Assembly (NCBI GenBank): GCA_026707405.1 | Contig: JAPOWW010000009.1 | Location: 62,001-126,000, forward strand | Length of the DNA: 64,000 bases | Source of the DNA: Chloroflexota bacterium | Lineage (GTDB): Bacteria; Chloroflexota; UBA11872; VXNJ01 | Direction: 5' to 3' | Shown here: positions 1 to 64,000 of the stretch, piece by piece | Layout of the letters: each line of letters starts with the position of its first letter | Numbering within the stretch: position 1 is the stretch's first letter | Notes under the pieces: model-generated | Databases searched by the model: none | Seen by the model: only the letters and a program-made list of their open reading frames with translations | What the model was told of the DNA's origin: nothing | Position numbers and translations under genes: made by a program

Positions 1-2
1 TG

Positions 3-116
3 GTCCGGTCGGAGCAGTCCAGAGAATCCGAAGCCCCTTCGCCCAGCAGCGCTCCGAGCGACTATGACGACGAGGAAGGCGAACTGGTTGCCGAATCGGA
101 CTGGAGAGGCGGGTAA
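3..116 (+). CDS. C-terminal tail of an unidentified protein (partial)
   Basis: An open frame enters from the left edge and ends at TAA (114-116), giving 37 residues. The tail is rich in Ser, Pro, Asp and Glu, with an acidic patch (YDDEEGELVAES) and the ending DWRGG. The composition looks like a disordered acidic C-terminus. The other two forward frames give less protein-like sequence, so this frame is preferred, but there is no recognisable domain and the call rests on composition alone. Bases 117-253 show no gene. Confidence 0.35.
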   Translation, partial: VRSEQSRESEAPSPSSAPSDYDDEEGELVAESDWRGG

Positions 117-253
117 GTGACGCCACGGGGCGATCCTGTGAGGCGAGCCGCACGTCACCATTCCGGTCCGCGCTAAAGGCAGTTCGCTAGCCGCCCAAGT
201 TTCGCGAGGCTCTCAAGAGGCCGCGCCGTTCCCTGCTTTGGAAGCAATCAGCC

Positions 254-1270
254 TTAGGGCAGCGGAAGCGTTACGGGCCGACCTTCGTTTGCCGAAATCT
301 CGGCGGCGATGCAGGCCTCGTGGGTGTTGATCGCATCTTCGAGATTCACGTGCGATTCCTCGTCCCGGTCGATGCAGTCGAACAGGTGCGACATCTCGCC
401 GTTGAAAGGATGGTGGGCCACGTCCCCGCTGTCGGGCAATATGGTCGGGATCGTCGCGTAGCCGGTCTGTCCCGGCATTTTGCTTGTGTATATTCGGTTG
501 TCGCGGATCGTTCCGTCCTCACCGAGAAGGTCGATGTTGAACTGGTAGGGGGAGTGGATTCCGAGACTTGAACTCGCCTTGCCTATGGTGCCGTCGGCGA
601 ACTTGCAGATGAGAACGCTGGTAGACGGCTCCTCGATTTCGCTCCCGTCGGCAACCTCGTAAGAGAACACCTCGACGATATCCTGCTCCTTGAAATATCG
701 CAGCGCGTCGACGGCATGACACCCCGCCGACAGAAACGTGTTGCCCCCGGTCTTGCGGGATTTCACCCAGTCCCAGCCGGCGTACCAGTCGGCTATCTCG
801 TGCCAGTAGTCGACCTCCGAATAGAAGATTCGCCCCAGCGCGCCCAACGCTATCTGCTCTTTGATGATCTCGAAGAGCGGGTTCCAGTGGAGAACGAAGC
901 CGACGACGGTCTTGACTCCGGCCTGTTGCACGGCGTCACGCGACGCTCGCAGTTCGTCGAGGGTCAGCGCCACGGGCTTTTCGATCAGAATGTGCTTTCC
1001 CGCCTCGGCGGCCTTGATCGTTTCGATCGAATGAAGGTCGTTGGGCGTGCAGATTGATATGACGTCGACTCTGGCGTCGGCCAGCAGCTCGTCATAGCTC
1101 GTGTAAATGGAAGCGTCGGGGCAGTCGGTCTCTTCGGCCAGCCGTCTGGCGCTGGTCTCTTTACGACTGGAAATGGCCACGACCTCGGCTCTCGGGTCGG
1201 CCTTGTATGCCGCCACGTGCGCCCCCGCGACCCATCCTGCTCCGTGAATTCCGACTCCGTACTTAGCCAT
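254..1270 (-). CDS. Gfo/Idh/MocA family NAD(P)-dependent oxidoreductase
   Basis: The 338-residue protein has the usual family length. An N-terminal Rossmann fold carries GIHGAGWVAGAH (about residues 8-19). The family motif EKPVA near residue 97 supplies the Lys that contacts cofactor and substrate, and an alpha/beta substrate domain follows. Such enzymes oxidise or reduce sugars, inositols or related polyols in the cytoplasm; the substrate cannot be read from sequence. An ATG preceded by AGGAGG (minus strand, 1276-1281) fixes the start. It stands alone on the minus strand beside the housekeeping run, facing away from the next gene. A second, distant family member lies at 35981-37027. Confidence 0.9.
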   Translation of the reverse strand: MAKYGVGIHGAGWVAGAHVAAYKADPRAEVVAISSRKETSARRLAEETDCPDASIYTSYDELLADARVDVISICTPNDLHSIETIKAAEAGKHILIEKPVALTLDELRASRDAVQQAGVKTVVGFVLHWNPLFEIIKEQIALGALGRIFYSEVDYWHEIADWYAGWDWVKSRKTGGNTFLSAGCHAVDALRYFKEQDIVEVFSYEVADGSEIEEPSTSVLICKFADGTIGKASSSLGIHSPYQFNIDLLGEDGTIRDNRIYTSKMPGQTGYATIPTILPDSGDVAHHPFNGEMSHLFDCIDRDEESHVNLEDAINTHEACIAAEISANEGRPVTLPLP

Positions 1271-1383
1271 CTTCGCCTCCTATTTGCCGCGAGTAGCATT
1301 CTAATACCATTGGACGGGTCAATTCGACCGGCGAGAAGCACCATGCGCCGGAACCGTGAATTGAGCTTGAACGGATCGGAGAC

Positions 1384-1800
1384 TTGGACGCGATAGAAGA
1401 GAGACTGGAACGTTTTCTCGTGCCGCTGAACGACCATCAGCGGCGCGCGTTCGCTTATGCCTTTCGCACCTGGCGAGAAGGCGGCGGAGCTCTGGTCGCG
1501 GTGGGGCGGGGGATAGCTCTTCAGGCTCCATGGGAAGGACGCCGCTTGACCGTGCTCTGGGCGTACGGACCGGCTGGCCGTAACCGTCCGCCGCGCCTGG
1601 AGGCGCCGCTGGGCACTCTTGCCCGGAGCAGCGTTCCGCCGGACTTGGTCGAGTCTTGGCGGGATGATCTGACGACCGTTTCCGGAATGAGTTCGAGTGT
1701 TGACGGGGCGAATCCCACGGCTTCCGTATCGGATGGATTTGACGATTCGGATGCGAGAAAGCTGATGGAGAGCGCCTTGGCGTTCGCGCGCCGGATATAG
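1384..1800 (+). CDS. hypothetical protein, about 138 aa
   Basis: No family is recognised. The frame opens at TTG 1384, with GGAG only 2 nt upstream, so the start is uncertain. The first 70 residues look protein-like (IEERLERFLVPLNDHQRRAF, a helical segment, then a hydrophobic stretch ending TVLWAYGP). The remainder is Ser- and Asp-rich and probably less structured. It lies on the same strand as RNase HI, 90 bases upstream of that start, so the two may be co-transcribed. The long opposite-strand frame over this region lacks protein-like composition, which favours this reading. Confidence 0.5.
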   Translation: MDAIEERLERFLVPLNDHQRRAFAYAFRTWREGGGALVAVGRGIALQAPWEGRRLTVLWAYGPAGRNRPPRLEAPLGTLARSSVPPDLVESWRDDLTTVSGMSSSVDGANPTASVSDGFDDSDARKLMESALAFARRI

Positions 1801-1890
1801 CCGCCTAGAGCCGCGCCGCGGTTTGTCACAGGTTGGGGCCGGTCGCTCAACATGTACCATAGATTTGCTTTCTCACGAGTTGGAGCCGCG

Positions 1891-2340
1891 ATGTCGGCAG
1901 ACGAGAAAAAACGGGCTGTGATCTACTGCGATGGCGCTTCGCGAGGCAATCCGGGCGAGGCTGCCGCGGGTGTGGCGATCTGGGACGAGCGCGGCGAGTC
2001 GCTCGGCACCGTCTCACTGTACCTCGGACGCCGGACTAACAATCAAGCCGAGTACGCGGCGCTCCTGGCGGGTGTGATGTCGGCCCAGGTTTTGGGGCTT
2101 ACGGACGTTGAATTCCGGCTGGACAGTGAATTGGTAGTCAAACAGCTAAACGGCGAATACCGGATTAAAGACGCATCGCTGCGGGAGCTCGCCAAGCGTG
2201 TCAAGGAAGCGGCGGCGCGGCTGTCTCCCTCGAAAGGATCAGGGCAGGCCCGTGTGAGATTCGTGCATGTTCGAAGGTCGAGCAACCGGGAAGCCGACGA
2301 GCTGGCTAACGAAGCGCTCGACGCGCGCGGGAATCTCTGA
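1891..2340 (+). CDS. rnhA: ribonuclease HI family protein
   Basis: This 149-residue RNase H-fold enzyme would cut the RNA strand of RNA-DNA hybrids in the cytoplasm. The acidic active-site positions are visible: Asp in YCDGASRGNPG (about residue 14), Glu in NNQAEYAAL, Asp in LDSELVVKQL and the late Asp in NREADELAN. It resembles the short RnhA/YpdQ-type branch, with no added domain. The frame is open further upstream to 1852, but GGAG at 1882-1885 sits 5 nt before ATG 1891, so that ATG is chosen. The stop lies only 34 bases before the proposed gmk start. Confidence 0.88.
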   Translation: MSADEKKRAVIYCDGASRGNPGEAAAGVAIWDERGESLGTVSLYLGRRTNNQAEYAALLAGVMSAQVLGLTDVEFRLDSELVVKQLNGEYRIKDASLRELAKRVKEAAARLSPSKGSGQARVRFVHVRRSSNREADELANEALDARGNL

Positions 2341-2374
2341 CGAGGCAAATCGCCAACTGGAGGTTTCGCCAGAG

Positions 2375-2980
2375 GTGAACCCACAGGGCAATCTGTTCGT
2401 GATAACAGGTCCGTCCGGGAGCGGCAAGGACGAAGTTATCTCGATATTGCGCGGGATCGGTATACAGTTCCGCATGGCTACGACGGCGGTGACAAGGGAG
2501 CCACGCCCCGGTGAGCGCCATGGCGTGAACCATTACTTTCTGACTCGGGCGGAGTTCGAGCGTTGGGAGTCGGAAGGCAAGCTGCTGGAATCGGCGGAAG
2601 TCTATGGCCGCCGGTACGGAACACCGCGGCAGGAGGTTGACGGGCCTATCAGCAGCGGCGAAGACGTGGTGCTTCGGATTGACGTGCAGGGGGCCAGATC
2701 GGTCAAGGAAAAGCTGCCGGAAGCGGTATTGATTTTCATTGCCCCGCCGTCAGTGGAAGAGATGAGACGGCGGTTGGAGTCGCGAGCGACGGAGGACAAG
2801 ACCGAGCTTGACGACCGCCTCGATTCGCTGACCTGGGAGATGGCTTTCAGCGAAGAGTGCGACTACGTGGTCGTAAACGAGACTGGAAGACAAACACAGG
2901 CCGCCCGCGAGTTGGGTGAGATAATTGGCAGGGTCAGGCGAAGCCGCCGAGAAAACGGCACAAGCTCAGTCGAGGGGTAG
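2375..2980 (+). CDS. gmk: guanylate kinase
   Basis: Guanylate kinase phosphorylates GMP to GDP with ATP. The frame is open from 2267, inside the RNase HI gene. The homologous region begins at NLFVITGPSGSGK, and GTG 2375 with GGAGG at 2359-2363 is the likely start, giving 201 residues, the normal size. The P-loop reads GPSGSGKDEV: the usual Ser/Thr after Lys is Asp, a variant I recall from other Gmk sequences, so it need not be inactive. The GMP-binding region follows (TREPRPGERHGVNHYF, then YGRRYGTPR). It heads the gmk-priA-def-fmt run. No rpoZ or coaBC lies between gmk and priA, unlike in many Gram-positive genomes. Confidence 0.92.
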   Translation: MNPQGNLFVITGPSGSGKDEVISILRGIGIQFRMATTAVTREPRPGERHGVNHYFLTRAEFERWESEGKLLESAEVYGRRYGTPRQEVDGPISSGEDVVLRIDVQGARSVKEKLPEAVLIFIAPPSVEEMRRRLESRATEDKTELDDRLDSLTWEMAFSEECDYVVVNETGRQTQAARELGEIIGRVRRSRRENGTSSVEG

Positions 2981-2986
2981 AGAGCG

Positions 2987-5464
2987 ATCAGGGAGCAGCC
3001 ATTTCCGGCAGATGGCAAGCCGGCGACCACCAATCTATTTGCTGAAGTTGCGGTAAGCGCGCCGGACGTTCGCGGCGCCAGGACGTTTCACTACAGGGTC
3101 CCGGACGATCTCGAAACGACGATAGCGGCTGGTCAGCTAGTAGTTGTCGGGTTCGGCCGCCGGGAGCTGCACGGGATTGTGACGGGTTTTGCCTGGTCGA
3201 GTCCCGTAACGGACACCAAGCCGATTCTGGACATCGCCTGGGAAGTACCGCTGCTCCACAATCGCGCGCTGAAGTTCCTGAATTGGCTTGCGGATACCTA
3301 TGGTGCACCGCTTTCGACCTGTCTGGGGAGTCTGCTGCCCGCCAACATCGAGAAATACTTCGACTACTCGTACTCGCTTAGCGACGCTGAGCCGGGCTCG
3401 TCGGATGTCGAACTGACCGAGGAAGCCCGACAACTGCTCGACAGGCTACGTGGCGGGGAAGCGATCTCAGGAGCCGCGCTCTCGAAGTCGATGGGGAAGA
3501 GGGCAGACCGGGCGGTTGCCGAGCTGACGGATGCGGGGCTGATAGCGCGTCACGCACGGCTGAATTTGCCCTCCGTGGGCATTCGCACGGCGGCGCTGGC
3601 GGTCTCAATCCCCGAAGCAAGCGACGCGATCCTCGGCATGGCGCGCGCGCCCAAGAGACAGTCTTTGCTGAAACAGCTCGCGCGCAACCCCGGACCGATA
3701 CCGGTTACCGAGCTTCTGCGGCGAGCCGGCACAAGCGGCAGCGTTCTCAAACCGCTGGTGGAGGCCGGGCTCGTCAAGATCGAGACACGCAACAGCCTGC
3801 ATCGACCGGACCCTATGAAGCCCGGAGAGCATCATCCGCCCGACCTGGACGACGAAGCGTCGTGGGCGGCGCTGGCGGCCTTCATCGACCGTGAGGGGCA
3901 TGGCGTGGGACTTTTGCTGGGAGAACCGCGGGAACGTTTTGCCGCCTATGTCAGAGCGGTTGAACGTGTAGTGGGGACTGGCCGGCAAGTGTTGATTCTG
4001 TCTCCCACGGAGCGTGAAGCACAAAAGCTCCACGGCGGGCTGGCCGGCAGAGTGGGAGGGCAAGTCGAGCTCTTCTCCAGCGCCAAGACTCCGAGCCAGC
4101 GTGTCGGACTATGGCGCGCAATCAGAGCCGGGGAAGTCGACGTTCTAGTGGGCGCCCGCTCCGCGGTGTTTGCACCTCTGGGCCGATTGGGCCTGATTAT
4201 CGTCGAGCGCGAGGAAGACCGGAACTACAAGGATCGCCGGGGCACAAGAGTCCAGGCACGCGACGCCGCAATTCAACTAGGCCAGCTGCATTCGTGTCCG
4301 GTCGTGCTCGGATCGGAGACGCCCTCAGTGGAGACTTTCCACGAAGTAGAAAAGGAACGCTACAGGTTCATCTTGATGGGTGGGATGGAGCTGCTGCGAG
4401 CCACGCGCATGAAGGTGGGCCGCGGATGGGGATCGCAACGTCCGGCGGGAGTGGTGGACGTTGTCGATATGCGCGCCGCGCCGCGGATGGGCCACGGGGG
4501 CATGATTTCCGAACATCTGCATTCGGGTCTCGCCAACATCGCCGCCGAAGGCGGGCGGGCCGTTCTGTTCGTAAACCGGCGCGGTAGCGCCTCGCTGACC
4601 GTATGCCGAGACTGCGGCCACACGTTCGGGTGCAAGAATTGCAGCACGAATCTGGTGCAGCACCGACTCTCGCGAAGCCTGGTCTGTCACGTCTGCAATC
4701 AGCGCGAGTCCGTACCCCGGTCTTGCCCGGATTGCGGCAGCCGGAGGCTGCGGTTGTGGGGGCATGGGACCGAGGCGGTGGCGGAGACGCTGAAACGGCT
4801 GTTTCCGGGCGAACGGGTGGAGCGGATAGACGGCGACGTGCCGATTGAGTCGATTCAAAGGGTCGCTGACGGATTTCGGCGCGGCGCGATCCGATTCCTC
4901 GTGGGCACTACGATGCTGTTCAAGGTTGCGGACTTTATAAACAGCGGGCTGCTGGGCGTAGTGCAGGCTGACCTGGGCCTTGGATTTCCGGACTACACCG
5001 CGCCCGAGCGCGTTTTCCAGACGCTGATGCGGTTGAGACGTAGCGTCATCGGGGGCGGGATAGAGGGCCGGATGATCGTTCAGACGATAATGCCCGAACA
5101 TCATGTGGTCGAGGCGGTTCGAACGGGGAGCTATCTGAGGTTCTTCCGTCCGGAGCTCGAGATTCGCCGAGCGCACGAGTTTCCACCGCTGAGGAGGCTT
5201 GCGCGATTCGTCTACTCTCGCAAATCGTCGGACAAGGCGCGGACCGAGGCGGAGGCGCTGGTCGAACGGATGCGCTTGAAGATGTCTGAATCGGGTGCGG
5301 GAGGCGTCCAGTTTCTGGGACCCGCGCCCGCGTTTCGATACCGTGAGCGCGGAAGGTACCGATGGCACATCATGGCGCTGGGAGCGAGCGAGGACCTGAC
5401 CCCGCTTATCACGCTTCCGCACAGAGGCTGGGTAGTTGATGCCGATCCGGTCGACATGTATTGA
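2987..5464 (+). CDS. priA: primosomal protein N' (PriA), degenerate helicase; start probably ATC
   Basis: PriA recognises stalled forks and restarts replication. The 3'-DNA-binding domain (LFAEVAVSAP..., FHYRVPDDL, GFGRRELHGIV) is encoded upstream of the first GTG (3179), so that GTG cannot be the start. In frame back to the gmk stop there is no ATG, GTG or TTG. ATC 2987, 9 nt after GAGGGG (2972-2977), is the best candidate and gives 825 residues. The ATPase motifs are worn away: the Walker A region reads LLLGEPRERF (about residue 312), the DEEH region reads VEREEDRNYK (about 405), and the arginine-finger segment reads LMRLRRSVIGGG. All eight zinc-binding Cys persist (CRDC, CKNC, CHVC, CPDC; about 538-586). 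Actinobacterial PriA is similarly degenerate, so a structural role without unwinding is likely. Confidence 0.88.
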   Translation: MREQPFPADGKPATTNLFAEVAVSAPDVRGARTFHYRVPDDLETTIAAGQLVVVGFGRRELHGIVTGFAWSSPVTDTKPILDIAWEVPLLHNRALKFLNWLADTYGAPLSTCLGSLLPANIEKYFDYSYSLSDAEPGSSDVELTEEARQLLDRLRGGEAISGAALSKSMGKRADRAVAELTDAGLIARHARLNLPSVGIRTAALAVSIPEASDAILGMARAPKRQSLLKQLARNPGPIPVTELLRRAGTSGSVLKPLVEAGLVKIETRNSLHRPDPMKPGEHHPPDLDDEASWAALAAFIDREGHGVGLLLGEPRERFAAYVRAVERVVGTGRQVLILSPTEREAQKLHGGLAGRVGGQVELFSSAKTPSQRVGLWRAIRAGEVDVLVGARSAVFAPLGRLGLIIVEREEDRNYKDRRGTRVQARDAAIQLGQLHSCPVVLGSETPSVETFHEVEKERYRFILMGGMELLRATRMKVGRGWGSQRPAGVVDVVDMRAAPRMGHGGMISEHLHSGLANIAAEGGRAVLFVNRRGSASLTVCRDCGHTFGCKNCSTNLVQHRLSRSLVCHVCNQRESVPRSCPDCGSRRLRLWGHGTEAVAETLKRLFPGERVERIDGDVPIESIQRVADGFRRGAIRFLVGTTMLFKVADFINSGLLGVVQADLGLGFPDYTAPERVFQTLMRLRRSVIGGGIEGRMIVQTIMPEHHVVEAVRTGSYLRFFRPELEIRRAHEFPPLRRLARFVYSRKSSDKARTEAEALVERMRLKMSESGAGGVQFLGPAPAFRYRERGRYRWHIMALGASEDLTPLITLPHRGWVVDADPVDMY

Positions 5465-5497
5465 GCGTCCGCCATTGATGCGTTGGAGTGACGAAGC

Positions 5498-5998
5498 GTG
5501 AGCGTGCAGAGAATCCTGCCCATCGAGCATCCCTCGTTGCAGAGAGTTTGTAGCCGCGTAAATAGAGTCAGCCCATCCATTCGCAAGCTGATGTCGGACC
5601 TAGAAGACACAATGGCGAGTGCGAATGGAGTGGGACTCGCAGCGCCACAGATAGGTAAGCCGCTGCGAGTGATCACCGTCTTGAATGGCGACGACATACT
5701 CACGCTCGCCAATCCCGAAATCGTTAAAGGGTCGGGCGAATCCGTGGAAGAAGAGGGCTGCCTGAGCCTGCCGCTGTACTACGGTCCTGTCGCCCGCGCC
5801 GCCAAAATCACCGTTAGAGGACTGGACCCGCGCGGCAACAAGGTGCGCCGCAAGGCCGAAGGACTTCTAGCCCGTGCGCTGCAACACGAGATCGATCATC
5901 TAAACGGGGTCATCTTCAAAGACAAGCTGGCCCGCGGCGGGCAACTTCGCTTCGTTGGGCAGCGCAACGTGGAGGCCGACGAGCAGGGAACGGGGTAG
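5498..5998 (+). CDS. def: peptide deformylase
   Basis: Peptide deformylase removes the formyl group from the initiator Met of nascent proteins, using a bound metal. All three family motifs are intact in 166 residues: GVGLAAPQIG (about 44-53), EEGCLSLP with the metal-binding Cys, and QHEIDHLNG with the HExxH metal site (about 128-136). The start is GTG 5498 with GGAG at 5484-5487. It lies 33 bases after priA and 2 bases before fmt, which supplies the formyl group that this enzyme removes; the three genes probably share a transcript. Confidence 0.95.
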   Translation: MSVQRILPIEHPSLQRVCSRVNRVSPSIRKLMSDLEDTMASANGVGLAAPQIGKPLRVITVLNGDDILTLANPEIVKGSGESVEEEGCLSLPLYYGPVARAAKITVRGLDPRGNKVRRKAEGLLARALQHEIDHLNGVIFKDKLARGGQLRFVGQRNVEADEQGTG

Positions 5999-6000
5999 CG

Positions 6001-6930
6001 GTGCGCCTGGTCTTTCTGGGGACGCCCCAGTTCGCAATCCCCTCGCTTTCACGGCTTCATGAGTCACACGAGATTGGGCTAGTAATCACGCGTCCATCCC
6101 GTCCGGTCGGGCGCAAACAGACGCGCACGCCGCCTGCGGTATTCGAAGAAGCCGAACGGCTAGGACTGGACTGCATCCAGCCTACAAACGTCAATTCAGC
6201 GGAGGTGATCGGTAGGATCCGCTCGATAGCGCCGACGGCGCTGGTGGCGGTCGCGTTCGGTCGAATTATCGGGCCGGGGCTCTTGGGGATCGCGTCGCAC
6301 GGAGTGTTGAACGTGCATCCTTCGCTGCTACCGCGTCACCGAGGAGCCGCGCCTGTTCAAGGGGCCATCCTCGCCGGGGATTCGGAGACGGGTGTGACGA
6401 TCATGCAGATGGACGAAGGCCTAGATACCGGCCCCATCCTGGCGCAGCGGGCGACGCCGATTGGACCGAATGAGATGGCTTACGACCTGGAGGCGCGTCT
6501 TGCCGCCGTAGGCGCGGAGCTTCTGGTCGAAACGCTGGAGCAGCTTGAGCGGGGATTGGTTGAGCTACGGCCGCAGGACGAGTCGCTTGCCACCATGACC
6601 CGTCCGCTCAAGCGAGCGGACGGAGTAATCGACTGGAGGAGACCGGCAGAGGAGATCTACGGACAGTGGCGGGCGTTGCATCCGTGGCCGGGGACAAGCA
6701 CAAACGCCGGCCAGAAGAGGCTGAAGGTATTGAGTTGCGCGGTCGCCGAATGTGTGGAAGGTTCCTGTCCGCCGGGACGGGCGCACTTTGACGGTCGGAG
6801 GTTGATTGTGGGTACGGGGCACAGTTGCCTGGAGATCAACCGCATACAACCGGAGGGCGGTAGGCCGATGGGAGGGCGGGAGTTCGCAATCGGACACCGT
6901 GCGGCGCTGGAAGTCGATTGGGGCGTTTAG
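6001..6930 (+). CDS. fmt: methionyl-tRNA formyltransferase
   Basis: The enzyme formylates Met-tRNAfMet using 10-formyl-tetrahydrofolate. It has 309 residues, the standard length. The N-terminal formyltransferase fold (FLGTPQFAIPSL) contains the HPSLLPRHRGAAPVQ signature near residue 110 and the catalytic Asp in TIMQMDEGLDTGP. A C-terminal OB-like tRNA-binding domain starts near 205. In the signature, His follows PR where Trp is more common. The start is GTG 6001, directly after the def stop. rsmB, which often follows fmt, is absent. Confidence 0.94.
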   Translation: MRLVFLGTPQFAIPSLSRLHESHEIGLVITRPSRPVGRKQTRTPPAVFEEAERLGLDCIQPTNVNSAEVIGRIRSIAPTALVAVAFGRIIGPGLLGIASHGVLNVHPSLLPRHRGAAPVQGAILAGDSETGVTIMQMDEGLDTGPILAQRATPIGPNEMAYDLEARLAAVGAELLVETLEQLERGLVELRPQDESLATMTRPLKRADGVIDWRRPAEEIYGQWRALHPWPGTSTNAGQKRLKVLSCAVAECVEGSCPPGRAHFDGRRLIVGTGHSCLEINRIQPEGGRPMGGREFAIGHRAALEVDWGV

Positions 6931-7033
6931 CCAGCGTTCGCTGATGTAAAATCTGAGTGATGAAGTGAGTAACTGGCGCCTGTCCGGCTCGCCATCTTGA
7001 AGACCCCGCCAGCACTCGATTCGAGGCTAGAAG

Positions 7034-7747
7034 ATGTTCTTTTTCGATCCTGTATACCTGCTGTTTCTGGCGCCAGCGATGATCTTTACGTTCTGGGCGC
7101 AGAGCAAAGTGAAGGGGGCCTACAAGGAGTATTCGAAGGTTGCCTCAATCGCCGGGATGCCGGGGCACCGCGCGGCGGCGCATCTATTGAAGTCGGTTGG
7201 GATGCCGCAAGTGGGAATCGAGCCTGTACCCGGCGAGATGACGGACCACTACGATCCAACTAAGAAGGTTCTTCGGCTTTCGGAGGGAGTTTATAACTCC
7301 AGCTCGCTGGCAGCTCTCGCGATCGTGGCGCACGAGGCGGGCCATGCGATACAGGACCAGGTGCGCTATCCGTTTCTGGTTATGCGCACGGCGATGGTCC
7401 CGGCGACTAATATCGGTTCAAAGCTGGGCTATTTGCTGATGTTTGCCGGCATGATGCTGGTCGTTTTTGGCGCGGGCCCGTTTGCGCTGCAGATGGCTTG
7501 GCTGGGAGTAATCCTTTTCTCGCTAACGCTGGATTTCACGATCATTACGCTGCCGGTGGAGTTCAACGCGAGCAGTCGGGCGCTGGCGCTTCTGGAGGCA
7601 AATGGGATTTTGAGTCCGTATGAGAAGGAAGGCGCGAAGAAGGTTCTGGACGCGGCAGCACTAACGTACGTAGCTGCCATGGCGGTGTCGCTGATGACGC
7701 TTTTGTATTTCGTCTTCAGACTTCTCGCTCTCGGAGGCCGCGACTAA
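7034..7747 (+). CDS. membrane-bound neutral zinc metallopeptidase (YugP-type)
   Basis: A 237-residue integral membrane protein matching the YugP/neutral zinc metallopeptidase family. The zinc site is HEAGH (about residues 99-103), with a downstream conserved segment LPVEFNASSRAL that characterises the family. Hydrophobic segments lie near residues 1-20, 130-185 and 210-230. The role is not well established; it probably acts on membrane or envelope proteins. The start is ATG 7034, a few bases after a GAGG. It occupies the interval between fmt and rlmN where rsmB or phosphatase genes often sit. Confidence 0.88.
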   Translation: MFFFDPVYLLFLAPAMIFTFWAQSKVKGAYKEYSKVASIAGMPGHRAAAHLLKSVGMPQVGIEPVPGEMTDHYDPTKKVLRLSEGVYNSSSLAALAIVAHEAGHAIQDQVRYPFLVMRTAMVPATNIGSKLGYLLMFAGMMLVVFGAGPFALQMAWLGVILFSLTLDFTIITLPVEFNASSRALALLEANGILSPYEKEGAKKVLDAAALTYVAAMAVSLMTLLYFVFRLLALGGRD

Positions 7748-7787
7748 CAGAGGCCGGCCGTGCCGTCGGCTCTGATCCGATGCTGAG

Positions 7788-8900
7788 ATGACCCAGCGGG
7801 CGAGCGTAGCAGATAGCGTTTCGCAGCCGCCGGCGGACTCGGGCGACATCACCGGACCCGACCGCATTCCGCTTACGAGCCTAGATCTCGAAGAAGTGCG
7901 GGACCTCGTGGAGGCGATGGGCGAGTCTCGCTATCGCGGGGACCAGATAGGCCGCTGGCTATACAGGCGTTTGGCGACGGATATCGACCAAATGAGCGAT
8001 CTCTCGGCGAAGCTGCGCCGGGACCTGGGGCGGCGTTCTCGGCTCCATGCCTTGAAAATCGCGCGGGTGCTTGACTCGGCTGACGGGGTCACCCGGAAAT
8101 TGCTACTCACGGGCAGCGGCGGAGTTTCGGTCGAGTCGGTGCTCCTGCCGAGGCGACGCGGGATGGCGCTTTGCCTGAGCAGCCAGGCGGGATGCGCGAT
8201 GCGGTGTCCTTTTTGCGCCACGGGTCTGGGCGGGCTTCGACGAAACCTGAGCTTCGGTGAGATCGTCGATCAATACCTGCTCGCGCGACGACTTGCGCCC
8301 GGCGGCGATATCGGGTCGATAGTGTTCATGGGTATGGGCGAGCCGCTGGCGAATTTGGAAAACGTCAAATCGGCCGTCGAGCGGCTTGTTTCGAGCGAGT
8401 ACTGTGGACTGGGCGCGCGTCGGATAACAATATCGACCATCGGTCTCAGGGGCCGCATCCGAAGGCTGGCCGGATGGCCGTGGCAAGTGGGCCTGGCCAT
8501 CTCGCTGCACGCGCCGAACGACGAGTTGCGCTGTAGGCTTGTTCCGCCGAGCAGGTCATTCGGTTTGGAGGAATTGATGGCCGAATCGGTGTACTACCAG
8601 CGGAAGACCGGCAGGCGAGTCTCATATGAATACGTGATGCTGGACTCCGTCAACGATTCGCCGGATCAAGCGCGGGCGCTCCGAGACCTGGTTGCGGGGC
8701 AGCTATGTCACATCAACCTGATTCCCTATAACGCGGTTGCTGGAACGGGCTATCGAGGGTCGCCACGGGCCGCGATCGAGAGGTTCCGTCAGACGCTGGA
8801 ACCGGGTGGGGTGTCGGTGACGGTGCGCCGACCAAGGGGGCGCGATATCGCGGCGGCCTGCGGCCAGCTTGCCGGAGCGAAGAGTGAGTCCGTGTCGTGA
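7788..8900 (+). CDS. rlmN: 23S rRNA (adenine-2503-C2)/tRNA (adenine-37-C2) methyltransferase RlmN
   Basis: A radical-SAM methyltransferase that methylates C2 of A2503 in 23S rRNA and A37 of some tRNAs. The [4Fe-4S]/SAM site is CAMRCPFC (Cys at about 137, 141 and 144), followed by the SAM-contact motif GMGEPLAN. The C-terminal catalytic Cys is in AAACGQL near residue 354. Length is 370. The first 25 residues are low complexity, so translation may begin slightly later than ATG 7788. The stop overlaps the rpe start by 4 bases, indicating translational coupling. Confidence 0.94.
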   Translation: MTQRASVADSVSQPPADSGDITGPDRIPLTSLDLEEVRDLVEAMGESRYRGDQIGRWLYRRLATDIDQMSDLSAKLRRDLGRRSRLHALKIARVLDSADGVTRKLLLTGSGGVSVESVLLPRRRGMALCLSSQAGCAMRCPFCATGLGGLRRNLSFGEIVDQYLLARRLAPGGDIGSIVFMGMGEPLANLENVKSAVERLVSSEYCGLGARRITISTIGLRGRIRRLAGWPWQVGLAISLHAPNDELRCRLVPPSRSFGLEELMAESVYYQRKTGRRVSYEYVMLDSVNDSPDQARALRDLVAGQLCHINLIPYNAVAGTGYRGSPRAAIERFRQTLEPGGVSVTVRRPRGRDIAAACGQLAGAKSESVS

Positions 8901-9568
8901 TCCGGATTGCGCCGTCGATCCTGGCGGCTGACTACACCCGGCTGGGTATACAGGCGGCGGAACTAGAAGGCGCTGGAGCCGACTTCATCCATTGCGACGT
9001 GATGGACGGCGCATTCGTTCCCGCGATTTCGTTTGGCGGCGGGGTTATTTCAGCCATCGCCAGCAGCTCTCCGGTGCCGCTGGACATCCACCTGATGGTC
9101 GAAAACCCGGCGAGGCAGGTACGCTTGCTCGCCGGGTTGAAACCGAAAATCATGACGTTTCACGTCGAGGCAGTCGAGGAACCCCTCGATCTGGCTCGTG
9201 AGATACGCTCGACCGGCGCGCTGGCAGGAGCGGCGATAAAGCCGAACACGCCGATCGAGCGGCTGCTGGAGCTACTGCCCGAGATCGACGTGGCGCTTGT
9301 GATGACGGTGGAGCCGGGCAAGGGCGGTCAGCCGTTCATGGAAGAGATGCTGCCGAGGATCGCGACAGTGGCGCGAGCGGTGTCCGAATCGGGTTTGGAG
9401 ACGCTGATCGAGGTCGATGGAGGCATCGACGCGAATACGATAGCGGCGGCTTCGGCGGCAGGGGCCAATGTCTTCGTCGCGGGCACTTCGGTTTTCGGCA
9501 ATCCGGGAGGGATCGCGGAGGCGGTCAAGAGGCTGCGCGCTCGCGCGCAGAAGGCGGCAGGCCCCTAG
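8897..9568 (+). CDS. rpe: ribulose-phosphate 3-epimerase
   Basis: The enzyme interconverts ribulose 5-phosphate and xylulose 5-phosphate in the pentose phosphate pathway. It is a 223-residue TIM barrel with the signature IAPSILAADYTRL at the N-terminus, HCDVMDGAFVP, DIHLMVENP and the phosphate-binding EVDGGIDANTI. The start GTG 8897 overlaps the rlmN stop (GTGA). Its stop overlaps, tail to tail, the stop of rpmB on the other strand. Rpe and RpmB are neighbours in the Bacillus cluster too, although not convergent there. Confidence 0.95.
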   Translation: MIRIAPSILAADYTRLGIQAAELEGAGADFIHCDVMDGAFVPAISFGGGVISAIASSSPVPLDIHLMVENPARQVRLLAGLKPKIMTFHVEAVEEPLDLAREIRSTGALAGAAIKPNTPIERLLELLPEIDVALVMTVEPGKGGQPFMEEMLPRIATVARAVSESGLETLIEVDGGIDANTIAAASAAGANVFVAGTSVFGNPGGIAEAVKRLRARAQKAAGP

Positions 9569-9780
9569 GCGGCCTTTTCGGTCTTGTAGAGGGTCCTCAA
9601 GCAGCGGGTGCAGATGTTCATAAGCCGCGTGCGGCCCTTAATGGTTACCCGTTTTCGCTGGACGTTGGCGCGCCACCATCGGGGTTTCTTGGGCGCGCGG
9701 AGCGCCCACTTGCCTGACGCCTGGTGGCGTATGTGCCGCCCGGCCTGACGGCCTTTGTTGCAGAGGTCGCAAGACGCCAC
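9565..9780 (-). CDS. rpmB: 50S ribosomal protein L28
   Basis: A 71-residue L28 of the zinc-binding type: CDLC near the N-terminus and CTRC near the C-terminus form a four-Cys site, with a basic RNA-binding core (KPRWWRANVQRKRVTIKG) between. The start is GTG 9780 with AGGAG upstream on the minus strand. It reads against its neighbours; the last bases are shared with the rpe stop, leaving no room for a terminator between the two. The short interval 9781-9893 must hold promoters for both rpmB and the divergent fakA-like gene; TATAAC at 9839-9844 is a weak -10 candidate for the latter. Confidence 0.93.
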   Translation of the reverse strand: MASCDLCNKGRQAGRHIRHQASGKWALRAPKKPRWWRANVQRKRVTIKGRTRLMNICTRCLRTLYKTEKAA

Positions 9781-9893
9781 TGGCTTAAAACTCCTAGAAT
9801 TTCTGGCAGAATACTAATCCGTAGGGACCAGTCGGCATTATAACAGCGCCGGCGATTGCCATCGGGTAGTCGAGAGTCGGGATCGGGGGATGA

Positions 9894-11549
9894 ATGTCTG
9901 AATCCAGTTCGGCGGAAATGCAACAAGCCTCGGTAGATACGGAGCCGCTGACCACTGGACGAGGGCTTCGAACCGGGCTTCAAGCCGGTCTCGACTGGCT
10001 GAGGGCCAACAGCGACGCCATCGATCGCCTAAATGTCTTTCCAGTACCGGACGGCGACACCGGGGCGAACATGGTCTTGACTTTCGAAGCCGCGCTCGAT
10101 GAGGTCAAAAACACGATCTCCGATTCGCTTTCGGACGTTGCCGGCGCAGCCGCGCGAGGGGCGCTGCTGGGGGCCAGGGGCAACTCCGGGGTCATCTTGT
10201 CGCAAATAGTGGGCGGCATGGCCAAGGGGCTACAGGGACTTTCCGAATGTAGCGCGTTGCAGTTCGCCAAGTCGCTGAACAAGGCCTCCGAGGTTGCCTA
10301 TGACGCGGTCTCGAAGCCGGTCGAGGGCACGATGTTGACGGTGATCCGGCACGCGGCGAGCGGGGCCATGGAGGCTGCGGAAGAGGAAGAATCAGTCGAG
10401 TCGGTAATCGCCCAGGCAACTGAATCGGCGGCAAAGTCGGTCGAAGACACGCCCAATCGTCTGGCGGTGCTGAAGGAAGCGGGCGTGGTGGACGCCGGCG
10501 GGCAGGGCGTCTTCATCATTCTCGAAGGACTTCTCAAGTACAGCCGCGGTGAGGAGATCGAGGGCGACATTGCGTTCGACCGGTCGGAAGAATCGTTTGC
10601 GGCTTTCGCGCAGGAGCATTCGGGCGACGAGCACGGTTTCTGTACGCAGTTCCTGATTCGGGGATCGGACCTGGATGTCCCGGCTACTCGAACCGCTCTC
10701 GAATCGATGGCTGACTGGGCGATCATCGTCGGCGACCCGGACCTGGTGCGGGTGCACCTGCACACAGAGCGGCCGGGTGACATCCTCAATTATGGAGTGA
10801 GGCTCGGCGAGCTGGACCGAATCAGCATCGAGAACATGGACTTGCAGCAGGTCGAACACTTCGCGGGGGTGGCCGCTCAGTCTGTGCCAGAGGTTGACGA
10901 TTCCAACCTGGTGGCGGTCACGATGGGTCAAGGGTTTCAGAATATATTCGCCAGCCTGAGGGCCCGTATAGTCCCCGGCGGACAGACGATGAATCCCAGC
11001 GCGGCGCAAATCCTGGAAGCGGTCGAGGCATGTCCGGGGGATGGCGTGGTCGTGCTGCCAAACAACTCCAACGTCGTACTGGCCGCCAAACAAGCCGCCG
11101 CCGAATCCGACAAGGACGTGGAAGTAGTCGAGACGGTGACCGTCCCGCATGGGATAGCGGCGGCGCTCGCATACAACCCGAACGGAGAACTATCCGGGAA
11201 CCGCGACAATATGACCGGAGCGCTTGACGGGGTTACGGTGCTGGAGATAACCAAGGCCGTTCGCGATTCGCAGGTGGGCGGTCTGGACGTGCGCGAGGGC
11301 GACTTCATCGGACTGCTCGACGGCAAGCTGAGGGCGAGCGGCGAGACGGTCGAAACGGTCCTGGGCGCACTCTATGAAGAGGTTGGGGATTTCGACGTTG
11401 AGCTGGCGACGATCTACCTGGGCGCGGGGCTGGAAGGGACCGACGCGGGTGTCGTGACGGAGACGCTTGAAGCCGCCTTCCCGGATGTTGAGTTCGAGAT
11501 TGCCGATGGAGGCCAGCCACACTACGACTACATCATCTCGCTCGAATAG
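9894..11549 (+). CDS. fakA: DAK2 domain fatty acid kinase-like protein (FakA/YloV)
   Basis: The 551-residue protein matches FakA/YloV in length and architecture. A DhaL/DAK2 nucleotide-binding domain lies at about 25-215, with VFPVPDGDTGANM and GARGNSGVILSQ carrying the Mg-ATP ligands. A middle domain and a C-terminal DegV-like region follow. FakA phosphorylates fatty acids carried by FakB proteins to make acyl-phosphate for phospholipid synthesis; no fakB is in the window. The start is ATG 9894, just after GGGGGA. It overlaps recG by 44 bases under the chosen recG start. The fakA-recG pair is conserved in Gram-positive bacteria. Confidence 0.88.
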   Translation: MSESSSAEMQQASVDTEPLTTGRGLRTGLQAGLDWLRANSDAIDRLNVFPVPDGDTGANMVLTFEAALDEVKNTISDSLSDVAGAAARGALLGARGNSGVILSQIVGGMAKGLQGLSECSALQFAKSLNKASEVAYDAVSKPVEGTMLTVIRHAASGAMEAAEEEESVESVIAQATESAAKSVEDTPNRLAVLKEAGVVDAGGQGVFIILEGLLKYSRGEEIEGDIAFDRSEESFAAFAQEHSGDEHGFCTQFLIRGSDLDVPATRTALESMADWAIIVGDPDLVRVHLHTERPGDILNYGVRLGELDRISIENMDLQQVEHFAGVAAQSVPEVDDSNLVAVTMGQGFQNIFASLRARIVPGGQTMNPSAAQILEAVEACPGDGVVVLPNNSNVVLAAKQAAAESDKDVEVVETVTVPHGIAAALAYNPNGELSGNRDNMTGALDGVTVLEITKAVRDSQVGGLDVREGDFIGLLDGKLRASGETVETVLGALYEEVGDFDVELATIYLGAGLEGTDAGVVTETLEAAFPDVEFEIADGGQPHYDYIISLE

Positions 11550-13899
11550 CGACGACCTGACTTCCAAACTCAAGGTCCTTGCGCGTGTCCTCGACGCGGA
11601 ACGAGAGCGAGGTTTCCCCGACCGGGCGGTAATGGGCGGTCTCGGCAGGTTCATTGCCGGACTGATTTCCAGCGACGCCGGCGGAACACTTTCGCCGGAA
11701 GTCAAAGCGCTCGAAGCTTATGAAGGCATGGACGCTTCGACCAGGGCGGCGGCCGTAGCCGAGGCGATGCAAAGCCTGGGGGAGCGCACCGAGCGGCCCG
11801 AGCGGGCGGCTCCTCGACGGAAGAAAAAGCGAGCGTCCGGCGTCGGCCTAGAATCGCCCGTAACGGACCTGTTTAGGGTTGGGCCGCAGTACGAAAAGCT
11901 GCTTGAGAAGCTCGGCATCGGCACCTATCGAGACATGCTTTTCCATTTTCCGCGCAGATATCTCGATAGATCGACGTTCACTCCCATAGCCGATGTTGAG
12001 CCGGGAGATGCCGTCAACGTGATCGCCGACGTTATCGAGGTTGTCAGCCGGAAGTCGCCACAGCGGCGATTCACGCTTACGGAGGCGCTGCTCAGCGATG
12101 AGTCGGGGGACATCAAGGCGATCTGGTTCAACCAGCCTTACGTCGCCAAAAACCTTCGAAACAAGAAGGGAGTCGCGTTTTTCGGACGGGCGGCGTGGGG
12201 AGATCTAGGCCCCGAAATGCGAGCGCCCGAATACGAGCTGGACCTGGGACGGTCGCTGCATTCAGGACGCCAGGTGCCCGTGTACCGGAGCACCGGCAAG
12301 CTATCGCAAAAGCTTCTGCGGCTCTGGGCATCACAAGCGGTCGAGGCGTGCGCGGCGCTGGTTGACGAGTTTCTGCCCGAGCGGATTCTGGAATCGGCGG
12401 GGTTGATCGGCATCGAGGAAGCGCTCCGGTCGATCCACTTTCCAGATACCCCGGAAGACGCCGTCCGGGCGGTGAAGCGCCTGGCGTTCGACGAGCTGTT
12501 TCTTCTCCAACTGGGCGTGCTGGAAAGGCGCAGAGACTGGCGTGAGGGCAGCCCGGGCAAGGCCGTAACGGTAGAGCGTGACGACGTGCGGAGTTTCGTT
12601 CGTTCCTTGGGATTTGCGCTAACCGGCGATCAAAAGCAGGCGGTGGCGGACATTCTCGACGACATCGAACGTCCAATCGCGATGAACCGGCTGCTCCAAG
12701 GGGACGTTGGATCAGGCAAGACGGTGGTGGCCGCCGCAGCGCTGCTGGCGGCGGCGCTGGCCGGCGCGCAGTCGGCGTTCATGGCTCCCACGCAGATCCT
12801 GGCTGAGCAGCATTTTCAGACTTTGACCGACCTCATGTCTTCTTATGGCTTCGAGGCCGCGCTGATAACGGGGGCGCTGACCAAGGCCAGGCGTCGGAAG
12901 GCTTGGGAGAGGGTCGAGAATGGCGAAGTGCAAATCGTGGTCGGAACGCACGCACTGATCGCCGATGAGGGGAGATTTCGCGATCTAAACCTCGTCATCG
13001 TGGACGAGCAGCACCGCTTCGGAGTCCATCAGCGGGCACGGCTGCGAGGCAAGGGATTCAATCCGCACATGCTGGTTATGACCGCCACACCCATACCGCG
13101 AACGCTGGCGTTGACACTGTACGGCGATCTTGACATAACCCGAATAAGCGAAATGCCGCCGGGGCGTATTCCCGTAAAGACGGCCCTCATCTCGCCGGAG
13201 ACGCGGGCGAAGGCTTACAGATTCGTGCGAGGACAGCTTGCCGCAGGATGGCAGGCGTTTGCGGTTTATCCGGTGATCGACGAGTCGGAGACTCTCCAAG
13301 TCAGGGCGGCCGAGCGCGAGTTCGAAAGGCTGCGCGAGGAGGTTTTTCCGGAATTCGGGGACGGAATAGCGCTGCTGCACGGGCGGATGAGCAACAAGAG
13401 GAAGACCGAGACGATGATTCGTCTCAGGAACGGCGAAATCAAACTGCTGGTCAGCACGGCGCTGGTGGAGGTTGGGGTCGACGTGCCGAACGCGACGGTG
13501 ATGATTATCGAGGGGGCCGAGCGGTTCGGCCTGGCGCAGCTGCACCAGTTTCGAGGACGCGTGGGGCGCAGCGATCAGCAGAGCTATTGCCTGCTGTTCA
13601 GCGACTCGACCGACGCCGCCGAAAACGAGCGGCTGCGGGCGATGACGCGCTCGGGCGATGGATTCGCGCTGGCTGAAAAGGACCTGGAAATAAGGGGTCC
13701 AGGGGAGATTCTGGGCTCGCGGCAGAGCGGGCTGCCGGTGCTGAAGGTGGCGAGCCTGTCGGACGTCGACACGCTGGAGCTTGCCCGCCGGGAGGCGGTG
13801 GCGCTGTTCAAACGGGACGGTTATCTGAAGGACCCGGAAAACACAGGCGTGGCGGAACGGCTGGCGGATTTCTGGGACAGCCTGGCCGAGCTTTCGTGA
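11506..13899 (+). CDS. recG: ATP-dependent DNA helicase RecG
   Basis: RecG regresses stalled forks and processes branched recombination intermediates. After an N-terminal helical extension (about 110 residues, ending in a basic stretch), the wedge/OB domain begins near VTDLFRVGPQYEKL. Helicase motifs follow: LLQGDVGSGKTVVAAA (about 399), VDEQHRFGVHQR (about 498), MTATPIPRTLA and QFRGRVGRSDQQ. With ATG 11506 the product has 797 residues. A TTG at 11467 is also open, but the ATG is preferred. The start lies within the end of the fakA-like gene, suggesting coupling. Confidence 0.94.
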   Translation: MEASHTTTTSSRSNSDDLTSKLKVLARVLDAERERGFPDRAVMGGLGRFIAGLISSDAGGTLSPEVKALEAYEGMDASTRAAAVAEAMQSLGERTERPERAAPRRKKKRASGVGLESPVTDLFRVGPQYEKLLEKLGIGTYRDMLFHFPRRYLDRSTFTPIADVEPGDAVNVIADVIEVVSRKSPQRRFTLTEALLSDESGDIKAIWFNQPYVAKNLRNKKGVAFFGRAAWGDLGPEMRAPEYELDLGRSLHSGRQVPVYRSTGKLSQKLLRLWASQAVEACAALVDEFLPERILESAGLIGIEEALRSIHFPDTPEDAVRAVKRLAFDELFLLQLGVLERRRDWREGSPGKAVTVERDDVRSFVRSLGFALTGDQKQAVADILDDIERPIAMNRLLQGDVGSGKTVVAAAALLAAALAGAQSAFMAPTQILAEQHFQTLTDLMSSYGFEAALITGALTKARRRKAWERVENGEVQIVVGTHALIADEGRFRDLNLVIVDEQHRFGVHQRARLRGKGFNPHMLVMTATPIPRTLALTLYGDLDITRISEMPPGRIPVKTALISPETRAKAYRFVRGQLAAGWQAFAVYPVIDESETLQVRAAEREFERLREEVFPEFGDGIALLHGRMSNKRKTETMIRLRNGEIKLLVSTALVEVGVDVPNATVMIIEGAERFGLAQLHQFRGRVGRSDQQSYCLLFSDSTDAAENERLRAMTRSGDGFALAEKDLEIRGPGEILGSRQSGLPVLKVASLSDVDTLELARREAVALFKRDGYLKDPENTGVAERLADFWDSLAELS

Positions 13900-13917
13900 A
13901 CGAGAAGCGAGGATAGC

Positions 13918-14487
13918 TTGCCGGGCCGCGGGGTCCGCGTGACGGCGGGGTCGGCGCGCGGCAGGATGCTGAGGATTCCGAGACGTTCAGTCACCCGCCC
14001 GACCTCGGCAAAGCTGCGGGAGGCGATATTTGCGTCGCTCGGCGGTTTTTGGTTCGAGACGGTGGCCGATCTGTTCGCGGGGAGCGGCATCCTTGGGATC
14101 GAGGCCCTGAGCAGGGGCGCGAGCTTGGGCACGTTCGTCGAGTCGAACCGAGCGGCCGCTTCGATAATCCGCGCGAACCTGGAGAAGTCGGGATTTACCG
14201 ACCGGTCGGAGGTCGTCGCGCGGCCGGTCGAGGCGTTCTTGCGGTCGGGCGACAGCGTGTTCGATCTAGTGCTGGCAGATCCGCCTTATGAGCATGCCGA
14301 CCTCGACGGGTTGGTCGCGTGCGTTTCCGCGAGACTGGCGTCGGAGGGCGGGGTTCTGGTGCTGGAGCACGCATCGCGCCGCTCGCCGCCCGCCGCAGCC
14401 AACGGGTTGGCGCTATCAAAGACGCGCACTCACGGGGACTCGGCGTTCAGCGTCTATGTCAGGGTTTCCGGCGACGATTCCAACTGA
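13918..14487 (+). CDS. rsmD: 16S rRNA (guanine-966-N2)-methyltransferase
   Basis: RsmD methylates G966 of 16S rRNA. The 189-residue protein shows the SAM site DLFAGSGILGIEALSRGA (about 45-62) and the catalytic motif LADPPY near residue 121. The N-terminus GVRVTAGSARGRML is typical of the family. The start is TTG 13918. In many bacteria coaD follows directly; here coaD lies 8.7 kb downstream with a separate gene set in between. Confidence 0.92.
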   Translation: MPGRGVRVTAGSARGRMLRIPRRSVTRPTSAKLREAIFASLGGFWFETVADLFAGSGILGIEALSRGASLGTFVESNRAAASIIRANLEKSGFTDRSEVVARPVEAFLRSGDSVFDLVLADPPYEHADLDGLVACVSARLASEGGVLVLEHASRRSPPAAANGLALSKTRTHGDSAFSVYVRVSGDDSN

Positions 14488-14701
14488 GCCAGATCAGCTT
14501 TGGCTGCCCGATGCGAGAACTCGAGCTCGAAATCGGTGAGCTATTTCCCGATGGCGATGCCGGCCGCCATCACAATTCCGTGAAGAGGATAGTTATGCCG
14601 TGACAGACGCATAACTAAATTCGTCGATTTGCGACACGGCGCGTCGTTTTTGTTACACTTCTACCGCCGTTACGTTTGTATGAATTGACTACATAGAGCT
14701 T

Positions 14702-14840
14702 GCCGTGTGAGGGCGGGCGATTTGTCAGGCCCTCCACGGCTTTATGTGGTCTCGTAACGGCAGAGTTACCCGCCTAAGGGGGGCCGCCTAAACGGCGGTG
14801 TTACCCACCTTAGGGGGTCCACAAATGAGCAGAGCCTGAA
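14702..14840 (+). ncRNA. candidate structured 5' leader RNA (unidentified)
   Basis: In the gap before the Ig-like gene three helices can be drawn. Helix 1: GCCGTG-T-GAGGGC (14702-14714) with GCCCTC-CACGGC (14729-14740), one bulged T. Helix 2: GTAAC (14754-14758) with GTTAC (14765-14769). Helix 3: CCTAAGG (14773-14779) with CCTTAGG (14808-14814), continued by GGG/CCC, enclosing the hairpin CCGCC-TAAAC-GGCGG (14784-14798). The helices are followed by a terminator hairpin and then the gene, an arrangement like an attenuator or riboswitch. The fold does not match a class I can name. A sigma70-like TTGCGA and TACACT pair near 14626-14655 has 19-base spacing and is weak. Confidence 0.4.
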
Positions 14841-14845
14841 TCCAG

Positions 14846-14877
14846 CCGACTGTCGTCGACAGTCGGTTTTTCCTTTT
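14846..14877 (+). terminator. intrinsic terminator or attenuator
   Basis: CCGACTGT (14846-14853) pairs with ACAGTCGG (14859-14866) around a 5-base loop, followed by TTTTTCCTTTT. This is a good rho-independent terminator about 110 bases upstream of the Ig-like gene. It may end a small RNA or act as an attenuator governed by the preceding fold. Confidence 0.65.
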
Positions 14878-14988
14878 CCCGGACGGAGTTCCTCTGTCCC
14901 GTATTTAGAAGGCCCGCCACACAGGTGGCTATTGCTATGGATTGCAGCTGCCGTGGGTTACCGGCCGCTAGCAGCAACGGAGGTTGCA

Positions 14989-16641
14989 TTGATTAAGCGA
15001 AGTGTCATAGCCGTCATGAGCGCCGTGCTCTTGGTGGCGCTCACGGTGGGGGGCGCTCTCGCGGACCACCCCGCCAACGACGGGCAGCGGTTTTCCGACC
15101 AGCCGCCCGAAGTCCAGGCGCTGTATGCGGCCGTTCACGGCGCCAACGCCGACGCGCAGTGGGTCATCGACCACAACGCCGCGATAGGGCAGCCGACGCC
15201 AGCGCCGTCAGGACCAACGGCGGTTGACCGCTCCAGCGACGACTGGCTGAGAGTCAATCACGTGGCCTGGCATCGCAGCGGCGACCTTGAGCTGGCGGCT
15301 CGGATCGCCGACAGCGTGATCATGCGAGGCACCGTTGAAGAGTTCCTGGCCGGAACAGACATGGGCGTGCTGTACGGCTACGTCCCGCCCGCGGCTCCCG
15401 CACCCAGAGCACCCTCCGGTGGCGGTGGCGGTGGCGGTGGCGGCGGCGGCACACCGAGCGGCGATGGTGGTGCGCCAGCACCCGCACCGGCCGCTCCAGC
15501 AGTGTTCACGTGGGCCAGTCCCCAGAACCAGATCTGGTTCGTGGGCGAGGTCGTGGATCTCACCCTGCCGGTCGCGCCGGGCGCGGATGACACGACGACG
15601 TACGCGCTGACCGGGACCATCCCCGATGGACTCAGCTTCGATGCGGACGCCAGGAAGCTGGGCGGCCTAACAACAGCCGCGGCTCCCAGCGCTACGCTCA
15701 CCCTGACCGCGACTACGTCGTCAGTCAACCAGGTCAACACTCTTGAGTTTGACGTCGTGGTGTATGACGCGGACACGTCGCCGATGTTCGCTGCCGATTA
15801 CAGCATCGATGACATCACGTTGGACGTGGACGCCACCGCTACCAGTGGCTTGGCGCAGACCGCCTTTGCCGACGTGGCTTCGGGCGGCAACGGCACCATT
15901 ACCTACAGCCTCAGTCCCGATGTCGGCTGGGTCTCGTTCGACGCCAGTTCCAAAGTGCTGACCGTGACGGTGACCAGCGCGCAGAGCGCCACGTTCACCT
16001 ACACCGCGACGGACCACGATGGCGACTCGGACTCGGTCACCTTTATGGTCACGGTGAGGCCTGCGGTCGAGGACGTGGATCCGACTTTCGGCACCACCAC
16101 GATCGAGGACGTTACTCTCTTGCAGGTCACGGGCGTTCACAGAATGACCTTGCCAGAGGCCACGGGTGGCAACGGCGACCTGACGTACACGTTGGCGCCT
16201 ACTTCCGGCACCGCAGCCTGGGTGACGTTCAATGCGGCCACCAGGGAGGCGACCATCTCGCGGACCGGGCCGCAAACCGCAACCGAGTTCACCTACACGG
16301 CGACGGACGAGGACGGTAATAATCCGGCCACGCTGACGTTCGAGATCACGATCGAGGAGGACACAACTCCAACGCTTAGTCAGGCCGACATTGCCACCGG
16401 CACGCTGACGGTTGGTGTTCCAGTGTCGGTGCAGTTGGCTGAAGCCACTGGCGGCAACGCTCCGTTGGAGTACTCGGTCCAGAATCTGCCCGACGGCATG
16501 AGCTTCAACAGCGCAAACCGTTATCTGGGTGGCACGCCCACGACAGCCGGCACGACCACGGTCACGTACACCGTCACGGACAACGATGGTGACAGTGTCA
16601 GCGACACGTTCGATATCACGATTGACGCCGCAGGCGGCTAA
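14989..16641 (+). CDS. secreted protein with Ig-like (He_PIG/cadherin-like) repeats
   Basis: The frame is open from 14932, but GGAGG at 14979-14983 lies 5 nt before TTG 14989. Starting there gives a clean signal peptide: basic KR, a hydrophobic core and a likely ALA-D cleavage site. The 550-residue product has an N-terminal helical region (about 30-140), a linker of ten or more glycines followed by Pro/Ala-rich sequence (about 150-175), and about four Ig-like repeats of 90-95 residues. Repeat marks are IPDGLSFDADARKLGG, ATGGNGDLTYTL and NLPDGMSFNSANRYLGG, each ending near a YTATD- or YTVTD-like strand. No sortase motif or membrane anchor is seen at the C-terminus. It is probably an exported adhesion or surface protein; no enzyme domain is visible. 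Confidence 0.8.
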   Translation: MIKRSVIAVMSAVLLVALTVGGALADHPANDGQRFSDQPPEVQALYAAVHGANADAQWVIDHNAAIGQPTPAPSGPTAVDRSSDDWLRVNHVAWHRSGDLELAARIADSVIMRGTVEEFLAGTDMGVLYGYVPPAAPAPRAPSGGGGGGGGGGGTPSGDGGAPAPAPAAPAVFTWASPQNQIWFVGEVVDLTLPVAPGADDTTTYALTGTIPDGLSFDADARKLGGLTTAAAPSATLTLTATTSSVNQVNTLEFDVVVYDADTSPMFAADYSIDDITLDVDATATSGLAQTAFADVASGGNGTITYSLSPDVGWVSFDASSKVLTVTVTSAQSATFTYTATDHDGDSDSVTFMVTVRPAVEDVDPTFGTTTIEDVTLLQVTGVHRMTLPEATGGNGDLTYTLAPTSGTAAWVTFNAATREATISRTGPQTATEFTYTATDEDGNNPATLTFEITIEEDTTPTLSQADIATGTLTVGVPVSVQLAEATGGNAPLEYSVQNLPDGMSFNSANRYLGGTPTTAGTTTVTYTVTDNDGDSVSDTFDITIDAAGG

Positions 16642-16661
16642 AGGAGGTTTCTAGCTAACGC

Positions 16662-16700
16662 GAGGCCCCGGCCAGGGTTCCCTGGCCGGGGCCTCTCTAT
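16662..16700 (+). terminator. strong GC-rich hairpin after the Ig-like gene
   Basis: GAGGCCCCGGCCAGGG (16662-16677) and its perfect complement (16680-16695) form a 16-bp stem with a two-base loop (larger once sterically adjusted), followed by the short pyrimidine tract TCTATTTCCC. It sits 20 bases after the stop of the Ig-like gene and 10 bases before the Shine-Dalgarno of the next small ORF. The T-run is weak, so it may terminate, protect a 3' end, or belong to the stem-loop series described for 17005-17391. Confidence 0.6.
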
Positions 16701-16719
16701 TTCCCTAAGGAGGTGCGGA

Positions 16720-16887
16720 GTGATCGAGACGATGCTCACTTTGGCCGCCGTGGTCGTGATCGTGATTGTCGCGATGATCGGCGCGTTCTTCGCGGCGGCG
16801 ATGATCATCGGCATGATTTCGCTGGCGCTGACGGTGCTTGAGAGGCTGTCGGCGGTCACTCAGCGATACGTTACGAGGAGCGGATGA
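16720..16887 (+). CDS. small membrane peptide, 55 aa
   Basis: TAAGGAGGTG (16706-16715), a perfect complement of the 16S 3' end, lies just before GTG 16720. The 55-residue product has a long hydrophobic helix (about residues 5-38, with LAAVVVIVIVAMIGAFFAAA) and a short polar, basic end. It is not recognised. The ribosome-binding site is among the best in the window, and the stop overlaps the start of the next tiny ORF (ATGA), both signs of real translation. The type is that of a single-pass membrane peptide; holin-like or type I toxin-like roles are possible but unsupported by homology. Confidence 0.55.
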   Translation: MIETMLTLAAVVVIVIVAMIGAFFAAAMIIGMISLALTVLERLSAVTQRYVTRSG

Positions 16888-16979
16888 CTGAAAAAGACCG
16901 CGATGCCCTCGGCCTGGTCGTCGCCGCCGTGCTGACCCTGAGTTTCGCAACCTGGTGGCTGTCGATGTGTATGGCCTGA
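16884..16979 (+). CDS. small membrane peptide, 31 aa
   Basis: ATG 16884 overlaps the stop of the preceding 55-residue ORF by four bases, with GAGGAG just upstream (16875-16880). The product is a charged N-terminus (MTEKDRDA) followed by one hydrophobic helix with Trp-Trp near the end. Coupled translation with the upstream peptide is implied. Short size keeps confidence low; the overlap and topology are the evidence. Confidence 0.45.
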   Translation: MTEKDRDALGLVVAAVLTLSFATWWLSMCMA

Positions 16980-17004
16980 ATATCGCTCCCACCCGACCGG
17001 CCGA

Positions 17005-17044
17005 GGGGCGGCGTGTGTCTTCCTCCCGGAGCGGACGCCGCCCC
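17005..17044. repeat. stem-loop repeat, copy 1
   Basis: GGGGCGGCGT (17005-17014) pairs perfectly with ACGCCGCCCC (17035-17044). It is preceded by GACCGGCCGA, shared in altered form with the other two copies, and outer GACC/GGTC bases may add pairs. Compare copies 2 and 3: the stem sequence changes but pairing is kept. Confidence 0.7.
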
Positions 17045-17059
17045 ACCCTGGTCAGCCGA

Positions 17060-17120
17060 GGGGCGGGGAGGTTCGCGATTAGCCTCGCCGCATGCGCCGA
17101 AACATGTGCCTCCCCGCCCC
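17060..17120. repeat. stem-loop repeat, copy 2
   Basis: GGGGCGGGGAGG (17060-17071) pairs perfectly over 12 bp with CCTCCCCGCCCC (17109-17120); the loop is 37 bases. Relative to copy 1 both arms have changed together. A Shine-Dalgarno sequence (TAAGGAGAG, 17138-17146) follows 17 bases later. Confidence 0.7.
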
Positions 17121-17151
17121 ACCTCCGCGTCAACCGGTAAGGAGAGTGTAG

Positions 17152-17299
17152 ATGCCCTTAGACCCGTTGTTATATGGCATCTCCGTAGGCGGTCATGACT
17201 CTCTCATTCATCGCCGTCGTAGTTCTGCTAACCGGCGAGCCGCGCCGCGATCAGGAAGACGTCGGTAGGGAACTGGAGCAGGGAACCGATGGCCGTTGA
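17152..17299 (+). CDS. one or two overlapping small ORFs after stem-loop 2
   Basis: Two short frames are possible. ATG 17152, 5 nt after TAAGGAGAG, opens a 38-residue product with a hydrophobic start and a very basic end (stop 17266-17268). ATG 17195, with a weaker AGGCGG, opens a 34-residue product (stop 17297-17299) with a short hydrophobic segment SFIAVVVLLTG and an acidic, charged tail. The second has the topology of the neighbouring membrane peptides; the first has the better ribosome-binding site. I cannot decide between them. Confidence 0.3.
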
Positions 17300-17332
17300 G
17301 CCGCTGTATCCCTCCCCATCTGACCAACCGAG

Positions 17333-17391
17333 GGGCGGGGTGTGCCTCTCTCGTATCGCTTTTGCGCCTCCCACGGCGGTACGCCCCGCCC
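17333..17391. repeat. stem-loop repeat, copy 3
   Basis: GGGCGGGGTGT (17333-17343) pairs with ACGCCCCGCCC (17381-17391) over 11 positions, one of them a G-U pair. The upstream flank GACCAACCGAG matches the flank of copy 1. A strong Shine-Dalgarno (AGGAGG) begins 30 bases after the stem, ahead of another small membrane peptide. Confidence 0.68.
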
Positions 17392-17430
17392 GACCACCCC
17401 CGGCCGAAACTTCTCTTTGCAGGAGGCGAA

Positions 17431-17544
17431 ATGGAGTTGCTCGAAGGGATGGCGGCGGGTGGGATGAGTGTCCTGGTGATCGCCATTTGCCGGCTGCTCC
17501 TGGCGGTTTTGAGAAGGGGCATCGAGCCGGCGCGATCCGAATGA
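17431..17544 (+). CDS. small membrane peptide, 37 aa
   Basis: AGGAGG (17421-17426) lies 4 nt before ATG 17431. The 37-residue product has one hydrophobic helix (about 11-29, SVLVIAICRLLLAVL) and the basic/acidic end RRGIEPARSE. It is unrecognised, and is the third peptide-type ORF in this tract that follows a GC-rich stem-loop and a strong ribosome-binding site. Confidence 0.5.
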   Translation: MELLEGMAAGGMSVLVIAICRLLLAVLRRGIEPARSE

Positions 17545-17553
17545 CGATAGCCA

Positions 17554-17733
17554 ATGCAGATGGCCGATGGTTCGAATGAGTCTCTTACCGTCGTGGAGAG
17601 CCTTCTACCCGGAGACGACCGAGGAGCCTCGAACTACCTTGAGATCGGGATCCTTGTGACGCTCAGCAGGATCCCTGAGGCCGCGACTTTCGCGACAGCG
17701 AGGCCGGGGGAGTTAGGGCAAGAAGAACAGTGA
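17554..17733 (+). CDS. hypothetical small protein, 59 aa
   Basis: A frame from ATG 17554 (with a second ATG two codons later) to TGA 17731-17733, 59 residues. It is mixed polar and hydrophobic (SLTVVESLLPGDD, then LEIGILVTLSRI) with a polar end. There is no good Shine-Dalgarno. It ends 8 bases before the end of the convergent protease gene. It may be chance; listed because it fills the interval. Confidence 0.25.
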   Translation: MQMADGSNESLTVVESLLPGDDRGASNYLEIGILVTLSRIPEAATFATARPGELGQEEQ

Positions 17734-17741
17734 TGCTTGAA

Positions 17742-20700
17742 CTATTCCACGCGTGGGAATTCGGGGGTGTTGACAAGCGGCTTGCCGTCAATCATGACCG
17801 AGTTGAGCAAGTGTTCGAACAATGGCGTTGATTTCCGGAACCCGGAGGGGGATGAGGATAGGTTGACGCCGTAGAGGATCAGATCATCCGATACGTACAA
17901 CAGCTGAGCGGCATAAGCAACGCTGTTGTTGCGAACAAGTCTCCAAATGATCAAGTGCGCCGGTCGGCCGTCAATTTGACCGTATCGCGAGCCAAAGAGA
18001 ACACTAGTGCCTTCCCTTCGTGCCCATTCCGAGGCTAAATGAGTTTCGAGGTAAGCGTCCAGAGCTTCTTCGCGAGGCACATTCTCGGGCAGGCTAATTA
18101 TCGCGACCGAGAGGAATGTGGACGAAACGCCCTGATCACCGCTAGTTAAATGAACGCGACCTTCTTCTCCTTCGACGGGAAGCGGAATCCAGCCGGCGGG
18201 ATGGTGGATGGAGAAGGCGAACTTATCGTCCCGGTACGTCGACATCGGGCCGAAAGGGCTCTGTACCTGAGAAGACTCCGGAGTCTGTTGGGTCTCATCC
18301 GAAGGAGCGGTGTCAGTCGACGGAAACTCGGGCGTGTCGGTCAGCGGGGCACCGTAGATCGTGATGGAGCGGAGTAGATAGTAGAACAGTGGGGCAAGTC
18401 CCTCGAATCGAAACGTTCGCGAGCCTAGCCAGACTTTATAGACCGCGCTGTCGGCTGAAACGTAAACAAGCTGGACGAGGCGAATGTCATCAGAGTTGCT
18501 GGCGAATACGAGTAGCCTTGCCAGCCTACCGTCGACGTGACCGAAGTCCGAGTTGTAGAGAACTCGATATTCGTTATTGACAGCATCGGACTTGAGAAGA
18601 ATCTGGTCGATGTACCGCTCTGGAGTGGAGAATCCGAGACCTGAGTGATCCTCTATGGAGACTCCGAGCGTGTCGCGCGCGTCACTAACGAAACGTGCAT
18701 CGAAAGACACACTGCTAGTTTGTTCCTCCCAACCGGTCGGGTACTGCATTGCGAAGCCGAACTCGTCGTCGCGGTACGTCGACATTGGGCCGAATGGGCT
18801 TTGTATCAGAGAGGACTCCGGAGACGGTTGGGCATCGTTCGAAGAGACGGTCTCGAAAGACGGAAACTCGGGAGCGCCGGTTAGCGGTTTGCCGTCGATA
18901 GTGATCGAGCGGATCAAGTAATCAAACATGGGGACGAGCCGGTCCAAACCGGAAGCGGGAATTTGTAGGGCAACCACGTAGAACACGTCAGTCGCTGAAA
19001 GGAATGTCAACACGGCCAAGTTCTCGCGGCCGTCGAGGGTGGTGACCAGCGTCAGGTGGACTGGCCGATCATCGATGACGCCGAAATCCGAGTTTGAGAG
19101 AATCCGATGACCGGAGCCGGCCGGCCGCCAATGCTCAATGATCACGTCAGCGACTAGTTGGTGGTGCTGCTCTGGCGTCAGACTGACCGGAGTCTCGTCG
19201 CCGAAATCCTGGAACCCGATTCCGAGAGCCGCACCCTCGCCACCGAGGAATCGCGCTTTCCAATCACCGTCCTCGGGCAGAACTTCCCAGTCGGCGGGAT
19301 ACTGGAACGAGAAGGCGAACTCGTCGTCGCGGTACGTTGCCATTGGGCCGAAGGGGCTTTGTGTCAGGGAGGAGTCTGGGGCGGGTTGGGTGTCGTCCGA
19401 GGACGAGGGAGCGAGTGATGGAAACTCGGGCGCCTCGGTTAGCGGGTTGCCGTCGATGGTGAGTGAGCGCAGGGAGTATTCGACAATCGGCTGGAGGTCT
19501 TCCAGATTCGAGGCGTCCAGCGAGAAGATCGCCATATAGATCACACCGCCATCGTCGACGTGGAACAAATAAACGTGGAGTCTCTCGGCTTCGTGATCGA
19601 AGAGGACGGTCAGGTGTGCGGGAAGACCGCCGACCTCACCGAATCTTGACGACGAAACGACCTGGAAGCCGCTGCCTTCTGGTCCGAGAGCGGACAAATG
19701 ATCATCGACTAGTTGATCGAGAGTACGGTTGCCACGGGCGTGATCGCGGTCGGCAAAGAAGAGAGTCAAAATGTCGTCTCTGCGGCTTTGGAACTGCGCC
19801 CCCGTATCAGAGTCAAAGTTTGTTTTCCAGTCGGCCGGATGTTGGATGGTGATCGTGTACTCGTCGCTGCTGTACATAGCCATGGGCACTAATCGGGACT
19901 GCCCGGGAGAGGGTTCGGTCGACTGGACAGTGCCGCTGGAAGAAATCGTCGCGAGGGACGGAAACTCGGGAGTGTTGGTGAGGGGATTGCCGTCGATGGT
20001 GATAGAGCGGAGGGAATAGTCGACGATCTGCTGGAGGTCTTCCCGCTGGGCGGTATGCAAGATAACAAGCACCTGAAAGAGCACTCCGTCTTCGTCTATG
20101 TATAAGAAATAGACGGCGATTTCGTCGGTTTGGCGATTATCGAGAATCAACAAGTGTGCGGGCCGACCGGCGATCTGACCGAATCTAGACGACGAAACAA
20201 CTCGCGGCTTGAGGTCTTCCGGGGCGTCACTCGATTCGATTGTGTGCAGGAACTCGTCGACGTGCTGATCAAGGGTCTGGTCGCCGAGTCCTGCTTGGCG
20301 AGGGTCCGCTACATACAGCTCCAGAGTGTCACCCTCGGCGCTCGCAATTTCCACCTCCGGATCATCGCCTTCTTCCGCTATCCATTCGGCGGGGTACTGG
20401 ATGGAGAATGAGTATTCGTCATGGTCATACGTGGCGATCGGCATGAACCGGCCACGTACGGGGGCAGATTCGGTCGAGGGGGCCGCGGCGCCCGAAAAGA
20501 CTCTCTGGAGGTCTGGAAAGTCGGGCGTGTTGGTTAATGGACTTCCTTCAGCGGTGATCGAGCGGAACGAGTACTCGATCAGAGGCGCGAGTTCTCCCGT
20601 GAACGAAGCCGGGAAATCGTACGAAACGGCATACCCGACTTGCTGCTCGCTGAGGAAGACCAGGTTTACGAGGTGACGTTCAAGTTCGTCGTTCGTGTGG

Positions 20701-23051
20701 AGAAGCAACCGAGCCGGTAGTCCCTTGATTTCACCGTAGTCAGATATCTGAACGATTTCGTAACCGGCCGTCGATTCGAGCTGCTGCACCAACCAATCGA
20801 CATATTCATCGAGAGTCCGGTAGACAGGTCCCGTTCGACGGCTATTGTCGGTAAAGACGCTAAAGAACTCTCGATAGTCACTCTCGAATGTAACAACATC
20901 GGTTTGTTCCGACCCATAGGCCGTCCAATCGGCTGGGAACTGGATGGACAAAGAGTTTTCTTCATCACGGTAAGTCGCCATTGGCGCGAACCAAATAGGC
21001 TCGGGAGCCGATTCGGGCGTGGTGGCGGGACTGTCGGGAGAATAGGTCTCGATAGGCGGAAGCTGGGGCATGAATCGGAGTGGTTGGCCGCGGACGGTGA
21101 ACGTGCCCAACGAATATTTGACCATCCGAAGCGTGTCTTCGGCGGGCGGCAAGCGCAGGTCATATCCGGCGCTGTAAGAGATCTTTTGATCGTTGACGAA
21201 GATCAGGAGAACTGATTGAGTGCCGCTGTGCGTGTACGCGAGGAGCCGCGCCGGTTTTCCCCCGATATCTCCGTACTCGATGTTCGCTGTGACGTGGCCC
21301 CCAATCTCCTCCGATTCAATCCAGGCCGCCCAAAAATCGACGTAGTCGTCGAGACTCCAACCGCCCAGCCCCTGTTTTGGTAGATCGTGAATCCGGACCG
21401 TCAAGAACTCATCGTCGTCACTTCGAAATTGTGACTCGACACCTTCCCAAGCGCTTTTGCGGGGGGATTCCAGCCAGTCGGTCGGGTACTGGATCGAGAA
21501 TTCGTACTCGGCGTTGGCGTAGGTGGACATAAGGCCGTGGGGGCTCGGGACCGGTCGAGGCACCGGGGTTGCGGCGGGAGTCGGCGAAACAGCCTGGCGG
21601 GGCGCCCCATCGACTTTCAGAAAATAGCCGCCGACCTGGTTATCCCAGGAATCCGATACCAGGACTATGTAGGTCCCGGACTCCTGGGCAGTGAAGCTGA
21701 CGAACGCATCCCGGCCAAGCACGCCACCCCCACCGTCGTCGTCGGAGACGGCAGCCGTGGTCCAATCGGCGCGCGCGACTCTGACGTAGGGATTCATCAT
21801 GAACGATTCGACTCTTATGGCGACCGACTCGCCGGCGTCGAGTTGAAGCTCGAAGTAGTCCTCGTCAAGAGGCGCGTCCACGTTTCCAATAACGGATTCG
21901 TTGACGGAGACCCGCCGGTGATCGTCTTTGTCGTCGACAAAATGCAGGTCGTGACTCGCCTGGAGCGCAAATTCGCCAGCCTCCGACGAGAATTGTTGGA
22001 ATAGCACAAAGTGGGGACCCAGCGTTTCTAGCGTAGTCGAACCCCACTCGACACCTGACTCCGAATCGTCTACGTCGAGTATTACGTCTCCCGAAACGTC
22101 GGCGACGGCGAATGCGGAGTCCGTTTCGCTTTCGAGTCGGATCTCGATCTCGGTATCTTCTCGCTCATACAGGACGGCGATCTTGGAATCCCACTGGTCG
22201 GTCAGCTTGAACTGGTGCTGAGTCGCCCCGTGTGAGGGCAGCGGCCGATCTCGCAATCCGTCGACGTCTTCACCCTGGATGAGGCCGTCGACACGCTCGC
22301 GTATGTCGGCCGCGGACGTTGCGATGATGAACCGGCGATCACCAAAGGTGCGGGTCGTGATGCCGATCACATCACCGTTTTCGGAGACCATCACGCCGCC
22401 GCTCTGGCCGCCGCCCGTCGCCGCGTCGCTTTGAATTAGCGTTAAATCGAGAGCGCGCCACTGCCGGAATCGAGATATGACGCCGCGCGTGATTGTCGGC
22501 TTGTCCGGGAATACTTCGACTTCGTCGGGGTATCCGACGAGATATACGTCTGAGCCAATTGCCAGATCCTCCCCGTCCTTCAGTTCCAACCCCTCCTCAA
22601 GCACGTTGACGGGACCGATGACGGCTAAATCCGCCATGAGGTCCAGCCCGATGACAGGGAGGGTCCGATGAGCGTCGCTGTTCGGAAACTTGACCAAAAC
22701 GTTTGGATATCCCCAGACGACGTGAGCATTTGTGACGATGAATCCGCCGGGGATGAGCACTCCGCTTCCCAGACCAGAGCCGGTCATTATGACGGGTACA
22801 TTAGGTGAGACGCGGGAGAAGATTTCGGCGCCGCTGAGGGGAGCCGGCGTGGGAGTCGCGGTGGGAAGCGGTGTCGGCGTGGACGCTGGGGACGCGGTTG
22901 GTGACTGAGTGGGGACGCCAGCTATCGGAGTCGGGGTCTTCGCGGTCGAGTCGTCGCCGCTCCGCTCACACGTAGCGCCGAGGATGGCCGATAGCGCGAT
23001 CACCGCGGTTACTGCGATATGGAGTTTCAGGAATCGATGCCCTGTTTTCAC
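17742..23051 (-). CDS. secreted trypsin-like serine protease with PPC domain and seven tandem PsbP-like repeats
   Basis: The 1769-residue protein starts at GTG with a signal peptide ending near GATC-E, possibly a poor lipobox, then a Pro/Thr linker (about 35-72). A chymotrypsin-fold protease domain (about 75-265) has the triad His in TNAHVV (about 109), Asp in LMADLAVIG (about 141) and Ser in GGGQSGGVM (about 217). A pre-peptidase C-terminal type beta domain follows (about 365-490). From about 505 to the end are seven repeats of 165-187 residues, each opening with a form of PMSTYRDDEFAFSIQYPADW and closing with a form of SLRSITIDGNPLTNTPEFP; starts are near 505, 687, 870, 1057, 1233, 1423 and 1603. 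The opening motif resembles PsbP/Mog1-like domains. Linkers before repeats 5-7 are nearly identical, pointing to recent duplication. It likely acts at the cell surface. Confidence 0.82.
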   Translation of the reverse strand: MKTGHRFLKLHIAVTAVIALSAILGATCERSGDDSTAKTPTPIAGVPTQSPTASPASTPTPLPTATPTPAPLSGAEIFSRVSPNVPVIMTGSGLGSGVLIPGGFIVTNAHVVWGYPNVLVKFPNSDAHRTLPVIGLDLMADLAVIGPVNVLEEGLELKDGEDLAIGSDVYLVGYPDEVEVFPDKPTITRGVISRFRQWRALDLTLIQSDAATGGGQSGGVMVSENGDVIGITTRTFGDRRFIIATSAADIRERVDGLIQGEDVDGLRDRPLPSHGATQHQFKLTDQWDSKIAVLYEREDTEIEIRLESETDSAFAVADVSGDVILDVDDSESGVEWGSTTLETLGPHFVLFQQFSSEAGEFALQASHDLHFVDDKDDHRRVSVNESVIGNVDAPLDEDYFELQLDAGESVAIRVESFMMNPYVRVARADWTTAAVSDDDGGGGVLGRDAFVSFTAQESGTYIVLVSDSWDNQVGGYFLKVDGAPRQAVSPTPAATPVPRPVPSPHGLMSTYANAEYEFSIQYPTDWLESPRKSAWEGVESQFRSDDDEFLTVRIHDLPKQGLGGWSLDDYVDFWAAWIESEEIGGHVTANIEYGDIGGKPARLLAYTHSGTQSVLLIFVNDQKISYSAGYDLRLPPAEDTLRMVKYSLGTFTVRGQPLRFMPQLPPIETYSPDSPATTPESAPEPIWFAPMATYRDEENSLSIQFPADWTAYGSEQTDVVTFESDYREFFSVFTDNSRRTGPVYRTLDEYVDWLVQQLESTAGYEIVQISDYGEIKGLPARLLLHTNDELERHLVNLVFLSEQQVGYAVSYDFPASFTGELAPLIEYSFRSITAEGSPLTNTPDFPDLQRVFSGAAAPSTESAPVRGRFMPIATYDHDEYSFSIQYPAEWIAEEGDDPEVEIASAEGDTLELYVADPRQAGLGDQTLDQHVDEFLHTIESSDAPEDLKPRVVSSSRFGQIAGRPAHLLILDNRQTDEIAVYFLYIDEDGVLFQVLVILHTAQREDLQQIVDYSLRSITIDGNPLTNTPEFPSLATISSSGTVQSTEPSPGQSRLVPMAMYSSDEYTITIQHPADWKTNFDSDTGAQFQSRRDDILTLFFADRDHARGNRTLDQLVDDHLSALGPEGSGFQVVSSSRFGEVGGLPAHLTVLFDHEAERLHVYLFHVDDGGVIYMAIFSLDASNLEDLQPIVEYSLRSLTIDGNPLTEAPEFPSLAPSSSDDTQPAPDSSLTQSPFGPMATYRDDEFAFSFQYPADWEVLPEDGDWKARFLGGEGAALGIGFQDFGDETPVSLTPEQHHQLVADVIIEHWRPAGSGHRILSNSDFGVIDDRPVHLTLVTTLDGRENLAVLTFLSATDVFYVVALQIPASGLDRLVPMFDYLIRSITIDGKPLTGAPEFPSFETVSSNDAQPSPESSLIQSPFGPMSTYRDDEFGFAMQYPTGWEEQTSSVSFDARFVSDARDTLGVSIEDHSGLGFSTPERYIDQILLKSDAVNNEYRVLYNSDFGHVDGRLARLLVFASNSDDIRLVQLVYVSADSAVYKVWLGSRTFRFEGLAPLFYYLLRSITIYGAPLTDTPEFPSTDTAPSDETQQTPESSQVQSPFGPMSTYRDDKFAFSIHHPAGWIPLPVEGEEGRVHLTSGDQGVSSTFLSVAIISLPENVPREEALDAYLETHLASEWARREGTSVLFGSRYGQIDGRPAHLIIWRLVRNNSVAYAAQLLYVSDDLILYGVNLSSSPSGFRKSTPLFEHLLNSVMIDGKPLVNTPEFPRVE

Positions 23052-23154
23052 GGCTTGTCCATGTCGAACTGGTGTTCAGGATATGGTATGGACTGGTGCG
23101 ACCGGCCTTGCCGATGGGAGGTCGGTCGAATGGGCCGCGCTCTGGTGGGGGCGT

Positions 23155-23163
23155 TGCTATAAT
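23155..23163 (+). promoter_or_regulatory. extended -10 promoter for coaD
   Basis: TGCTATAAT is a perfect extended -10 element (TGnTATAAT). No clear -35 is seen, as expected for this class. Transcription would start near 23170, only about 17 bases before the coaD start codon, with GGGGGTGA as ribosome-binding site. Confidence 0.6.
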
Positions 23164-23186
23164 TCCCGCCCATCTTTGGGGGTGAT

Positions 23187-23690
23187 TTGAAGGCGTTCTT
23201 TCCCGGCACGTTCGACCCGCTGACGAACGGTCATCTTGACATTGTCAAGCGAGCGTCGGCGATATTCGACGAAGTAGTGGTTGGGGTTTATCGAGGGTCT
23301 GAAAAAGACCCCTTGTTTTCAGCGCAAGAGCGGCTGCAAATGGTGAGCGAAATGGTGGAGCACGCTCCTAACGTGTCGGCTGTGACTTACGGCGGTTTGA
23401 CAGTCGAGTTTGCAAGAAGCATCGGGGCGCGGGTGGTGGTGCGGGGATTGCGCGCACTATCCGACTTCGAATACGAATTCTCGCTATCATCGATGAACCA
23501 GGTGATCGAGTCGGATGTGGAGACGGTTTGTCTGTTGACTTCGCCCCAATTCGCATTCATCAGCTCGAGTCTCGTTCGGGAAATCGCCTCACTTGGTCAA
23601 CCTGTCAATCACTGGGTTCCGACGAGCGTGGCGGAGCGCCTACGCGCTAAACTGGAATTCAACCGTTCGCAGGCGCTATTCCGGGAGTGA
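23187..23690 (+). CDS. coaD: phosphopantetheine adenylyltransferase
   Basis: CoaD transfers AMP from ATP to 4'-phosphopantetheine, the penultimate step of CoA synthesis. The 167-residue protein shows FPGTFDPLTNGHLDIV with the HxGH-like T/H nucleotide site, VVRGLRALSDFEYE and the SSSLVREIA phosphate-binding motif. The start is TTG 23187 after GGGGGTGA. It begins a run coaD-(coiled-coil)-yceD-rpmF-fabD-fabG-accC-nusB-tatC on one strand. The usual partner rsmD is 8.7 kb upstream. Confidence 0.95.
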   Translation: MKAFFPGTFDPLTNGHLDIVKRASAIFDEVVVGVYRGSEKDPLFSAQERLQMVSEMVEHAPNVSAVTYGGLTVEFARSIGARVVVRGLRALSDFEYEFSLSSMNQVIESDVETVCLLTSPQFAFISSSLVREIASLGQPVNHWVPTSVAERLRAKLEFNRSQALFRE

Positions 23691-23696
23691 TCGTAA

Positions 23697-24185
23697 ATCG
23701 ACCTAATTAACCTGATTGAGCGACTTGAATCGCTGCTCGAGGCCGGCCAGCGGGTCCCGATGGTCAGGAAAGTGATGATAAGCGAGCGCGAGATCCTATC
23801 CATCATCGATCAGATGCGGATAAGCATCCCGGAGGAGATCAGGGAGGCGCGGCGCGTCTTGCGGGAACGGGAGCAGATTCCGCAGTCGGCCCAGATGGAG
23901 GCGGATCAGATCGTGGCCAAGGCTAAGGAGCAGGCGGAGGCGATGATCCGGGACGAGGAGATCGTTCGTCAAGCCCAGTTCCGCGCGGATGAGATTATTC
24001 GGGAATCGGAAGACATGGATAGGGAGACGAGGCAAGAGATCGACGCTTACGCTCTCGATATGCTGCAGGACCTGGAGCGGCGTTTGGCCACTCATCTGAC
24101 AAGCATCGAGCGAGGTATTCAGGCGATTGAGGCAAGGCCCGAAGAAGAGCCGGGCGAGTCTCGTGAGCAGGTTATCGCTCAGTAA
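23697..24185 (+). CDS. coiled-coil protein following coaD; start probably ATC
   Basis: The first ATG in frame is 23760, but the frame is open and protein-like back to a TAA just before ATC 23697. The added sequence DLINLIERLESLLEAGQRVP continues directly into VRKVMISEREILSIIDQMRI. This looks like the conserved N-terminus of a family I recall next to coaD in Chloroflexota, where homologues begin with Met-Asp. GGGAG (23683-23687) lies 9 nt before ATC, the same spacing as at priA. The product is 162 residues; the rest is a long charged coiled coil rich in Glu, Arg and Gln, of DivIVA-like or ATP synthase b-like character. No enzymatic motif is visible. It may act in division or envelope scaffolding; that is a guess. 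Confidence 0.72.
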   Translation: MDLINLIERLESLLEAGQRVPMVRKVMISEREILSIIDQMRISIPEEIREARRVLREREQIPQSAQMEADQIVAKAKEQAEAMIRDEEIVRQAQFRADEIIRESEDMDRETRQEIDAYALDMLQDLERRLATHLTSIERGIQAIEARPEEEPGESREQVIAQ

Positions 24186-24203
24186 TCCCCGCCGGTTGAA
24201 ACA

Positions 24204-24773
24204 ATGCCCAGACGGAATCCGGAACTGCTGATACAAAGCGCCTCGCGGCTGCTTGCCGCGGGCGCGGGTACGGAAATCCGGGTCAAGCTGGAGGGCCATT
24301 CCCGCACGCTAGGAGTTCACGAGGCGCAAGGACCGTTTTTCGGCGAGTGCCGGATTCTTCGCGGCGACGGCGAGCTGGTAGCAGTTGGGACCGTTCACCT
24401 GGAAGTTTCGGTCCCGTGCCGTCGCTGTGTGGAGCCGGTTGTCGACCGCAGGGCGACTTCTTTCGACGGCAGGTTCGTTACGTTTGGAAGTCCTAAGGTC
24501 GACGCTGAAATGGACGAGTACGACCCTGATGTATTTGCGCTGGATCAGAACGGTTCGGTCGATTTGACCGAGCTGCTGCGGGAGACGGTGATCGCGTCTA
24601 TCTCCCCAAATGCACTTTGCAAACCTGATTGCGCAGGACTGTGTCCTGTTTGCGGCAGCAATCTAAACGTTGGTGACTGTGGTTGTGAAGGGTATGATGT
24701 AGATCCACGCTGGGAGCCGCTCAAGCAACTGATGGAAGAGTCGTTAGCACAGTCCGAAATAGACGGGGAGTGA
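24204..24773 (+). CDS. yceD: DUF177/YceD family protein
   Basis: The 189-residue protein has the DUF177 layout: a beta-rich N-terminal half with the CRRC pair (about 72-75), then an acidic region, then the Cys cluster CKPDCAGLCPVCGSNL near the C-terminus followed by CGC. YceD/DUF177 proteins are linked to 23S rRNA accumulation and almost always precede rpmF, as here. The start is ATG 24204. The stop is 7 bases before the rpmF start. Confidence 0.88.
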   Translation: MPRRNPELLIQSASRLLAAGAGTEIRVKLEGHSRTLGVHEAQGPFFGECRILRGDGELVAVGTVHLEVSVPCRRCVEPVVDRRATSFDGRFVTFGSPKVDAEMDEYDPDVFALDQNGSVDLTELLRETVIASISPNALCKPDCAGLCPVCGSNLNVGDCGCEGYDVDPRWEPLKQLMEESLAQSEIDGE

Positions 24774-24780
24774 TCTAGTT

Positions 24781-24981
24781 TTGGGAGCGCAACCCAAACA
24801 GAGAATCGTAAAAGGGCGTCGGAACCGACGCCGGTCTCATCACGCTCTCCGACCGATGAACTTTGGCCGGTGCACACAGTGCCGCAGCCTCGTTTCGAGT
24901 CACCGGGTCTGCCCCGTGTGCGGCTACTACCGGAACACCGAAGTGGTAGCAACGGAACAGCCGAAGGTCAAGTATCGCTAA
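24781..24981 (+). CDS. rpmF: 50S ribosomal protein L32
   Basis: A 66-residue L32: basic N-terminus (KGRRNRRRSHHALRP) and the zinc ribbon CTQC...CPVCGYYR. The start is TTG 24781 with GGGGAG 10 nt upstream. The N-terminus begins GAQPKQRIVKG, while most L32 proteins begin AVPKRR; the mature protein may therefore differ slightly. plsX, which usually follows, is missing; fabD comes next. Confidence 0.93.
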   Translation: MGAQPKQRIVKGRRNRRRSHHALRPMNFGRCTQCRSLVSSHRVCPVCGYYRNTEVVATEQPKVKYR

Positions 24982-25035
24982 CGACTCAACAGTTCGAGGG
25001 ACGGCAATCGGGCTTCCCAATCTACAAGTCAAGCG

Positions 25036-26022
25036 TTGACCTACGCACTGCTATTTCCGGGTCAGGCGTCTCAATATGTGGGAATGGGGCGGGACGTCGC
25101 GGGCGAATGGGAATCCGCTGACAAGGTATTCGAAATCGCGGACGAATGTACGGGGCTGCCTGTTCGGAGGCTCTGCTTCGGAGGTCCCGCGGAAGAACTG
25201 GCGATGATCGTAAACCTTCAACCGTGCATGGTTGCGGTGAGCATTGCCATGCTGGCGGCGGCTTGCGAAGAAGCCGGGGTTAGGCAACCGGACGAATTTG
25301 ATCTTCGACGTTTTCGGCAGCCGCCCGCGTTCACGGCAGGGCACAGTGTTGGAGAGTATTCCGCGCTCGCGGCGTCCGGAGCGCTATCGGTGGAGGACTG
25401 CCTTGAGCTTGTGGCGTTCCGGGGGCGCGTGATGGAAGAGGCCGGCAGGCGGCGGCCGGGAACGATGCTGGCGTTGCTGTCGGGAACGACCGAAGCCGCG
25501 ACCAGGCTATGCAGCGACATACGGGAAAGTGTGGGAGGGAGCTACCTGGACGTTGCGAACTACAACTCGCCGGAACAGGTTGTGGTGGCGGGTGATCTTG
25601 AATCGGTGGCTTTGGCGCGAAGGCGGGCGTCGGAATACGGATTTCGTCGAGCGGTGCCGCTGCGCGTGTCGGGAGCTTTTCATACGTCGGCTATGCTGCC
25701 CGCCTCGTCAGAGATGCAGGGGCGGTTGCTGGCCGTTCTGCTTGGAGACCCGGGGATTCCCGTCGTCGGTAACATTGAGGGAAGACCTCTCGGGGACGCC
25801 GCCGCGGTGCGGAGAGAGCTTCCGGCTCAATTGGCGTCGCCCGTAAGGTGGGGTGAGTCAATGGGCTTCATCGAATCGAACGGCGTGCGAGACTTCGTGG
25901 AAGTCGGACCGGGGCAGGTGCTCTCGCGTCTTGCCGCCAGAAGCGTGGATGGAGCTGAGGCCACGACGGCTGGTGACGTTGACGGCGTGCGGAGGCTGGC
26001 GCGCCGACTCGAAGGGAACTGA
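25036..26022 (+). CDS. fabD: malonyl-CoA:ACP transacylase
   Basis: FabD moves malonyl from CoA to acyl carrier protein for fatty acid synthesis. LLFPGQASQYVGMG is at the N-terminus, the nucleophile Ser is in GHSVGEYSAL (about 100), and the catalytic His is in SGAFHTSAM (about 215); QPCMVAVS near residue 65 carries the conserved Gln. Length is 328, slightly above average because of an insert (RQPDEFDLRRFRQPPA) before the nucleophile. The start is TTG 25036. The stop is 4 bases before the fabG start. acpP, fabH and fabF are not in the window. Confidence 0.94.
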   Translation: MTYALLFPGQASQYVGMGRDVAGEWESADKVFEIADECTGLPVRRLCFGGPAEELAMIVNLQPCMVAVSIAMLAAACEEAGVRQPDEFDLRRFRQPPAFTAGHSVGEYSALAASGALSVEDCLELVAFRGRVMEEAGRRRPGTMLALLSGTTEAATRLCSDIRESVGGSYLDVANYNSPEQVVVAGDLESVALARRRASEYGFRRAVPLRVSGAFHTSAMLPASSEMQGRLLAVLLGDPGIPVVGNIEGRPLGDAAAVRRELPAQLASPVRWGESMGFIESNGVRDFVEVGPGQVLSRLAARSVDGAEATTAGDVDGVRRLARRLEGN

Positions 26023-26026
26023 GATC

Positions 26027-26779
26027 GTGAGGCATCCGGGGCTAGAGAACAAGCGGGCGCTGGTGACCGGGGCGTCGGGGGCGGTTGGTAGCGCCGTGGC
26101 GGAAGAGCTTGGCCGCGCGGGCGTCAAGGTGGCGGTTCACTTCAGATCCAACGAGGAAGCGGCTCAGACGGTGGTGGATCGGATTACCGCTGCCGGCGGC
26201 GATGCCGTTCAGGTTGCGGGAGACGTTTCGAACTCGGCTGACGCGAAGAGTCTGGTGTCGACGGCGACCGATTTATTGGGCGGGCTGGATATCCTCATAA
26301 ACAACGCGGGAATTACGCGGGACGCTCTGCTGGCGCGGATGTCGGACGACGACTGGGACGCGGTAATCGACACCAACTTGAAGTCGGCGTTTCTATGCAG
26401 CCGGGCGGTCGTGCGGTCGATGATGCGAGCGAGATCGGGCCGGATAATCAACGTGTCGTCGGTGGCGGGGTTGATGGGAAATGCGGGGCAAGCCAACTAT
26501 TCGGCGGCCAAGGCGGGTCTCATAGGCTTCACGAAGTCGCTCGCCCGAGAGGTGGCCTCGAGAAGCGTTACAGTGAACGCAGTTGCTCCGGGATTTCTCG
26601 AATCGCCAATGACGGACGCCATCCCGGAAGTGACTCGCAATGAGCTAGTGAAGATGATTCCGATGGGACGGATGGGCGCGCCAGCGGATGTGGCCGGAGT
26701 CGTCGCTTTTCTGGCGTCGGACCTGACTGCCTACGTCACCGGTCAGGTTCTGGTGGTTGACGGCGGACTGGCGATGTAG
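26027..26779 (+). CDS. fabG: 3-oxoacyl-[acyl-carrier-protein] reductase
   Basis: An SDR enzyme that reduces 3-oxoacyl-ACP with NADPH. The start is placed at GTG 26027, after the fabD stop, with AAGGGA upstream; the longer frame from 25853 lies inside fabD. In 250 residues it shows the dinucleotide site TGASGAVGSA, NNAG, the catalytic Ser in NVSSVAGLMG, and Tyr/Lys in NYSAAKAG, then APGFLESPMTD. Position directly after fabD supports FabG over other SDR enzymes. Confidence 0.93.
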   Translation: MRHPGLENKRALVTGASGAVGSAVAEELGRAGVKVAVHFRSNEEAAQTVVDRITAAGGDAVQVAGDVSNSADAKSLVSTATDLLGGLDILINNAGITRDALLARMSDDDWDAVIDTNLKSAFLCSRAVVRSMMRARSGRIINVSSVAGLMGNAGQANYSAAKAGLIGFTKSLAREVASRSVTVNAVAPGFLESPMTDAIPEVTRNELVKMIPMGRMGAPADVAGVVAFLASDLTAYVTGQVLVVDGGLAM

Positions 26780-26791
26780 GAACGTAGCGGG

Positions 26792-28153
26792 ATGTTTTCG
26801 AAAGTACTGGTAGCAAACCGCGGCGAGATCGCCGTTCGCGTGATGCGAGCTTGCAGCGAGCTGGGCATAAGCACGGCGGCTGTCTATTCTGAGGCGGACC
26901 GCGACTGCATGCATACGCAGATTGCTGGCGAGGCCGTGTGCGTGGGACCTGGCTCGCCGACTGAAAGCTATCTGAACGTCCCGAATATCATCAGCGCCGC
27001 CCTGAAAGTGGGAGCGGACGCGATCCATCCGGGCGTGGGGTTTCTCTCCGAGAACGCCTTCTTTGCCGAAATCTGTCATCAATACGGAATCGCCTACGTC
27101 GGTCCATCGCCGGAAGTCATAGCAGCGGTGGCGGACAAGAGCCTGGCCATAGAGTTCGCGCGAGAGGCTGGATTGCCTACGCTGGAAACGTCGAACCGGG
27201 AACTCCTGGACGTTCAAACGGCGAAGTCCGAACTGCAGCGAATCGGCTGCCCGGCGATGCTGAAGGCAAAGGCGGGCGGCGGCGGGCGCGGACTGCGCAG
27301 AGTGCAGACGCCGGCCGAATTACCCGAGTTGTTCGTGCGGGCTCAGGCCGAAGCACGCGGATCGTTTTCAATCGGCGATCTGTATCTGGAGCGGCTCGTC
27401 ACAGGGGCGCGACACGTGGAGGTCCAGGTCCTCGCCGACGAGACGGTGCAGCTACACCTGTGGGAGCGGGACTGCTCGGTGCAGCGCCGTCATCAGAAAG
27501 TCATCGAGGAAAGCCCCGCGCCGGGGCTATCGAGTGAATTGCGCGGACAACTTGCCCAGGCCGCCGTCGACCTGACCCGTTACCTGGGTTACACGAATGC
27601 CGGCACGGTGGAGTTCCTCGTTGGAGACGACGGCGAGTTCTATTTCATCGAGATCAACTCCCGCCTTCAGGTAGAGCACCCGGTTACGGAAGCGATTACC
27701 GGGGTCGATATCGTCAAGAAGCAGCTGGCAATCGCGGCGGGCGAAGGAATCGGGATGACGCAAGACGAAATCACGTCAACGGGTCACGCCATCGAGTGCC
27801 GCGTGCTGGCGGAAGACGCCTCGCGAGACTGGCAGCCAGCCTCAGGGGTGATAACGAAGTTTGTAGCACCGGGCGGACCGGGCGTTCGCATCGACACCCA
27901 CGCGTATGACGGGTATGACGTTCCGCCCAACTACGACTCGCTGCTTGCGAAGATAACTTGCTGGGGACGTGACAGGCCCGAAGCCGTGGCCAGAGCCAGC
28001 AGGGCTATTGCCGAGTGCGAAATCGAGGGCGTTACGAACAATCTGGCTTATCTTGAAGAGGCGCTATCGGATCCGGCTTTCGTGCGGGGGGAATACCATC
28101 TGGACAAGTCGCTGGGAGCTTCGCAGCCAGACGCCGCGCTTGTGGCCGTCTGA
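26792..28153 (+). CDS. accC: acetyl-CoA carboxylase, biotin carboxylase subunit
   Basis: Biotin carboxylase charges the biotin of AccB with CO2 using ATP. The 453-residue protein has the full three-part layout: N-terminal domain (FSKVLVANRGEIAVRVMRA), ATP-grasp domain with KAKAGGGGRGL (about 160-170) and EINSRLQVEHPVTE (about 288-301), and the C-terminal domain with PNYDSLLAKI. No biotin carrier or carboxyltransferase gene is nearby, so it may serve acetyl-CoA carboxylase or another acyl-CoA carboxylase; position behind fabD-fabG favours the former. Confidence 0.92.
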   Translation: MFSKVLVANRGEIAVRVMRACSELGISTAAVYSEADRDCMHTQIAGEAVCVGPGSPTESYLNVPNIISAALKVGADAIHPGVGFLSENAFFAEICHQYGIAYVGPSPEVIAAVADKSLAIEFAREAGLPTLETSNRELLDVQTAKSELQRIGCPAMLKAKAGGGGRGLRRVQTPAELPELFVRAQAEARGSFSIGDLYLERLVTGARHVEVQVLADETVQLHLWERDCSVQRRHQKVIEESPAPGLSSELRGQLAQAAVDLTRYLGYTNAGTVEFLVGDDGEFYFIEINSRLQVEHPVTEAITGVDIVKKQLAIAAGEGIGMTQDEITSTGHAIECRVLAEDASRDWQPASGVITKFVAPGGPGVRIDTHAYDGYDVPPNYDSLLAKITCWGRDRPEAVARASRAIAECEIEGVTNNLAYLEEALSDPAFVRGEYHLDKSLGASQPDAALVAV

Positions 28154-28222
28154 GAAAATGGTCTGTAGCGCGCTGCCGATCGGTTTGAAAAGCCGACGCG
28201 ATGCGTGTGTATTGAGGCGATC

Positions 28223-28663
28223 ATGACGCGCCGAGGCAGAAGGTATTCTCGCGAATTTCTGCTACAGGTCCTGTTTGAAGCGGATTCAAGAGGCGCGGAG
28301 CGTTTGGAACTGCTAAAGCTGCGCGGTGAAGAACAGGGAGTCGATCAGGAAGACATGGACTATGCTGAACGGCTTTGCCTAGCCGTTTCGGAGCGTGGCG
28401 CTAGGATAGACGAACGAATCGCGGCGGCCGCTCCGCAGTGGCCGCTGAATCAGCTTTCGAAGATCGACCTATCGATAATGCGGATCGCCACGGCCGAGAT
28501 GATGCTCCAAGGCGTGCCGCTGGCGGTGACAATCGATGAGGCAGTCCGGCTTGGGAAGCGTTACGGTGGAGAGAGTTCGGGGGCATTCGTGAACGGCGTG
28601 CTGGGATCGATAGCGAAATCCATGAAGGCACCGGTGGGCGCGGCGGAAGCCACAAAGGCATAG
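28223..28663 (+). CDS. nusB: transcription antitermination factor NusB
   Basis: NusB binds boxA RNA with S10 during rRNA antitermination. ATG 28223 is preceded by GAGG (28214-28217), and is preferred to the frame opening at 28205. The 146-residue all-helical protein has the basic N-terminus [19 protein letters not shown] and the family ending with [16 protein letters not shown]-like and [19 protein letters not shown] segments. The last 15 residues are a low-complexity tail. Confidence 0.9.
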
Positions 28664-28670
28664 GACTGAG

Positions 28671-29468
28671 TTGGCGGAAACCACGATAAACACAGGCCAA
28701 GGGCCCGCTTCGGAGGGCGACTCCGAAGGAGTAATGACGCTCCGCGAACACCTCGTGGAGCTTCGTAAGCGCTTGACTATTGCGGCGATAGCGGTCGGAG
28801 TAGCGAGCTTCGCGCTGTGGCCCTTCAAGGACACTGTTTTCGAGTTGATGGCATCGCCGCTGCCGCAGGGCGTGGGGCTACAGCAAATAGCCCCGACCGA
28901 GGCGTTCTTCACATTCATCAAGCTTTCCATGATCGCCGGCGTCGGATTCGCGAGTCCAATCGTGATGTACGAGATCCTGGCGTTCGTGGCTCCAGGTCTC
29001 TACGAAAACGAGAAAAAGTGGCTCTACATATCGATTCCGGCGATATCCATAATGTTCATCATCGGCGCCCTGTTTGCGTGGTTCGTGGTTCTTCGATTCA
29101 CGATGGGCTTCCTAACCACGTTCACGCCGGACTTCATCAGCACGGAGCTAACGCTAGACAATCACGTCACGTTCGTAGCCAAGCTGCTGGTCGCGGTCGG
29201 ACTGGTCTTTGAGACGCCGTTCATCGTTTTCCTGCTGGCCAAGCTGCGCATAATCAAGTCGTCAACGCTATCCAGGTTCCGCCGCTACGCGATTGTGGTG
29301 ATCGTGATAATTGCCGCGATCATCACTCCGACGCCGGACCCGTTTACGCAGATGACGGTCGCGATACCCATGTACCTGCTTTACGAGATCGGCGTCCTAA
29401 TGGCCAGGGTCGCGGCACCCGATGTAGAACCGGAGCCGGAGGAAGAAGCGGAGGAGCCGGCCGAGTAG
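28671..29468 (+). CDS. tatC: Sec-independent protein translocase TatC
   Basis: TatC is the receptor of the twin-arginine export pathway in the cytoplasmic membrane. The 265-residue protein has an N-terminal Gly/Ser-rich extension, then MTLREHLVELRKRL with the conserved signal-peptide-binding Glu, six hydrophobic segments, the FxxP-type loop (FVAPGLYENEKKW), and TPTPDPFTQ before the last helix. The acidic tail is Glu/Pro-rich. The start is TTG 28671, 8 bases after nusB. No tatA is seen. The sulfite oxidase-like protein at 58166-59725 carries an RRTFL motif and may be a client. Confidence 0.93.
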   Translation: MAETTINTGQGPASEGDSEGVMTLREHLVELRKRLTIAAIAVGVASFALWPFKDTVFELMASPLPQGVGLQQIAPTEAFFTFIKLSMIAGVGFASPIVMYEILAFVAPGLYENEKKWLYISIPAISIMFIIGALFAWFVVLRFTMGFLTTFTPDFISTELTLDNHVTFVAKLLVAVGLVFETPFIVFLLAKLRIIKSSTLSRFRRYAIVVIVIIAAIITPTPDPFTQMTVAIPMYLLYEIGVLMARVAAPDVEPEPEEEAEEPAE

Positions 29469-29563
29469 GCAGGCGGTCGGACTTGCTGGCGGCGCCGGAC
29501 GGAAGAATGCCGCTCACTCGCGGATCAGCCGAGGACGGATTGCGGCGGTCTGAAGTGTTGAGC

Positions 29564-29640
29564 TGGTCGGGGCGACAGGATTTGAACCTGCGACCTCTTC
29601 AACCCCATTGAAGTGCGCTACCGGACTGCGCCACGCCCCG
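29564..29640 (-). tRNA. tRNA-Pro (anticodon GGG)
   Basis: A complete cloverleaf of 77 bases including encoded CCA. The acceptor arms are CGGGGCG and CGCCCCG; the D arm is GCGC...GCGC; the anticodon stem is CTTCA/TGAAG around the loop ATGGGGT, giving anticodon GGG; the T arm is GCAGG-TTCAAAT-CCTGT. It lies between tatC and a glycosyltransferase gene. Confidence 0.96.
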
Positions 29641-29755
29641 TGAAAAGCGAGTGTAGCAAACGCAGGCGTGCTTTCTATTCCTTTGCGGATCCGGAATCAA
29701 GGGGAAAGGAGCGACGGGGTGGGGTCTAGCCGGGCATGGGAACCGATCGTGCGGC

Positions 29756-30757
29756 CTAGACCGCGGATCGTCGGGCGAGGACGGACCTGAGACGCGAGTA
29801 GCGGCGGAACAGCGTCCACGGCGAATAAAAGCCGTCCATCGTCTCCGATAGTCCGGACCATCCCACACGCCGGGACCGCTGAATGGCACGGCGGCTGGAA
29901 AGCGTCTTGCGGAGCTCCCGGAACGCGGCCAGCCTTCCCAACAGGATAGACGGATCTCGCCGCGATACGAGCGTGTAGGGAATAGCGCCGAGGTCGTAGA
30001 AGACTATCAACGGAGCGTGCAGAAGCAGTTGCGGGAACGGGTAGTTTTTCAGGATGGACAGGATTTTGTTTCTGCCCAGATGGAAGTTCTTGAACGGCGA
30101 TCCTTCTATCGCGGTGGCGGAGTGCTCGTGGCGGACGGCAGCGGTTGCAACGTACCAGCAGCGCCAGCCGGCGAGGCGGGCGCGCCAGGCGAGGTCGACG
30201 TCTTCGAGATAGGCGAAAAACGACTCGTCGAAGCCTCCCACGTCGTCGAAGAGCCTTCGCCGGTACAAGGCCGCGCCGGCTGAGGGGCCGAAGATTTCTC
30301 GGGAAGGTCCTCCGCCGCGGTCGCCGACCATTCGATCCCATGCGATACCGGCCAAATCGAGGGAGATCCCGGCCGAATTTATGATGGCTGGGTCGTGGTC
30401 GAAGACCATCTTGGAGGCGATCATGCCGAAGTCGGCGTTCTCTTCGGCGAAGGTGACGAGATTTGACAGCCAGTCGGGGTTTGGCCGGGCGTCGTTGTTC
30501 AGCGTTGCGACGTAGTCGCCGTTGGAGCTTTCGATGGCGCGGTTCACTCCGGCGGCGAATCCGGCGTTTTGCTCCAACCGGACAACCCGGACCTCCGGAA
30601 ACTCCTCCTCCAGCAGCTTGACGCTGCCGTCGGTCGATCCGTTGTCGACGACGATTATTTCGAAGTCTTGATAGTCTTGGCGAAGCACGTCCGGCAGGTT
30701 TTTGCGGAGCAGGGCTTCCCCATTGAAATTGACTATTGCGATGGATACTTTCGGCAT
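29756..30757 (-). CDS. family 2 glycosyltransferase
   Basis: A 333-residue GT-A fold enzyme resembling rhamnosyl- or galactofuranosyl-type GT2 enzymes that build surface polysaccharides. Seen are SIAIVNFNGEALL, VVDNGSTDGSVKLL, the DxD-like NNDARPNPDWL, and the acceptor-side FFAYLEDVDLAWRARLAGW (about 195-213). ATG 30757 (MPKVSIAIVNF) is chosen over the upstream TTG 30781 because homologues begin there; neither has a good ribosome-binding site. It is divergent from the nuclease gene at 30863. Confidence 0.88.
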   Translation of the reverse strand: MPKVSIAIVNFNGEALLRKNLPDVLRQDYQDFEIIVVDNGSTDGSVKLLEEEFPEVRVVRLEQNAGFAAGVNRAIESSNGDYVATLNNDARPNPDWLSNLVTFAEENADFGMIASKMVFDHDPAIINSAGISLDLAGIAWDRMVGDRGGGPSREIFGPSAGAALYRRRLFDDVGGFDESFFAYLEDVDLAWRARLAGWRCWYVATAAVRHEHSATAIEGSPFKNFHLGRNKILSILKNYPFPQLLLHAPLIVFYDLGAIPYTLVSRRDPSILLGRLAAFRELRKTLSSRRAIQRSRRVGWSGLSETMDGFYSPWTLFRRYSRLRSVLARRSAV

Positions 30758-30862
30758 CGTCTGTTTTCGGTTTGGGGTCAACTCCCGGAGGGACCAGCGC
30801 TTGCCGCCGCCGAAATCTCCGGAGTCGGTGAGTCTCGCGAAGTGGAGCGCTGATTCAGCCTG

Positions 30863-31711
30863 ATGTCCAGTTCAGGTTATCCGCTGCCCACGGTTTCTCC
30901 TACCCAGGTGAGGACGTATCAGCGGTGCCCGCTGGCTTATAAGCATCGTTTTCTGGAACGGTGGACGGGCATCCAATCCGCCGCCGGGCTTCTCGGACAT
31001 GCCGTCCACTCCGCCATCGAGGCGGCCCTTAAGTCCAAGCGGAGGTTCCGTCAGGACCCGTCCGTGGAAGAGATGGAACGAATCTTCGACCGGGTCTGGG
31101 ATCGTGGACTGCCGCCGGAGACGGAAACGGTGGGCGCATCGCGGGAAGAGTTCGACTCGGTGCGCGAAGAGGGGTACGACATGCTGTCGTTCTACCTCGA
31201 AGAAGTCGCGCCGAAGGTTCGGCCGCACCTAGTCGAGCAGAGGTTCAGCTTCGAGCTAGAGGGCGTTCCGGTCCCCGTCGTGGGGCAGGTGGACCTGATC
31301 GAGACCGACGGAGTTGCAGTCGATCACAAAACGTCGCTCTGGCCGTATCGGGAGGACTATCTCGACAACGATGTTCAACTGTTTTGCTACGCGGTGGGCT
31401 ATGCGTTCTTCCGCTTGGGGGTACGGGCTCGTAAGGGAGTGATTCCGCCAGCCTTCATGGTCGGTGACTCGAGGGTGGACGTGATCGTGCGAGGGACGAT
31501 TCCACAGCTTCAGCAGCTCCGGAAGAACTACTCCAACGACGATCTGAACCGGATTGCCGAGGTGTTGCGAGAGGTAGCGATGAATATCGGGTCGGGCGAA
31601 TTCCCCGCGTTTTGGGAAGTGGAGGACCGCGACGAACCCTGGCGCACGTGCGACAGCTGCGGGTACCGGGACCGCTGCGATATGCGAATTGAGGCGCAGG
31701 ACGAGGATTGA
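30863..31711 (+). CDS. PD-(D/E)XK nuclease family protein with Fe-S Cys set
   Basis: A 282-residue stand-alone nuclease domain of the RecB/AddB/Cas4 type. The catalytic motifs are VVGQVDLIET (Asp) and VAVDHKTSLW (D-x-K), followed by QLFCYAVGYAF with the Q-x-x-x-Y motif. One Cys near the N-terminus (TYQRCPLAYKHRF, about residue 20) and three near the C-terminus (CDSCGYRDRC, about 262-271) form the [4Fe-4S] arrangement seen in AddB and Cas4. There is no helicase domain and no CRISPR array nearby, so a general repair role is likely. Confidence 0.88.
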   Translation: MSSSGYPLPTVSPTQVRTYQRCPLAYKHRFLERWTGIQSAAGLLGHAVHSAIEAALKSKRRFRQDPSVEEMERIFDRVWDRGLPPETETVGASREEFDSVREEGYDMLSFYLEEVAPKVRPHLVEQRFSFELEGVPVPVVGQVDLIETDGVAVDHKTSLWPYREDYLDNDVQLFCYAVGYAFFRLGVRARKGVIPPAFMVGDSRVDVIVRGTIPQLQQLRKNYSNDDLNRIAEVLREVAMNIGSGEFPAFWEVEDRDEPWRTCDSCGYRDRCDMRIEAQDED

Positions 31712-31790
31712 CGAGGTTTGGAAGCGGGCGTTTAACCCGAGGGCGACCGCCAGCGTATATCTTGGGCATTAAAGGGGATGTCCAGGGGCA

Positions 31791-31807
31791 CCCTTCGACA
31801 GGCTCAG
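31791..31807. repeat. half copy of a dispersed repeat (CCTTCGACAGGCTCAG type)
   Basis: CCCTTCGACAGGCTCAG in the gap before secG matches the core of the palindromic element at 52405-52445 (CCTTCGACGGGCTCAGG). This motif recurs in intergenic DNA of many bacteria. The rest of the gap 31712-31873 shows no gene. Confidence 0.5.
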
Positions 31808-31873
31808 TGTGCGCGGGAGGGGCTGGCATTTGCGGCGCAGTGCTCCGGGGATTGGGAGGGAGCGCCGACGTTG

Positions 31874-32092
31874 TCAGATGAGCTTGACGGTGGCTACCGA
31901 GATCAGGAAGAAGCTGATGGCGATGACGATCGTGAAATTGAAGAGCAGCTTGTCGGCGCCGCGACGGGTGTTGAAGAAACTGTCGCTCTGCCCAAATCCG
32001 GAACCGAGTCCGGCGTTGCGAACCTGAAGCAGCACCGACGTGATCAGGATCAGCGCCAGAACCACCTGAACTGCTTGGAAAACACTGCCCAA
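31874..32092 (-). CDS. secG: preprotein translocase subunit SecG
   Basis: A 72-residue SecG, the small subunit of the SecYEG channel. Two transmembrane helices (about 3-22 and 50-70) flank the conserved loop LGSGFGQSDSFFNTRRGADK. The start is TTG 32092 with GAGAGG upstream on the minus strand. It lies immediately downstream of the DUF1537 kinase, probably transcribed independently. Confidence 0.92.
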   Translation of the reverse strand: MGSVFQAVQVVLALILITSVLLQVRNAGLGSGFGQSDSFFNTRRGADKLLFNFTIVIAISFFLISVATVKLI

Positions 32093-32154
32093 GGAATCTA
32101 CCTCTCTAGAACCCGTTCAAGCGAGTATAGCGCCGGAGTCGTTCGGCGCGTGTA

Positions 32155-33375
32155 TCAGCCGGCGCCTGCGGCGAGCCAGTTAACTGATTCCACAAGCGCG
32201 TCGTCGTTGCCGAACGCGCCGGCTTTGGTAACGACGAGACGTTGATCGAAGGGGCCACCGAGCAAGACCCCACCAGCGATTCCCGACTGCACCTCGGCCC
32301 TGATCTCGATAGCGCCGGCGCGTATCCGTTCGAGACAGATCGCTCCGGTCTCGCCTCCAGTGAGGACCAGACCGAGGCGGCTGAATCGCTCTTCAAGCAC
32401 GTAACACACATCGCCCAGCCAGCTGTTCAGGGCATCGACGGCGCTCTGGCGTTGGAGGGGGCGTCCGCGATGTCCCGCGAAGCCTATCCAGATTTTGCCG
32501 GCTTGCAGATTCTCAGTTGCGTGGGCGACGGCGAGCGCGGGATTGGCCAGGTCCGAGTCCGAGGGCGAATAGACCACCGCGTCCAATTGCCGGGCGGCGT
32601 AGTCGACTTGCCGCCGGGTCACCTGAGAAAACGACCCGGCGAGCACGACGCGGTGCGCGGCAGAAGCGCCTGGCGGTGTTGGGGCGGCGGTCGCCGGAGC
32701 TTCGACGAGCCGTTCGGCCAATCCTGCCGATCCGGCGGAGAGCTTGTCCATACGGGCGAGCTTTATTGCCGCGGCTATGGCGTTCAAGTCAGAGTCGGTC
32801 TCGGCATCGGCGACGATGATCCTAGCGCCGTCCTCCGATAGTTTCGTAAGCCGGGATGCAAGCGTGCCCGGTGTCGAACGGACCGCATCCAGCGCAATGT
32901 GACCGGCGCGCAGCGTTGACGTGCTTTCCAGGAGGGTGGGCAGGTGGTCTTCGGTTACCGGGGCCACGGGGTCGCGGGACGCCTCCGTGCGCGAGACGGG
33001 CACGCCGCGAAGGAATTGAGTTCCGCCCGCGGTCGAACGGCCCTGAGCCGGGAAGGCCGGCGCGATAACCATGCCGCGGACTCCGGCGGCTTGCAGAACC
33101 ACCTCAAGCTCTGGACCGATGTTGCCGCGGAGGGTGGAGTCGATTTTCTTGTAGACGCGCGCGCCAAGCGATACCGCGCGTTCGGCGACTCCTCGCGTGG
33201 CGGAGCGGGCCGAATCAGGATCGAGCGAACGGCTGTTCGAGCTCAGGACCAGGGCGTCGTAGTCGCCCGAAGCGCCGCCCAGGTCGAAAACGGTGGACAG
33301 TCCGGACTTGGCGAATTGAAGCCCAGTATCCATGGCGCCGGTAAAGTCATCGGCGATAACCGCCCAGTCGGCCAA
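32155..33375 (-). CDS. four-carbon acid sugar kinase family protein (DUF1537/OtnK-like)
   Basis: The 406-residue protein begins with the family signature ADDFTGAMDTG (substrate domain) and ends with the nucleotide-binding domain (VVLAGSFSQVTRRQV; LVLTGGETGAICLERI; GGVLLGGPFDQRLVVTKAGAFG). Characterised members phosphorylate D-threonate, D-erythronate or similar acids with ATP. KKIDSTLRGN near residue 78 is also typical. The start is TTG 33375, 6 bases after the stop of the LarA-like gene, so the two are co-transcribed. The substrate is unknown; the LarA-like partner suggests a 2-hydroxy acid. Confidence 0.88.
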   Translation of the reverse strand: MADWAVIADDFTGAMDTGLQFAKSGLSTVFDLGGASGDYDALVLSSNSRSLDPDSARSATRGVAERAVSLGARVYKKIDSTLRGNIGPELEVVLQAAGVRGMVIAPAFPAQGRSTAGGTQFLRGVPVSRTEASRDPVAPVTEDHLPTLLESTSTLRAGHIALDAVRSTPGTLASRLTKLSEDGARIIVADAETDSDLNAIAAAIKLARMDKLSAGSAGLAERLVEAPATAAPTPPGASAAHRVVLAGSFSQVTRRQVDYAARQLDAVVYSPSDSDLANPALAVAHATENLQAGKIWIGFAGHRGRPLQRQSAVDALNSWLGDVCYVLEERFSRLGLVLTGGETGAICLERIRAGAIEIRAEVQSGIAGGVLLGGPFDQRLVVTKAGAFGNDDALVESVNWLAAGAG

Positions 33376-33381
33376 GAGGCG

Positions 33382-34659
33382 CTAGTTGACTGGAATCGGA
33401 AGAGTGTCGGGAGCGTGAGTCATAACCGCCACCGATGCGTCTTTTCCCAGCCTTCGCCGGGCATCGCCGAGGGCGTCGTCGAGCGATTCGAACGGCCTAA
33501 AGCCGAGCGCGCGGCAATCTTCGGCAGAAATTCCGCCGGAGACGAGCGAGATGTCCGCGAACTCTCGAATCCGCGACCAGGCGACGGCGTTCGAGGCACC
33601 CACCGGGTCGTGCACCGCGCCGGCGTCCACGAGGTCTCGAATGCGCGAGTAGGTCTGATCGGCGTAGTTGAGCACGTCGTCGTGAGTCATTGCGACGCCT
33701 TCGGGGCAAGGCGCGACGACGATGATGGTTCCTCCCGGCCGCACCATCTGCGCCGCCGGGAACAGGCTCTTGTGCGCCTGCCAAAACTCGATATCGCACG
33801 GATGACTTCCGGCGATAACGATATCGACATTCGAGGGCGCGTCCAGGCCGTAGATACGTCTAGATGCCTTGGTGCCTGCGCGGAACGCCGCTTTCGGATC
33901 GCCGAAGAAAGCATCGACCATCTCGCCGCGGGCGTTGAGCGTAGTGTTGAGGATGGCGGTTAGACCGGCACGCGCGGCGACTTCCTCCATCTCGCGGCGA
34001 ACGGGACTTTCGACCATGCCGAGTATCTGCGTGTCGGAGACCGCGCTGAACATGTGCGTCGACGCGGTCGTCGGCTCGCCGGAGACGCCGGGCTGGATAA
34101 TCTTGGACCCGCCCGAGTAACCCGGGATGTGATGTGGAACGATTGAACTCATTCCGATAACCACGTCGGCGTCGAGCACTCGCTGATTGACGGATATGGG
34201 CGTTCCGTTGTCGGTCAGACCGAGATCGGTGAGGGTGGAGGTCTGGTAGTCGTGATTGCAGATTTCGAAGCGTTGGGTCAACTCTTCGCCGAAGCGCTCC
34301 AGGATTTCGGCATCGGTCATCGGTCTATGAGTGCCGGTTGCGATGAGTACCTTTATCTGACAATCGCTGACGCCGGCGGCGGAGAGACTCTCGGCAACTA
34401 CTGCGGTCATCGCGGCTACCGGTGTTTCGCGGGTCATATCGTCAGCAACGATGAGGTATTCGTCGCCCGGTTCGCCGAGACATTGGAGCGTTGGAGACCC
34501 GATAGGCCGGTCGAGGGCGGCCCGGAGGGCGGTTTCGACCGACAGCGCGCCCGACACGTCGACCGGGGTCATGATGCCCGCGATATTGAGTCCGGCTGAA
34601 TGGAGCGAGATGACGGAATGGTCTCCGTAGGGTATTTCAATCAGATTTGGATCAGTCAA
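33382..34659 (-). CDS. LarA-like 2-hydroxy acid racemase/epimerase (DUF2088)
   Basis: The 425-residue protein aligns by motif with nickel-pincer lactate racemase LarA: IATGTHRPMT carries the first catalytic His (about 109), and SSIVPHHIPGYSGGSKIIQPG carries the second His and the Lys that anchors the pyridinium cofactor (about 170-187). LarA homologues act on several 2-hydroxy acids, so lactate is not assumed. The NPN-cofactor genes larB, larC and larE are not in the window and must lie elsewhere. It is followed directly by the DUF1537 kinase. The 232 bases upstream (34660-34891) hold no gene that I can see. Confidence 0.87.
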   Translation of the reverse strand: MTDPNLIEIPYGDHSVISLHSAGLNIAGIMTPVDVSGALSVETALRAALDRPIGSPTLQCLGEPGDEYLIVADDMTRETPVAAMTAVVAESLSAAGVSDCQIKVLIATGTHRPMTDAEILERFGEELTQRFEICNHDYQTSTLTDLGLTDNGTPISVNQRVLDADVVIGMSSIVPHHIPGYSGGSKIIQPGVSGEPTTASTHMFSAVSDTQILGMVESPVRREMEEVAARAGLTAILNTTLNARGEMVDAFFGDPKAAFRAGTKASRRIYGLDAPSNVDIVIAGSHPCDIEFWQAHKSLFPAAQMVRPGGTIIVVAPCPEGVAMTHDDVLNYADQTYSRIRDLVDAGAVHDPVGASNAVAWSRIREFADISLVSGGISAEDCRALGFRPFESLDDALGDARRRLGKDASVAVMTHAPDTLPIPVN

Positions 34660-34891
34660 AGTCGCACCCGCCGATCCGGCTCGTCTCCCAGGCGACGCAA
34701 ACGGAACTTGCCGCTAAACAACTAGTCATCCCCACCGTCCGGCGCCGCATGCGCCCTCCGACATGCTCGCAGGCTTGGCCCGTCTCGCAAACGGCCAACT
34801 CGGCGTCTGGCGTCGGAGCACCTCCCGCGACATGCGGCGTGACCCGGACGAGTGGGCGCACACAATATCACGACCTCGGTAGTGATTCAGC

Positions 34892-35668
34892 CTAAAACTC
34901 ACGCAGAAGCTCGAGCATGTGCGTTTTGAAGAGGCGGGGCGCCTCAATCATCGCCATGGCGCCGGCGGAGTCGATCGACTCGATCCTTGAAGTGGGAATC
35001 TGCGATCTGAGGATCTCGGCCTCGGCCGCGGTGAGGGGAGCATCCTTGCCACCCCGAATGATCAGAGTTCGCGCGGTCAATCGATTCAGAAGGTCGACGG
35101 TGTTCGCATTAGCGTATTCCCGTGCGACGGCGCAAGCGGCCTGCTGGTCGGTGGCCTCAGCGATATCGAGCAACTCCCCGAAGAGCTTTTCGCGGGGCCG
35201 CTTTACGTAGTGTGAAGCGATCTCGTCGCTCAGCGCTTCACGGGACCAGTCCAGCTCGGCAAGCCGCTCGGCCTGAGCGGTGGCGGCTTGGGCGTCCAAC
35301 GCAAACGCGCGGCTGCCGAAGAGAACAAGCTTGAACACAATGTGGGGGTACCGTGCGCCGAGACTTTGCGCGACCATGCCTCCTACCCCACAGGCAACGA
35401 CGCTGCACCGCTCGATCTTGATGCTGTGCAGGGCCTGGCGAACGCTGTCGGCCATGGCGTCGATTGTGGGCGTGGGAAGTGGTGACGATCCCCCGCAGCC
35501 GGGAAGATCGAACGCAAGCCGTCGGAACTCTATGCTTGGCATCCCGCGCATGAGCGGTGTCCAAAGCTCCGAAGACTGAAGAAGGCCGTGCAGGAACAGG
35601 ACGTTATGAACACCGTCGCCCTGCTCCAGGTAGTTGATTGAGCAATCCCGGGCATCGGCTACGGGCAT
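34892..35668 (-). CDS. alpha/beta-hydrolase fold protein lacking the catalytic Ser and His
   Basis: The 258-residue protein has a clear alpha/beta-hydrolase fold: VLFLHGLLQSSELW with the oxyanion-hole HG, FDLPGCGGSSP, and the acid-turn LIIRGGKDAPLT. The nucleophile elbow, normally G-x-S-x-G, reads VVACGVGGMVAQ (about residues 90-101), so Ser is Gly. The place of the catalytic His reads SAGAMAMIEAPRLF, Ala instead of His. The protein is therefore probably not a serine hydrolase and may bind ligand or act differently. ATG 35668 with AGGAG upstream is preferred to the longer frame from 35704. Confidence 0.85.
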   Translation of the reverse strand: MPVADARDCSINYLEQGDGVHNVLFLHGLLQSSELWTPLMRGMPSIEFRRLAFDLPGCGGSSPLPTPTIDAMADSVRQALHSIKIERCSVVACGVGGMVAQSLGARYPHIVFKLVLFGSRAFALDAQAATAQAERLAELDWSREALSDEIASHYVKRPREKLFGELLDIAEATDQQAACAVAREYANANTVDLLNRLTARTLIIRGGKDAPLTAAEAEILRSQIPTSRIESIDSAGAMAMIEAPRLFKTHMLELLREF

Positions 35669-35892
35669 CTTTCGGCGACTCCTATAGTTACGGCGCGCAA
35701 ACATCCGGAGGACTTTGAGTTCAAGGTCTGGTTGGTCTCAAGCCCAGCGGAGAGTTTGCATGGCTTTCGAACAATCTTCCGAAAGACCATATGCATCAAC
35801 AGTGACGTTAACGCATACCGTATCCGACGGCGAATTCCCGTTCCAGTCCCAAGGCTGCGCCGATTGCGGGCAACGGGGGCAGAACACCTCGT

Positions 35893-35901
35893 TGATATAA
35901 T
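35893..35901 (+). promoter_or_regulatory. extended -10 promoter for the Gfo/Idh gene
   Basis: TGATATAAT matches the extended -10 consensus TGnTATAAT without a clear -35, like the element before coaD. It would give a leader of about 70 bases before ATG 35981. The remaining intergenic DNA (35669-35892) shows no gene. Confidence 0.5.
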
Positions 35902-35980
35902 CTGCGGCCTTCGACTGCCGGCCAACCGGTTCCGCGACCTGCATACGCCGGGCAGACCAGAATTACTCCCGGGGGGCTTG

Positions 35981-37027
35981 ATGGCGAATCCCATTCCTAT
36001 TGCGGTTGTCGGCATGGGCGTTATCGGGAAGACCCATGCGCGAGCGGTGGTGGACGCCGAGGGAGCCGACCTTGCCGCGGTCGTGGATACGGACATTGAT
36101 CGGGCGCGAGCGGTCGGCGAAGAGTATGGTGCGCCGGCGTTCAGTTCGGTGGACGAGTTGATCGGAAGCGGGCTTGCGACGGCGGCGACGATTGGCGTGC
36201 CGAGTGGCACTCACGCGCAAGTGGGGATCCCGCTGGCGGAGGCCGGAATCCACCTGCTTTGCGAAAAGCCTATCGACGTTTCGCTTGAAGCGGCAGACCG
36301 TCTAATCAGCTCATGCGAGGCCAACGGCGTAACGCTGGCCTGCATTTCTCAAAGCCGATTCGAACCGGACCTGCGCGCGGCCCGGGAGCTGGTGCAGAGC
36401 GGTCGCCTTGGAAGAACGGTGCTGGCGCAGGCAGACACGAAGTGGTACAGATCGCAGGACTACTACGACGCCGGTGGCTGGCGCGGGACGTTTGCGCAGG
36501 ACGGAGGCGGCGCACTGATAAACCAGTCGATTCACGCAATCGACGCCTTGCAATGGGTGATGGGGCCGGTAGAGCGTGTTTGCGGTTTTACGACAAATCG
36601 ATGGCACGATATCGAGGCCGAGGACACCGGTGCGGCCATCCTGCGTTTTAGGAGCGGGGCGCTCGGAGTGATTCAGGGAGCAACGTCGCTGGGCAAGGCG
36701 CAGCCGAAGCGGCTGGAGTTCCACGGTGAGGCGGGGACGATAGTGCTCGAAAACGACGTGGCAATCGCGTGGGACGTCGATGACGGTTCGACGGCACCGA
36801 GCGCGGCAAGCGGATCGGGACCGCGCAAGGGCGCCGGCGCAGACGCACGGGACGTAGGCCACATCGGACACATAAGACAGGTGGAAGACCTCGTAGAGGC
36901 GATTGCGGAGGGACGCCCGCCGGAAATCACGGGCGTGGACGCGAGAGCGCCGCTAGAACTGATTCTGGCGATCTACGAATCCGCCAACTCCGGCGGCAAG
37001 CCTGTAACGCTGCCTCTAGCGAGGTGA
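35981..37027 (+). CDS. Gfo/Idh/MocA family NAD(P)-dependent oxidoreductase
   Basis: A 348-residue oxidoreductase: Rossmann motif VVGMGVIGKTHA (about 8-19), LCEKPIDVSLEAA (about 94-106), then GGWRGTFAQDGGGALINQSIHAID with the conserved catalytic-region His. The upstream frame from 35732 is non-protein-like; ATG 35981 follows GGGGGG and agrees with the family N-terminus. It probably oxidises a sugar or sugar acid and may act with the divergent LarA-like and DUF1537 genes. Confidence 0.9.
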   Translation: MANPIPIAVVGMGVIGKTHARAVVDAEGADLAAVVDTDIDRARAVGEEYGAPAFSSVDELIGSGLATAATIGVPSGTHAQVGIPLAEAGIHLLCEKPIDVSLEAADRLISSCEANGVTLACISQSRFEPDLRAARELVQSGRLGRTVLAQADTKWYRSQDYYDAGGWRGTFAQDGGGALINQSIHAIDALQWVMGPVERVCGFTTNRWHDIEAEDTGAAILRFRSGALGVIQGATSLGKAQPKRLEFHGEAGTIVLENDVAIAWDVDDGSTAPSAASGSGPRKGAGADARDVGHIGHIRQVEDLVEAIAEGRPPEITGVDARAPLELILAIYESANSGGKPVTLPLAR

Positions 37028-37037
37028 GATCTCCTAC

Positions 37038-37328
37038 TTAACGCGGATCGTCGTCGTCTTCTCGCTTGATTGACTCGACGAACGTAGTGACCCAAGCGGC
37101 ATAACGTTCCGCCGCCGTCAGCCGGGTCATGGCGTCGGTAGCGATCCCGCCGATCCGCTGTTCGAGATTTTCCGCGCTTTTTGCCTGACGCCGGAGGAAC
37201 ATACGGGTCACTGCGGTGGACTCGACCACGCTGACACCCGCAACTATTATGCCGATGAGGATTGCGCCAAACAGCAGCAGCAACTCGACCGCGAGTATCA
37301 GGAGAGCGATACTTGCAGCGGTCGACAC
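37038..37328 (-). CDS. small membrane protein, 96 aa
   Basis: One long hydrophobic segment (about 7-38, LLILAVELLLLFGAILIGII) is followed by a soluble helical part with an acidic end (KREDDDD). It is unrecognised, but resembles the neighbouring DUF948-type protein in layout. It stands with two other small envelope proteins and a transglutaminase-fold protein on the minus strand, probably one transcription unit. Confidence 0.6.
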   Translation of the reverse strand: MSTAASIALLILAVELLLLFGAILIGIIVAGVSVVESTAVTRMFLRRQAKSAENLEQRIGGIATDAMTRLTAAERYAAWVTTFVESIKREDDDDPR

Positions 37329-37357
37329 TAGCGGAAACTCACGTGTGACTTAGCGGC

Positions 37358-37558
37358 CTAGTTCCGGCGCGCCTCTTCAAACGACTGCTCAATCGATCGT
37401 TGAGCCTCGTCGGCGGCGGCGTCGGCCTCAACACGCGCCCTCCTGAATCTGATGCGAGCGTTTTCGAGGATATCGGCCCCTTTCTTGGGCGCGATCACAG
37501 CACCCGCGATGCTACCGACTACAAAACCTATCAACGCACCCAGAAATGCGTAAGGCAT
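37358..37558 (-). CDS. YtxH domain-containing small protein
   Basis: The start is ATG 37558 (MPYAFLGALIGFVVGS); the frame upstream is not protein-like. The 66-residue product has a glycine-rich transmembrane segment (about 4-23, GALIGFVVGSIAGAVIAP) with KKGADILENARIRFRRAR after it, the YtxH pattern. A charged helix completes it. Function is unknown; YtxH proteins are tied to envelope stress in Gram-positive bacteria. Confidence 0.75.
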   Translation of the reverse strand: MPYAFLGALIGFVVGSIAGAVIAPKKGADILENARIRFRRARVEADAAADEAQRSIEQSFEEARRN

Positions 37559-37569
37559 GGGAAAACAAC

Positions 37570-37854
37570 CTACTTTCGTCCAAATCGCAGAAACGAGGCC
37601 CGTTTTCGGGCGCGTCCCGCGGCTATTACCGTCTTTACCACAGTTCCAGTTGAAGAATTCTCGGCAGCGGAAGTAATCCCCTGTATGGATGCCGCGGTCG
37701 ATGCGGCGGACTTCAGAATGGGCTGGACTTCCCGCCTGATCACGCCGATCAGCCGCCACAGCAGAGCCGCGGTGATGATCAGCACGATTACGGTTACGAT
37801 CGATACGGCTGCAAGGGCGACGATTGCAATATCGCGGACGTCAGCAATCTCCAA
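37570..37854 (-). CDS. DUF948-like small membrane protein
   Basis: The 94-residue product has one N-terminal transmembrane helix (about 8-32, IVALAAVSIVTVIVLIITAALL), then an amphipathic helix (RLIGVIRREVQPILKSAAST) and a basic tail. The layout is that of DUF948 proteins, which often accompany YtxH proteins, as here (11 bases between the two genes). The start is TTG 37854, shortly after the end of the transglutaminase-fold gene. Confidence 0.68.
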   Translation of the reverse strand: MEIADVRDIAIVALAAVSIVTVIVLIITAALLWRLIGVIRREVQPILKSAASTAASIQGITSAAENSSTGTVVKTVIAAGRARKRASFLRFGRK

Positions 37855-37865
37855 GGTTCGCGCCC

Positions 37866-40280
37866 CTAACGAGCTAGTAACTTACGCCGTCGAATGATCC
37901 TTCCCAGGAGCAGAGGCCTGAGCCTCTTCCAGGCGCGGTCAACGGAGCGCCTATCTATCGGCAATACTCCGTGATCGCTGTAAAGCGCTCGCGCATACTG
38001 TCTTGCGATCTCATTGGGAGGGCGGTCCTCTTCCAGAAAAACCCGCGTTGTCTGGGTCTTTTCCGTTTGGCTTTCGCTCGAATACAAGCCTTCGGACAAG
38101 GCCTCGGCCAGTTCCAGCGGCGTTCGCGCCTCACTAGGATTGTAACCCGCCCAGCGCGCATATTTCAGCATTCGCTTATATGTTCCGCGTATCCGGGTCT
38201 TTGGACTCTGGAATCGGGTTGTGGCAAATCCGATGAGGAAATAGAGCAGAAATCCGCCGATAAGGGTGCCGACGATACCGCCGACCACGATAAAGACGCC
38301 CGATGCGGTCCGGATAAATTCGACGATGGGGTTTTCGTTGATCTCCCCTATGGGATCGAAGTTGCCCGATGTTGAGCCGAGCGCCAGGTCATCGAGCAAG
38401 GCTTCGAGATCGTAGATGTCGATAAGGTCGCCGGGATTTGCGCCTCCCAGACCGCTTCCGCCTTCCTGTCGAACGAGAGGCACCCGGTAACCGGAAGGCT
38501 CGAACGGGATCCATCCGTAAGCGGGAAAGAAGATTTCCACCCAAACGTGGGAGTCTTCGGGTCCGGCAATGAATCTGCCGGTTTCTTCGTCGAACGTGCC
38601 CGGGACGTAGCCGGAGACAACGCGGGCGGGTATGCCGTTGAGGCGGGCCAGCACGGCCATGGCGGAGGCGGTGTAGTCGGCGTAGCCGCGTCTATATTCG
38701 AACAGATATTGATCGACGACATCGGATCCGGGAGCCGGTTCGGGGATCTCTATCGAGAACGGATAGCGCCGCAGGAAGAACTCGATACGCTGCGCCCTGT
38801 CGAAGGCGTTGTCGCCCGACGTGGCGAATCGAGCGGCTAGCTCTTCAACCCGGGGGCTGACGTCGGGAAGCTGTAAGTACTTATCGATCCATGCAGGGTA
38901 GGCCGTGCCCGCATCCCGCAGTGCTCTAACCGAAGGTCCGGGGAGAGTGGACTCAACCGAGTACGCGATTCGACGGCCTACGCTGCGAGTCGCCCTGATG
39001 GACGAGAAGTCGCCTACGTCGTCCTTCTCGCTGCTCTGAATGAGGTATTTGCGGCTCATCGTTACGAGGTCGCCGGGAATGAAGAGCACCGACGAATTGG
39101 AGTCCAGAATCTCAATGTTGGCCTTGACGGCGATGCGCGACTTGAGCTCAACGTCCTTGGTAAGCGCCTGACCGGGGTCTCGCGCGGTGAGCGCCTTGTC
39201 GGTGTTTTCCCATCGGTCTCCGACGAAACGGTCGTAGGTCACTCCCCGCCAGTACGCCTCGTGCGTCGACTGAACGATAAGCGTGGCCCGCTTGGTGAAC
39301 GGGAGCACGGCTCCGACGGGCAGCTGCTGCGGACCGGAGAGCGACGACGCACCGGAGGGGTTCGAGACGCCACTGAAGAGCCGGTTGGCGGCTGCCTCGA
39401 CGTTGCCCCAGCCGTCGCCCATGTAGGTCCAGAACGAGTCCGAAAGAGGATTGGCGCGAATTCGGGGGAAGAACACGGCGAACAGTGTCACCACGGCTAC
39501 GAGCACCAGGCTGAGCGCCGTTATGTTGATGCCCAGCTCGGCGGAGTATTCGATCTTCGCCTTCTGCCAACGGTCCGACAAAGCGAAGAGGTTGACCTGG
39601 ACCATGAGCAGAAGGAGCGCGACCATGAAGATGATGAACGGAAGCCGCGTAGGACCGACGTAGGTAACGTTCACAGCAAGGCCGACGGCCGCGCCGAGCG
39701 CGGCGATGGCGACGCTGCGGCGGCGGTAGAGTCCCCACGCGCCGATGAACCCCATTCCCCATGCGGCGTAGGCCATCCACAGAAGGAAAATGACGTTATC
39801 AGCGCTTGCCCTGAACGAGGAGACGACATCGAACCAGTCGGCGAGGCGGATGCCGAGATCGACTACGAACTCCCAACTAGTGGTCAACGCCCCGATGAGC
39901 GGCTGGGGGCCGGTGGCGATGCCGGCGCGCCGGTCGCCGACCCATCCGAGAGTTTGCCTGAACATGTCGACGAAATTCGGAACGAGGTCGGTCGGGCCTG
40001 GGAAGGCTTCGGAAACGATGATGAAGGACGAAACGGCTCCCACCACGACCCCGATGCCGATTATTACGGCGGAGTGGAGTTTGCGGTTGCAGAGCCATGC
40101 GCCGACCGCGATTCCGAAGGCGGCGAACGGGAACATGATCCCGGTATTGGCCGCCCACCGCGCCTGATCGATGGAATAGACGACCGACATCACCAGCGCG
40201 ATGAGCAAGATGATGGGCAGCCAGCCCTGGGCTGGTCGGGCGAGACCGGTGCGAGAAAGGGCTCTGGCCGCGATGGTCAC
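37866..40280 (-). CDS. membrane protein with transglutaminase-like domain; catalytic Cys replaced by Ala
   Basis: The 804-residue protein begins with a bundle of about seven hydrophobic segments (about 18-255), then an extracytoplasmic beta-rich region, a transglutaminase-like core (about 500-600), another transmembrane helix (about 645-670) and a cytoplasmic tail (DUF4129-like). The usual core reads GYC-D/E-x-x-A-x-AM; here it is RRGYADYTASAMAVL, so the nucleophile Cys is Ala (codon GCC, near 38687). His is kept in DSHVWVEIF and the third position is Glu in GWIPFEPS. It overlaps the DUF58 gene by 4 bases, the conserved pairing of this family. It is likely a structural or binding module in envelope assembly. 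Confidence 0.85.
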   Translation of the reverse strand: MTIAARALSRTGLARPAQGWLPIILLIALVMSVVYSIDQARWAANTGIMFPFAAFGIAVGAWLCNRKLHSAVIIGIGVVVGAVSSFIIVSEAFPGPTDLVPNFVDMFRQTLGWVGDRRAGIATGPQPLIGALTTSWEFVVDLGIRLADWFDVVSSFRASADNVIFLLWMAYAAWGMGFIGAWGLYRRRSVAIAALGAAVGLAVNVTYVGPTRLPFIIFMVALLLLMVQVNLFALSDRWQKAKIEYSAELGINITALSLVLVAVVTLFAVFFPRIRANPLSDSFWTYMGDGWGNVEAAANRLFSGVSNPSGASSLSGPQQLPVGAVLPFTKRATLIVQSTHEAYWRGVTYDRFVGDRWENTDKALTARDPGQALTKDVELKSRIAVKANIEILDSNSSVLFIPGDLVTMSRKYLIQSSEKDDVGDFSSIRATRSVGRRIAYSVESTLPGPSVRALRDAGTAYPAWIDKYLQLPDVSPRVEELAARFATSGDNAFDRAQRIEFFLRRYPFSIEIPEPAPGSDVVDQYLFEYRRGYADYTASAMAVLARLNGIPARVVSGYVPGTFDEETGRFIAGPEDSHVWVEIFFPAYGWIPFEPSGYRVPLVRQEGGSGLGGANPGDLIDIYDLEALLDDLALGSTSGNFDPIGEINENPIVEFIRTASGVFIVVGGIVGTLIGGFLLYFLIGFATTRFQSPKTRIRGTYKRMLKYARWAGYNPSEARTPLELAEALSEGLYSSESQTEKTQTTRVFLEEDRPPNEIARQYARALYSDHGVLPIDRRSVDRAWKRLRPLLLGRIIRRRKLLAR

Positions 40281-41524
40281 GCGCTGGCCGAGCTTGCCGT
40301 TCGCGATACGGCGAATGCCGATCGCGGTGTAGCACCGGCGTAAGAGTCGGCGCCGATTTCAGCCCTGATGGTCTCGAACTTCTGCCCCTGGCGCACGGTG
40401 CGAAGACTGACTCCAGCGGTAGCCAAAAGCTCGCGGACCTCTCTATTGGAGCCGGTTCCCCCAAAGCTCTCGCCATCGATCAGGACGGCACCGGGGAATA
40501 GCCCCCGACCGCCGAGGTTAAGCATGGCGGTCCCCCAGTCGAGATCGCTTGACGGTGAGATTGCGACCAGGCTCATTCCACGGCCGAACGCGGGCGCGGT
40601 TTCGGTGAGGAACTCGGCAAACGGCGCCGTTCCATTGGCGCTTACAGTTGCGAGCTGCTCAAGGATTCGCCACAACTGGCGGGTGCCTTTTTGAGGCTCG
40701 ACGAGGATCCGCTCGCGTCCGAACGCGGCGAGTCCCACGGACTTGCCATCTCGAACCTGCTGGTAGGCGAGGGCCGAGGCGATCTTGACCGCGTATTCCT
40801 CGGTGGACTCGTCGCCGCTGCCGCTCTGAACGGCCCGGTGCATGTCTAGAACGAGCCACACGCTGGCAGCGGGTTCCAGGTCGAATTCCTTAACCATCAG
40901 CGTCATCTTCCTGGCGGTCGAGAGCCAGTGGATGCGCTTCATCTCATCGCCGGGGACCAGCTCCCGCACGCTGGACGCATCGGCGGTAACCTGCGGGCTT
41001 CGAATGTTGGAGCGTGTGTTGCCGAAGAACGACCCCGTAGGAATTCGGAAGTCCGGCATGACGCTAATCGGAGGATAGACGACCAACGTGCTTACCTGGG
41101 GGAAGCCGAACTCGGCGAGGAATATGCCGAACGGATCGCCGGTCCTTACAGTCATCGGGCCGAGTGAGAAGAGTCCTCGCCGTAGGGCTCGACCGCTGCT
41201 TATCCATCGCTTTGTCTGGCGGCCGTCGAGGTTCTCGGCGACACTGGCCGAGTAGCCGGGCAGGTTGGACTGGTCGTCCAACTCGACCAGCAGAATCGGC
41301 AGCCTGCCGAGGTTGCTGAGCAGGATCTCCTCGTCGATGGCATCGCCGGTGGTAGCCCACTTGTTGGCGAGCGTCCTTCGGATTCTCAGATTGTCAGCCG
41401 CGCTCTTCGTCCAGAAGTACGAGACGACGACGAGTACGGTGAGCGCGTAAAAGAACCAGAAGACGATTGCGGAGGTGGTGACCAACGACAAGACGAGCAG
41501 AGCGCCAATCAGGACGAGCGCCAT
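40277..41524 (-). CDS. DUF58 domain-containing membrane protein
   Basis: The 415-residue protein starts with two transmembrane segments (about 3-40). A DUF58 domain follows, with the hallmark SSVRELVPGDEMKRIHWLS (about 190-208) and VKEFDLEPAASVWLVLDMH, a vWA-like strand. DUF58 proteins usually pair with a MoxR ATPase and a transglutaminase-fold partner; the MoxR gene is not adjacent here. Its last bases overlap the next gene. Confidence 0.87.
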   Translation of the reverse strand: MALVLIGALLVLSLVTTSAIVFWFFYALTVLVVVSYFWTKSAADNLRIRRTLANKWATTGDAIDEEILLSNLGRLPILLVELDDQSNLPGYSASVAENLDGRQTKRWISSGRALRRGLFSLGPMTVRTGDPFGIFLAEFGFPQVSTLVVYPPISVMPDFRIPTGSFFGNTRSNIRSPQVTADASSVRELVPGDEMKRIHWLSTARKMTLMVKEFDLEPAASVWLVLDMHRAVQSGSGDESTEEYAVKIASALAYQQVRDGKSVGLAAFGRERILVEPQKGTRQLWRILEQLATVSANGTAPFAEFLTETAPAFGRGMSLVAISPSSDLDWGTAMLNLGGRGLFPGAVLIDGESFGGTGSNREVRELLATAGVSLRTVRQGQKFETIRAEIGADSYAGATPRSAFAVSRTASSASA

Positions 41525-41672
41525 GGGCCGCTGAACGTAAATCTGCGGCCGTTGCAGTAACGCTCGCTGTTCTACGGCTTCGATGTGGCGCCGCCCTTTT
41601 TCGCTGATGGCTCGGGAGGTCTAATCAACTGCGCGAATCGCCTCCAGACTCACGATTGTACAGCCACAGTTG

Positions 41673-41693
41673 CCGCCCTTAGCGGGCGGCCGC
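41673..41693 (-). terminator. possible terminator hairpin after the acetyltransferase gene
   Basis: GCCGCCC and GGGCGGC form a 7-bp stem around a short loop, just downstream (minus strand) of the acetyltransferase stop and upstream of the DUF58 gene. There is no T-run, so this is weak. Confidence 0.3.
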
Positions 41694-41701
41694 ACGCGAT
41701 T

Positions 41702-42220
41702 TCAGACCAGGTCCATCACCATCGCGATCTCGTCACAGCGATCGAATTTGGGACAGCGGTAGCACTCCTGCCAGACCTTCAGCGTGAGAGTGTCTCGTTC
41801 GACCCGGCGAAAGTTCAACCTGGCGAAGAAACGTTCTTCGAGGGTGAGCGTGAACGCCTTGGGTATCCCGAAACCACGCGCTTCGTCCAGGCACGCGCCG
41901 ACCAGACGGCTGCCGATTCCGAGTCCGGTGTAGTCGCTGTGCACGGCAAGTGCCCGGACCTCGGCGAGCTCCGGCGAAAAAATGTGCAGCGCGACACAGC
42001 CGATAACGCCTGACGGAATCCTATAGACGAGATATTCGCGAATGTTCTCAAATATCTCCTCGGTGGACCTAGGCAGCATGAGGTCTTGCGCGGCGTAAGG
42101 ATCTATGATCGCCTTGATGCCCTTCACGTCCGCGAAAGTCGCGGGCACGATTTGGGCGTTACCCGCATCGAACGATGCGACTTCGCGGTACGCGCCGCGA
42201 GCGGTGATGCTGGATGTCAT
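41702..42220 (-). CDS. GNAT acetyltransferase, ArgA-like
   Basis: The 172-residue protein has the GNAT acetyl-CoA loop in RALAVHSDYTGLGIGSRLV (about 92-110). It ends with VWQECYRCPKFDRCDEIAM, a Cys-bearing tail that marks the short N-acetylglutamate synthase (ArgA-like) branch I recall from other bacteria. If so, it acetylates glutamate for arginine synthesis. The first 20 residues are unconserved and the true start may be later. No other arg gene is in the window. Confidence 0.75.
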   Translation of the reverse strand: MTSSITARGAYREVASFDAGNAQIVPATFADVKGIKAIIDPYAAQDLMLPRSTEEIFENIREYLVYRIPSGVIGCVALHIFSPELAEVRALAVHSDYTGLGIGSRLVGACLDEARGFGIPKAFTLTLEERFFARLNFRRVERDTLTLKVWQECYRCPKFDRCDEIAMVMDLV

Positions 42221-42386
42221 AAGGATATTATGCCCCGGAAATCGTTTGCGGTGTCCATTTTTGATCTCTGATTGGCGTTGGCCCGCGTCGGGCAGTGCTC
42301 GGAGAGCCGTTCATCGGGCACTGGCCGCGTCCCTATAATCGGGATGGCTGCGAAATTCATACCACCTGGACCTTGCAAACCATCTC

Positions 42387-44570
42387 TTGACGGCTGAAAC
42401 CGAACGCTGGAACCTGAATCCTCCGCAGTGGGAAGCAGTCCGCCACGGAAGAGGTCCTCTGCTGATATTGGCGGGGGCGGGGTCGGGGAAGACCCGCGTT
42501 ATCACGTACCGGATCGCGTACCTGATCGCAGAGCGGAACGTCGCACCGTGGAACATCCTGGCTGTGACGTTTACGAACAAGGCCGCGGACGAGATGCGGG
42601 ACCGCGTCGCGCGCCTGCTTGCGGAAAGGGCCGGCGGCGTGACGATAGGCACATTTCACCGAACGTGCGCGGAAATGCTGCGGCGGAACGCGGCCCAGGC
42701 CGGACTGGATCGCAATTTCCCGATTTTCGACGCCGCTGACCAGCTTGCAGTGGTCCGAACGGCGTTGAAAGACCTGGGATTGACGCCCACACAGGTTTCT
42801 CCGACCGCGGCGCGGGCGGGGATCTCGCGCGCCAAGGACGAATTGCGAACTCACTTCGAATATGCCGAATATGCCGAGGGGCATATACAGGAGATGATCG
42901 CCCGCATCTACCGGCGCTACGAGCAACTGCTGACCGAGTCGGGGGGACTGGATTTCGGCGACCTGATAGTGCGAGCGGTGAACCTGCTGAGAGATTCGCC
43001 GGATGTGCTCGACTACTACCGCAACAGATTTCGCTTCGTGATGGTGGACGAATATCAGGACACCAATCGCGCCCAATATCTACTGGTGCGCGAGCTGTGC
43101 AAATTGCATCGCAACCTGTGCGTCGTGGGCGACGACGACCAGAGCATCTATGGCTGGCGGGGAGCGGACATTCGCAACCTGCTGGAGTTCGAAAATGAGT
43201 ACACAGACGCAAAGGTCGTCAAGCTAGAGCAGAACTATCGCTCGACCGAGATGATCCTGGAGGCGGCGCACGGCGTCGTTTCACCGCTTCCAGGACGCAA
43301 GCCGAAAAAGCTGTGGACGGCGCGGGACGGAGGGGACGATATCCGCGTCGTGGAAGCATACGACGAGGAGGACGAGGCGCGCCGCGTCTTGAAGGAGTTG
43401 AGGGCGGTCGGGAGCGATGGCGTGCGACGCGGAGATGTCGCAATTATGTACCGGACCAACGCACAGTCGCGTCCGTTCGAGGAGGCTTTCGTGCGGGCGG
43501 GAGTCGCCTATCAGCTTGTGGGTGCGACCGAGTTCTACCAGCGGCGGGAGATCAAGGACTTACTGGCCTATCTCCGTTGCGTGGCCAATCCGAGAGATTC
43601 AGTTAGCTTCGGGCGGATCGCGAACGTGCCCGCGCGGGGAATAGGAGCGAAGACTCTCGACGAGCTTGCGCGATGGGCGTCGTGGAGGTCGATGGCGCCC
43701 GGCGAGGCGGTACGACTCTTGTCCCAAGAAAGCGAGAGCGATCTCTCCACGCGCGCCGCCAGAGTGTTAACGCCGCTGGGGCGGCTGCTGACAAGACTGG
43801 ATGAGGCGGCGTCGGCAACGTCGCTTCCCGCGTTCATTCAGCTTGTCTATCGGGAGAGTGGTTACGAAGCGCTTTTGAACGAAGACGAGGACCGCGGTGA
43901 GGAGCGGATCGACAACGTGATCGAGCTGGTGGCGGCGTCGACGCGGTATGTGGGGCTGCCTCCGGCGGAGGCGATGACCGCCTTTCTGCAGGACGTGTCG
44001 CTGGTCTCCGACGTAGATCGAATGCGTGCCGACGGGGACGCCGTTACGCTCATCACCCTGCACGCAGCCAAGGGACTGGAATTTCGCAAGGTCTTCATCG
44101 TGGGTTTCGAGGAGGAGCTTTGCCCGCACATACGGTCTTTTACCGATCCCGCGCAGATGGAGGAAGAGCGCCGGCTGGCCTACGTGGGTATGACGCGCGC
44201 TATCGACAGTCTGGTGTTCACTTACTCGCGCTACCGCGGGGGATGGGGAAGCTCTTCGCGATTGGCGTCCAGGTTCCTGAGCGACATTCCGGACGAACTG
44301 CTGGACCGGGACCGCAAACCGGCCAGAGATTCGCAACGGTACGGATGGATAGGCGTTGAAAATACGGTGCGGGATCGTCAAGGAGCGGAGCCTGTCGCGT
44401 CGATGGAGCGGACCTTCACCGACGGGGCCAGAGTGCGCCACTCGATTTTCGGCGAGGGGATAGTTGTCACGGGCAAGGTGGGGCCAGGAGGCGAGGAAGT
44501 CAGCGTAGCGTTCAAGACCGAGGGACTTAAGCTGCTGAGCGTGGCGTTCGCGAACCTGGAGCGGATTTGA
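42387..44570 (+). CDS. pcrA: ATP-dependent DNA helicase UvrD/PcrA
   Basis: An SF1A helicase of 727 residues for excision repair and replication upkeep. The motifs are in order: LNPPQWEAVRHG (Q motif), LILAGAGSGKTRVIT, AVTFTNKAADEMRDR, FVMVDEYQDTNRAQY, VGDDDQSIYGWRGADI, LEQNYRSTEMIL, TLHAAKGLEFRKVF and EEERRLAYVGMTRA. The C-terminal part (RVRHSIFGEGIVV) is the Tudor-like RNA polymerase-binding element of PcrA/UvrD. The start is TTG 42387; no ATG or GTG fits better. Confidence 0.94.
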   Translation: MTAETERWNLNPPQWEAVRHGRGPLLILAGAGSGKTRVITYRIAYLIAERNVAPWNILAVTFTNKAADEMRDRVARLLAERAGGVTIGTFHRTCAEMLRRNAAQAGLDRNFPIFDAADQLAVVRTALKDLGLTPTQVSPTAARAGISRAKDELRTHFEYAEYAEGHIQEMIARIYRRYEQLLTESGGLDFGDLIVRAVNLLRDSPDVLDYYRNRFRFVMVDEYQDTNRAQYLLVRELCKLHRNLCVVGDDDQSIYGWRGADIRNLLEFENEYTDAKVVKLEQNYRSTEMILEAAHGVVSPLPGRKPKKLWTARDGGDDIRVVEAYDEEDEARRVLKELRAVGSDGVRRGDVAIMYRTNAQSRPFEEAFVRAGVAYQLVGATEFYQRREIKDLLAYLRCVANPRDSVSFGRIANVPARGIGAKTLDELARWASWRSMAPGEAVRLLSQESESDLSTRAARVLTPLGRLLTRLDEAASATSLPAFIQLVYRESGYEALLNEDEDRGEERIDNVIELVAASTRYVGLPPAEAMTAFLQDVSLVSDVDRMRADGDAVTLITLHAAKGLEFRKVFIVGFEEELCPHIRSFTDPAQMEEERRLAYVGMTRAIDSLVFTYSRYRGGWGSSSRLASRFLSDIPDELLDRDRKPARDSQRYGWIGVENTVRDRQGAEPVASMERTFTDGARVRHSIFGEGIVVTGKVGPGGEEVSVAFKTEGLKLLSVAFANLERI

Positions 44571-44664
44571 GTGTGGTGCCGCGGGACGGTATTGCGCCGA
44601 TGTATACAGTGTCATGAGGTCTACTTGTAGGGATATGAACGTGAGGCATCCTGATTCATGAAGT

Positions 44665-44753
44665 TTCTGGATTCCCGCCCCGTATCGGGGTACCGAGCGA
44701 CGTTCTTTCGCGCGAATGACGGTTATGCAAACTTCTCTTCAAGGGAGAGGGAG
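44665..44753. repeat. intergenic dispersed repeats before the ligase gene
   Basis: The gap 44571-44773 contains CTGGATTCCCGC (about 44668) and GCGCGAATGACGG (about 44710), imperfect inverted arms of a widespread ATTCCCGC...GCGGGAAT repeat type. A second, shorter hairpin-like piece, CTCTTCAAGGGAGAG (44735-44749), resembles the perfect copy at 55418-55440. No promoter is obvious. Confidence 0.45.
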
Positions 44754-44773
44754 CGGATTTTCGCGGCCCAGAT

Positions 44774-46501
44774 ATGAAGTTTTATGAACTGGCCGGCTAC
44801 TTCGAGCGGATCGAGCAGACGAGCGGTCGAATAGCGATGACAGAGCTCCTGGCGGAGATTTTCAAGAGCGTCGATCCGGGTGAGGCCCGCCACGTCGCCT
44901 ACTTGCTACAAGGTCGAGTTGCGCCGAGGTTCGTGGAGGTCGAGTTCGGCATCGGCAACAAATTGCTGCAGGCGGCGATCGCCGCCGCGTTTGACGTCGA
45001 GCCTGGAGAAGTCCGCGAGCAGCTCAGGGACCTAGGCGACCACGGATTAACCGCCGAGCGGTTCTGTCAAGCGGAAGGCGCGGGCTTGACGGTGATCGAA
45101 GTGTTTGAACGGCTCGACGCCCTAGCGCGGACCTCGGGGGAAGGCTCGGTGGAGAGCAAAGTCACCCAGCTTGCGAGCCTGATGCGCGACGCCGGGCCTC
45201 TGGAGAACCGCTATCTCGTGCGAATCCCGCTCGTACGCCTGCGGCTAGGCGTCGGCGATCCGACGATCATGGACGGGATGTCGTTCGCCGTCGTGGGCGA
45301 CAAATCCGAGCGTTCGGCAATCGAGCGCGCCTATAACTATGTGAGCGATCTGGGACTGGTGGCGGAACGCTATATCGAAGGCGGGGCCGAGTCTATAGCC
45401 AAGATTCGCGTGGAGGTCGGCAATCCGGTGCGGATGGCCCAGGCCGAGCGGCTGTCGTCGGGTGCGGAGATCATCAAGAAGATCGGCAGATGCGCGGTGG
45501 AGCCGAAGTTCGACGGATTTCGCCTACAGATTCACCGAGCGGGCGGCGACGTCGCCATCTTCTCCCGGAACCTGGAGAACATGACCGGGATGTTCCCGGA
45601 AGTCGCCGAGGCCGTGCGGTCGCGACTCAACAGCGAAAGCGCGATTATCGAAGGCGAGGCGATGGGTTATGACCCGGAGTCACTGCATTTCCTACCTTTC
45701 CAGCTAACCATGTCGCGGCGGCGCAAGCACGGTATCGAGGAGCTGGCGCATTCGATTCCGCTCAAGCTGCTGGCGTTTGACGTTCTGTACGCAGGAGAGG
45801 AAGACCTGACGCCGCTGTCGTACGAGGAGCGGCGCGAGCGGCTCGAGCGGCTAGTCAATCCCAACGAATCGATAGGCGTCACGGAGAGCATTGTTACGGC
45901 CGATCCTGAGAAGGTGGACACCTACTTCGCGGACAGGGTCGAGGACGGTCTTGAGGGCATCCTGGTCAAGAGGCTGGAGTCGCCCTATCAGGCCGGGAAG
46001 CGAAACTTCAACTGGATAAAGCTCAAAGGCAGCTACAAGGGAGGACTAAGCGACTCGTTGGACTGCGCGATCGTGGGGTATTGGCGCGGTCGGGGGAAAC
46101 GGACAGCGTGGGGTATCGGGGCGATATTGACGGCCGTGTGGGACGCGGAGGAAGCCCGGCTGAAGACGATAGCGAGGGTGGGAACCGGATTCTCCGACGA
46201 GGAATGGGTGCAGATACGGGAGCTGTTGGACGAGGACGCGCGGGAAGGGGCGCCGCCGATGCTTGATACGACCGTCGAGGCTGACGTTTGGGTGGAGCCG
46301 CGTTACGTTGCGCCGGTGCTGGCCGACGAGCTTACGCGCAGTCCCAACCACACGGCGGGGCGCAAGGGCGACGAGGCGGGATATGCCCTGCGGTTTCCGC
46401 GGGTGCTGGCGATGCCGCGCGCGGACAAGTCGCCGCAGGACGCTACCACGGTGGCCGAAGTCGAGTCGCTGTTTGCAGCGCAAGGGCGCGGAAGCGCCTG
46501 A
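44774..46501 (+). CDS. ATP-dependent DNA ligase (archaeal/LigB type)
   Basis: The 575-residue ligase has three domains: an N-terminal helical DNA-binding domain (about 1-200), the adenylation domain with the nucleotide Lys in EPKFDGFRLQIH (about 245), FSRNLENMT, IIEGEAMG, LEGILVKRLESPY and NWIKLKGSY, and an OB domain to the end. The architecture matches archaeal replicative ligases and a subset of bacterial accessory ligases, which suggests transfer in the past. Bacteria use NAD-dependent LigA for replication, so this one is likely for repair. It lies on the same strand as pcrA, 203 bases downstream. Confidence 0.92.
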   Translation: MKFYELAGYFERIEQTSGRIAMTELLAEIFKSVDPGEARHVAYLLQGRVAPRFVEVEFGIGNKLLQAAIAAAFDVEPGEVREQLRDLGDHGLTAERFCQAEGAGLTVIEVFERLDALARTSGEGSVESKVTQLASLMRDAGPLENRYLVRIPLVRLRLGVGDPTIMDGMSFAVVGDKSERSAIERAYNYVSDLGLVAERYIEGGAESIAKIRVEVGNPVRMAQAERLSSGAEIIKKIGRCAVEPKFDGFRLQIHRAGGDVAIFSRNLENMTGMFPEVAEAVRSRLNSESAIIEGEAMGYDPESLHFLPFQLTMSRRRKHGIEELAHSIPLKLLAFDVLYAGEEDLTPLSYEERRERLERLVNPNESIGVTESIVTADPEKVDTYFADRVEDGLEGILVKRLESPYQAGKRNFNWIKLKGSYKGGLSDSLDCAIVGYWRGRGKRTAWGIGAILTAVWDAEEARLKTIARVGTGFSDEEWVQIRELLDEDAREGAPPMLDTTVEADVWVEPRYVAPVLADELTRSPNHTAGRKGDEAGYALRFPRVLAMPRADKSPQDATTVAEVESLFAAQGRGSA

Positions 46502-46616
46502 TAGGGCTGGATACGCTATATCTCAGGACTGTCTCCATGGGGCGGCCCTGCGAACTCCGGACGGTTAGATTGGATAGTATTTGCTCCTGACCTACTAGCG
46601 CGAAAGGGATGTTCGG

Positions 46617-47522
46617 ATGGACCCGATGATCGAAGTTCTTGACACACGCCTTCTGCGCCTGATTCGGGACGATGCGGAGATCGAACGGATAGCGGGTGGC
46701 TTCACATTCACCGAAGGGCCGCTTTGGCGTGGCGACCATCTGCTGTTCAGCGATATACCAAACAACCGCATCGTGAGATGGGAGGAGGGGCCTGAGGGGC
46801 CGTCGGTGAGCACGTTTCGGACGCCGAGCGGGCGCTCGAACGGTCTGACCCTGGACAAGCAGGGACGCCTGATCGCCTGCGAGCATCAGGGGCGACGCGT
46901 ATCGATAACGCAGGCGGACGGTTCGGTGGAGCCGCTGGCCGAGTATTACGACGGGAAGAGGCTCAACAGTCCGAACGACGTGGCTGTCCGCTCGGACGGG
47001 ATCGTCTATTTCACCGACCCGCCCTACGGCCTGCTTCCATGGCCGGGCTCGGGTGACGCCGAAATCCCTAGCGAAATCGGGTTCAACGGACTGTACAGAG
47101 TGCTGCTAGATGGAACGGTGGAATTGCTAGCCGATGATTTCGTGAGGCCCAATGGACTGGCTTTCAGCGTCGATGAGAGCATCCTGTACGTGGACGATAC
47201 TCACGCGCGGCACATAAGGGCGTTCGACGTGGCTGCTGACGGGTCGCTGAGCAACGACCGCGTTTTCTTCACCTACCTCGGCGTCGCCGACGAGCACGGA
47301 CCGGACGGAATGAAGATCGACGTGGAGGGGAATCTGTGGGTAACCGGTCCGGGCAGCACGTGGGTGGTGTCGGCGGAAGGCGAGGCGCTGGGCCGGATCC
47401 GGCCTCCCGAGCATCCGGCGAATCTGGCGTTTGGCGGCTCTGATTGGAAGACGCTGTTCATGACCGCCGACACGAGCGTGTACCGGCTCAGGGTCAATGT
47501 GGCCGGGGTCGCCGTTCCGTAA
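46617..47522 (+). CDS. SMP-30/gluconolactonase family protein
   Basis: The 301-residue six-bladed beta-propeller is likely to hydrolyse a sugar lactone. The metal ligands are the Glu in FTFTEGPLW (about 34), Asn in LNSPNDVAV (about 119) and Asp in YVDDTHARHI (about 190). There is no signal peptide. It sits 115 bases after the ligase gene and just before a secreted glucose dehydrogenase-like protein, with which it may form a lactone-producing and lactone-opening pair. Confidence 0.9.
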   Translation: MDPMIEVLDTRLLRLIRDDAEIERIAGGFTFTEGPLWRGDHLLFSDIPNNRIVRWEEGPEGPSVSTFRTPSGRSNGLTLDKQGRLIACEHQGRRVSITQADGSVEPLAEYYDGKRLNSPNDVAVRSDGIVYFTDPPYGLLPWPGSGDAEIPSEIGFNGLYRVLLDGTVELLADDFVRPNGLAFSVDESILYVDDTHARHIRAFDVAADGSLSNDRVFFTYLGVADEHGPDGMKIDVEGNLWVTGPGSTWVVSAEGEALGRIRPPEHPANLAFGGSDWKTLFMTADTSVYRLRVNVAGVAVP

Positions 47523-47565
47523 GGAAGTCAGGCAGACGCTGCGCTCGATCAAGTCCTGCCGTCTG

Positions 47566-49143
47566 ATGAGGAAGCTCCTCTGGGTTCTTGCGTTGGCCGG
47601 ACTCCTTGTAGTCGCTGCCGCTTGCGAGGAAGGCGGTCGCGAGACAGCGCCAACACCGCGGGCGGAAGCTTCACAGCCGACGGCGACGGCTCGCGTCGAG
47701 ACGGAGGCGGTCCCAAGTCCGACGCCGCCGACTCCGACCGCCACTACCGCAGCCCCTACGACGGTCGCGCCCACTCCGACGCCTACAAGCACGGCCGTTC
47801 CCACCGCAGCCGCGCCGCTGGAATACGAAGTCAGTCCGAACGACACGCTGTCGGAGATCGCCCGCCGCTTTGGAGTTACAACGAGTGAGCTGGCGGAAGC
47901 GAACGAGATCGAGAACCCGGATGAAATTCGGGCCGGTGAGGTCTTGAGAATCCCGACCTCGCCGGCCGGCGACAGTAGCGCGCCTACGCCTACTCCTTCG
48001 CCAACGCCGACCGATGAAGCGGAGGCCAAAGAGGCGGAACAGTCGCCGACTCCGGCCGCGCCGACGCTGGCGGGAATCGCGGTCGAAAAGGTGGGTGAGG
48101 ACTTCGAGCAGCCGGTCCAGCTAACCCACGCGGGCGACGGATCGGGGAGGCTGTTCGTGGTGAGCCGGCAGGGGACGATACAGATCCTGAAAGGCGGCGT
48201 AGTACAGCCTGAACCGTTCATGGACATAGGGGATCTGGTTAGCACGGGAGGGTCGGAGCAGGGACTGCTGGGTCTCGTGTTTCATCCCGATTACCGGAAT
48301 AACGGACGCCTGTTCGTGAACTACACGGACAGGGACGGGGATACAGTGATCGCCGAATACCGTGTGGCTTCGAATGATCCAGATCGGGCGGCTCCAGACG
48401 CATTCCAAATCGTCCTGGAGTACGAGCAGCCGTACAGAAACCACAACGGCGGAATGCTTGCGTTCGGTCCGGATGGATATCTGTATATCGGAACGGGCGA
48501 CGGCGGGAGCGGGGGCGACCCGCAAGGCTACGGGCAGAAACTCTCCACGCTGCTTGGGAAGATGCTACGGATAGACGTGGACGCCGGTTCGCCTTACGTC
48601 GTGCCCGCGGACAACCCGTTCGTCGGCGAAGCGGGGGTTCGGCCGGAGATATGGGCTTACGGACTGCGCAACCCGTGGCGCTACTCGTTCGACCGCGAGA
48701 CGGGCGACCTGTACATCGCCGACGTGGGGCAGAACAGACTGGAGGAGGTGCACTTTCAGCCTGCCGCGAGCGCCGGGGGCGAAAACTACGGGTGGAACAT
48801 CATCGAGGGGTCGCGGTGCTTTGCACCGGGTGAGGGTTGTGACAAGAGCGGACTAGTGCTCCCTATTGCGGAGTATGGTCGCGACGACGGCTGCTCGATA
48901 ACCGGCGGCTACGTCTACAGGGGACAGTCGGAGGCGGCGCTGAATGGGCACTACCTTTTCGGGGACTTTTGCAGCGGCCGCATCTGGACGGTAGTGAGAT
49001 CGGCGGACGGCGTCTGGACCACGACCGAGCGGCTAACGACCGGTCTGAACATCAGCTCGTTCGGCGAAGATGAGGATGGAGAGGTCTACTTCCTCGACTA
49101 TCGCGTCGGATCGGTTTTCCGAATCAAGGCCGTGACCGGATAA
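47566..49143 (+). CDS. lipoprotein with LysM domain and glucose/sorbosone dehydrogenase domain
   Basis: ATG 47566 opens a clear lipoprotein signal (MRKLLWVLALAGLLVVAAAC, lipobox VAAAC); the frame upstream overlaps the lactonase gene and is ignored. The 525-residue product has a Pro/Thr-rich linker, one LysM domain (about 98-145, YEVSPNDTLSEIARRFGV), a second Pro/Thr linker and a GSDH beta-propeller (about 185-525). The propeller shows LGLVFHPDYRNNGRLFV, RNHNGGMLAFGPDGYLYIG with the catalytic-type His, and EIWAYGLRNPWRYSFD. Such domains oxidise sugars with PQQ, or sometimes bind other ligands. LysM would attach it to peptidoglycan. Confidence 0.9.
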   Translation: MRKLLWVLALAGLLVVAAACEEGGRETAPTPRAEASQPTATARVETEAVPSPTPPTPTATTAAPTTVAPTPTPTSTAVPTAAAPLEYEVSPNDTLSEIARRFGVTTSELAEANEIENPDEIRAGEVLRIPTSPAGDSSAPTPTPSPTPTDEAEAKEAEQSPTPAAPTLAGIAVEKVGEDFEQPVQLTHAGDGSGRLFVVSRQGTIQILKGGVVQPEPFMDIGDLVSTGGSEQGLLGLVFHPDYRNNGRLFVNYTDRDGDTVIAEYRVASNDPDRAAPDAFQIVLEYEQPYRNHNGGMLAFGPDGYLYIGTGDGGSGGDPQGYGQKLSTLLGKMLRIDVDAGSPYVVPADNPFVGEAGVRPEIWAYGLRNPWRYSFDRETGDLYIADVGQNRLEEVHFQPAASAGGENYGWNIIEGSRCFAPGEGCDKSGLVLPIAEYGRDDGCSITGGYVYRGQSEAALNGHYLFGDFCSGRIWTVVRSADGVWTTTERLTTGLNISSFGEDEDGEVYFLDYRVGSVFRIKAVTG

Positions 49144-49181
49144 CGGAGGTGTCCGGGGCTCGACTTCCGAATCCGGCGACT

Positions 49182-49532
49182 CTAGTCGGCGCCGATTTCC
49201 TCGAACTCCCGGCGGTCGAATCCGGCGATGATCTGTTCGCCAACGACTACGAGGGGCCGCCGGATCAGGGTTGGGTCTTCGACCATCAACTCGATGAGCT
49301 GGTCGTCCGTTAAATCGGCGGTATCGAGCTTGAGCTCCCTGAACTTCCTGGAGCGCCGGCTGAGGAAATCGCGAACGCTTCGCCCGGCCAACAGACTGCT
49401 CAACTCATCCACGGTGAACGGCTGCTTGAAGTAGTTGCGGACCTGGTATTTGACTCCCCTGCTATCCAGCAGGGCCGTGCCTTTACGGCAGCTCGATCAG
49501 CCGGGTTTGATGTATACGAGAGGTTCGCTCAT
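49182..49532 (-). CDS. ArsC/Spx-family thiol reductase, probable selenoprotein (Sec at TGA 49497-49499)
   Basis: Conventional calling starts at 49412 and yields 76 residues of the ArsC/Spx C-terminal half (DLTDDQLIELMVEDPTLIRR, PLVVVGEQIIAGFD). Upstream in the same frame the coding sequence continues without break except for one TGA: ATG 49532 gives MSEPLVYIKPG-TGA-SSCRKGTALL. Reading TGA as Sec gives a 116-residue protein, the normal family length, with U12-x-x-C15 followed by RK, precisely where the family has the redox C-x-x-C. A SECIS-like hairpin lies downstream (separate entry). A GGAGGG stands 11 bases before the ATG. The gene begins 23 bases after the D-aminoacylase stop on the same strand. 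It would be a cytoplasmic thiol oxidoreductase, arsenate reductase-like or Spx-like; the substrate is unknown. Confidence 0.85.
49457..49474 (-). promoter_or_regulatory. bacterial SECIS-like hairpin
   Basis: On the minus strand CCCTGCT (49474-49468), loop GGAT (49467-49464), AGCAGGG (49463-49457): a perfect 7-bp stem with a four-base loop that begins GG. The loop starts 30 nt after the TGA codon. Bacterial SECIS elements known from formate dehydrogenase and others have a small loop with G in the first two positions, about 16-37 nt after UGA; SelB with Sec-tRNA binds there. Confidence 0.75.
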
Positions 49533-49555
49533 AGGGGCTGTGAGACCCTCCACGT

Positions 49556-51160
49556 CTATGCGGCTTGGGGGCCGCGAAGCGCTCGACCGGGCAATTCCTT
49601 CGATTGCGCACCGTCTCGCACGACGAATCGACCGCCAACGATAACATGCACGATACCCTCGGGAAATTGATGCGGGTCGTCGAAGGTGGCGGTGTCGATT
49701 ATCCGGTCGGGATCGAACACGACCAGATCGGCATCGCGTCCCGGCTCAAGGAGTCCCTTGGCTTCGAGACCCATTTTCTTGGCTGGAAATCCCGTCATCT
49801 TGTGAACGGCTTCTTCGAGCGGGAAGAGGTTTTCGTCGCGGGCGTAATGTCCCAGGACTCGCGGGAAGGCGCCGTAATACCGCGGATGGGGACGGCCCAT
49901 CCCAAGCGGCGGTTCGGGCGAGATGGCCGAGCCATCGGAACCGATCATTGCGGCGGGATGGCGCAGCACGTATCTAACGTCCTCTTCGTCCATAACGAAG
50001 TGGATAAGGGCGCCTTGCAATTCTTCTTCGATCAGAATGTCGTGCGCGGCGGTCTCCGGCGGGACACCTCTCCGGCGCGCTATCTGGGCGACGCTCTTTC
50101 CGACTACGTCCGGATTTCCCGACGCCGTCCAGGATATGTAAGTCGAGTCCCACTCACGCTGCTCTGATCTCAATTCGGCTTCAAGCCGGTCTCTGACAGC
50201 ACGGTCTCGCAATCTGGCGAGGATTGCATCGCTACCGCCTTCGTGAGCCCATTCGGGTACTAACTGTGTGATGCTGCCACCGCCGGCGGGATACGGATAG
50301 ACATCGACGGTCACGTCCACGCCGCGGTCCTGGGCGGCTTCGACCATAGCCAAGGATTCGCGCACGCGCCCCCAGTACGGCCTGCCCGACGCCTTGTGAT
50401 GGGCTATCTGGACGGCGACACCGGCGCGCTCACCGATCTCGATAGCCTCGGCGACCGCTCGGAGGAGGCTATGGCCTTCGCCGCGTATGTGGCTGAAATA
50501 GACCCCGCCGAACTCAGCCAGGACTTCTGCCAGCTCGACGATCTCGTCCGTCTCGCTGTAGGAGCTTGGCGGGAAGATAAGCCCGGTCGAAAACCCGAAC
50601 GCGCCCTCTTCGAGCGACGCGTGGAGCAGCGCCTTCATCTCGTTTAGCTCGCCGCTGGTGGGATAGCGCTTGTCATAGCCCATCACCGCGGTGCGGATGG
50701 GCACATGCCCGACAAGGGCCAGTACATTGACGGCGACGCCGGAGGCGTCGAGACGGTCGAGGTAGCCGCCCATCGAGTCCCATGACCAGTCGAAGTCGGC
50801 GCCCATTGCCAAGTGCAAGCTTGTCGAGACCATGTCGCTCCGATTGAGGTCGGTGACGGGGGCGGGGCTGAATCCGCAGTTACCGACGATTTCGGTGGTT
50901 ACGCCTTGACGGACCTTGCTCTGGGCAGCGGGATCGATGAGGAGCGGGAAGTCGGAATGGCTGTGAGTGTCGATGAAGCCGGGGCAGATAACGAGACCGT
51001 CAAGGTCGATAACCGTACGGCCCCTGGAGCCGGGAATCTCACCGACCGCCGCAATGGTGGACCCGTTGACCGCGACCGCGCCTGAACGCCGGGCGGCTCC
51101 CGTACCGTCGAGGATCGTGCAGTTATCGAAAACGATGTCGTAGTCGGCGGACGCGTTCAC
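49556..51160 (-). CDS. N-acyl-D-amino-acid deacylase family amidohydrolase
   Basis: A metal-dependent amidohydrolase of 534 residues. It has the first metal site CPGFIDTHSHSD, VGNCGFS with the metal-bridging Cys, HIRGEGHS, QIAHHKASG and the late Asp in MIGSDGSA. Family members release D-amino acids from N-acyl-D-amino acids or D-peptides; some are dihydropyrimidinase-related. GTG 51160 with GGGAG 7 bases upstream is preferred to GTG 51196. The selenoprotein gene follows directly and the SDR gene precedes it on the same strand. Confidence 0.9.
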   Translation of the reverse strand: MNASADYDIVFDNCTILDGTGAARRSGAVAVNGSTIAAVGEIPGSRGRTVIDLDGLVICPGFIDTHSHSDFPLLIDPAAQSKVRQGVTTEIVGNCGFSPAPVTDLNRSDMVSTSLHLAMGADFDWSWDSMGGYLDRLDASGVAVNVLALVGHVPIRTAVMGYDKRYPTSGELNEMKALLHASLEEGAFGFSTGLIFPPSSYSETDEIVELAEVLAEFGGVYFSHIRGEGHSLLRAVAEAIEIGERAGVAVQIAHHKASGRPYWGRVRESLAMVEAAQDRGVDVTVDVYPYPAGGGSITQLVPEWAHEGGSDAILARLRDRAVRDRLEAELRSEQREWDSTYISWTASGNPDVVGKSVAQIARRRGVPPETAAHDILIEEELQGALIHFVMDEEDVRYVLRHPAAMIGSDGSAISPEPPLGMGRPHPRYYGAFPRVLGHYARDENLFPLEEAVHKMTGFPAKKMGLEAKGLLEPGRDADLVVFDPDRIIDTATFDDPHQFPEGIVHVIVGGRFVVRDGAQSKELPGRALRGPQAA

Positions 51161-51206
51161 GGGCGTTCTCCCACTGGAGTTACGGTCGAGCGGCACTCAG
51201 CCTGCG

Positions 51207-51959
51207 TTAGAGGCTCAGAACCTCCTCAAGGGTGCGGGTTGGCCTGATGATGATCTCGGTAACGCAGGCCCGAGGCGGCAGGGCGGCGACGAAGAGCACA
51301 GCGGCGGCGAGGTCGTCCGGCTGCAGGAAATAAGCTCTCTGCTCGGGGGAGGGCGGGGCCGGGCGCCTGTCGAGTATGGGAGTCTCGACGTCGCCCGGAT
51401 AAATCGAGGTTGCCCGAATCCCGTACTGGTGCTCCTCGTCGTTGATGCTCCCGGTGAGCCCAGCCATACCGAATTTGGAGGCCGAATAAGCCGCGCCCGA
51501 AAGCTTGGAGGCGGCCTTACCCGCCAGCGACACGATGTTCACGACGAGGCCGCCACCGTCCGCCTTCATATGGGGCAAAACCTCACGCACGAAGCTGTAG
51601 GCGCCGGTGAGGTTTACGGCGACGATGCGATCCCAGTCCTCGTCAGAAGTCTCGGACACTCCGCGTTTCGGCGTGTTGGTGCCGGCATTGTTGACGAGAA
51701 TGTTGGGAACGCCCAACTGTTCGCGGGTGAGCCGCACCACCTCTTTGACCGCAGCGCGGTCACTTACGTCACCCGGGTAAGCAAGCACCTCTCCGGAGTG
51801 CTGTCGTGCTTCGTTCGCCACCTTCTCAAGCTGCTGCTCGCTTCTGGCGAAGAGGGCGACGTTGGCGCCAGCGGCGGCCAGCGTCATCACTATTCCTCTC
51901 CCGATTCCGGTACTTGCCCCGGTAACGATGGCGGTCTTGCCGGTTAGTTCACCAGCCAT
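51207..51959 (-). CDS. short-chain dehydrogenase/reductase
   Basis: The 250-residue SDR has the cofactor site TGASTGIGRG (about 14-23), NNAG, the catalytic Ser in NIVSLAGKAAS, and Tyr/Lys in YSASKFG (about 158-164). ATG 51959 follows AGGAG by six bases. The oxidised substrate cannot be predicted. The gene runs towards the D-aminoacylase with about 46 bases between the two and may be co-transcribed. Confidence 0.9.
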   Translation of the reverse strand: MAGELTGKTAIVTGASTGIGRGIVMTLAAAGANVALFARSEQQLEKVANEARQHSGEVLAYPGDVSDRAAVKEVVRLTREQLGVPNILVNNAGTNTPKRGVSETSDEDWDRIVAVNLTGAYSFVREVLPHMKADGGGLVVNIVSLAGKAASKLSGAAYSASKFGMAGLTGSINDEEHQYGIRATSIYPGDVETPILDRRPAPPSPEQRAYFLQPDDLAAAVLFVAALPPRACVTEIIIRPTRTLEEVLSL

Positions 51960-52583
51960 CTGGTTCTCCTATAACGCATGGTGGGGAGCCTCGATGTTAT
52001 CGACTCACCCGACGAATTGATTTTGTGGGTCATAGTCTAGCGGGCGCGATTCGGGGCGTCGGGGCGGGGCCGGCACGGGTGGCGTTTTGTGATTTTGCCG
52101 CAACATTACCCTGTGAACCAGGCAAAAAGAGGCAAAAAACAAAGGGACGGTTGACGACGGGAGAAACTGGTGTAAGGGGACGTGGATTCCCGCCCAAGCG
52201 AGAATCACAGGCGAGACGAACAGAGGAGCCTGTCGTTGCCACATCACTTGATCCAGCATCGACTGTGGGGCAGATGGAGTGTAAATGTGGGACACGGTTT
52301 GCGGCTTGCAGCGGGACGCGTCCAGCCGCGTGCCGGATACGCCCTCCGACGGTTCGGCCAGGGGCGGATTGGAGCGGGACAGATCCAACGCTTGGCCTGG
52401 CGGTCCGTTCGTGATTCGGGCCTTCGACGGGCTCAGGACGAACGGATACGCACCAATAAACCTCCGCTAATCCGGCTCTGGCTCAGATATACTTGGCGGC
52501 GGGAGGAACCGGCGACGGGCGCAATCCGGTCTCTCCTCGCTAGGCCTTGCGGCCAAGCGGTTCGGCAGGGATCGGACTAACAA
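51960..52583. other. 624-base intergenic region with dispersed repeats, no convincing gene
   Basis: Frames here (up to about 130 codons) have non-protein-like composition. Two repeat-type elements are visible: GATTCCCGC...GCGAGAATC (52183-52207), and the palindrome CCGTTCGT...ACGAACGG (52405-52445) enclosing CCTTCGACGGGCTCAGG. TATACT at about 52487 may be a -10 for the DtxR-type gene, without a clear -35. The region may hold decayed coding sequence. Confidence 0.6.
52405..52445. repeat. palindromic dispersed repeat
   Basis: CCGTTCGT (52405-52412) and ACGAACGG (52438-52445) pair over 8 bp; the inner part holds the motif CCTTCGACGGGCTCAGG, half of which also occurs at 31791-31807. The motif is common in intergenic DNA of unrelated bacteria. 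Confidence 0.6.
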
Positions 52584-53306
52584 TTGGACTCGAACGGGAA
52601 TCGCACAACGCTCGACGCTGACCAGGCCGTCAAAATGCCGAGCTCGACCATTCAGGACTACCTGCTGGCGATCTACAGCCTGGACTTCGAACAGGTGCAC
52701 GTAATAGCGGCGCGACTGGCGGAAAAGCTCGAGGTCTCAGCTCCGACCGTCTCGGTGACGGTAGAGCGGATGGTCAGGGACGGTTACGTGGACGTCGACA
52801 GCAACCACACGATCACCTTGACCGAAAAGGGGCGGGCCGTGGGCAGCCGGGTGGCCCGGCGTCACAGACTGATTGAGCGCTGGTTGAACGACATGCTGGA
52901 CCTCGACTGGGTGATGCTTCACGACGAGGCGCATCTTCTCGAACACTCCCTTTCGAGCGCGTTGGAACAGAAAATATCCGAAGCGCTGAATCATCCGGAG
53001 ACTTGTCCGCACGGGAATCCGATTCCCGGAAACGCCAAGAACTGGTCGTTCGAAGGCATGAAGCAGCTTTCGGAATCGGAAGCTGGAGAGAAATTGAAAG
53101 TAGCGAGAATATCGGAGCTTGCCGAGGACAACGCCGAGATCATGCGCTATCTGCAACAGAAGAACCTGGTGCCGGACACTTCATTGGAGGTCCAGGAGAT
53201 CACGCCGTTTGGCCATGTGGTACTCAAGGTAAACGGCGATATGGCGGTCATCGACCCGGAAATCGCCGTGTACGTATGGACCAGATCGGCGGCGGCTCCG
53301 AATTAG
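52584..53306 (+). CDS. DtxR/MntR family metal-dependent transcriptional regulator
   Basis: The 240-residue protein has a winged helix (about 18-75; AARLAEKLEVSAPTVSVTVERM), a dimerisation and metal-binding domain (HDEAHLLEHSLS; NHPETCPHGNPIP, about 110-150) and a C-terminal SH3/FeoA-like domain. Members sense iron or manganese and repress uptake genes. The start is TTG 52584, with AGGGA about 12 bases upstream. It precedes an ABC exporter by 72 bases, an arrangement that suggests, without proof, control of that operon. Confidence 0.9.
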   Translation: MDSNGNRTTLDADQAVKMPSSTIQDYLLAIYSLDFEQVHVIAARLAEKLEVSAPTVSVTVERMVRDGYVDVDSNHTITLTEKGRAVGSRVARRHRLIERWLNDMLDLDWVMLHDEAHLLEHSLSSALEQKISEALNHPETCPHGNPIPGNAKNWSFEGMKQLSESEAGEKLKVARISELAEDNAEIMRYLQQKNLVPDTSLEVQEITPFGHVVLKVNGDMAVIDPEIAVYVWTRSAAAPN

Positions 53307-53378
53307 CGCGTCGGCGCCGAAACAGGGACGACGCACGACAAGCACGGAAACCTACGGAATCGACGGAGGCCTGATAAC

Positions 53379-54296
53379 TTGCCGATAGTGGAAGTGCGCG
53401 ATCTCCGTAAGCACTACGGAGACGTGAAGGCCGTGGACGGCCTTTCGTTCGAGGTCGAGCCAGGCGAGGTCTTTGGCATGTTAGGCCCCAATGGCGCGGG
53501 CAAGAGCACAACGGTCGAGATCGTCGAGGGGCTGCGCGAGATGGACGCCGGTCACGTGCGAATACTCGACCTCGACCCGCACCGAGACAGGGTGAAAGTC
53601 AGAGAATCGATAGGGATTCAGCTTCAATCGGCGTCGCTTTTCGACAAGCTGACGGCGCGTGAGCATCTAGCACTCTTCTCTTCTTTCTATTCGCGAACCC
53701 GAACCGTGGACGAGCTAATTGAGCTGGTCGATCTGGCGGACAGACAAAACGCAGTCTCCAAGGAGTTGTCGGGCGGCCAGAGACAACGCCTGTCGTTCGC
53801 CCTCGCGATGGTCAACGACCCGGAGGTCGTGTTTCTGGACGAGCCCACGACGGGGCTCGACCCGCAGGCGCGAAGGCACATGTGGGACGTGGTCGCGGCG
53901 ATGGGGAAGGAGGGCAAGACGGTCTTTCTGACAACTCACTACATGGAGGAAGCCGAGCTGCTGTGCGACCGGATCGCCATAATCGACCACGGCAAGATTA
54001 TCGCGCTCGACACTCCGGCGCGGCTTATCGAAAGCAATTTTCAGGCGCAGACCGTCAGCTTCGATACGGCCCACGGGAGCTTGTCCACAACTGAGCTCGA
54101 GTCGCTGTCAGGCGTGACCCAAGCGGTTGCCGACGATGGGCATGTCGAGCTGTTCACGGCCGACGTAGCCGCAACGATAGGCGCGCTGATGGACTACGCG
54201 AGACAGCAAGACGTGCCGATGAGCGATCTGAATATCGGGCAAGCCAATCTGGAGGACGTGTTTCTGAAATTGACGGGCCGCCGGATACGCGATTGA
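53379..54296 (+). CDS. ABC transporter ATP-binding protein (ABC-2 type exporter)
   Basis: The 305-residue ATPase has MLGPNGAGKSTTVEI (about 35-49), signature LSGGQRQRLSFAL (about 129), Walker B VVFLDEPTTGLDP and TTHYMEE. The C-terminal extension (about 215-305) is typical of drug or polyketide exporters (DrrA/CcmA-like). The start is TTG 53379. It overlaps the permease gene by four bases. Confidence 0.93.
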   Translation: MPIVEVRDLRKHYGDVKAVDGLSFEVEPGEVFGMLGPNGAGKSTTVEIVEGLREMDAGHVRILDLDPHRDRVKVRESIGIQLQSASLFDKLTAREHLALFSSFYSRTRTVDELIELVDLADRQNAVSKELSGGQRQRLSFALAMVNDPEVVFLDEPTTGLDPQARRHMWDVVAAMGKEGKTVFLTTHYMEEAELLCDRIAIIDHGKIIALDTPARLIESNFQAQTVSFDTAHGSLSTTELESLSGVTQAVADDGHVELFTADVAATIGALMDYARQQDVPMSDLNIGQANLEDVFLKLTGRRIRD

Positions 54297-55378
54297 AAGC
54301 CATCGGCGCGTTAATTCTGGCGCTTGGCCGCGAGTTCGTGCGGGACCGTACCGCGCTGTTCTTCACGCTGGCGTTTCCGTTCATCTTCATGATCATCTTC
54401 GGGCTCTTGATGCAAGGGTTGGACCGACCGCGCAACTTCGACATCGGCCTAGTGGTGGAAGACGCCTCGCCGGCGGCAAGCGGGCTTGCGAACGCGCTGC
54501 GGAATGTACCGGTTCTGAAGATCACCGAAGACGGATTCGACACCGAGCAAGACCGGCTGGAGGAAGGCGACCGGGACGCGGTTATCGTCGTTCCCGAAGG
54601 GTTTGGGGATACGGTGACAGCGGGAGCGACGGCGACGGTCCGCGTGTTCTTCGATCCGTCGCGTCAAACGACCGCGACGATAGTGCTGCCTATCTTGTCG
54701 CAGATTCTGGACGGAATAGATCGAGTGCGAGCGGGCACTCCACGGGGACTCGTGATCGAGCCCGTCTCGGTGGTGGCTTCCGACCTGCGTGTCGTGGACT
54801 TCGTCGCGCCGGGAGTAATCGCGATGAGCGTGATGCAGCTTGGGGTGTTTTCCTCGATAAACCTGGTGATGAGGCGCGAGAAGCTGATCCTCAAGCGTCT
54901 GGGCGCCACACCCATCCGGCGCGAAACGGTTATTGCCGGCGAGGTCTTGTTCCGGCTGATCATCACGGCGGTGCAGGCGGTCCTGCTCGTAGCGATGGCG
55001 AATCTTGCGTTTGGGGTGCCGATACAAGGAGGCTTTCACGAGCTGATCGCGATAGTCGGTCTGGGGGCGCTGGCGTTCATCGGTCTCGGATTTGCGATCT
55101 CTTCGTTTGCCAAAACCGAAGAGGGGATGCTGCCTATCGCTCAGCTCGTGTCTCTGCCGATGATGTTTCTCTCGGGGATTTTCTTTCCGATAGACGGACT
55201 TCCGGGCTTCTTGCAGCCGGTGGTGAAAGTGCTGCCGCTCACCTTCCTGGGCGACGGGATCCGGCAAACGATGGTTGGCGGTTTCAGCATCAACGCGATG
55301 TGGGTGAACTATATGGCGCTGGCGCTATGGCTGGCGGCGACATTTCTGGTGGCGGTGCGGCTGTTCAAGTGGGAGTGA
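54293..55378 (+). CDS. ABC-2 type transporter permease
   Basis: A 361-residue membrane subunit with one N-terminal helix (about 19-42), an extracytoplasmic domain (about 50-170) and five helices in the C-terminal half (APGVIAMSVMQLGVF, LIITAVQAVLLVAMANLAFG, FLSGIFFPIDGLP). FLSGIFFPIDGLPG is a hallmark of the DrrB/YhhJ type. The start is TTG 54293 within the ATPase stop. The substrate is not known. Confidence 0.9.
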   Translation: MKAIGALILALGREFVRDRTALFFTLAFPFIFMIIFGLLMQGLDRPRNFDIGLVVEDASPAASGLANALRNVPVLKITEDGFDTEQDRLEEGDRDAVIVVPEGFGDTVTAGATATVRVFFDPSRQTTATIVLPILSQILDGIDRVRAGTPRGLVIEPVSVVASDLRVVDFVAPGVIAMSVMQLGVFSSINLVMRREKLILKRLGATPIRRETVIAGEVLFRLIITAVQAVLLVAMANLAFGVPIQGGFHELIAIVGLGALAFIGLGFAISSFAKTEEGMLPIAQLVSLPMMFLSGIFFPIDGLPGFLQPVVKVLPLTFLGDGIRQTMVGGFSINAMWVNYMALALWLAATFLVAVRLFKWE

Positions 55379-55417
55379 AGGGGCGAGGCGTGGTTGTGGA
55401 GAACACCCTCACCCCAA

Positions 55418-55440
55418 CCCTCTCCCGTCAAGGGAGAGGG
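55418..55440. repeat. perfect intergenic hairpin repeat
   Basis: CCCTCTCCC (55418-55426), loop GTCAA, GGGAGAGGG (55432-55440), in the gap between two convergent genes. This sequence type is a common dispersed intergenic hairpin; here it could also serve as a bidirectional terminator for the permease and the convergent spermidine synthase-like gene, although T-runs are lacking. Confidence 0.6.
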
Positions 55441-55471
55441 GGTGGACGCGGTGGAGGAGGATTGGGTGGCG

Positions 55472-57088
55472 CTAGCGGGCGGTGTTGACCGAGCCGTCTC
55501 CCGACTGGGCGACACCGAGAATCATCTGATGAATCACCTGCTCCACCGGAGCGAGGTCGTCGGTGAAAGCGCCCTCCGAGGATTCGACAGGACGGGGATT
55601 GACGCCCTTTTCCGCTATGGCCCTGATCCAGACGTCGTCGGTTTCGGAGAGCCGCCGGTTGACTTCGTCGAGAGAGATCGGGCTGTTGGAGGCGAATATA
55701 AGGCTGTTGAGGTAGCCGGCGGGAAGGTCGATGACGAATACGGTGGGGAAGACGGATCGCATGGTCTTGCTCAACGCTTCGACGAGGCGAAAGTCGTCAG
55801 GGGCGCGGCCCGCGTTCAGCGCGACGATTCCATCGTCTTCCAGATGACTCTGAATCTCCTCGAAAAACTCGCGCGTGGTCAACTGAAACGGAATGTACGG
55901 CTGCCGGTAGGCGTCGACCATGACCACGTCGTAGGCACGGTCGGTGCGCCGCAGGAAGTAGCGGCCGTCCTCGGCGACGGCGTTCAGGTTCGGCTCGTTC
56001 ATGTCGAACATGTCCCGGCCGATATCGATTATCTGGGGATCGATCTCGACGCCGTCGATATGCGTTCGGTCGCCGTAGACCTGGTTGTAGAGCTTTGAGA
56101 CGGTGCCGGTACCGAGTCCGACTATGAGGACGTCTTCGACCTGGCCGGGATGCTCCTTGCGGAACTGGGGCGCGAGGAGAAAGTAGTCCCAGGGGCCGCT
56201 GGTGAGCGGCTGGATTTCGAGCGCCGGGAAGAACACGGAGTGAGTGGCCAGACCTTCATTGAGCACGAGCCGCCGCATCCCCGAGTCGGTGTCCTGGACC
56301 TGGATGAAGTTGAATATCGATTCGTCTTCGTAGACCAGCGTGCCCCGCTCGGCGGCGCGGACGACGTCGGGCCGGACGTTAACTATCACGGTAATGGCGA
56401 CGAGGACAATGAGCAGAGTCAGGAATCGCCAGCTCTTTAGTCCGGCGACCGCAAGCGCGAGCAACACAAGCGCGAAGGCGAGGAACGTGTTGCGCGTCCC
56501 GATGTTGGGGACGAGCAGCAGCACCGGCAAAAATGCGCCCATGATGCTGCCAAGAGTTCCAAGGGCGTAGATGCGGCCTGCGTTGGCGCCCGCCGAGCTC
56601 AGGTTGGCGGTGCTGAGCCTTATCGCGAACGGAGACACGAAACCGAGGATGGTTATGGGAATCGCGAAAAGGAAGATCACGCCGAACAGGGACCCCCAGA
56701 ATACGCCGAGCGACAGTCCGGCGAAGGCTTCGGTCGAGAGGTTAAGAATCGGCTTCGCGACCAGGGGGATCAGCCCGATGCCGAAGGCGGCGATGGCGAC
56801 GAGACGCAACAGCAGCCGGTCGTCGGGACGCCTGTCGGCGATGCGACCGCCGACGTAGTAGCCGAGCGTGAGATAGAGCAGGACCAACCCGATAAGGTTG
56901 GCCCACACGAACAGATTGTTGCCGTAGAAGGGCGCGAGGAGCCGGGACCCGGCAAGCTCCGCGCCGAGCACGGTCATCCCCGAGAAGAACACTACGGCAA
57001 GCAGCATTCCGTCGCGGACCGTGCGCGGGTAGCGAGCGTCCGGGGAGCCGCTCGAGCTTGGGGAGTCTGGTACTTGATCGGTGCTCAA
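55472..57088 (-). CDS. fused membrane/spermidine synthase-like protein
   Basis: The 538-residue protein has an N-terminal membrane half with about seven helices (about 25-245; LGAELAGSRLLAPFYGN is the family mark) and a C-terminal spermidine synthase-like SAM domain (about 260-510). The latter has VLIVGLGTGTVSKLY, VDGVEIDPQIIDIG and DVVMVDAYRQPYIPFQ. Whether it makes polyamines or methylates another substrate is open; the aminopropyl-transfer Asp region is only partly matched. No speA/speD is nearby. Confidence 0.85.
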   Translation of the reverse strand: MSTDQVPDSPSSSGSPDARYPRTVRDGMLLAVVFFSGMTVLGAELAGSRLLAPFYGNNLFVWANLIGLVLLYLTLGYYVGGRIADRRPDDRLLLRLVAIAAFGIGLIPLVAKPILNLSTEAFAGLSLGVFWGSLFGVIFLFAIPITILGFVSPFAIRLSTANLSSAGANAGRIYALGTLGSIMGAFLPVLLLVPNIGTRNTFLAFALVLLALAVAGLKSWRFLTLLIVLVAITVIVNVRPDVVRAAERGTLVYEDESIFNFIQVQDTDSGMRRLVLNEGLATHSVFFPALEIQPLTSGPWDYFLLAPQFRKEHPGQVEDVLIVGLGTGTVSKLYNQVYGDRTHIDGVEIDPQIIDIGRDMFDMNEPNLNAVAEDGRYFLRRTDRAYDVVMVDAYRQPYIPFQLTTREFFEEIQSHLEDDGIVALNAGRAPDDFRLVEALSKTMRSVFPTVFVIDLPAGYLNSLIFASNSPISLDEVNRRLSETDDVWIRAIAEKGVNPRPVESSEGAFTDDLAPVEQVIHQMILGVAQSGDGSVNTAR

Positions 57089-57133
57089 CGCATCACCACC
57101 TAGGGGCGTTTGCCGTCGGTACGACGGATCGCA

Positions 57134-57958
57134 TCAGGGTTCATTGGCCAGGGTCAGGGCCGCGTCAGCGGCTATTTGAACGTAGCTGCGGCGGGCCTCG
57201 GCGAATTCGGGCGTAGGGACGCCCCATCTCCACTCTCGATCCCACAGCTCGTCCGAGACGAGCAGAAGGACGCCTACGTCGATTCCCATGGCGCTGCCGA
57301 GGGAAACGATAGCGCTAGTCTCCATATCAACTCCCAATACACCTCGAGCCGCGAATTTTTTCACCTTGTGGCGAGTCTCGCGATAGGGAGCGTCCGTGGT
57401 CCAGATGGGACCTTCCCTAAGGGCGGCTCCGGCACGGGCGGCGGCGCTGCGAAGGGCGCCGTTGACGGTTGGGGAGGGCAATGGATCGGCGTCCGCGGGC
57501 AGATAGTGATAGGAGGCGCCTTCCTCGCGAATTACCGAACCGGCGAGCAGGATGTCTCCGACACGCACCTCCGGGTGGACGGCGCCGCACCATCCGAAAG
57601 CTATCACCGTTTTAACACCATCCAGCTTCAGGCTCTCGAACGTACCGGCGACCTTGGGCGCGTAGACGCACGGTCCAGCAACGGATACTCCATCGACTGT
57701 AACGCGCCGTCCGCGTTCCTCCGTTGTTTCAGAGCTATTCGCAGCACCCAATCGCTCCAGGCACCAGTCCATTTCCTTGTCGCCAAGGATACTGAGAACG
57801 ACGGTTTCCGCAATCGGCGGTCGCTCGGAGGCCGGTTCGCCACGGAAGCTGCGCCTGCCCAGCACCTCTCTCTGGTGGGCGACTGTTATGACAGGCTCGT
57901 CCGCGCCCTGGTTGGTGAGGAAATCGGGGCCAGAAGCGGGTTTGGCCCGGCTGGACAC
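57134..57958 (-). CDS. nucleoside phosphorylase family protein
   Basis: A protein of the PNP/UDP phosphorylase fold. The core shows VIAFGWCGAVHPEVRVGDIL (phosphate and base site) and LGVDMETSAIVSLG, the ribose-binding Glu-Thr/Ser motif (about 220-233). It likely splits uridine or a purine nucleoside with phosphate. The frame stays open to 58081, but the first 41 residues are not protein-like; GTG 57958 is tentatively chosen and gives 274 residues. A GTG after GAGAG further on is an alternative. Confidence 0.8.
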   Translation of the reverse strand: MSSRAKPASGPDFLTNQGADEPVITVAHQREVLGRRSFRGEPASERPPIAETVVLSILGDKEMDWCLERLGAANSSETTEERGRRVTVDGVSVAGPCVYAPKVAGTFESLKLDGVKTVIAFGWCGAVHPEVRVGDILLAGSVIREEGASYHYLPADADPLPSPTVNGALRSAAARAGAALREGPIWTTDAPYRETRHKVKKFAARGVLGVDMETSAIVSLGSAMGIDVGVLLLVSDELWDREWRWGVPTPEFAEARRSYVQIAADAALTLANEP

Positions 57959-58165
57959 GGGGGCGCTCAACAATGTGATCGCATGGTTAGGCGGACGCGC
58001 GGCGACGCGGTCAGGGCACTGCCTTAGCCGTCGCTCAGTCAGACTTCTGAGTTTGCTCGCGCCGCGGCGCGTTGAATCCATTTGATAACTTCAGGCCTTC
58101 TCCGCTCGTCGGCGGACTCCACCCAGGGGCCTCCGTCGGGAAGCCGTCGAGATTACGCGGGAGGT

Positions 58166-59725
58166 CTAGCGTACTCCGAACGAGACGGTATGATACCCGG
58201 TCGCGCCGTCGGGACGCGCCTCGTGAATCTTCGAGGTTTGCGTCTCGCCAGTTCCGTCGGTGGCGCGGACTCTGATGGTGTGATTACCGGAAACGGCTTC
58301 GAAGTCAAACACCCAGCGCCGCCAAGCGTCCTTGGTCAGGGCCTCGCCGAGACGCGCCTCCTTCCAGGGGCCGTCGCCGATCTGGCACTCGACCTTGTCG
58401 ATGCCTCGGGTCGGCGCCCACGCGAATCCGGCGGCCTGCGCCGGACCGGGTGGAAGAGTACGCAGGTGCCGTGGAATGTCAATACGCGACTGCGTCTTGA
58501 CCGGCGCGCGCTTGGCCCAGCCTCGCGGAATCCAGTAAGCGTTGAAGCCTTCCCAAGTCGTCAACTCGATCTCCCTCAGCCACTTGGTCGCGGACACGTA
58601 GCCATAGAGTCCGGGCACTACCAGGCGGGCAGGAAATCCGTGGTCGAACGGCAGAGGCTCGTCGTTCATTCCAACGGCTACGAGAGCGTCCCGGCCGTCG
58701 AAGGCGATCTCGGTTCGGAATCCGACCGTGAAGTCGTCCACGCTGCGACCGACTATCTGCGTGGCGCCTTCCTGGACGCCGGCGCGATTGAGGATCGTGC
58801 GGAGGGGGACGCCGAGCCACTTGGCGTTGCCGACCAGATCGCCTCCGACATCGTTAGATACGCAGGAAAGGGTGACATAGCGCTCGATCGTCTCCATTCC
58901 AAGCAACTCTTCAAACGTCAACTCGTAGGGCCGGTCGACCATGCCGGTGACGTTCAGCCGCCACGAATCAGGATCGACCTTGGGGATGGAGAGCGCGGTG
59001 TCGATTTGGTAGAAGTCCTCGTTGGGAGTTATCAGCGGATCGAGTCCGGGGACATCGATGGCCCTTTCAGGGGAGGGAGGATCCACGAACTCGCTGGGAC
59101 GAGGCAGTACTACTTCCTCGCGGCTCAGGATGACGGCCTTGCCGCGTTCGGCGAGCGCGCGCCCGGCGGCGGCGAAACCGATTGCCAAAGCCACCAAGCC
59201 GCCTCCCCGGTAAAGGAAGGTACGCCTGGGCATCGGGGTCTGCGGGGCGTAGCTCTCACGGTCGGTGGGGCGCGGCTGCCGGAAAACGAGCCAGCCAAGC
59301 GTAACGATGCCTGCGGCCGCGGTGACGGCCGCGACGAACACAGACGGGACGGGTCCGTAAAGCGGGTCCCTGATTGCGGCAAAAGCGCCCAGCACGCCGA
59401 ATGCGGCGAATCCCGCTGCAGCCAGCACGAAGAAGCGGATCGCGAGGATGCCCAGCAAGGCCCCGATGACGAGCGAAAGAATGATGGTTCCAACTATGAG
59501 CGCGAGCTTGTCGTTGGTGCCAAAGACGTTGATGGCGAAATCTTCCATGGCGGGGGGCGCGTAGTCGATTACGAGCTTGCCGACCGCCAGGAGCATTGAA
59601 GGCAGGCCGGAGGAAAATCCGGCGACAAGCTCACTCGCGCCGAGGGCCGCGGCCGAGGCGATAAGTCCGCCGATGGCGGACTGGAGGACAGGCCACGTTC
59701 GCGCTTTGGACATTAATTGCTTCAT
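58166..59725 (-). CDS. membrane-anchored molybdopterin sulfite oxidase-like oxidoreductase
   Basis: The 519-residue protein has four hydrophobic segments at the N-terminus (about 13-35, 74-98, 100-118, 128-148), then PRRTFLYRGGG and another helix, then the sulfite-oxidase fold. In that fold YVTLSCVSNDVGG carries the Cys that ligates molybdenum (about 287), with VPLRTILNRAG and LVVPGLYGYVSATKWL. A dimerisation-like domain ends it. RRTFL inside the protein resembles a Tat motif, so the catalytic part would be exported; tatC lies at 28671. There is no haem domain. Related proteins occur in Actinobacteria. Confidence 0.88.
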   Translation of the reverse strand: MKQLMSKARTWPVLQSAIGGLIASAAALGASELVAGFSSGLPSMLLAVGKLVIDYAPPAMEDFAINVFGTNDKLALIVGTIILSLVIGALLGILAIRFFVLAAAGFAAFGVLGAFAAIRDPLYGPVPSVFVAAVTAAAGIVTLGWLVFRQPRPTDRESYAPQTPMPRRTFLYRGGGLVALAIGFAAAGRALAERGKAVILSREEVVLPRPSEFVDPPSPERAIDVPGLDPLITPNEDFYQIDTALSIPKVDPDSWRLNVTGMVDRPYELTFEELLGMETIERYVTLSCVSNDVGGDLVGNAKWLGVPLRTILNRAGVQEGATQIVGRSVDDFTVGFRTEIAFDGRDALVAVGMNDEPLPFDHGFPARLVVPGLYGYVSATKWLREIELTTWEGFNAYWIPRGWAKRAPVKTQSRIDIPRHLRTLPPGPAQAAGFAWAPTRGIDKVECQIGDGPWKEARLGEALTKDAWRRWVFDFEAVSGNHTIRVRATDGTGETQTSKIHEARPDGATGYHTVSFGVR

Positions 59726-59792
59726 AGAGACAGCCCAGACCTTCAGCTACCAACCGTCAGACGGTAATACGCACCGACCGACCTTTCGGTTT

Positions 59793-60923
59793 CTAGCGGA
59801 CGGTGTGCATCGGCATGATGACATGTATGTACGAGTCATCACCCCTGGGACGTATCAGCCCGGGGCTTGTGGCGCCCGACAGTTGTACCTCCACTTCATC
59901 CGTGTGAATTGTACCAAGGCATTCGCCTAGGAAACGGGCATTGAAGGCTATAAACGCCTGCTCGCCGTCTACCTCCGCGTCGAGTACGCCGGAGTTCCCG
60001 CCGATGTCCGCCGACTCCGCCGATACGGACACCCTACCTCCGTCACCTTCGTCCGCGTCGATTTCCAAACGGATGACGTTGGAGCCGCTGCGCGCAAAGA
60101 TCGCCGCAATTCTGGTCGCCTTCGAAAACTCGGCGGTGCTGAGCAAAAGGCGGGTGGAGCAATCGGTCGGCACCAACTGCTCGTAATTCGGGAATTGTCC
60201 CTCGATCAGGTGAGAGATCATCTGAATTCCCGCAACCTGGAAAGCGGCGTGTGTCGCCTGGGGGGAGATTACGATCTCGACCTCTTCGTTGGTATCGCCA
60301 AGTATGCGCGACAGCTCAATCATGCTGCTTCGAGGGACGATGATTTGGACGCCTCTGCCGACATCGGTTTCGGCGTTCAATTTCTTGATCGCCAGGCGGT
60401 AGCCGTCGGCGGCGGCGAATACCAACGAGTCGGGACTTATCGATATCGACACTCCCGCCAGCACCGGCCTGCTGTCGTCGGTGGCGGTGGCGATCGTGGA
60501 GAGGTCAATCATTTGCTTGAGGGTGGCGGCGTCGATCCGCAACACGGTACCGGGTTCGGCGGCCGGCAGCGGTGGAAAGTCGTCCGCCGAAATACCTTTC
60601 AACGTGGCGTTGTATTTCCCGGAGGAGAGGGACAGCTCCAACGTCTCGGGGTTCAATTCGAAATCGACGGGTCCGGCATCGAACTGAGAAACGAGGTCGG
60701 TGAGCATGCGCGCCGGAACGGTTACCGCTCCTTCGGAATCGATCTTGCATCCCACCATGACCGTCGTGGAAATCTCCATGTTGGTGGCAGAGAGCTTGAG
60801 CATGGACCGCTCGGTAGCGACGAGCACATTCGAGAGGACGGGAAGGCTGGTGCGCGTGGCGACCGCCCGGTTTACGACCGAAAGTGCCCTACTGAGATTC
60901 TCCTGCACGCACGTAAGCTTCAA
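59793..60923 (-). CDS. dnaN: DNA polymerase III subunit beta (sliding clamp)
   Basis: The 376-residue clamp has three repeated clamp domains. Visible marks are the N-terminus KLTCVQENLSRALSVVNRAV, LPVLSNVLV, and the C-terminal PMHTVR strand. The start is TTG 60923, preceded by AGGGGAGG. dnaA, recF and gyrB, usual neighbours, are not here, and there is no clear cluster of DnaA boxes in the upstream gap, so this is not obviously the replication origin. It is divergent from an ANTAR regulator gene. Confidence 0.95.
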   Translation of the reverse strand: MKLTCVQENLSRALSVVNRAVATRTSLPVLSNVLVATERSMLKLSATNMEISTTVMVGCKIDSEGAVTVPARMLTDLVSQFDAGPVDFELNPETLELSLSSGKYNATLKGISADDFPPLPAAEPGTVLRIDAATLKQMIDLSTIATATDDSRPVLAGVSISISPDSLVFAAADGYRLAIKKLNAETDVGRGVQIIVPRSSMIELSRILGDTNEEVEIVISPQATHAAFQVAGIQMISHLIEGQFPNYEQLVPTDCSTRLLLSTAEFSKATRIAAIFARSGSNVIRLEIDADEGDGGRVSVSAESADIGGNSGVLDAEVDGEQAFIAFNARFLGECLGTIHTDEVEVQLSGATSPGLIRPRGDDSYIHVIMPMHTVR

Positions 60924-60983
60924 CGCGGCCTCCCCTTGCAGCCCGGTTGGTCAAGCTCCTATGAGCAGATTTGCGCGGGTTAT

Positions 60984-61001
60984 GGTACGTGATATTGTAC
61001 C
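60984..61001. promoter_or_regulatory. palindrome between dnaN and the ANTAR regulator
   Basis: GGTAC (60984-60988) and GTACC (60997-61001) form an inverted repeat separated by eight bases, in the divergent promoter region. It overlaps possible -10 elements on both strands (TATTGT on the plus strand, TACAAT on the minus strand), a position suited to an operator. Which regulator would bind is unknown. Confidence 0.35.
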
Positions 61002-61128
61002 GGCCCGTCGACAAGCCGGTTTGGCTACAAGATGTAGTATTGTCGCTCTAGCGGTTCGGAGCGCGTGCAACGCGCGCCCGCTTGCTGCTACGCTGAATCG
61101 GAAGAATGTCAGCCAGGAAAAACTCACG

Positions 61129-61722
61129 TTGGCAACCCGGACCGGCACAACGCCGCTGAGAGTCGTAGTCGCCGAAGACGAGACCATAATCCGGATGGAC
61201 CTCCGGGAGCGTCTCGAAAACCTCGGCTATCAGGTTGTCGGCGACGCGTCGGACGGCGAGACTGCCGTGAACCTCGCCCGTCAAACACGACCCAACGTCG
61301 TGGTTATGGATATAAAGATGCCCGTGCTCGACGGCATATCGGCGGCTGAGACGTTGACCAGAGAGGGCATTGCGCCGGTCGTCCTGGTCACAGCCTTTTC
61401 GGACCAGGGACTCGTGCAGAAGGCGAGCGAAGTGGGGGTAATGGCGTACGTGATCAAACCCCTGCGAGACAACGATCTGCGTCCGGCCATCGAGGTGGCC
61501 GTTTCCCGATTTCGGGATTACCAGGTTCTGGCGAACGAAGTGGCAGACCTCACCGAGCGCCTAGAGACACGTAAGGTGGTCGAGCGGGCCAAGGGGCTGC
61601 TCATGGAGAAGCACGGGCTTTCGGAGCGGGAAGCGTTTCAGCGGATTCAAAAGCTGAGCATGGACCGGCGGCGCACAATGAAGCACATCGCCGAGGCGTT
61701 GCTGCTGGCAGAGGAAGTTTGA
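61129..61722 (+). CDS. ANTAR domain response regulator (PdtaR/AmiR-NasT type)
   Basis: The receiver domain has VVVAEDETIIRMDL and the phosphorylatable Asp in VVMDIKMPVLDG (about 61), and the switch Lys in YVIKPL. A C-terminal ANTAR RNA-binding domain follows (ERAKGLLMEKHGLSERE, AFQRIQKLSMDRRRTMKHIA). Such proteins bind paired hexaloop hairpins in leader RNA and prevent termination. Frames upstream to 60700 lie on dnaN; TTG 61129 with AGGA at 61115-61118 starts a normal 197-residue protein. The cognate histidine kinase is not in the window. Confidence 0.92.
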   Translation: MATRTGTTPLRVVVAEDETIIRMDLRERLENLGYQVVGDASDGETAVNLARQTRPNVVVMDIKMPVLDGISAAETLTREGIAPVVLVTAFSDQGLVQKASEVGVMAYVIKPLRDNDLRPAIEVAVSRFRDYQVLANEVADLTERLETRKVVERAKGLLMEKHGLSEREAFQRIQKLSMDRRRTMKHIAEALLLAEEV

Positions 61723-61805
61723 TCGATCCGGTCGATGCGAGCCGGCGATCTAAATTCGAACCTCGACTTGATCGGTCGCAGGATCGGATCGACTACCACT
61801 AGAAC

Positions 61806-64000
61806 GTGACTCGTTCGGGAGCGAGACCGCTCCCCGGGGTAGGCTCCGCGCTTCTGAGTGTTGCGGCTATTACGGCCGCGGTGGCGATTTCTTACCATCG
61901 CGTGATCTTCGAAGGCCTGGTCCTGTCGGGCTACGACACCCAGACTTACTTTTTTCCGATCCGGTCGTACGCGTCCCGGGTACTGCTAGGCGGCGAGGCG
62001 CCGCTCTGGAATCCGTATCTGTTTATGGGAGCGCCGTTCCTGGCGAATCCGCAAGCGGCTGTCTTCTATCCGCTGAATCTAATACTGATGCCGCTGGAAG
62101 CGGCGAGAGCAGTATCCCTGTCGGTGGTCATTCACGTATGGCTGGCGGCGGTGGGGGCGCTTGTATTCGCTAGGCGCGTCCTGAATTTGCGGTGGATTCC
62201 GTCGACGACAGCGGCGCTGGCGTTCGGCTTGGGCGGGATGCTGAGCGGGCAGACGGGCCATCCGAATCAGCTTGCGGTGATCGCGTGGCTGCCGCTTGCG
62301 CTTTGGATGGTGTGGCTGATCTCGACCTGCCGGGCGGGGTGGCCGGCACTCGGTCTGGGCCTGATTGTGAGCTTGCAGATACTGGCCGGCCATCCACAGC
62401 AGCTATACATGTCAACGGCATTCTGCACCGCCTTCCTGATATTCGCCTTGCTGGCCCACCGGCGGGATGGAGAGTCGTGGAACTGGCGCGACGCCGCGCT
62501 GCGGGGCGGCTTGTATGTTTCGGCGCTGGCATTGGGGGCGGCGCTGGCGGCAGTGCAGATATTGCCGAGCCTGCTCTTGTCGTCACTGTCGATCAGATCG
62601 GGAGGGCTTGCGCTCTACGAGGCGGGATCTTTCTCGCTGACGCCCGGAGCTCTGGGACCGGCTTTGCTGCCGAGCTTTATATACTCGCCGTCGTCGCAGG
62701 AGTTCCTGGCATTTGCGGGCTTCACGGCGATATGGCTGGCGGCTCTGGCGTTTTTTGCGCGGGTGCGGCGGCGGTTCGCGTTCTTTTTCGCGGCGCTGGC
62801 AATCGTCTGCATAGTCCTCTCGGTGGGACCGGCCACGCCGGTGTTTCGGATTGCGCACGGAGTCGTGCCGGGCTTCGATCTCTTCCGAGTTCCCGCCCGC
62901 TGGCTGCTGGGACTCAACCTTTCGTTGGCGTTTCTGGCCGGAATGGGACTCGATTATCTGCTGGGACTGAACTCGGGCTGGTCACGCCGGACGCTGGCTG
63001 CGCTCGCGGCTGCGTTGACGGCGGTTGGCGCCGCGGCGGCGATCAGCGTTATCTCCGACGGGAACATCCCGGATACGGTTCCGACAGTCTGGGTTGTAGC
63101 GGCGGTGCTTTCGCTTGGGATTTTGGCGCTCGTGTTGACGAGGCCCAAACGGTGGGCCTTCTTAATTCCGCTGGCGGTCGCCGCCGAGCTGGCGGCGGCG
63201 CAGCGGCCCCTGGAGCTGGCCAGGCCGGTGCCCATCGAAGCCTATTCAGATCCCGGCGCGATAGTGACGCTTTTGCCGGAGGGTCCTGGCGAGCCACGGG
63301 TGCTGGGACTCGCCGATCCCTCTTACGAAATCAACGATGCCGACCGGGCCGTGCTTGCTTCGCGGCACCAGGAGGCACTGGGCTACCCGACGTTTCTGGA
63401 GTTCCTCATAAGTCTCAAGTATCGGGATACGTTAAGCCCCAATCTGCCCGCAGCTTATCTACGGTCAAGCCCCGACGGTTACGACGGAGGAGTGCTCCCC
63501 ACCCGCGATTTCGTCTCCTTCAAAGACGCTTTGCTACCGGGCGCGGCTCTCGCGCCAGACGCCATTCTCAGGAACCAGATCGAGGGCGTGCCCGACCGCA
63601 GGATGCTCGATCTGTTAGGGGTGGGTTACCTGATCGTGGATCGTAAGAACGATCTCGATGTGGACGGTGTTTTCTTCGACAGGGAGATCGACTTGAGCAT
63701 CGAGCCCGGCGGCGCCGTAACTATGCCCTTCGCCAAAGACGTCAGGGTAAGCGAGGTCGCGATTATTGGGGAGGCGACCTCACGGGAAGGCGGCGATGCT
63801 ATTGAATCTTCGGGATGGATAGAGACATTGCAGGGCGAGACGGTGTTGGCTTCGATACCAGTTTCGCCCGGGGCGAGTCTATCTGGCGGCAAATTCGCGA
63901 TCGAGACAGGCGACTCGATCGTGACCGACTTGACGGCTTCGAGCTACGTTTCGAAGCGCAAGATCGATTCGCCGGGGCTTGCCGACGGGATTCGAGTCCG
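61806..64000 (+). CDS. YfhO-family integral membrane protein (partial, runs off the window)
   Basis: The frame from GTG 61806 is open to the window edge (731 codons) with no stop. It begins with a hydrophobic helix, then SGYDTQTYFFPIRSYAS and LWNPYLFMGAPFLANPQ (about 60-80), the typical YfhO opening. Many transmembrane helices follow to about 460, then an extracytoplasmic part with RRMLDLLGVGYLIV near 600-613. YfhO-type proteins are linked to glycosylation of cell-wall polymers. The opposite-frame ORFs listed by ordinary callers here are shadows. Confidence 0.87.
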   Translation, partial: MTRSGARPLPGVGSALLSVAAITAAVAISYHRVIFEGLVLSGYDTQTYFFPIRSYASRVLLGGEAPLWNPYLFMGAPFLANPQAAVFYPLNLILMPLEAARAVSLSVVIHVWLAAVGALVFARRVLNLRWIPSTTAALAFGLGGMLSGQTGHPNQLAVIAWLPLALWMVWLISTCRAGWPALGLGLIVSLQILAGHPQQLYMSTAFCTAFLIFALLAHRRDGESWNWRDAALRGGLYVSALALGAALAAVQILPSLLLSSLSIRSGGLALYEAGSFSLTPGALGPALLPSFIYSPSSQEFLAFAGFTAIWLAALAFFARVRRRFAFFFAALAIVCIVLSVGPATPVFRIAHGVVPGFDLFRVPARWLLGLNLSLAFLAGMGLDYLLGLNSGWSRRTLAALAAALTAVGAAAAISVISDGNIPDTVPTVWVVAAVLSLGILALVLTRPKRWAFLIPLAVAAELAAAQRPLELARPVPIEAYSDPGAIVTLLPEGPGEPRVLGLADPSYEINDADRAVLASRHQEALGYPTFLEFLISLKYRDTLSPNLPAAYLRSSPDGYDGGVLPTRDFVSFKDALLPGAALAPDAILRNQIEGVPDRRMLDLLGVGYLIVDRKNDLDVDGVFFDREIDLSIEPGGAVTMPFAKDVRVSEVAIIGEATSREGGDAIESSGWIETLQGETVLASIPVSPGASLSGGKFAIETGDSIVTDLTASSYVSKRKIDSPGLADGIRV

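Follow-up and report, generated by a model that had tools for sequence, protein, structure and literature searches.

Background

Selenocysteine (Sec) at the active site of ArsC-like proteins has been described from marine sequence collections. A Sec-containing ArsC with a UxxS motif, 'Arsenate reductase 1' from the Sargasso Sea, has been listed since 2005 (PMC1088965), and a 2008 table for the Global Ocean Sampling set has a UxxC type, 'Arsenate reductase 2, cd03032', with 42 sequences (PMC2398784). A preliminary description of the locus studied here had stated that proteins of this sort were suggested from marine metagenomes, and these two papers bear that out. The use of Sec in ArsC/Spx-type proteins is already known, and the gene presented here is a further case of the UxxC kind. 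What we add is the breadth of its occurrence in the Chloroflexota, a complete genomic context and covariation in the RNA. Among the open-licence papers listed in a search for 'Spx' together with selenoprotein terms, none contained both.

An in-frame TGA in a short reading frame

The window, by which we mean the whole 64,000-nucleotide stretch of Chloroflexota DNA that was analysed, carries on its minus strand (49532-49182) a frame of 116 codons with exactly one TGA, at 49497-49499, and a TAG as terminator. Translated with TGA as U, the frame gives a protein of 116 residues, MSEPLVYIKPG-U-SSC-RKGTALLDSRGVKYQ..., in which U-SSC is followed by RKG. The predicted Sec12 is aligned with Cys12 of the E. 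coli plasmid ArsC and with Cys10 of Spx, and its UxxC partner Cys15 (49488-49490, minus strand) is invariant in the 40 Sec and five Cys homologues compared. The ATG start lies at 49532, preceded by a possible Shine-Dalgarno sequence recognised from the sequence, GGAGGG (49551-49546, minus strand), at a longish spacing of 13 nt. The standard open reading frame list of the segment contained a 76-aa fragment with a GTG start (49182-49412) and nothing longer for this frame. The coordinates and context of the frame given in the preliminary description were therefore correct, as were the natural ATG with GGAGGG upstream and the 76-residue fragment expected from ordinary callers. Conventional gene callers would shorten this gene, and the reading of it as a real selenoprotein with a predicted Sec at the active site is strongly supported. 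Other such genes in the Chloroflexota are probably truncated as well or named RNA-polymerase regulators.

Distribution in the Chloroflexota

A first homologue search covered 61 genomes, including the window's own, and 22 of them gave a match whose frame contains a single TGA. Read in frame, these TGAs all fall in the identical column, in contexts such as K-S-T-U-T-S-C-R-K. We then have a wider sample of 400 Chloroflexota genomes, 47 of which have the protein: 41 as Sec forms (40 listed with one TGA, and G397, in which the TGA is just 5' of the matched stretch), five as Cys forms (G030, G038, G204, G244 and G196) and one as an unresolved fragment (G266). The Sec forms, each with TGA at the identical codon and then xxC, span 15 family labels, and in this phylum the Spx-like ArsC branch usually has Sec and not Cys (41/47 genomes, 15 families). 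Because the TGA stands at the identical codon in 41 assemblies it is no sequencing error, and the same 41 homologues exclude chance as the source of the TGA and hairpin in the window. The preliminary description had matched the TGA to the first Cys in the C-x-x-C motif of the family and proposed an alignment to ArsC/Spx homologues as a check; every homologue aligned has Cys or Sec there.

The relatives are about 33-45% identical, which is probably why a single-protein scan of genome contigs returned no match; 15 Chloroflexota loci in genome contigs were matched by an alignment beginning after the Sec codon. No relatives were found in the viral contigs searched. The same-genus genome G001 matched neither the protein nor the DNA of the locus, and this absence says little because G001 is 84% complete and in 510 contigs. 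The window's genome has no PF03960 gene besides the Sec gene. A tree of 45 proteins has the Sec forms in the majority, with three Cys forms inside Sec-containing groups. As drawn it needs three Sec/Cys label changes, of which the strongly supported branches force only one, and since the deep branches are weak we claim no direction of change beyond these counts.

Selenocysteine machinery

All four genes that the preliminary description had suggested looking for, selA, selB, selC (tRNA-Sec) and selD, are present in the assembly, which is 94.5% complete. The tRNA-Sec (anticodon UCA, 74.3 bits, C13 1110-1203) is on the window's own contig, outside the window and about 110 kb off, and the same assembly has SelA (470 bits), SelB (342 bits against a cut-off of 242) and SelD (408 bits). 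This organism's SelD also contains Sec: its gene (L045 1501-2427, contig C19) has an in-frame TGA, read as U in HGAGUGCK. In the 61-genome set, selA was over cut-off in all 22 genomes carrying the Sec gene and in 53 of the 61 overall; because selA is so common among these relatives, its co-occurrence with the Sec gene is by itself weak, although consistent, evidence.

The SECIS-type hairpin

Bacterial SECIS elements have been given as hairpins with a loop of 3-9 nt containing G in its first two positions, a stem of 4-16 bp, a location 16-37 nt after the UGA and a minimum free energy of at most -7.5 kcal/mol (PMC13188914). The window hairpin, CCCUGCU-GGAU-AGCAGGG (49474-49457, minus strand), has the loop GGAU, a perfect stem of 7 bp, 29 nt between UGA and loop and a free energy of -18.4 kcal/mol over a 53-nt stretch, and is inside all four ranges. 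This agrees with the perfect 7-bp stem, the GGAU loop and the bacterial SECIS geometry noticed in the preliminary description. Taken alone the hairpin is modestly unusual against synonymous shuffles (p = 0.033), and its pure RNA fold score is weak against dinucleotide shuffles (z = -1.55). Because of this weak score, the argument is built on the family-wide test.

For that test a set of 22 Sec sequences was selected to cover the family labels and compared with synonymous-codon shuffles. The combined p was 1.8e-16, an approximate value as the sequences are related, and 15 of the 22 were individually below 0.05; six more widely separated representatives gave a combined p of 5.7e-6. The same shuffles revealed no such hairpin in any of the five genes with Cys (p 0.36-0.86, combined 0.82). 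One geometry is common to 15 genes, with the loop 23 nt after the UGA, a stem of 8 bp and loops such as GTT and GGC, and in this set 95.8% of the cells are paired. Eighteen cells have changed on both sides, compared with 6.0 +/- 1.6 in shuffled sets (0 of 500 reach 18), and the score for two-sided changes falls to 0-3 when the partner is slid. The stems of the Sec-form hairpins thus show compensatory changes. The scorer allows no bulges, and three loci counted as misses (L112, L115 and L119) seem, when inspected by eye, to have the 23-nt geometry with a bulge.

The commonest position across the phylum is 23 nt and that of the window is 29 nt. In the order-level relatives a third position, 18 nt, was found, with a CGTGC loop and one stem pair exchanged between A-U and G-C. 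The window's own family, represented by G003, has a hairpin at the window's position of 29 nt, with the loop GGAC, which is weaker (p = 0.26). Within this one gene family the hairpin is found 18, 23 or 29 nt beyond the UGA, a minimum of three places (L023, L030, L012 and L009). From these sequences the SECIS signal appears to have moved in evolution, conserved in kind while its place shifted between lineages.

Family and fold

Family searches were run with Cys in place of Sec. Pfam ArsC (PF03960) matched residues 7-113 over the whole profile (1-79 of 79) with 6.5e-21 and 74.9 bits against a cut-off of 24, and a weak match to the Pfam glutaredoxin family was also obtained (4e-7). Among the NCBIfam models, TIGR01617 (Spx/MgsR) was over its cut-off (81.8 bits, cut-off 75.05), and arsC TIGR00014 (69 bits, cut-off 106) and the Spx-specific models (72 of 123 bits), Spx PRK01655 among them, were under theirs. 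NF041106, the model for known Sec-ArsC proteins, misses the window protein (38.4 bits, cut-off 85), and its best E-value among 13 relatives was 8.8e-15. The domain cd03032, to which some of the marine sequences were assigned, is presumably the Spx subfamily of ArsC.

The closest solved structures by sequence are Spx proteins (5e-17). An AlphaFold2 model of the window protein (pLDDT 92.9) is closest to Spx 1z3e, with a TM score of 0.85, and ArsC is also among its best folds. By computation on the sequence and on this model, the protein is placed in the thioredoxin-fold ArsC family, in an Spx-like branch.

Possible function

The frame, the correspondence of TGA with Cys, the Sec machinery, the conserved and covarying hairpins and the fold, as judged from the sequence and the structure model, are computed results, and from them we predict that the UGA at 49497-49499 is almost certainly decoded as Sec12 of an ArsC/Spx-like redox protein. 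The proposal of a probable selenoprotein of the ArsC/Spx family is upheld in this way by the sel genes, the TGA/Cys column, the hairpins and the homologues. In the mechanism that we propose, SelB with Sec-tRNA(Sec) would bind the hairpin 29 nt downstream and the UGA would be read as Sec12, and readthrough would give the 116-residue thioredoxin-fold protein of the Spx-like branch of the ArsC family. Sec12 would sit at the N-terminus of helix 1, the usual place of the catalytic or redox Cys of the family. From there it may attack an oxidised substrate or a disulfide, Cys15 may resolve it as a selenenylsulfide, and thioredoxin- or glutaredoxin-type thiols could re-reduce the protein. Judged from motif and fold, a role as an oxidoreductase of the UxxC selenol/thiol type is likely.

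The residue columns of ArsC and Spx were compared across 40 Sec forms, and they bear on two narrower readings. One is a selenium-dependent arsenate reductase, in which Sec12 would attack arsenate and be recycled by glutaredoxin or thioredoxin. The Pfam ArsC match over cut-off is in its favour, together with the active-site Cys column, the equivalent of ArsC Arg94 (Spx Arg92), which is kept in 40/40, and the name 'arsenate reductase' under which the literature lists such proteins. However, of the classical ArsC residues Cys12, Arg60, Arg94 and Arg107 (PMC5360009), the Arg107 column has F, L, A or Y and Arg in 0/40, and the Arg60 column has N, S, A or D, with Arg or Lys one or two columns off where the alignment is uncertain. 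His8 is not retained as a rule, and Pantoea ArsC-like proteins with Arg60 and Arg107 changed conferred no arsenic resistance (PMC5360009). The score of 69 bits with TIGR00014 (cut-off 106), the failure to find acr3 in the 94.5% complete genome and the lack of any adjoining ars gene in the lineages examined also argue against this reading, which we consider unlikely. The other is an Spx-type Sec redox sensor that would bind the C-terminal domain of the RNA polymerase alpha subunit and alter transcription when U12 and C15 are oxidised. Here the best matches in sequence and structure are indeed to Spx, TIGR01617 (Spx/MgsR) is over cut-off, and the Sec forms have an R or K like Spx Arg60 in 38/40 and the Arg92 equivalent in all. 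On the other hand, Gly52 is found in only 2/40; this residue is in the alpha-CTD-interaction region, and G52R was singled out as an activation-defective mutant (PMC2801614). The window protein also has no Spx C-terminal tail, and the Spx-specific NCBIfam models stay under cut-off (72 of 123 bits), so that the sensor seems improbable. As aligned, the residues compared are those of neither a classical arsenate reductase nor a canonical Spx.

That the protein is a regulator and not a Sec-using enzyme, acting as a Sec-based Spx-type redox switch on transcription, is in our estimate very improbable; in the window's family the gene shares a conserved cluster with an ABC-2 transporter and a metalloregulator of the DtxR type. 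We know of no selenoprotein that acts as an Spx-type transcription sensor. A pseudogene or an assembly error, with the TGA as a genuine stop mutation in a gene for a Cys protein, has a negligible probability: 41 genomes belonging to 15 families share the TGA at this codon and conserve the protein downstream of it, and the hairpins show compensatory changes. The reading that we prefer is the UxxC selenoprotein oxidoreductase described above.

Gene neighbourhood

The upstream neighbour (49556-51196, minus strand) is an amidohydrolase by Pfam Amidohydro_3 (2.8e-38), separated from the Sec gene by a gap of 23 bp, and the two are probably co-transcribed. The preliminary description had called it a D-aminoacylase, a name that is not established by the Amidohydro_3 match with NCBIfam PRK09061 below cut-off, and had seen the novelty in its presence beside the Sec gene, which does not hold given that the neighbour is not conserved. 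The amidohydrolase is a lineage-specific neighbour; neither it nor the SDR gene was found beside the Sec gene in other lineages. A functional link between the Sec gene and the amidohydrolase was considered and rejected, the pairing being unconserved in relatives. Just downstream, on the opposite strand (47497-49143), is a protein with LysM and a glucose/sorbosone-dehydrogenase-type domain that matched no NCBIfam model at 1e-20.

In G003, a genome of the window's family, the Sec gene is divergent from four genes (DtxR-type regulator, ABC ATPase, ABC-2 permease and one more), and the same four are in the window at 52584-57025 (53, 52, 45 and 60% identical). The four-gene cluster beside the Sec gene is therefore common to two genera of the family at 45-60% identity, and it follows from this conservation that the amidohydrolase and the SDR sit, in the window only, inside an otherwise conserved cluster. 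In both places (window 52584-57025; L090 6878-11181) the genes are those of a DtxR/MntR-type regulator, a drrA-like ABC ATPase, an ABC-2 permease and a protein of about 510 aa.

Most order-level relatives have a zinc-type dehydrogenase and then the Sec gene, in one genus with an RraA-like gene next, and elsewhere the neighbours are unrelated. One genus (L086 2092-5968 and L087 2088-5968) shows an NCS2-type permease, a methyltransferase, a zinc-type dehydrogenase and then the Sec gene. An arsenic link through this methyltransferase was rejected, as its score with the arsenite methyltransferase model was 72 bits and the cut-off is 263. In the lineages examined, no ars gene was found beside the Sec gene, and the search for a conserved enzyme partner found none.

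Comparison with known systems

The family brings together SECIS elements supported by covariation at three or more positions in one gene family, and its natural Sec/Cys pairs offer material for asking what Sec adds to the fold. Among the described selenoproteins, 'Arsenate reductase 2' from Global Ocean Sampling (PMC2398784) has, by its description, the same UxxC in an ArsC/Spx-type domain and a marine prokaryote setting; it is known there only from 42 environmental sequences, whereas the present case comes from genomes of Chloroflexota in which the Sec system is complete. The proteins of NF041106 (ArsC_rel_Se_1, ArsC family (seleno)protein) are likewise ArsC-like with UxxC, but by that model (38.4 bits, cut-off 85) the window protein belongs to a separate subfamily. 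The UxxS 'Arsenate reductase 1' (PMC1088965) has Sec at the ArsC catalytic position, as predicted here, but is without the resolving Cys of the window protein's UxxC.

From the E. coli plasmid ArsC, a glutaredoxin-dependent arsenate reductase with which it has the active-site Cys12 column and Arg94 in common, the window protein differs by a predicted Sec for Cys, the extra resolving Cys15, the missing Arg107 and a non-Arg residue in the Arg60 column. The closest in both sequence and structure is Spx/MgsR (TIGR01617; B. subtilis Spx 1z3e), which has the same fold, the same CxxC position and the Arg60- and Arg92-like residues; compared with Spx, the window protein would carry Sec in place of Cys10 and is without Gly52 and the C-terminal tail.
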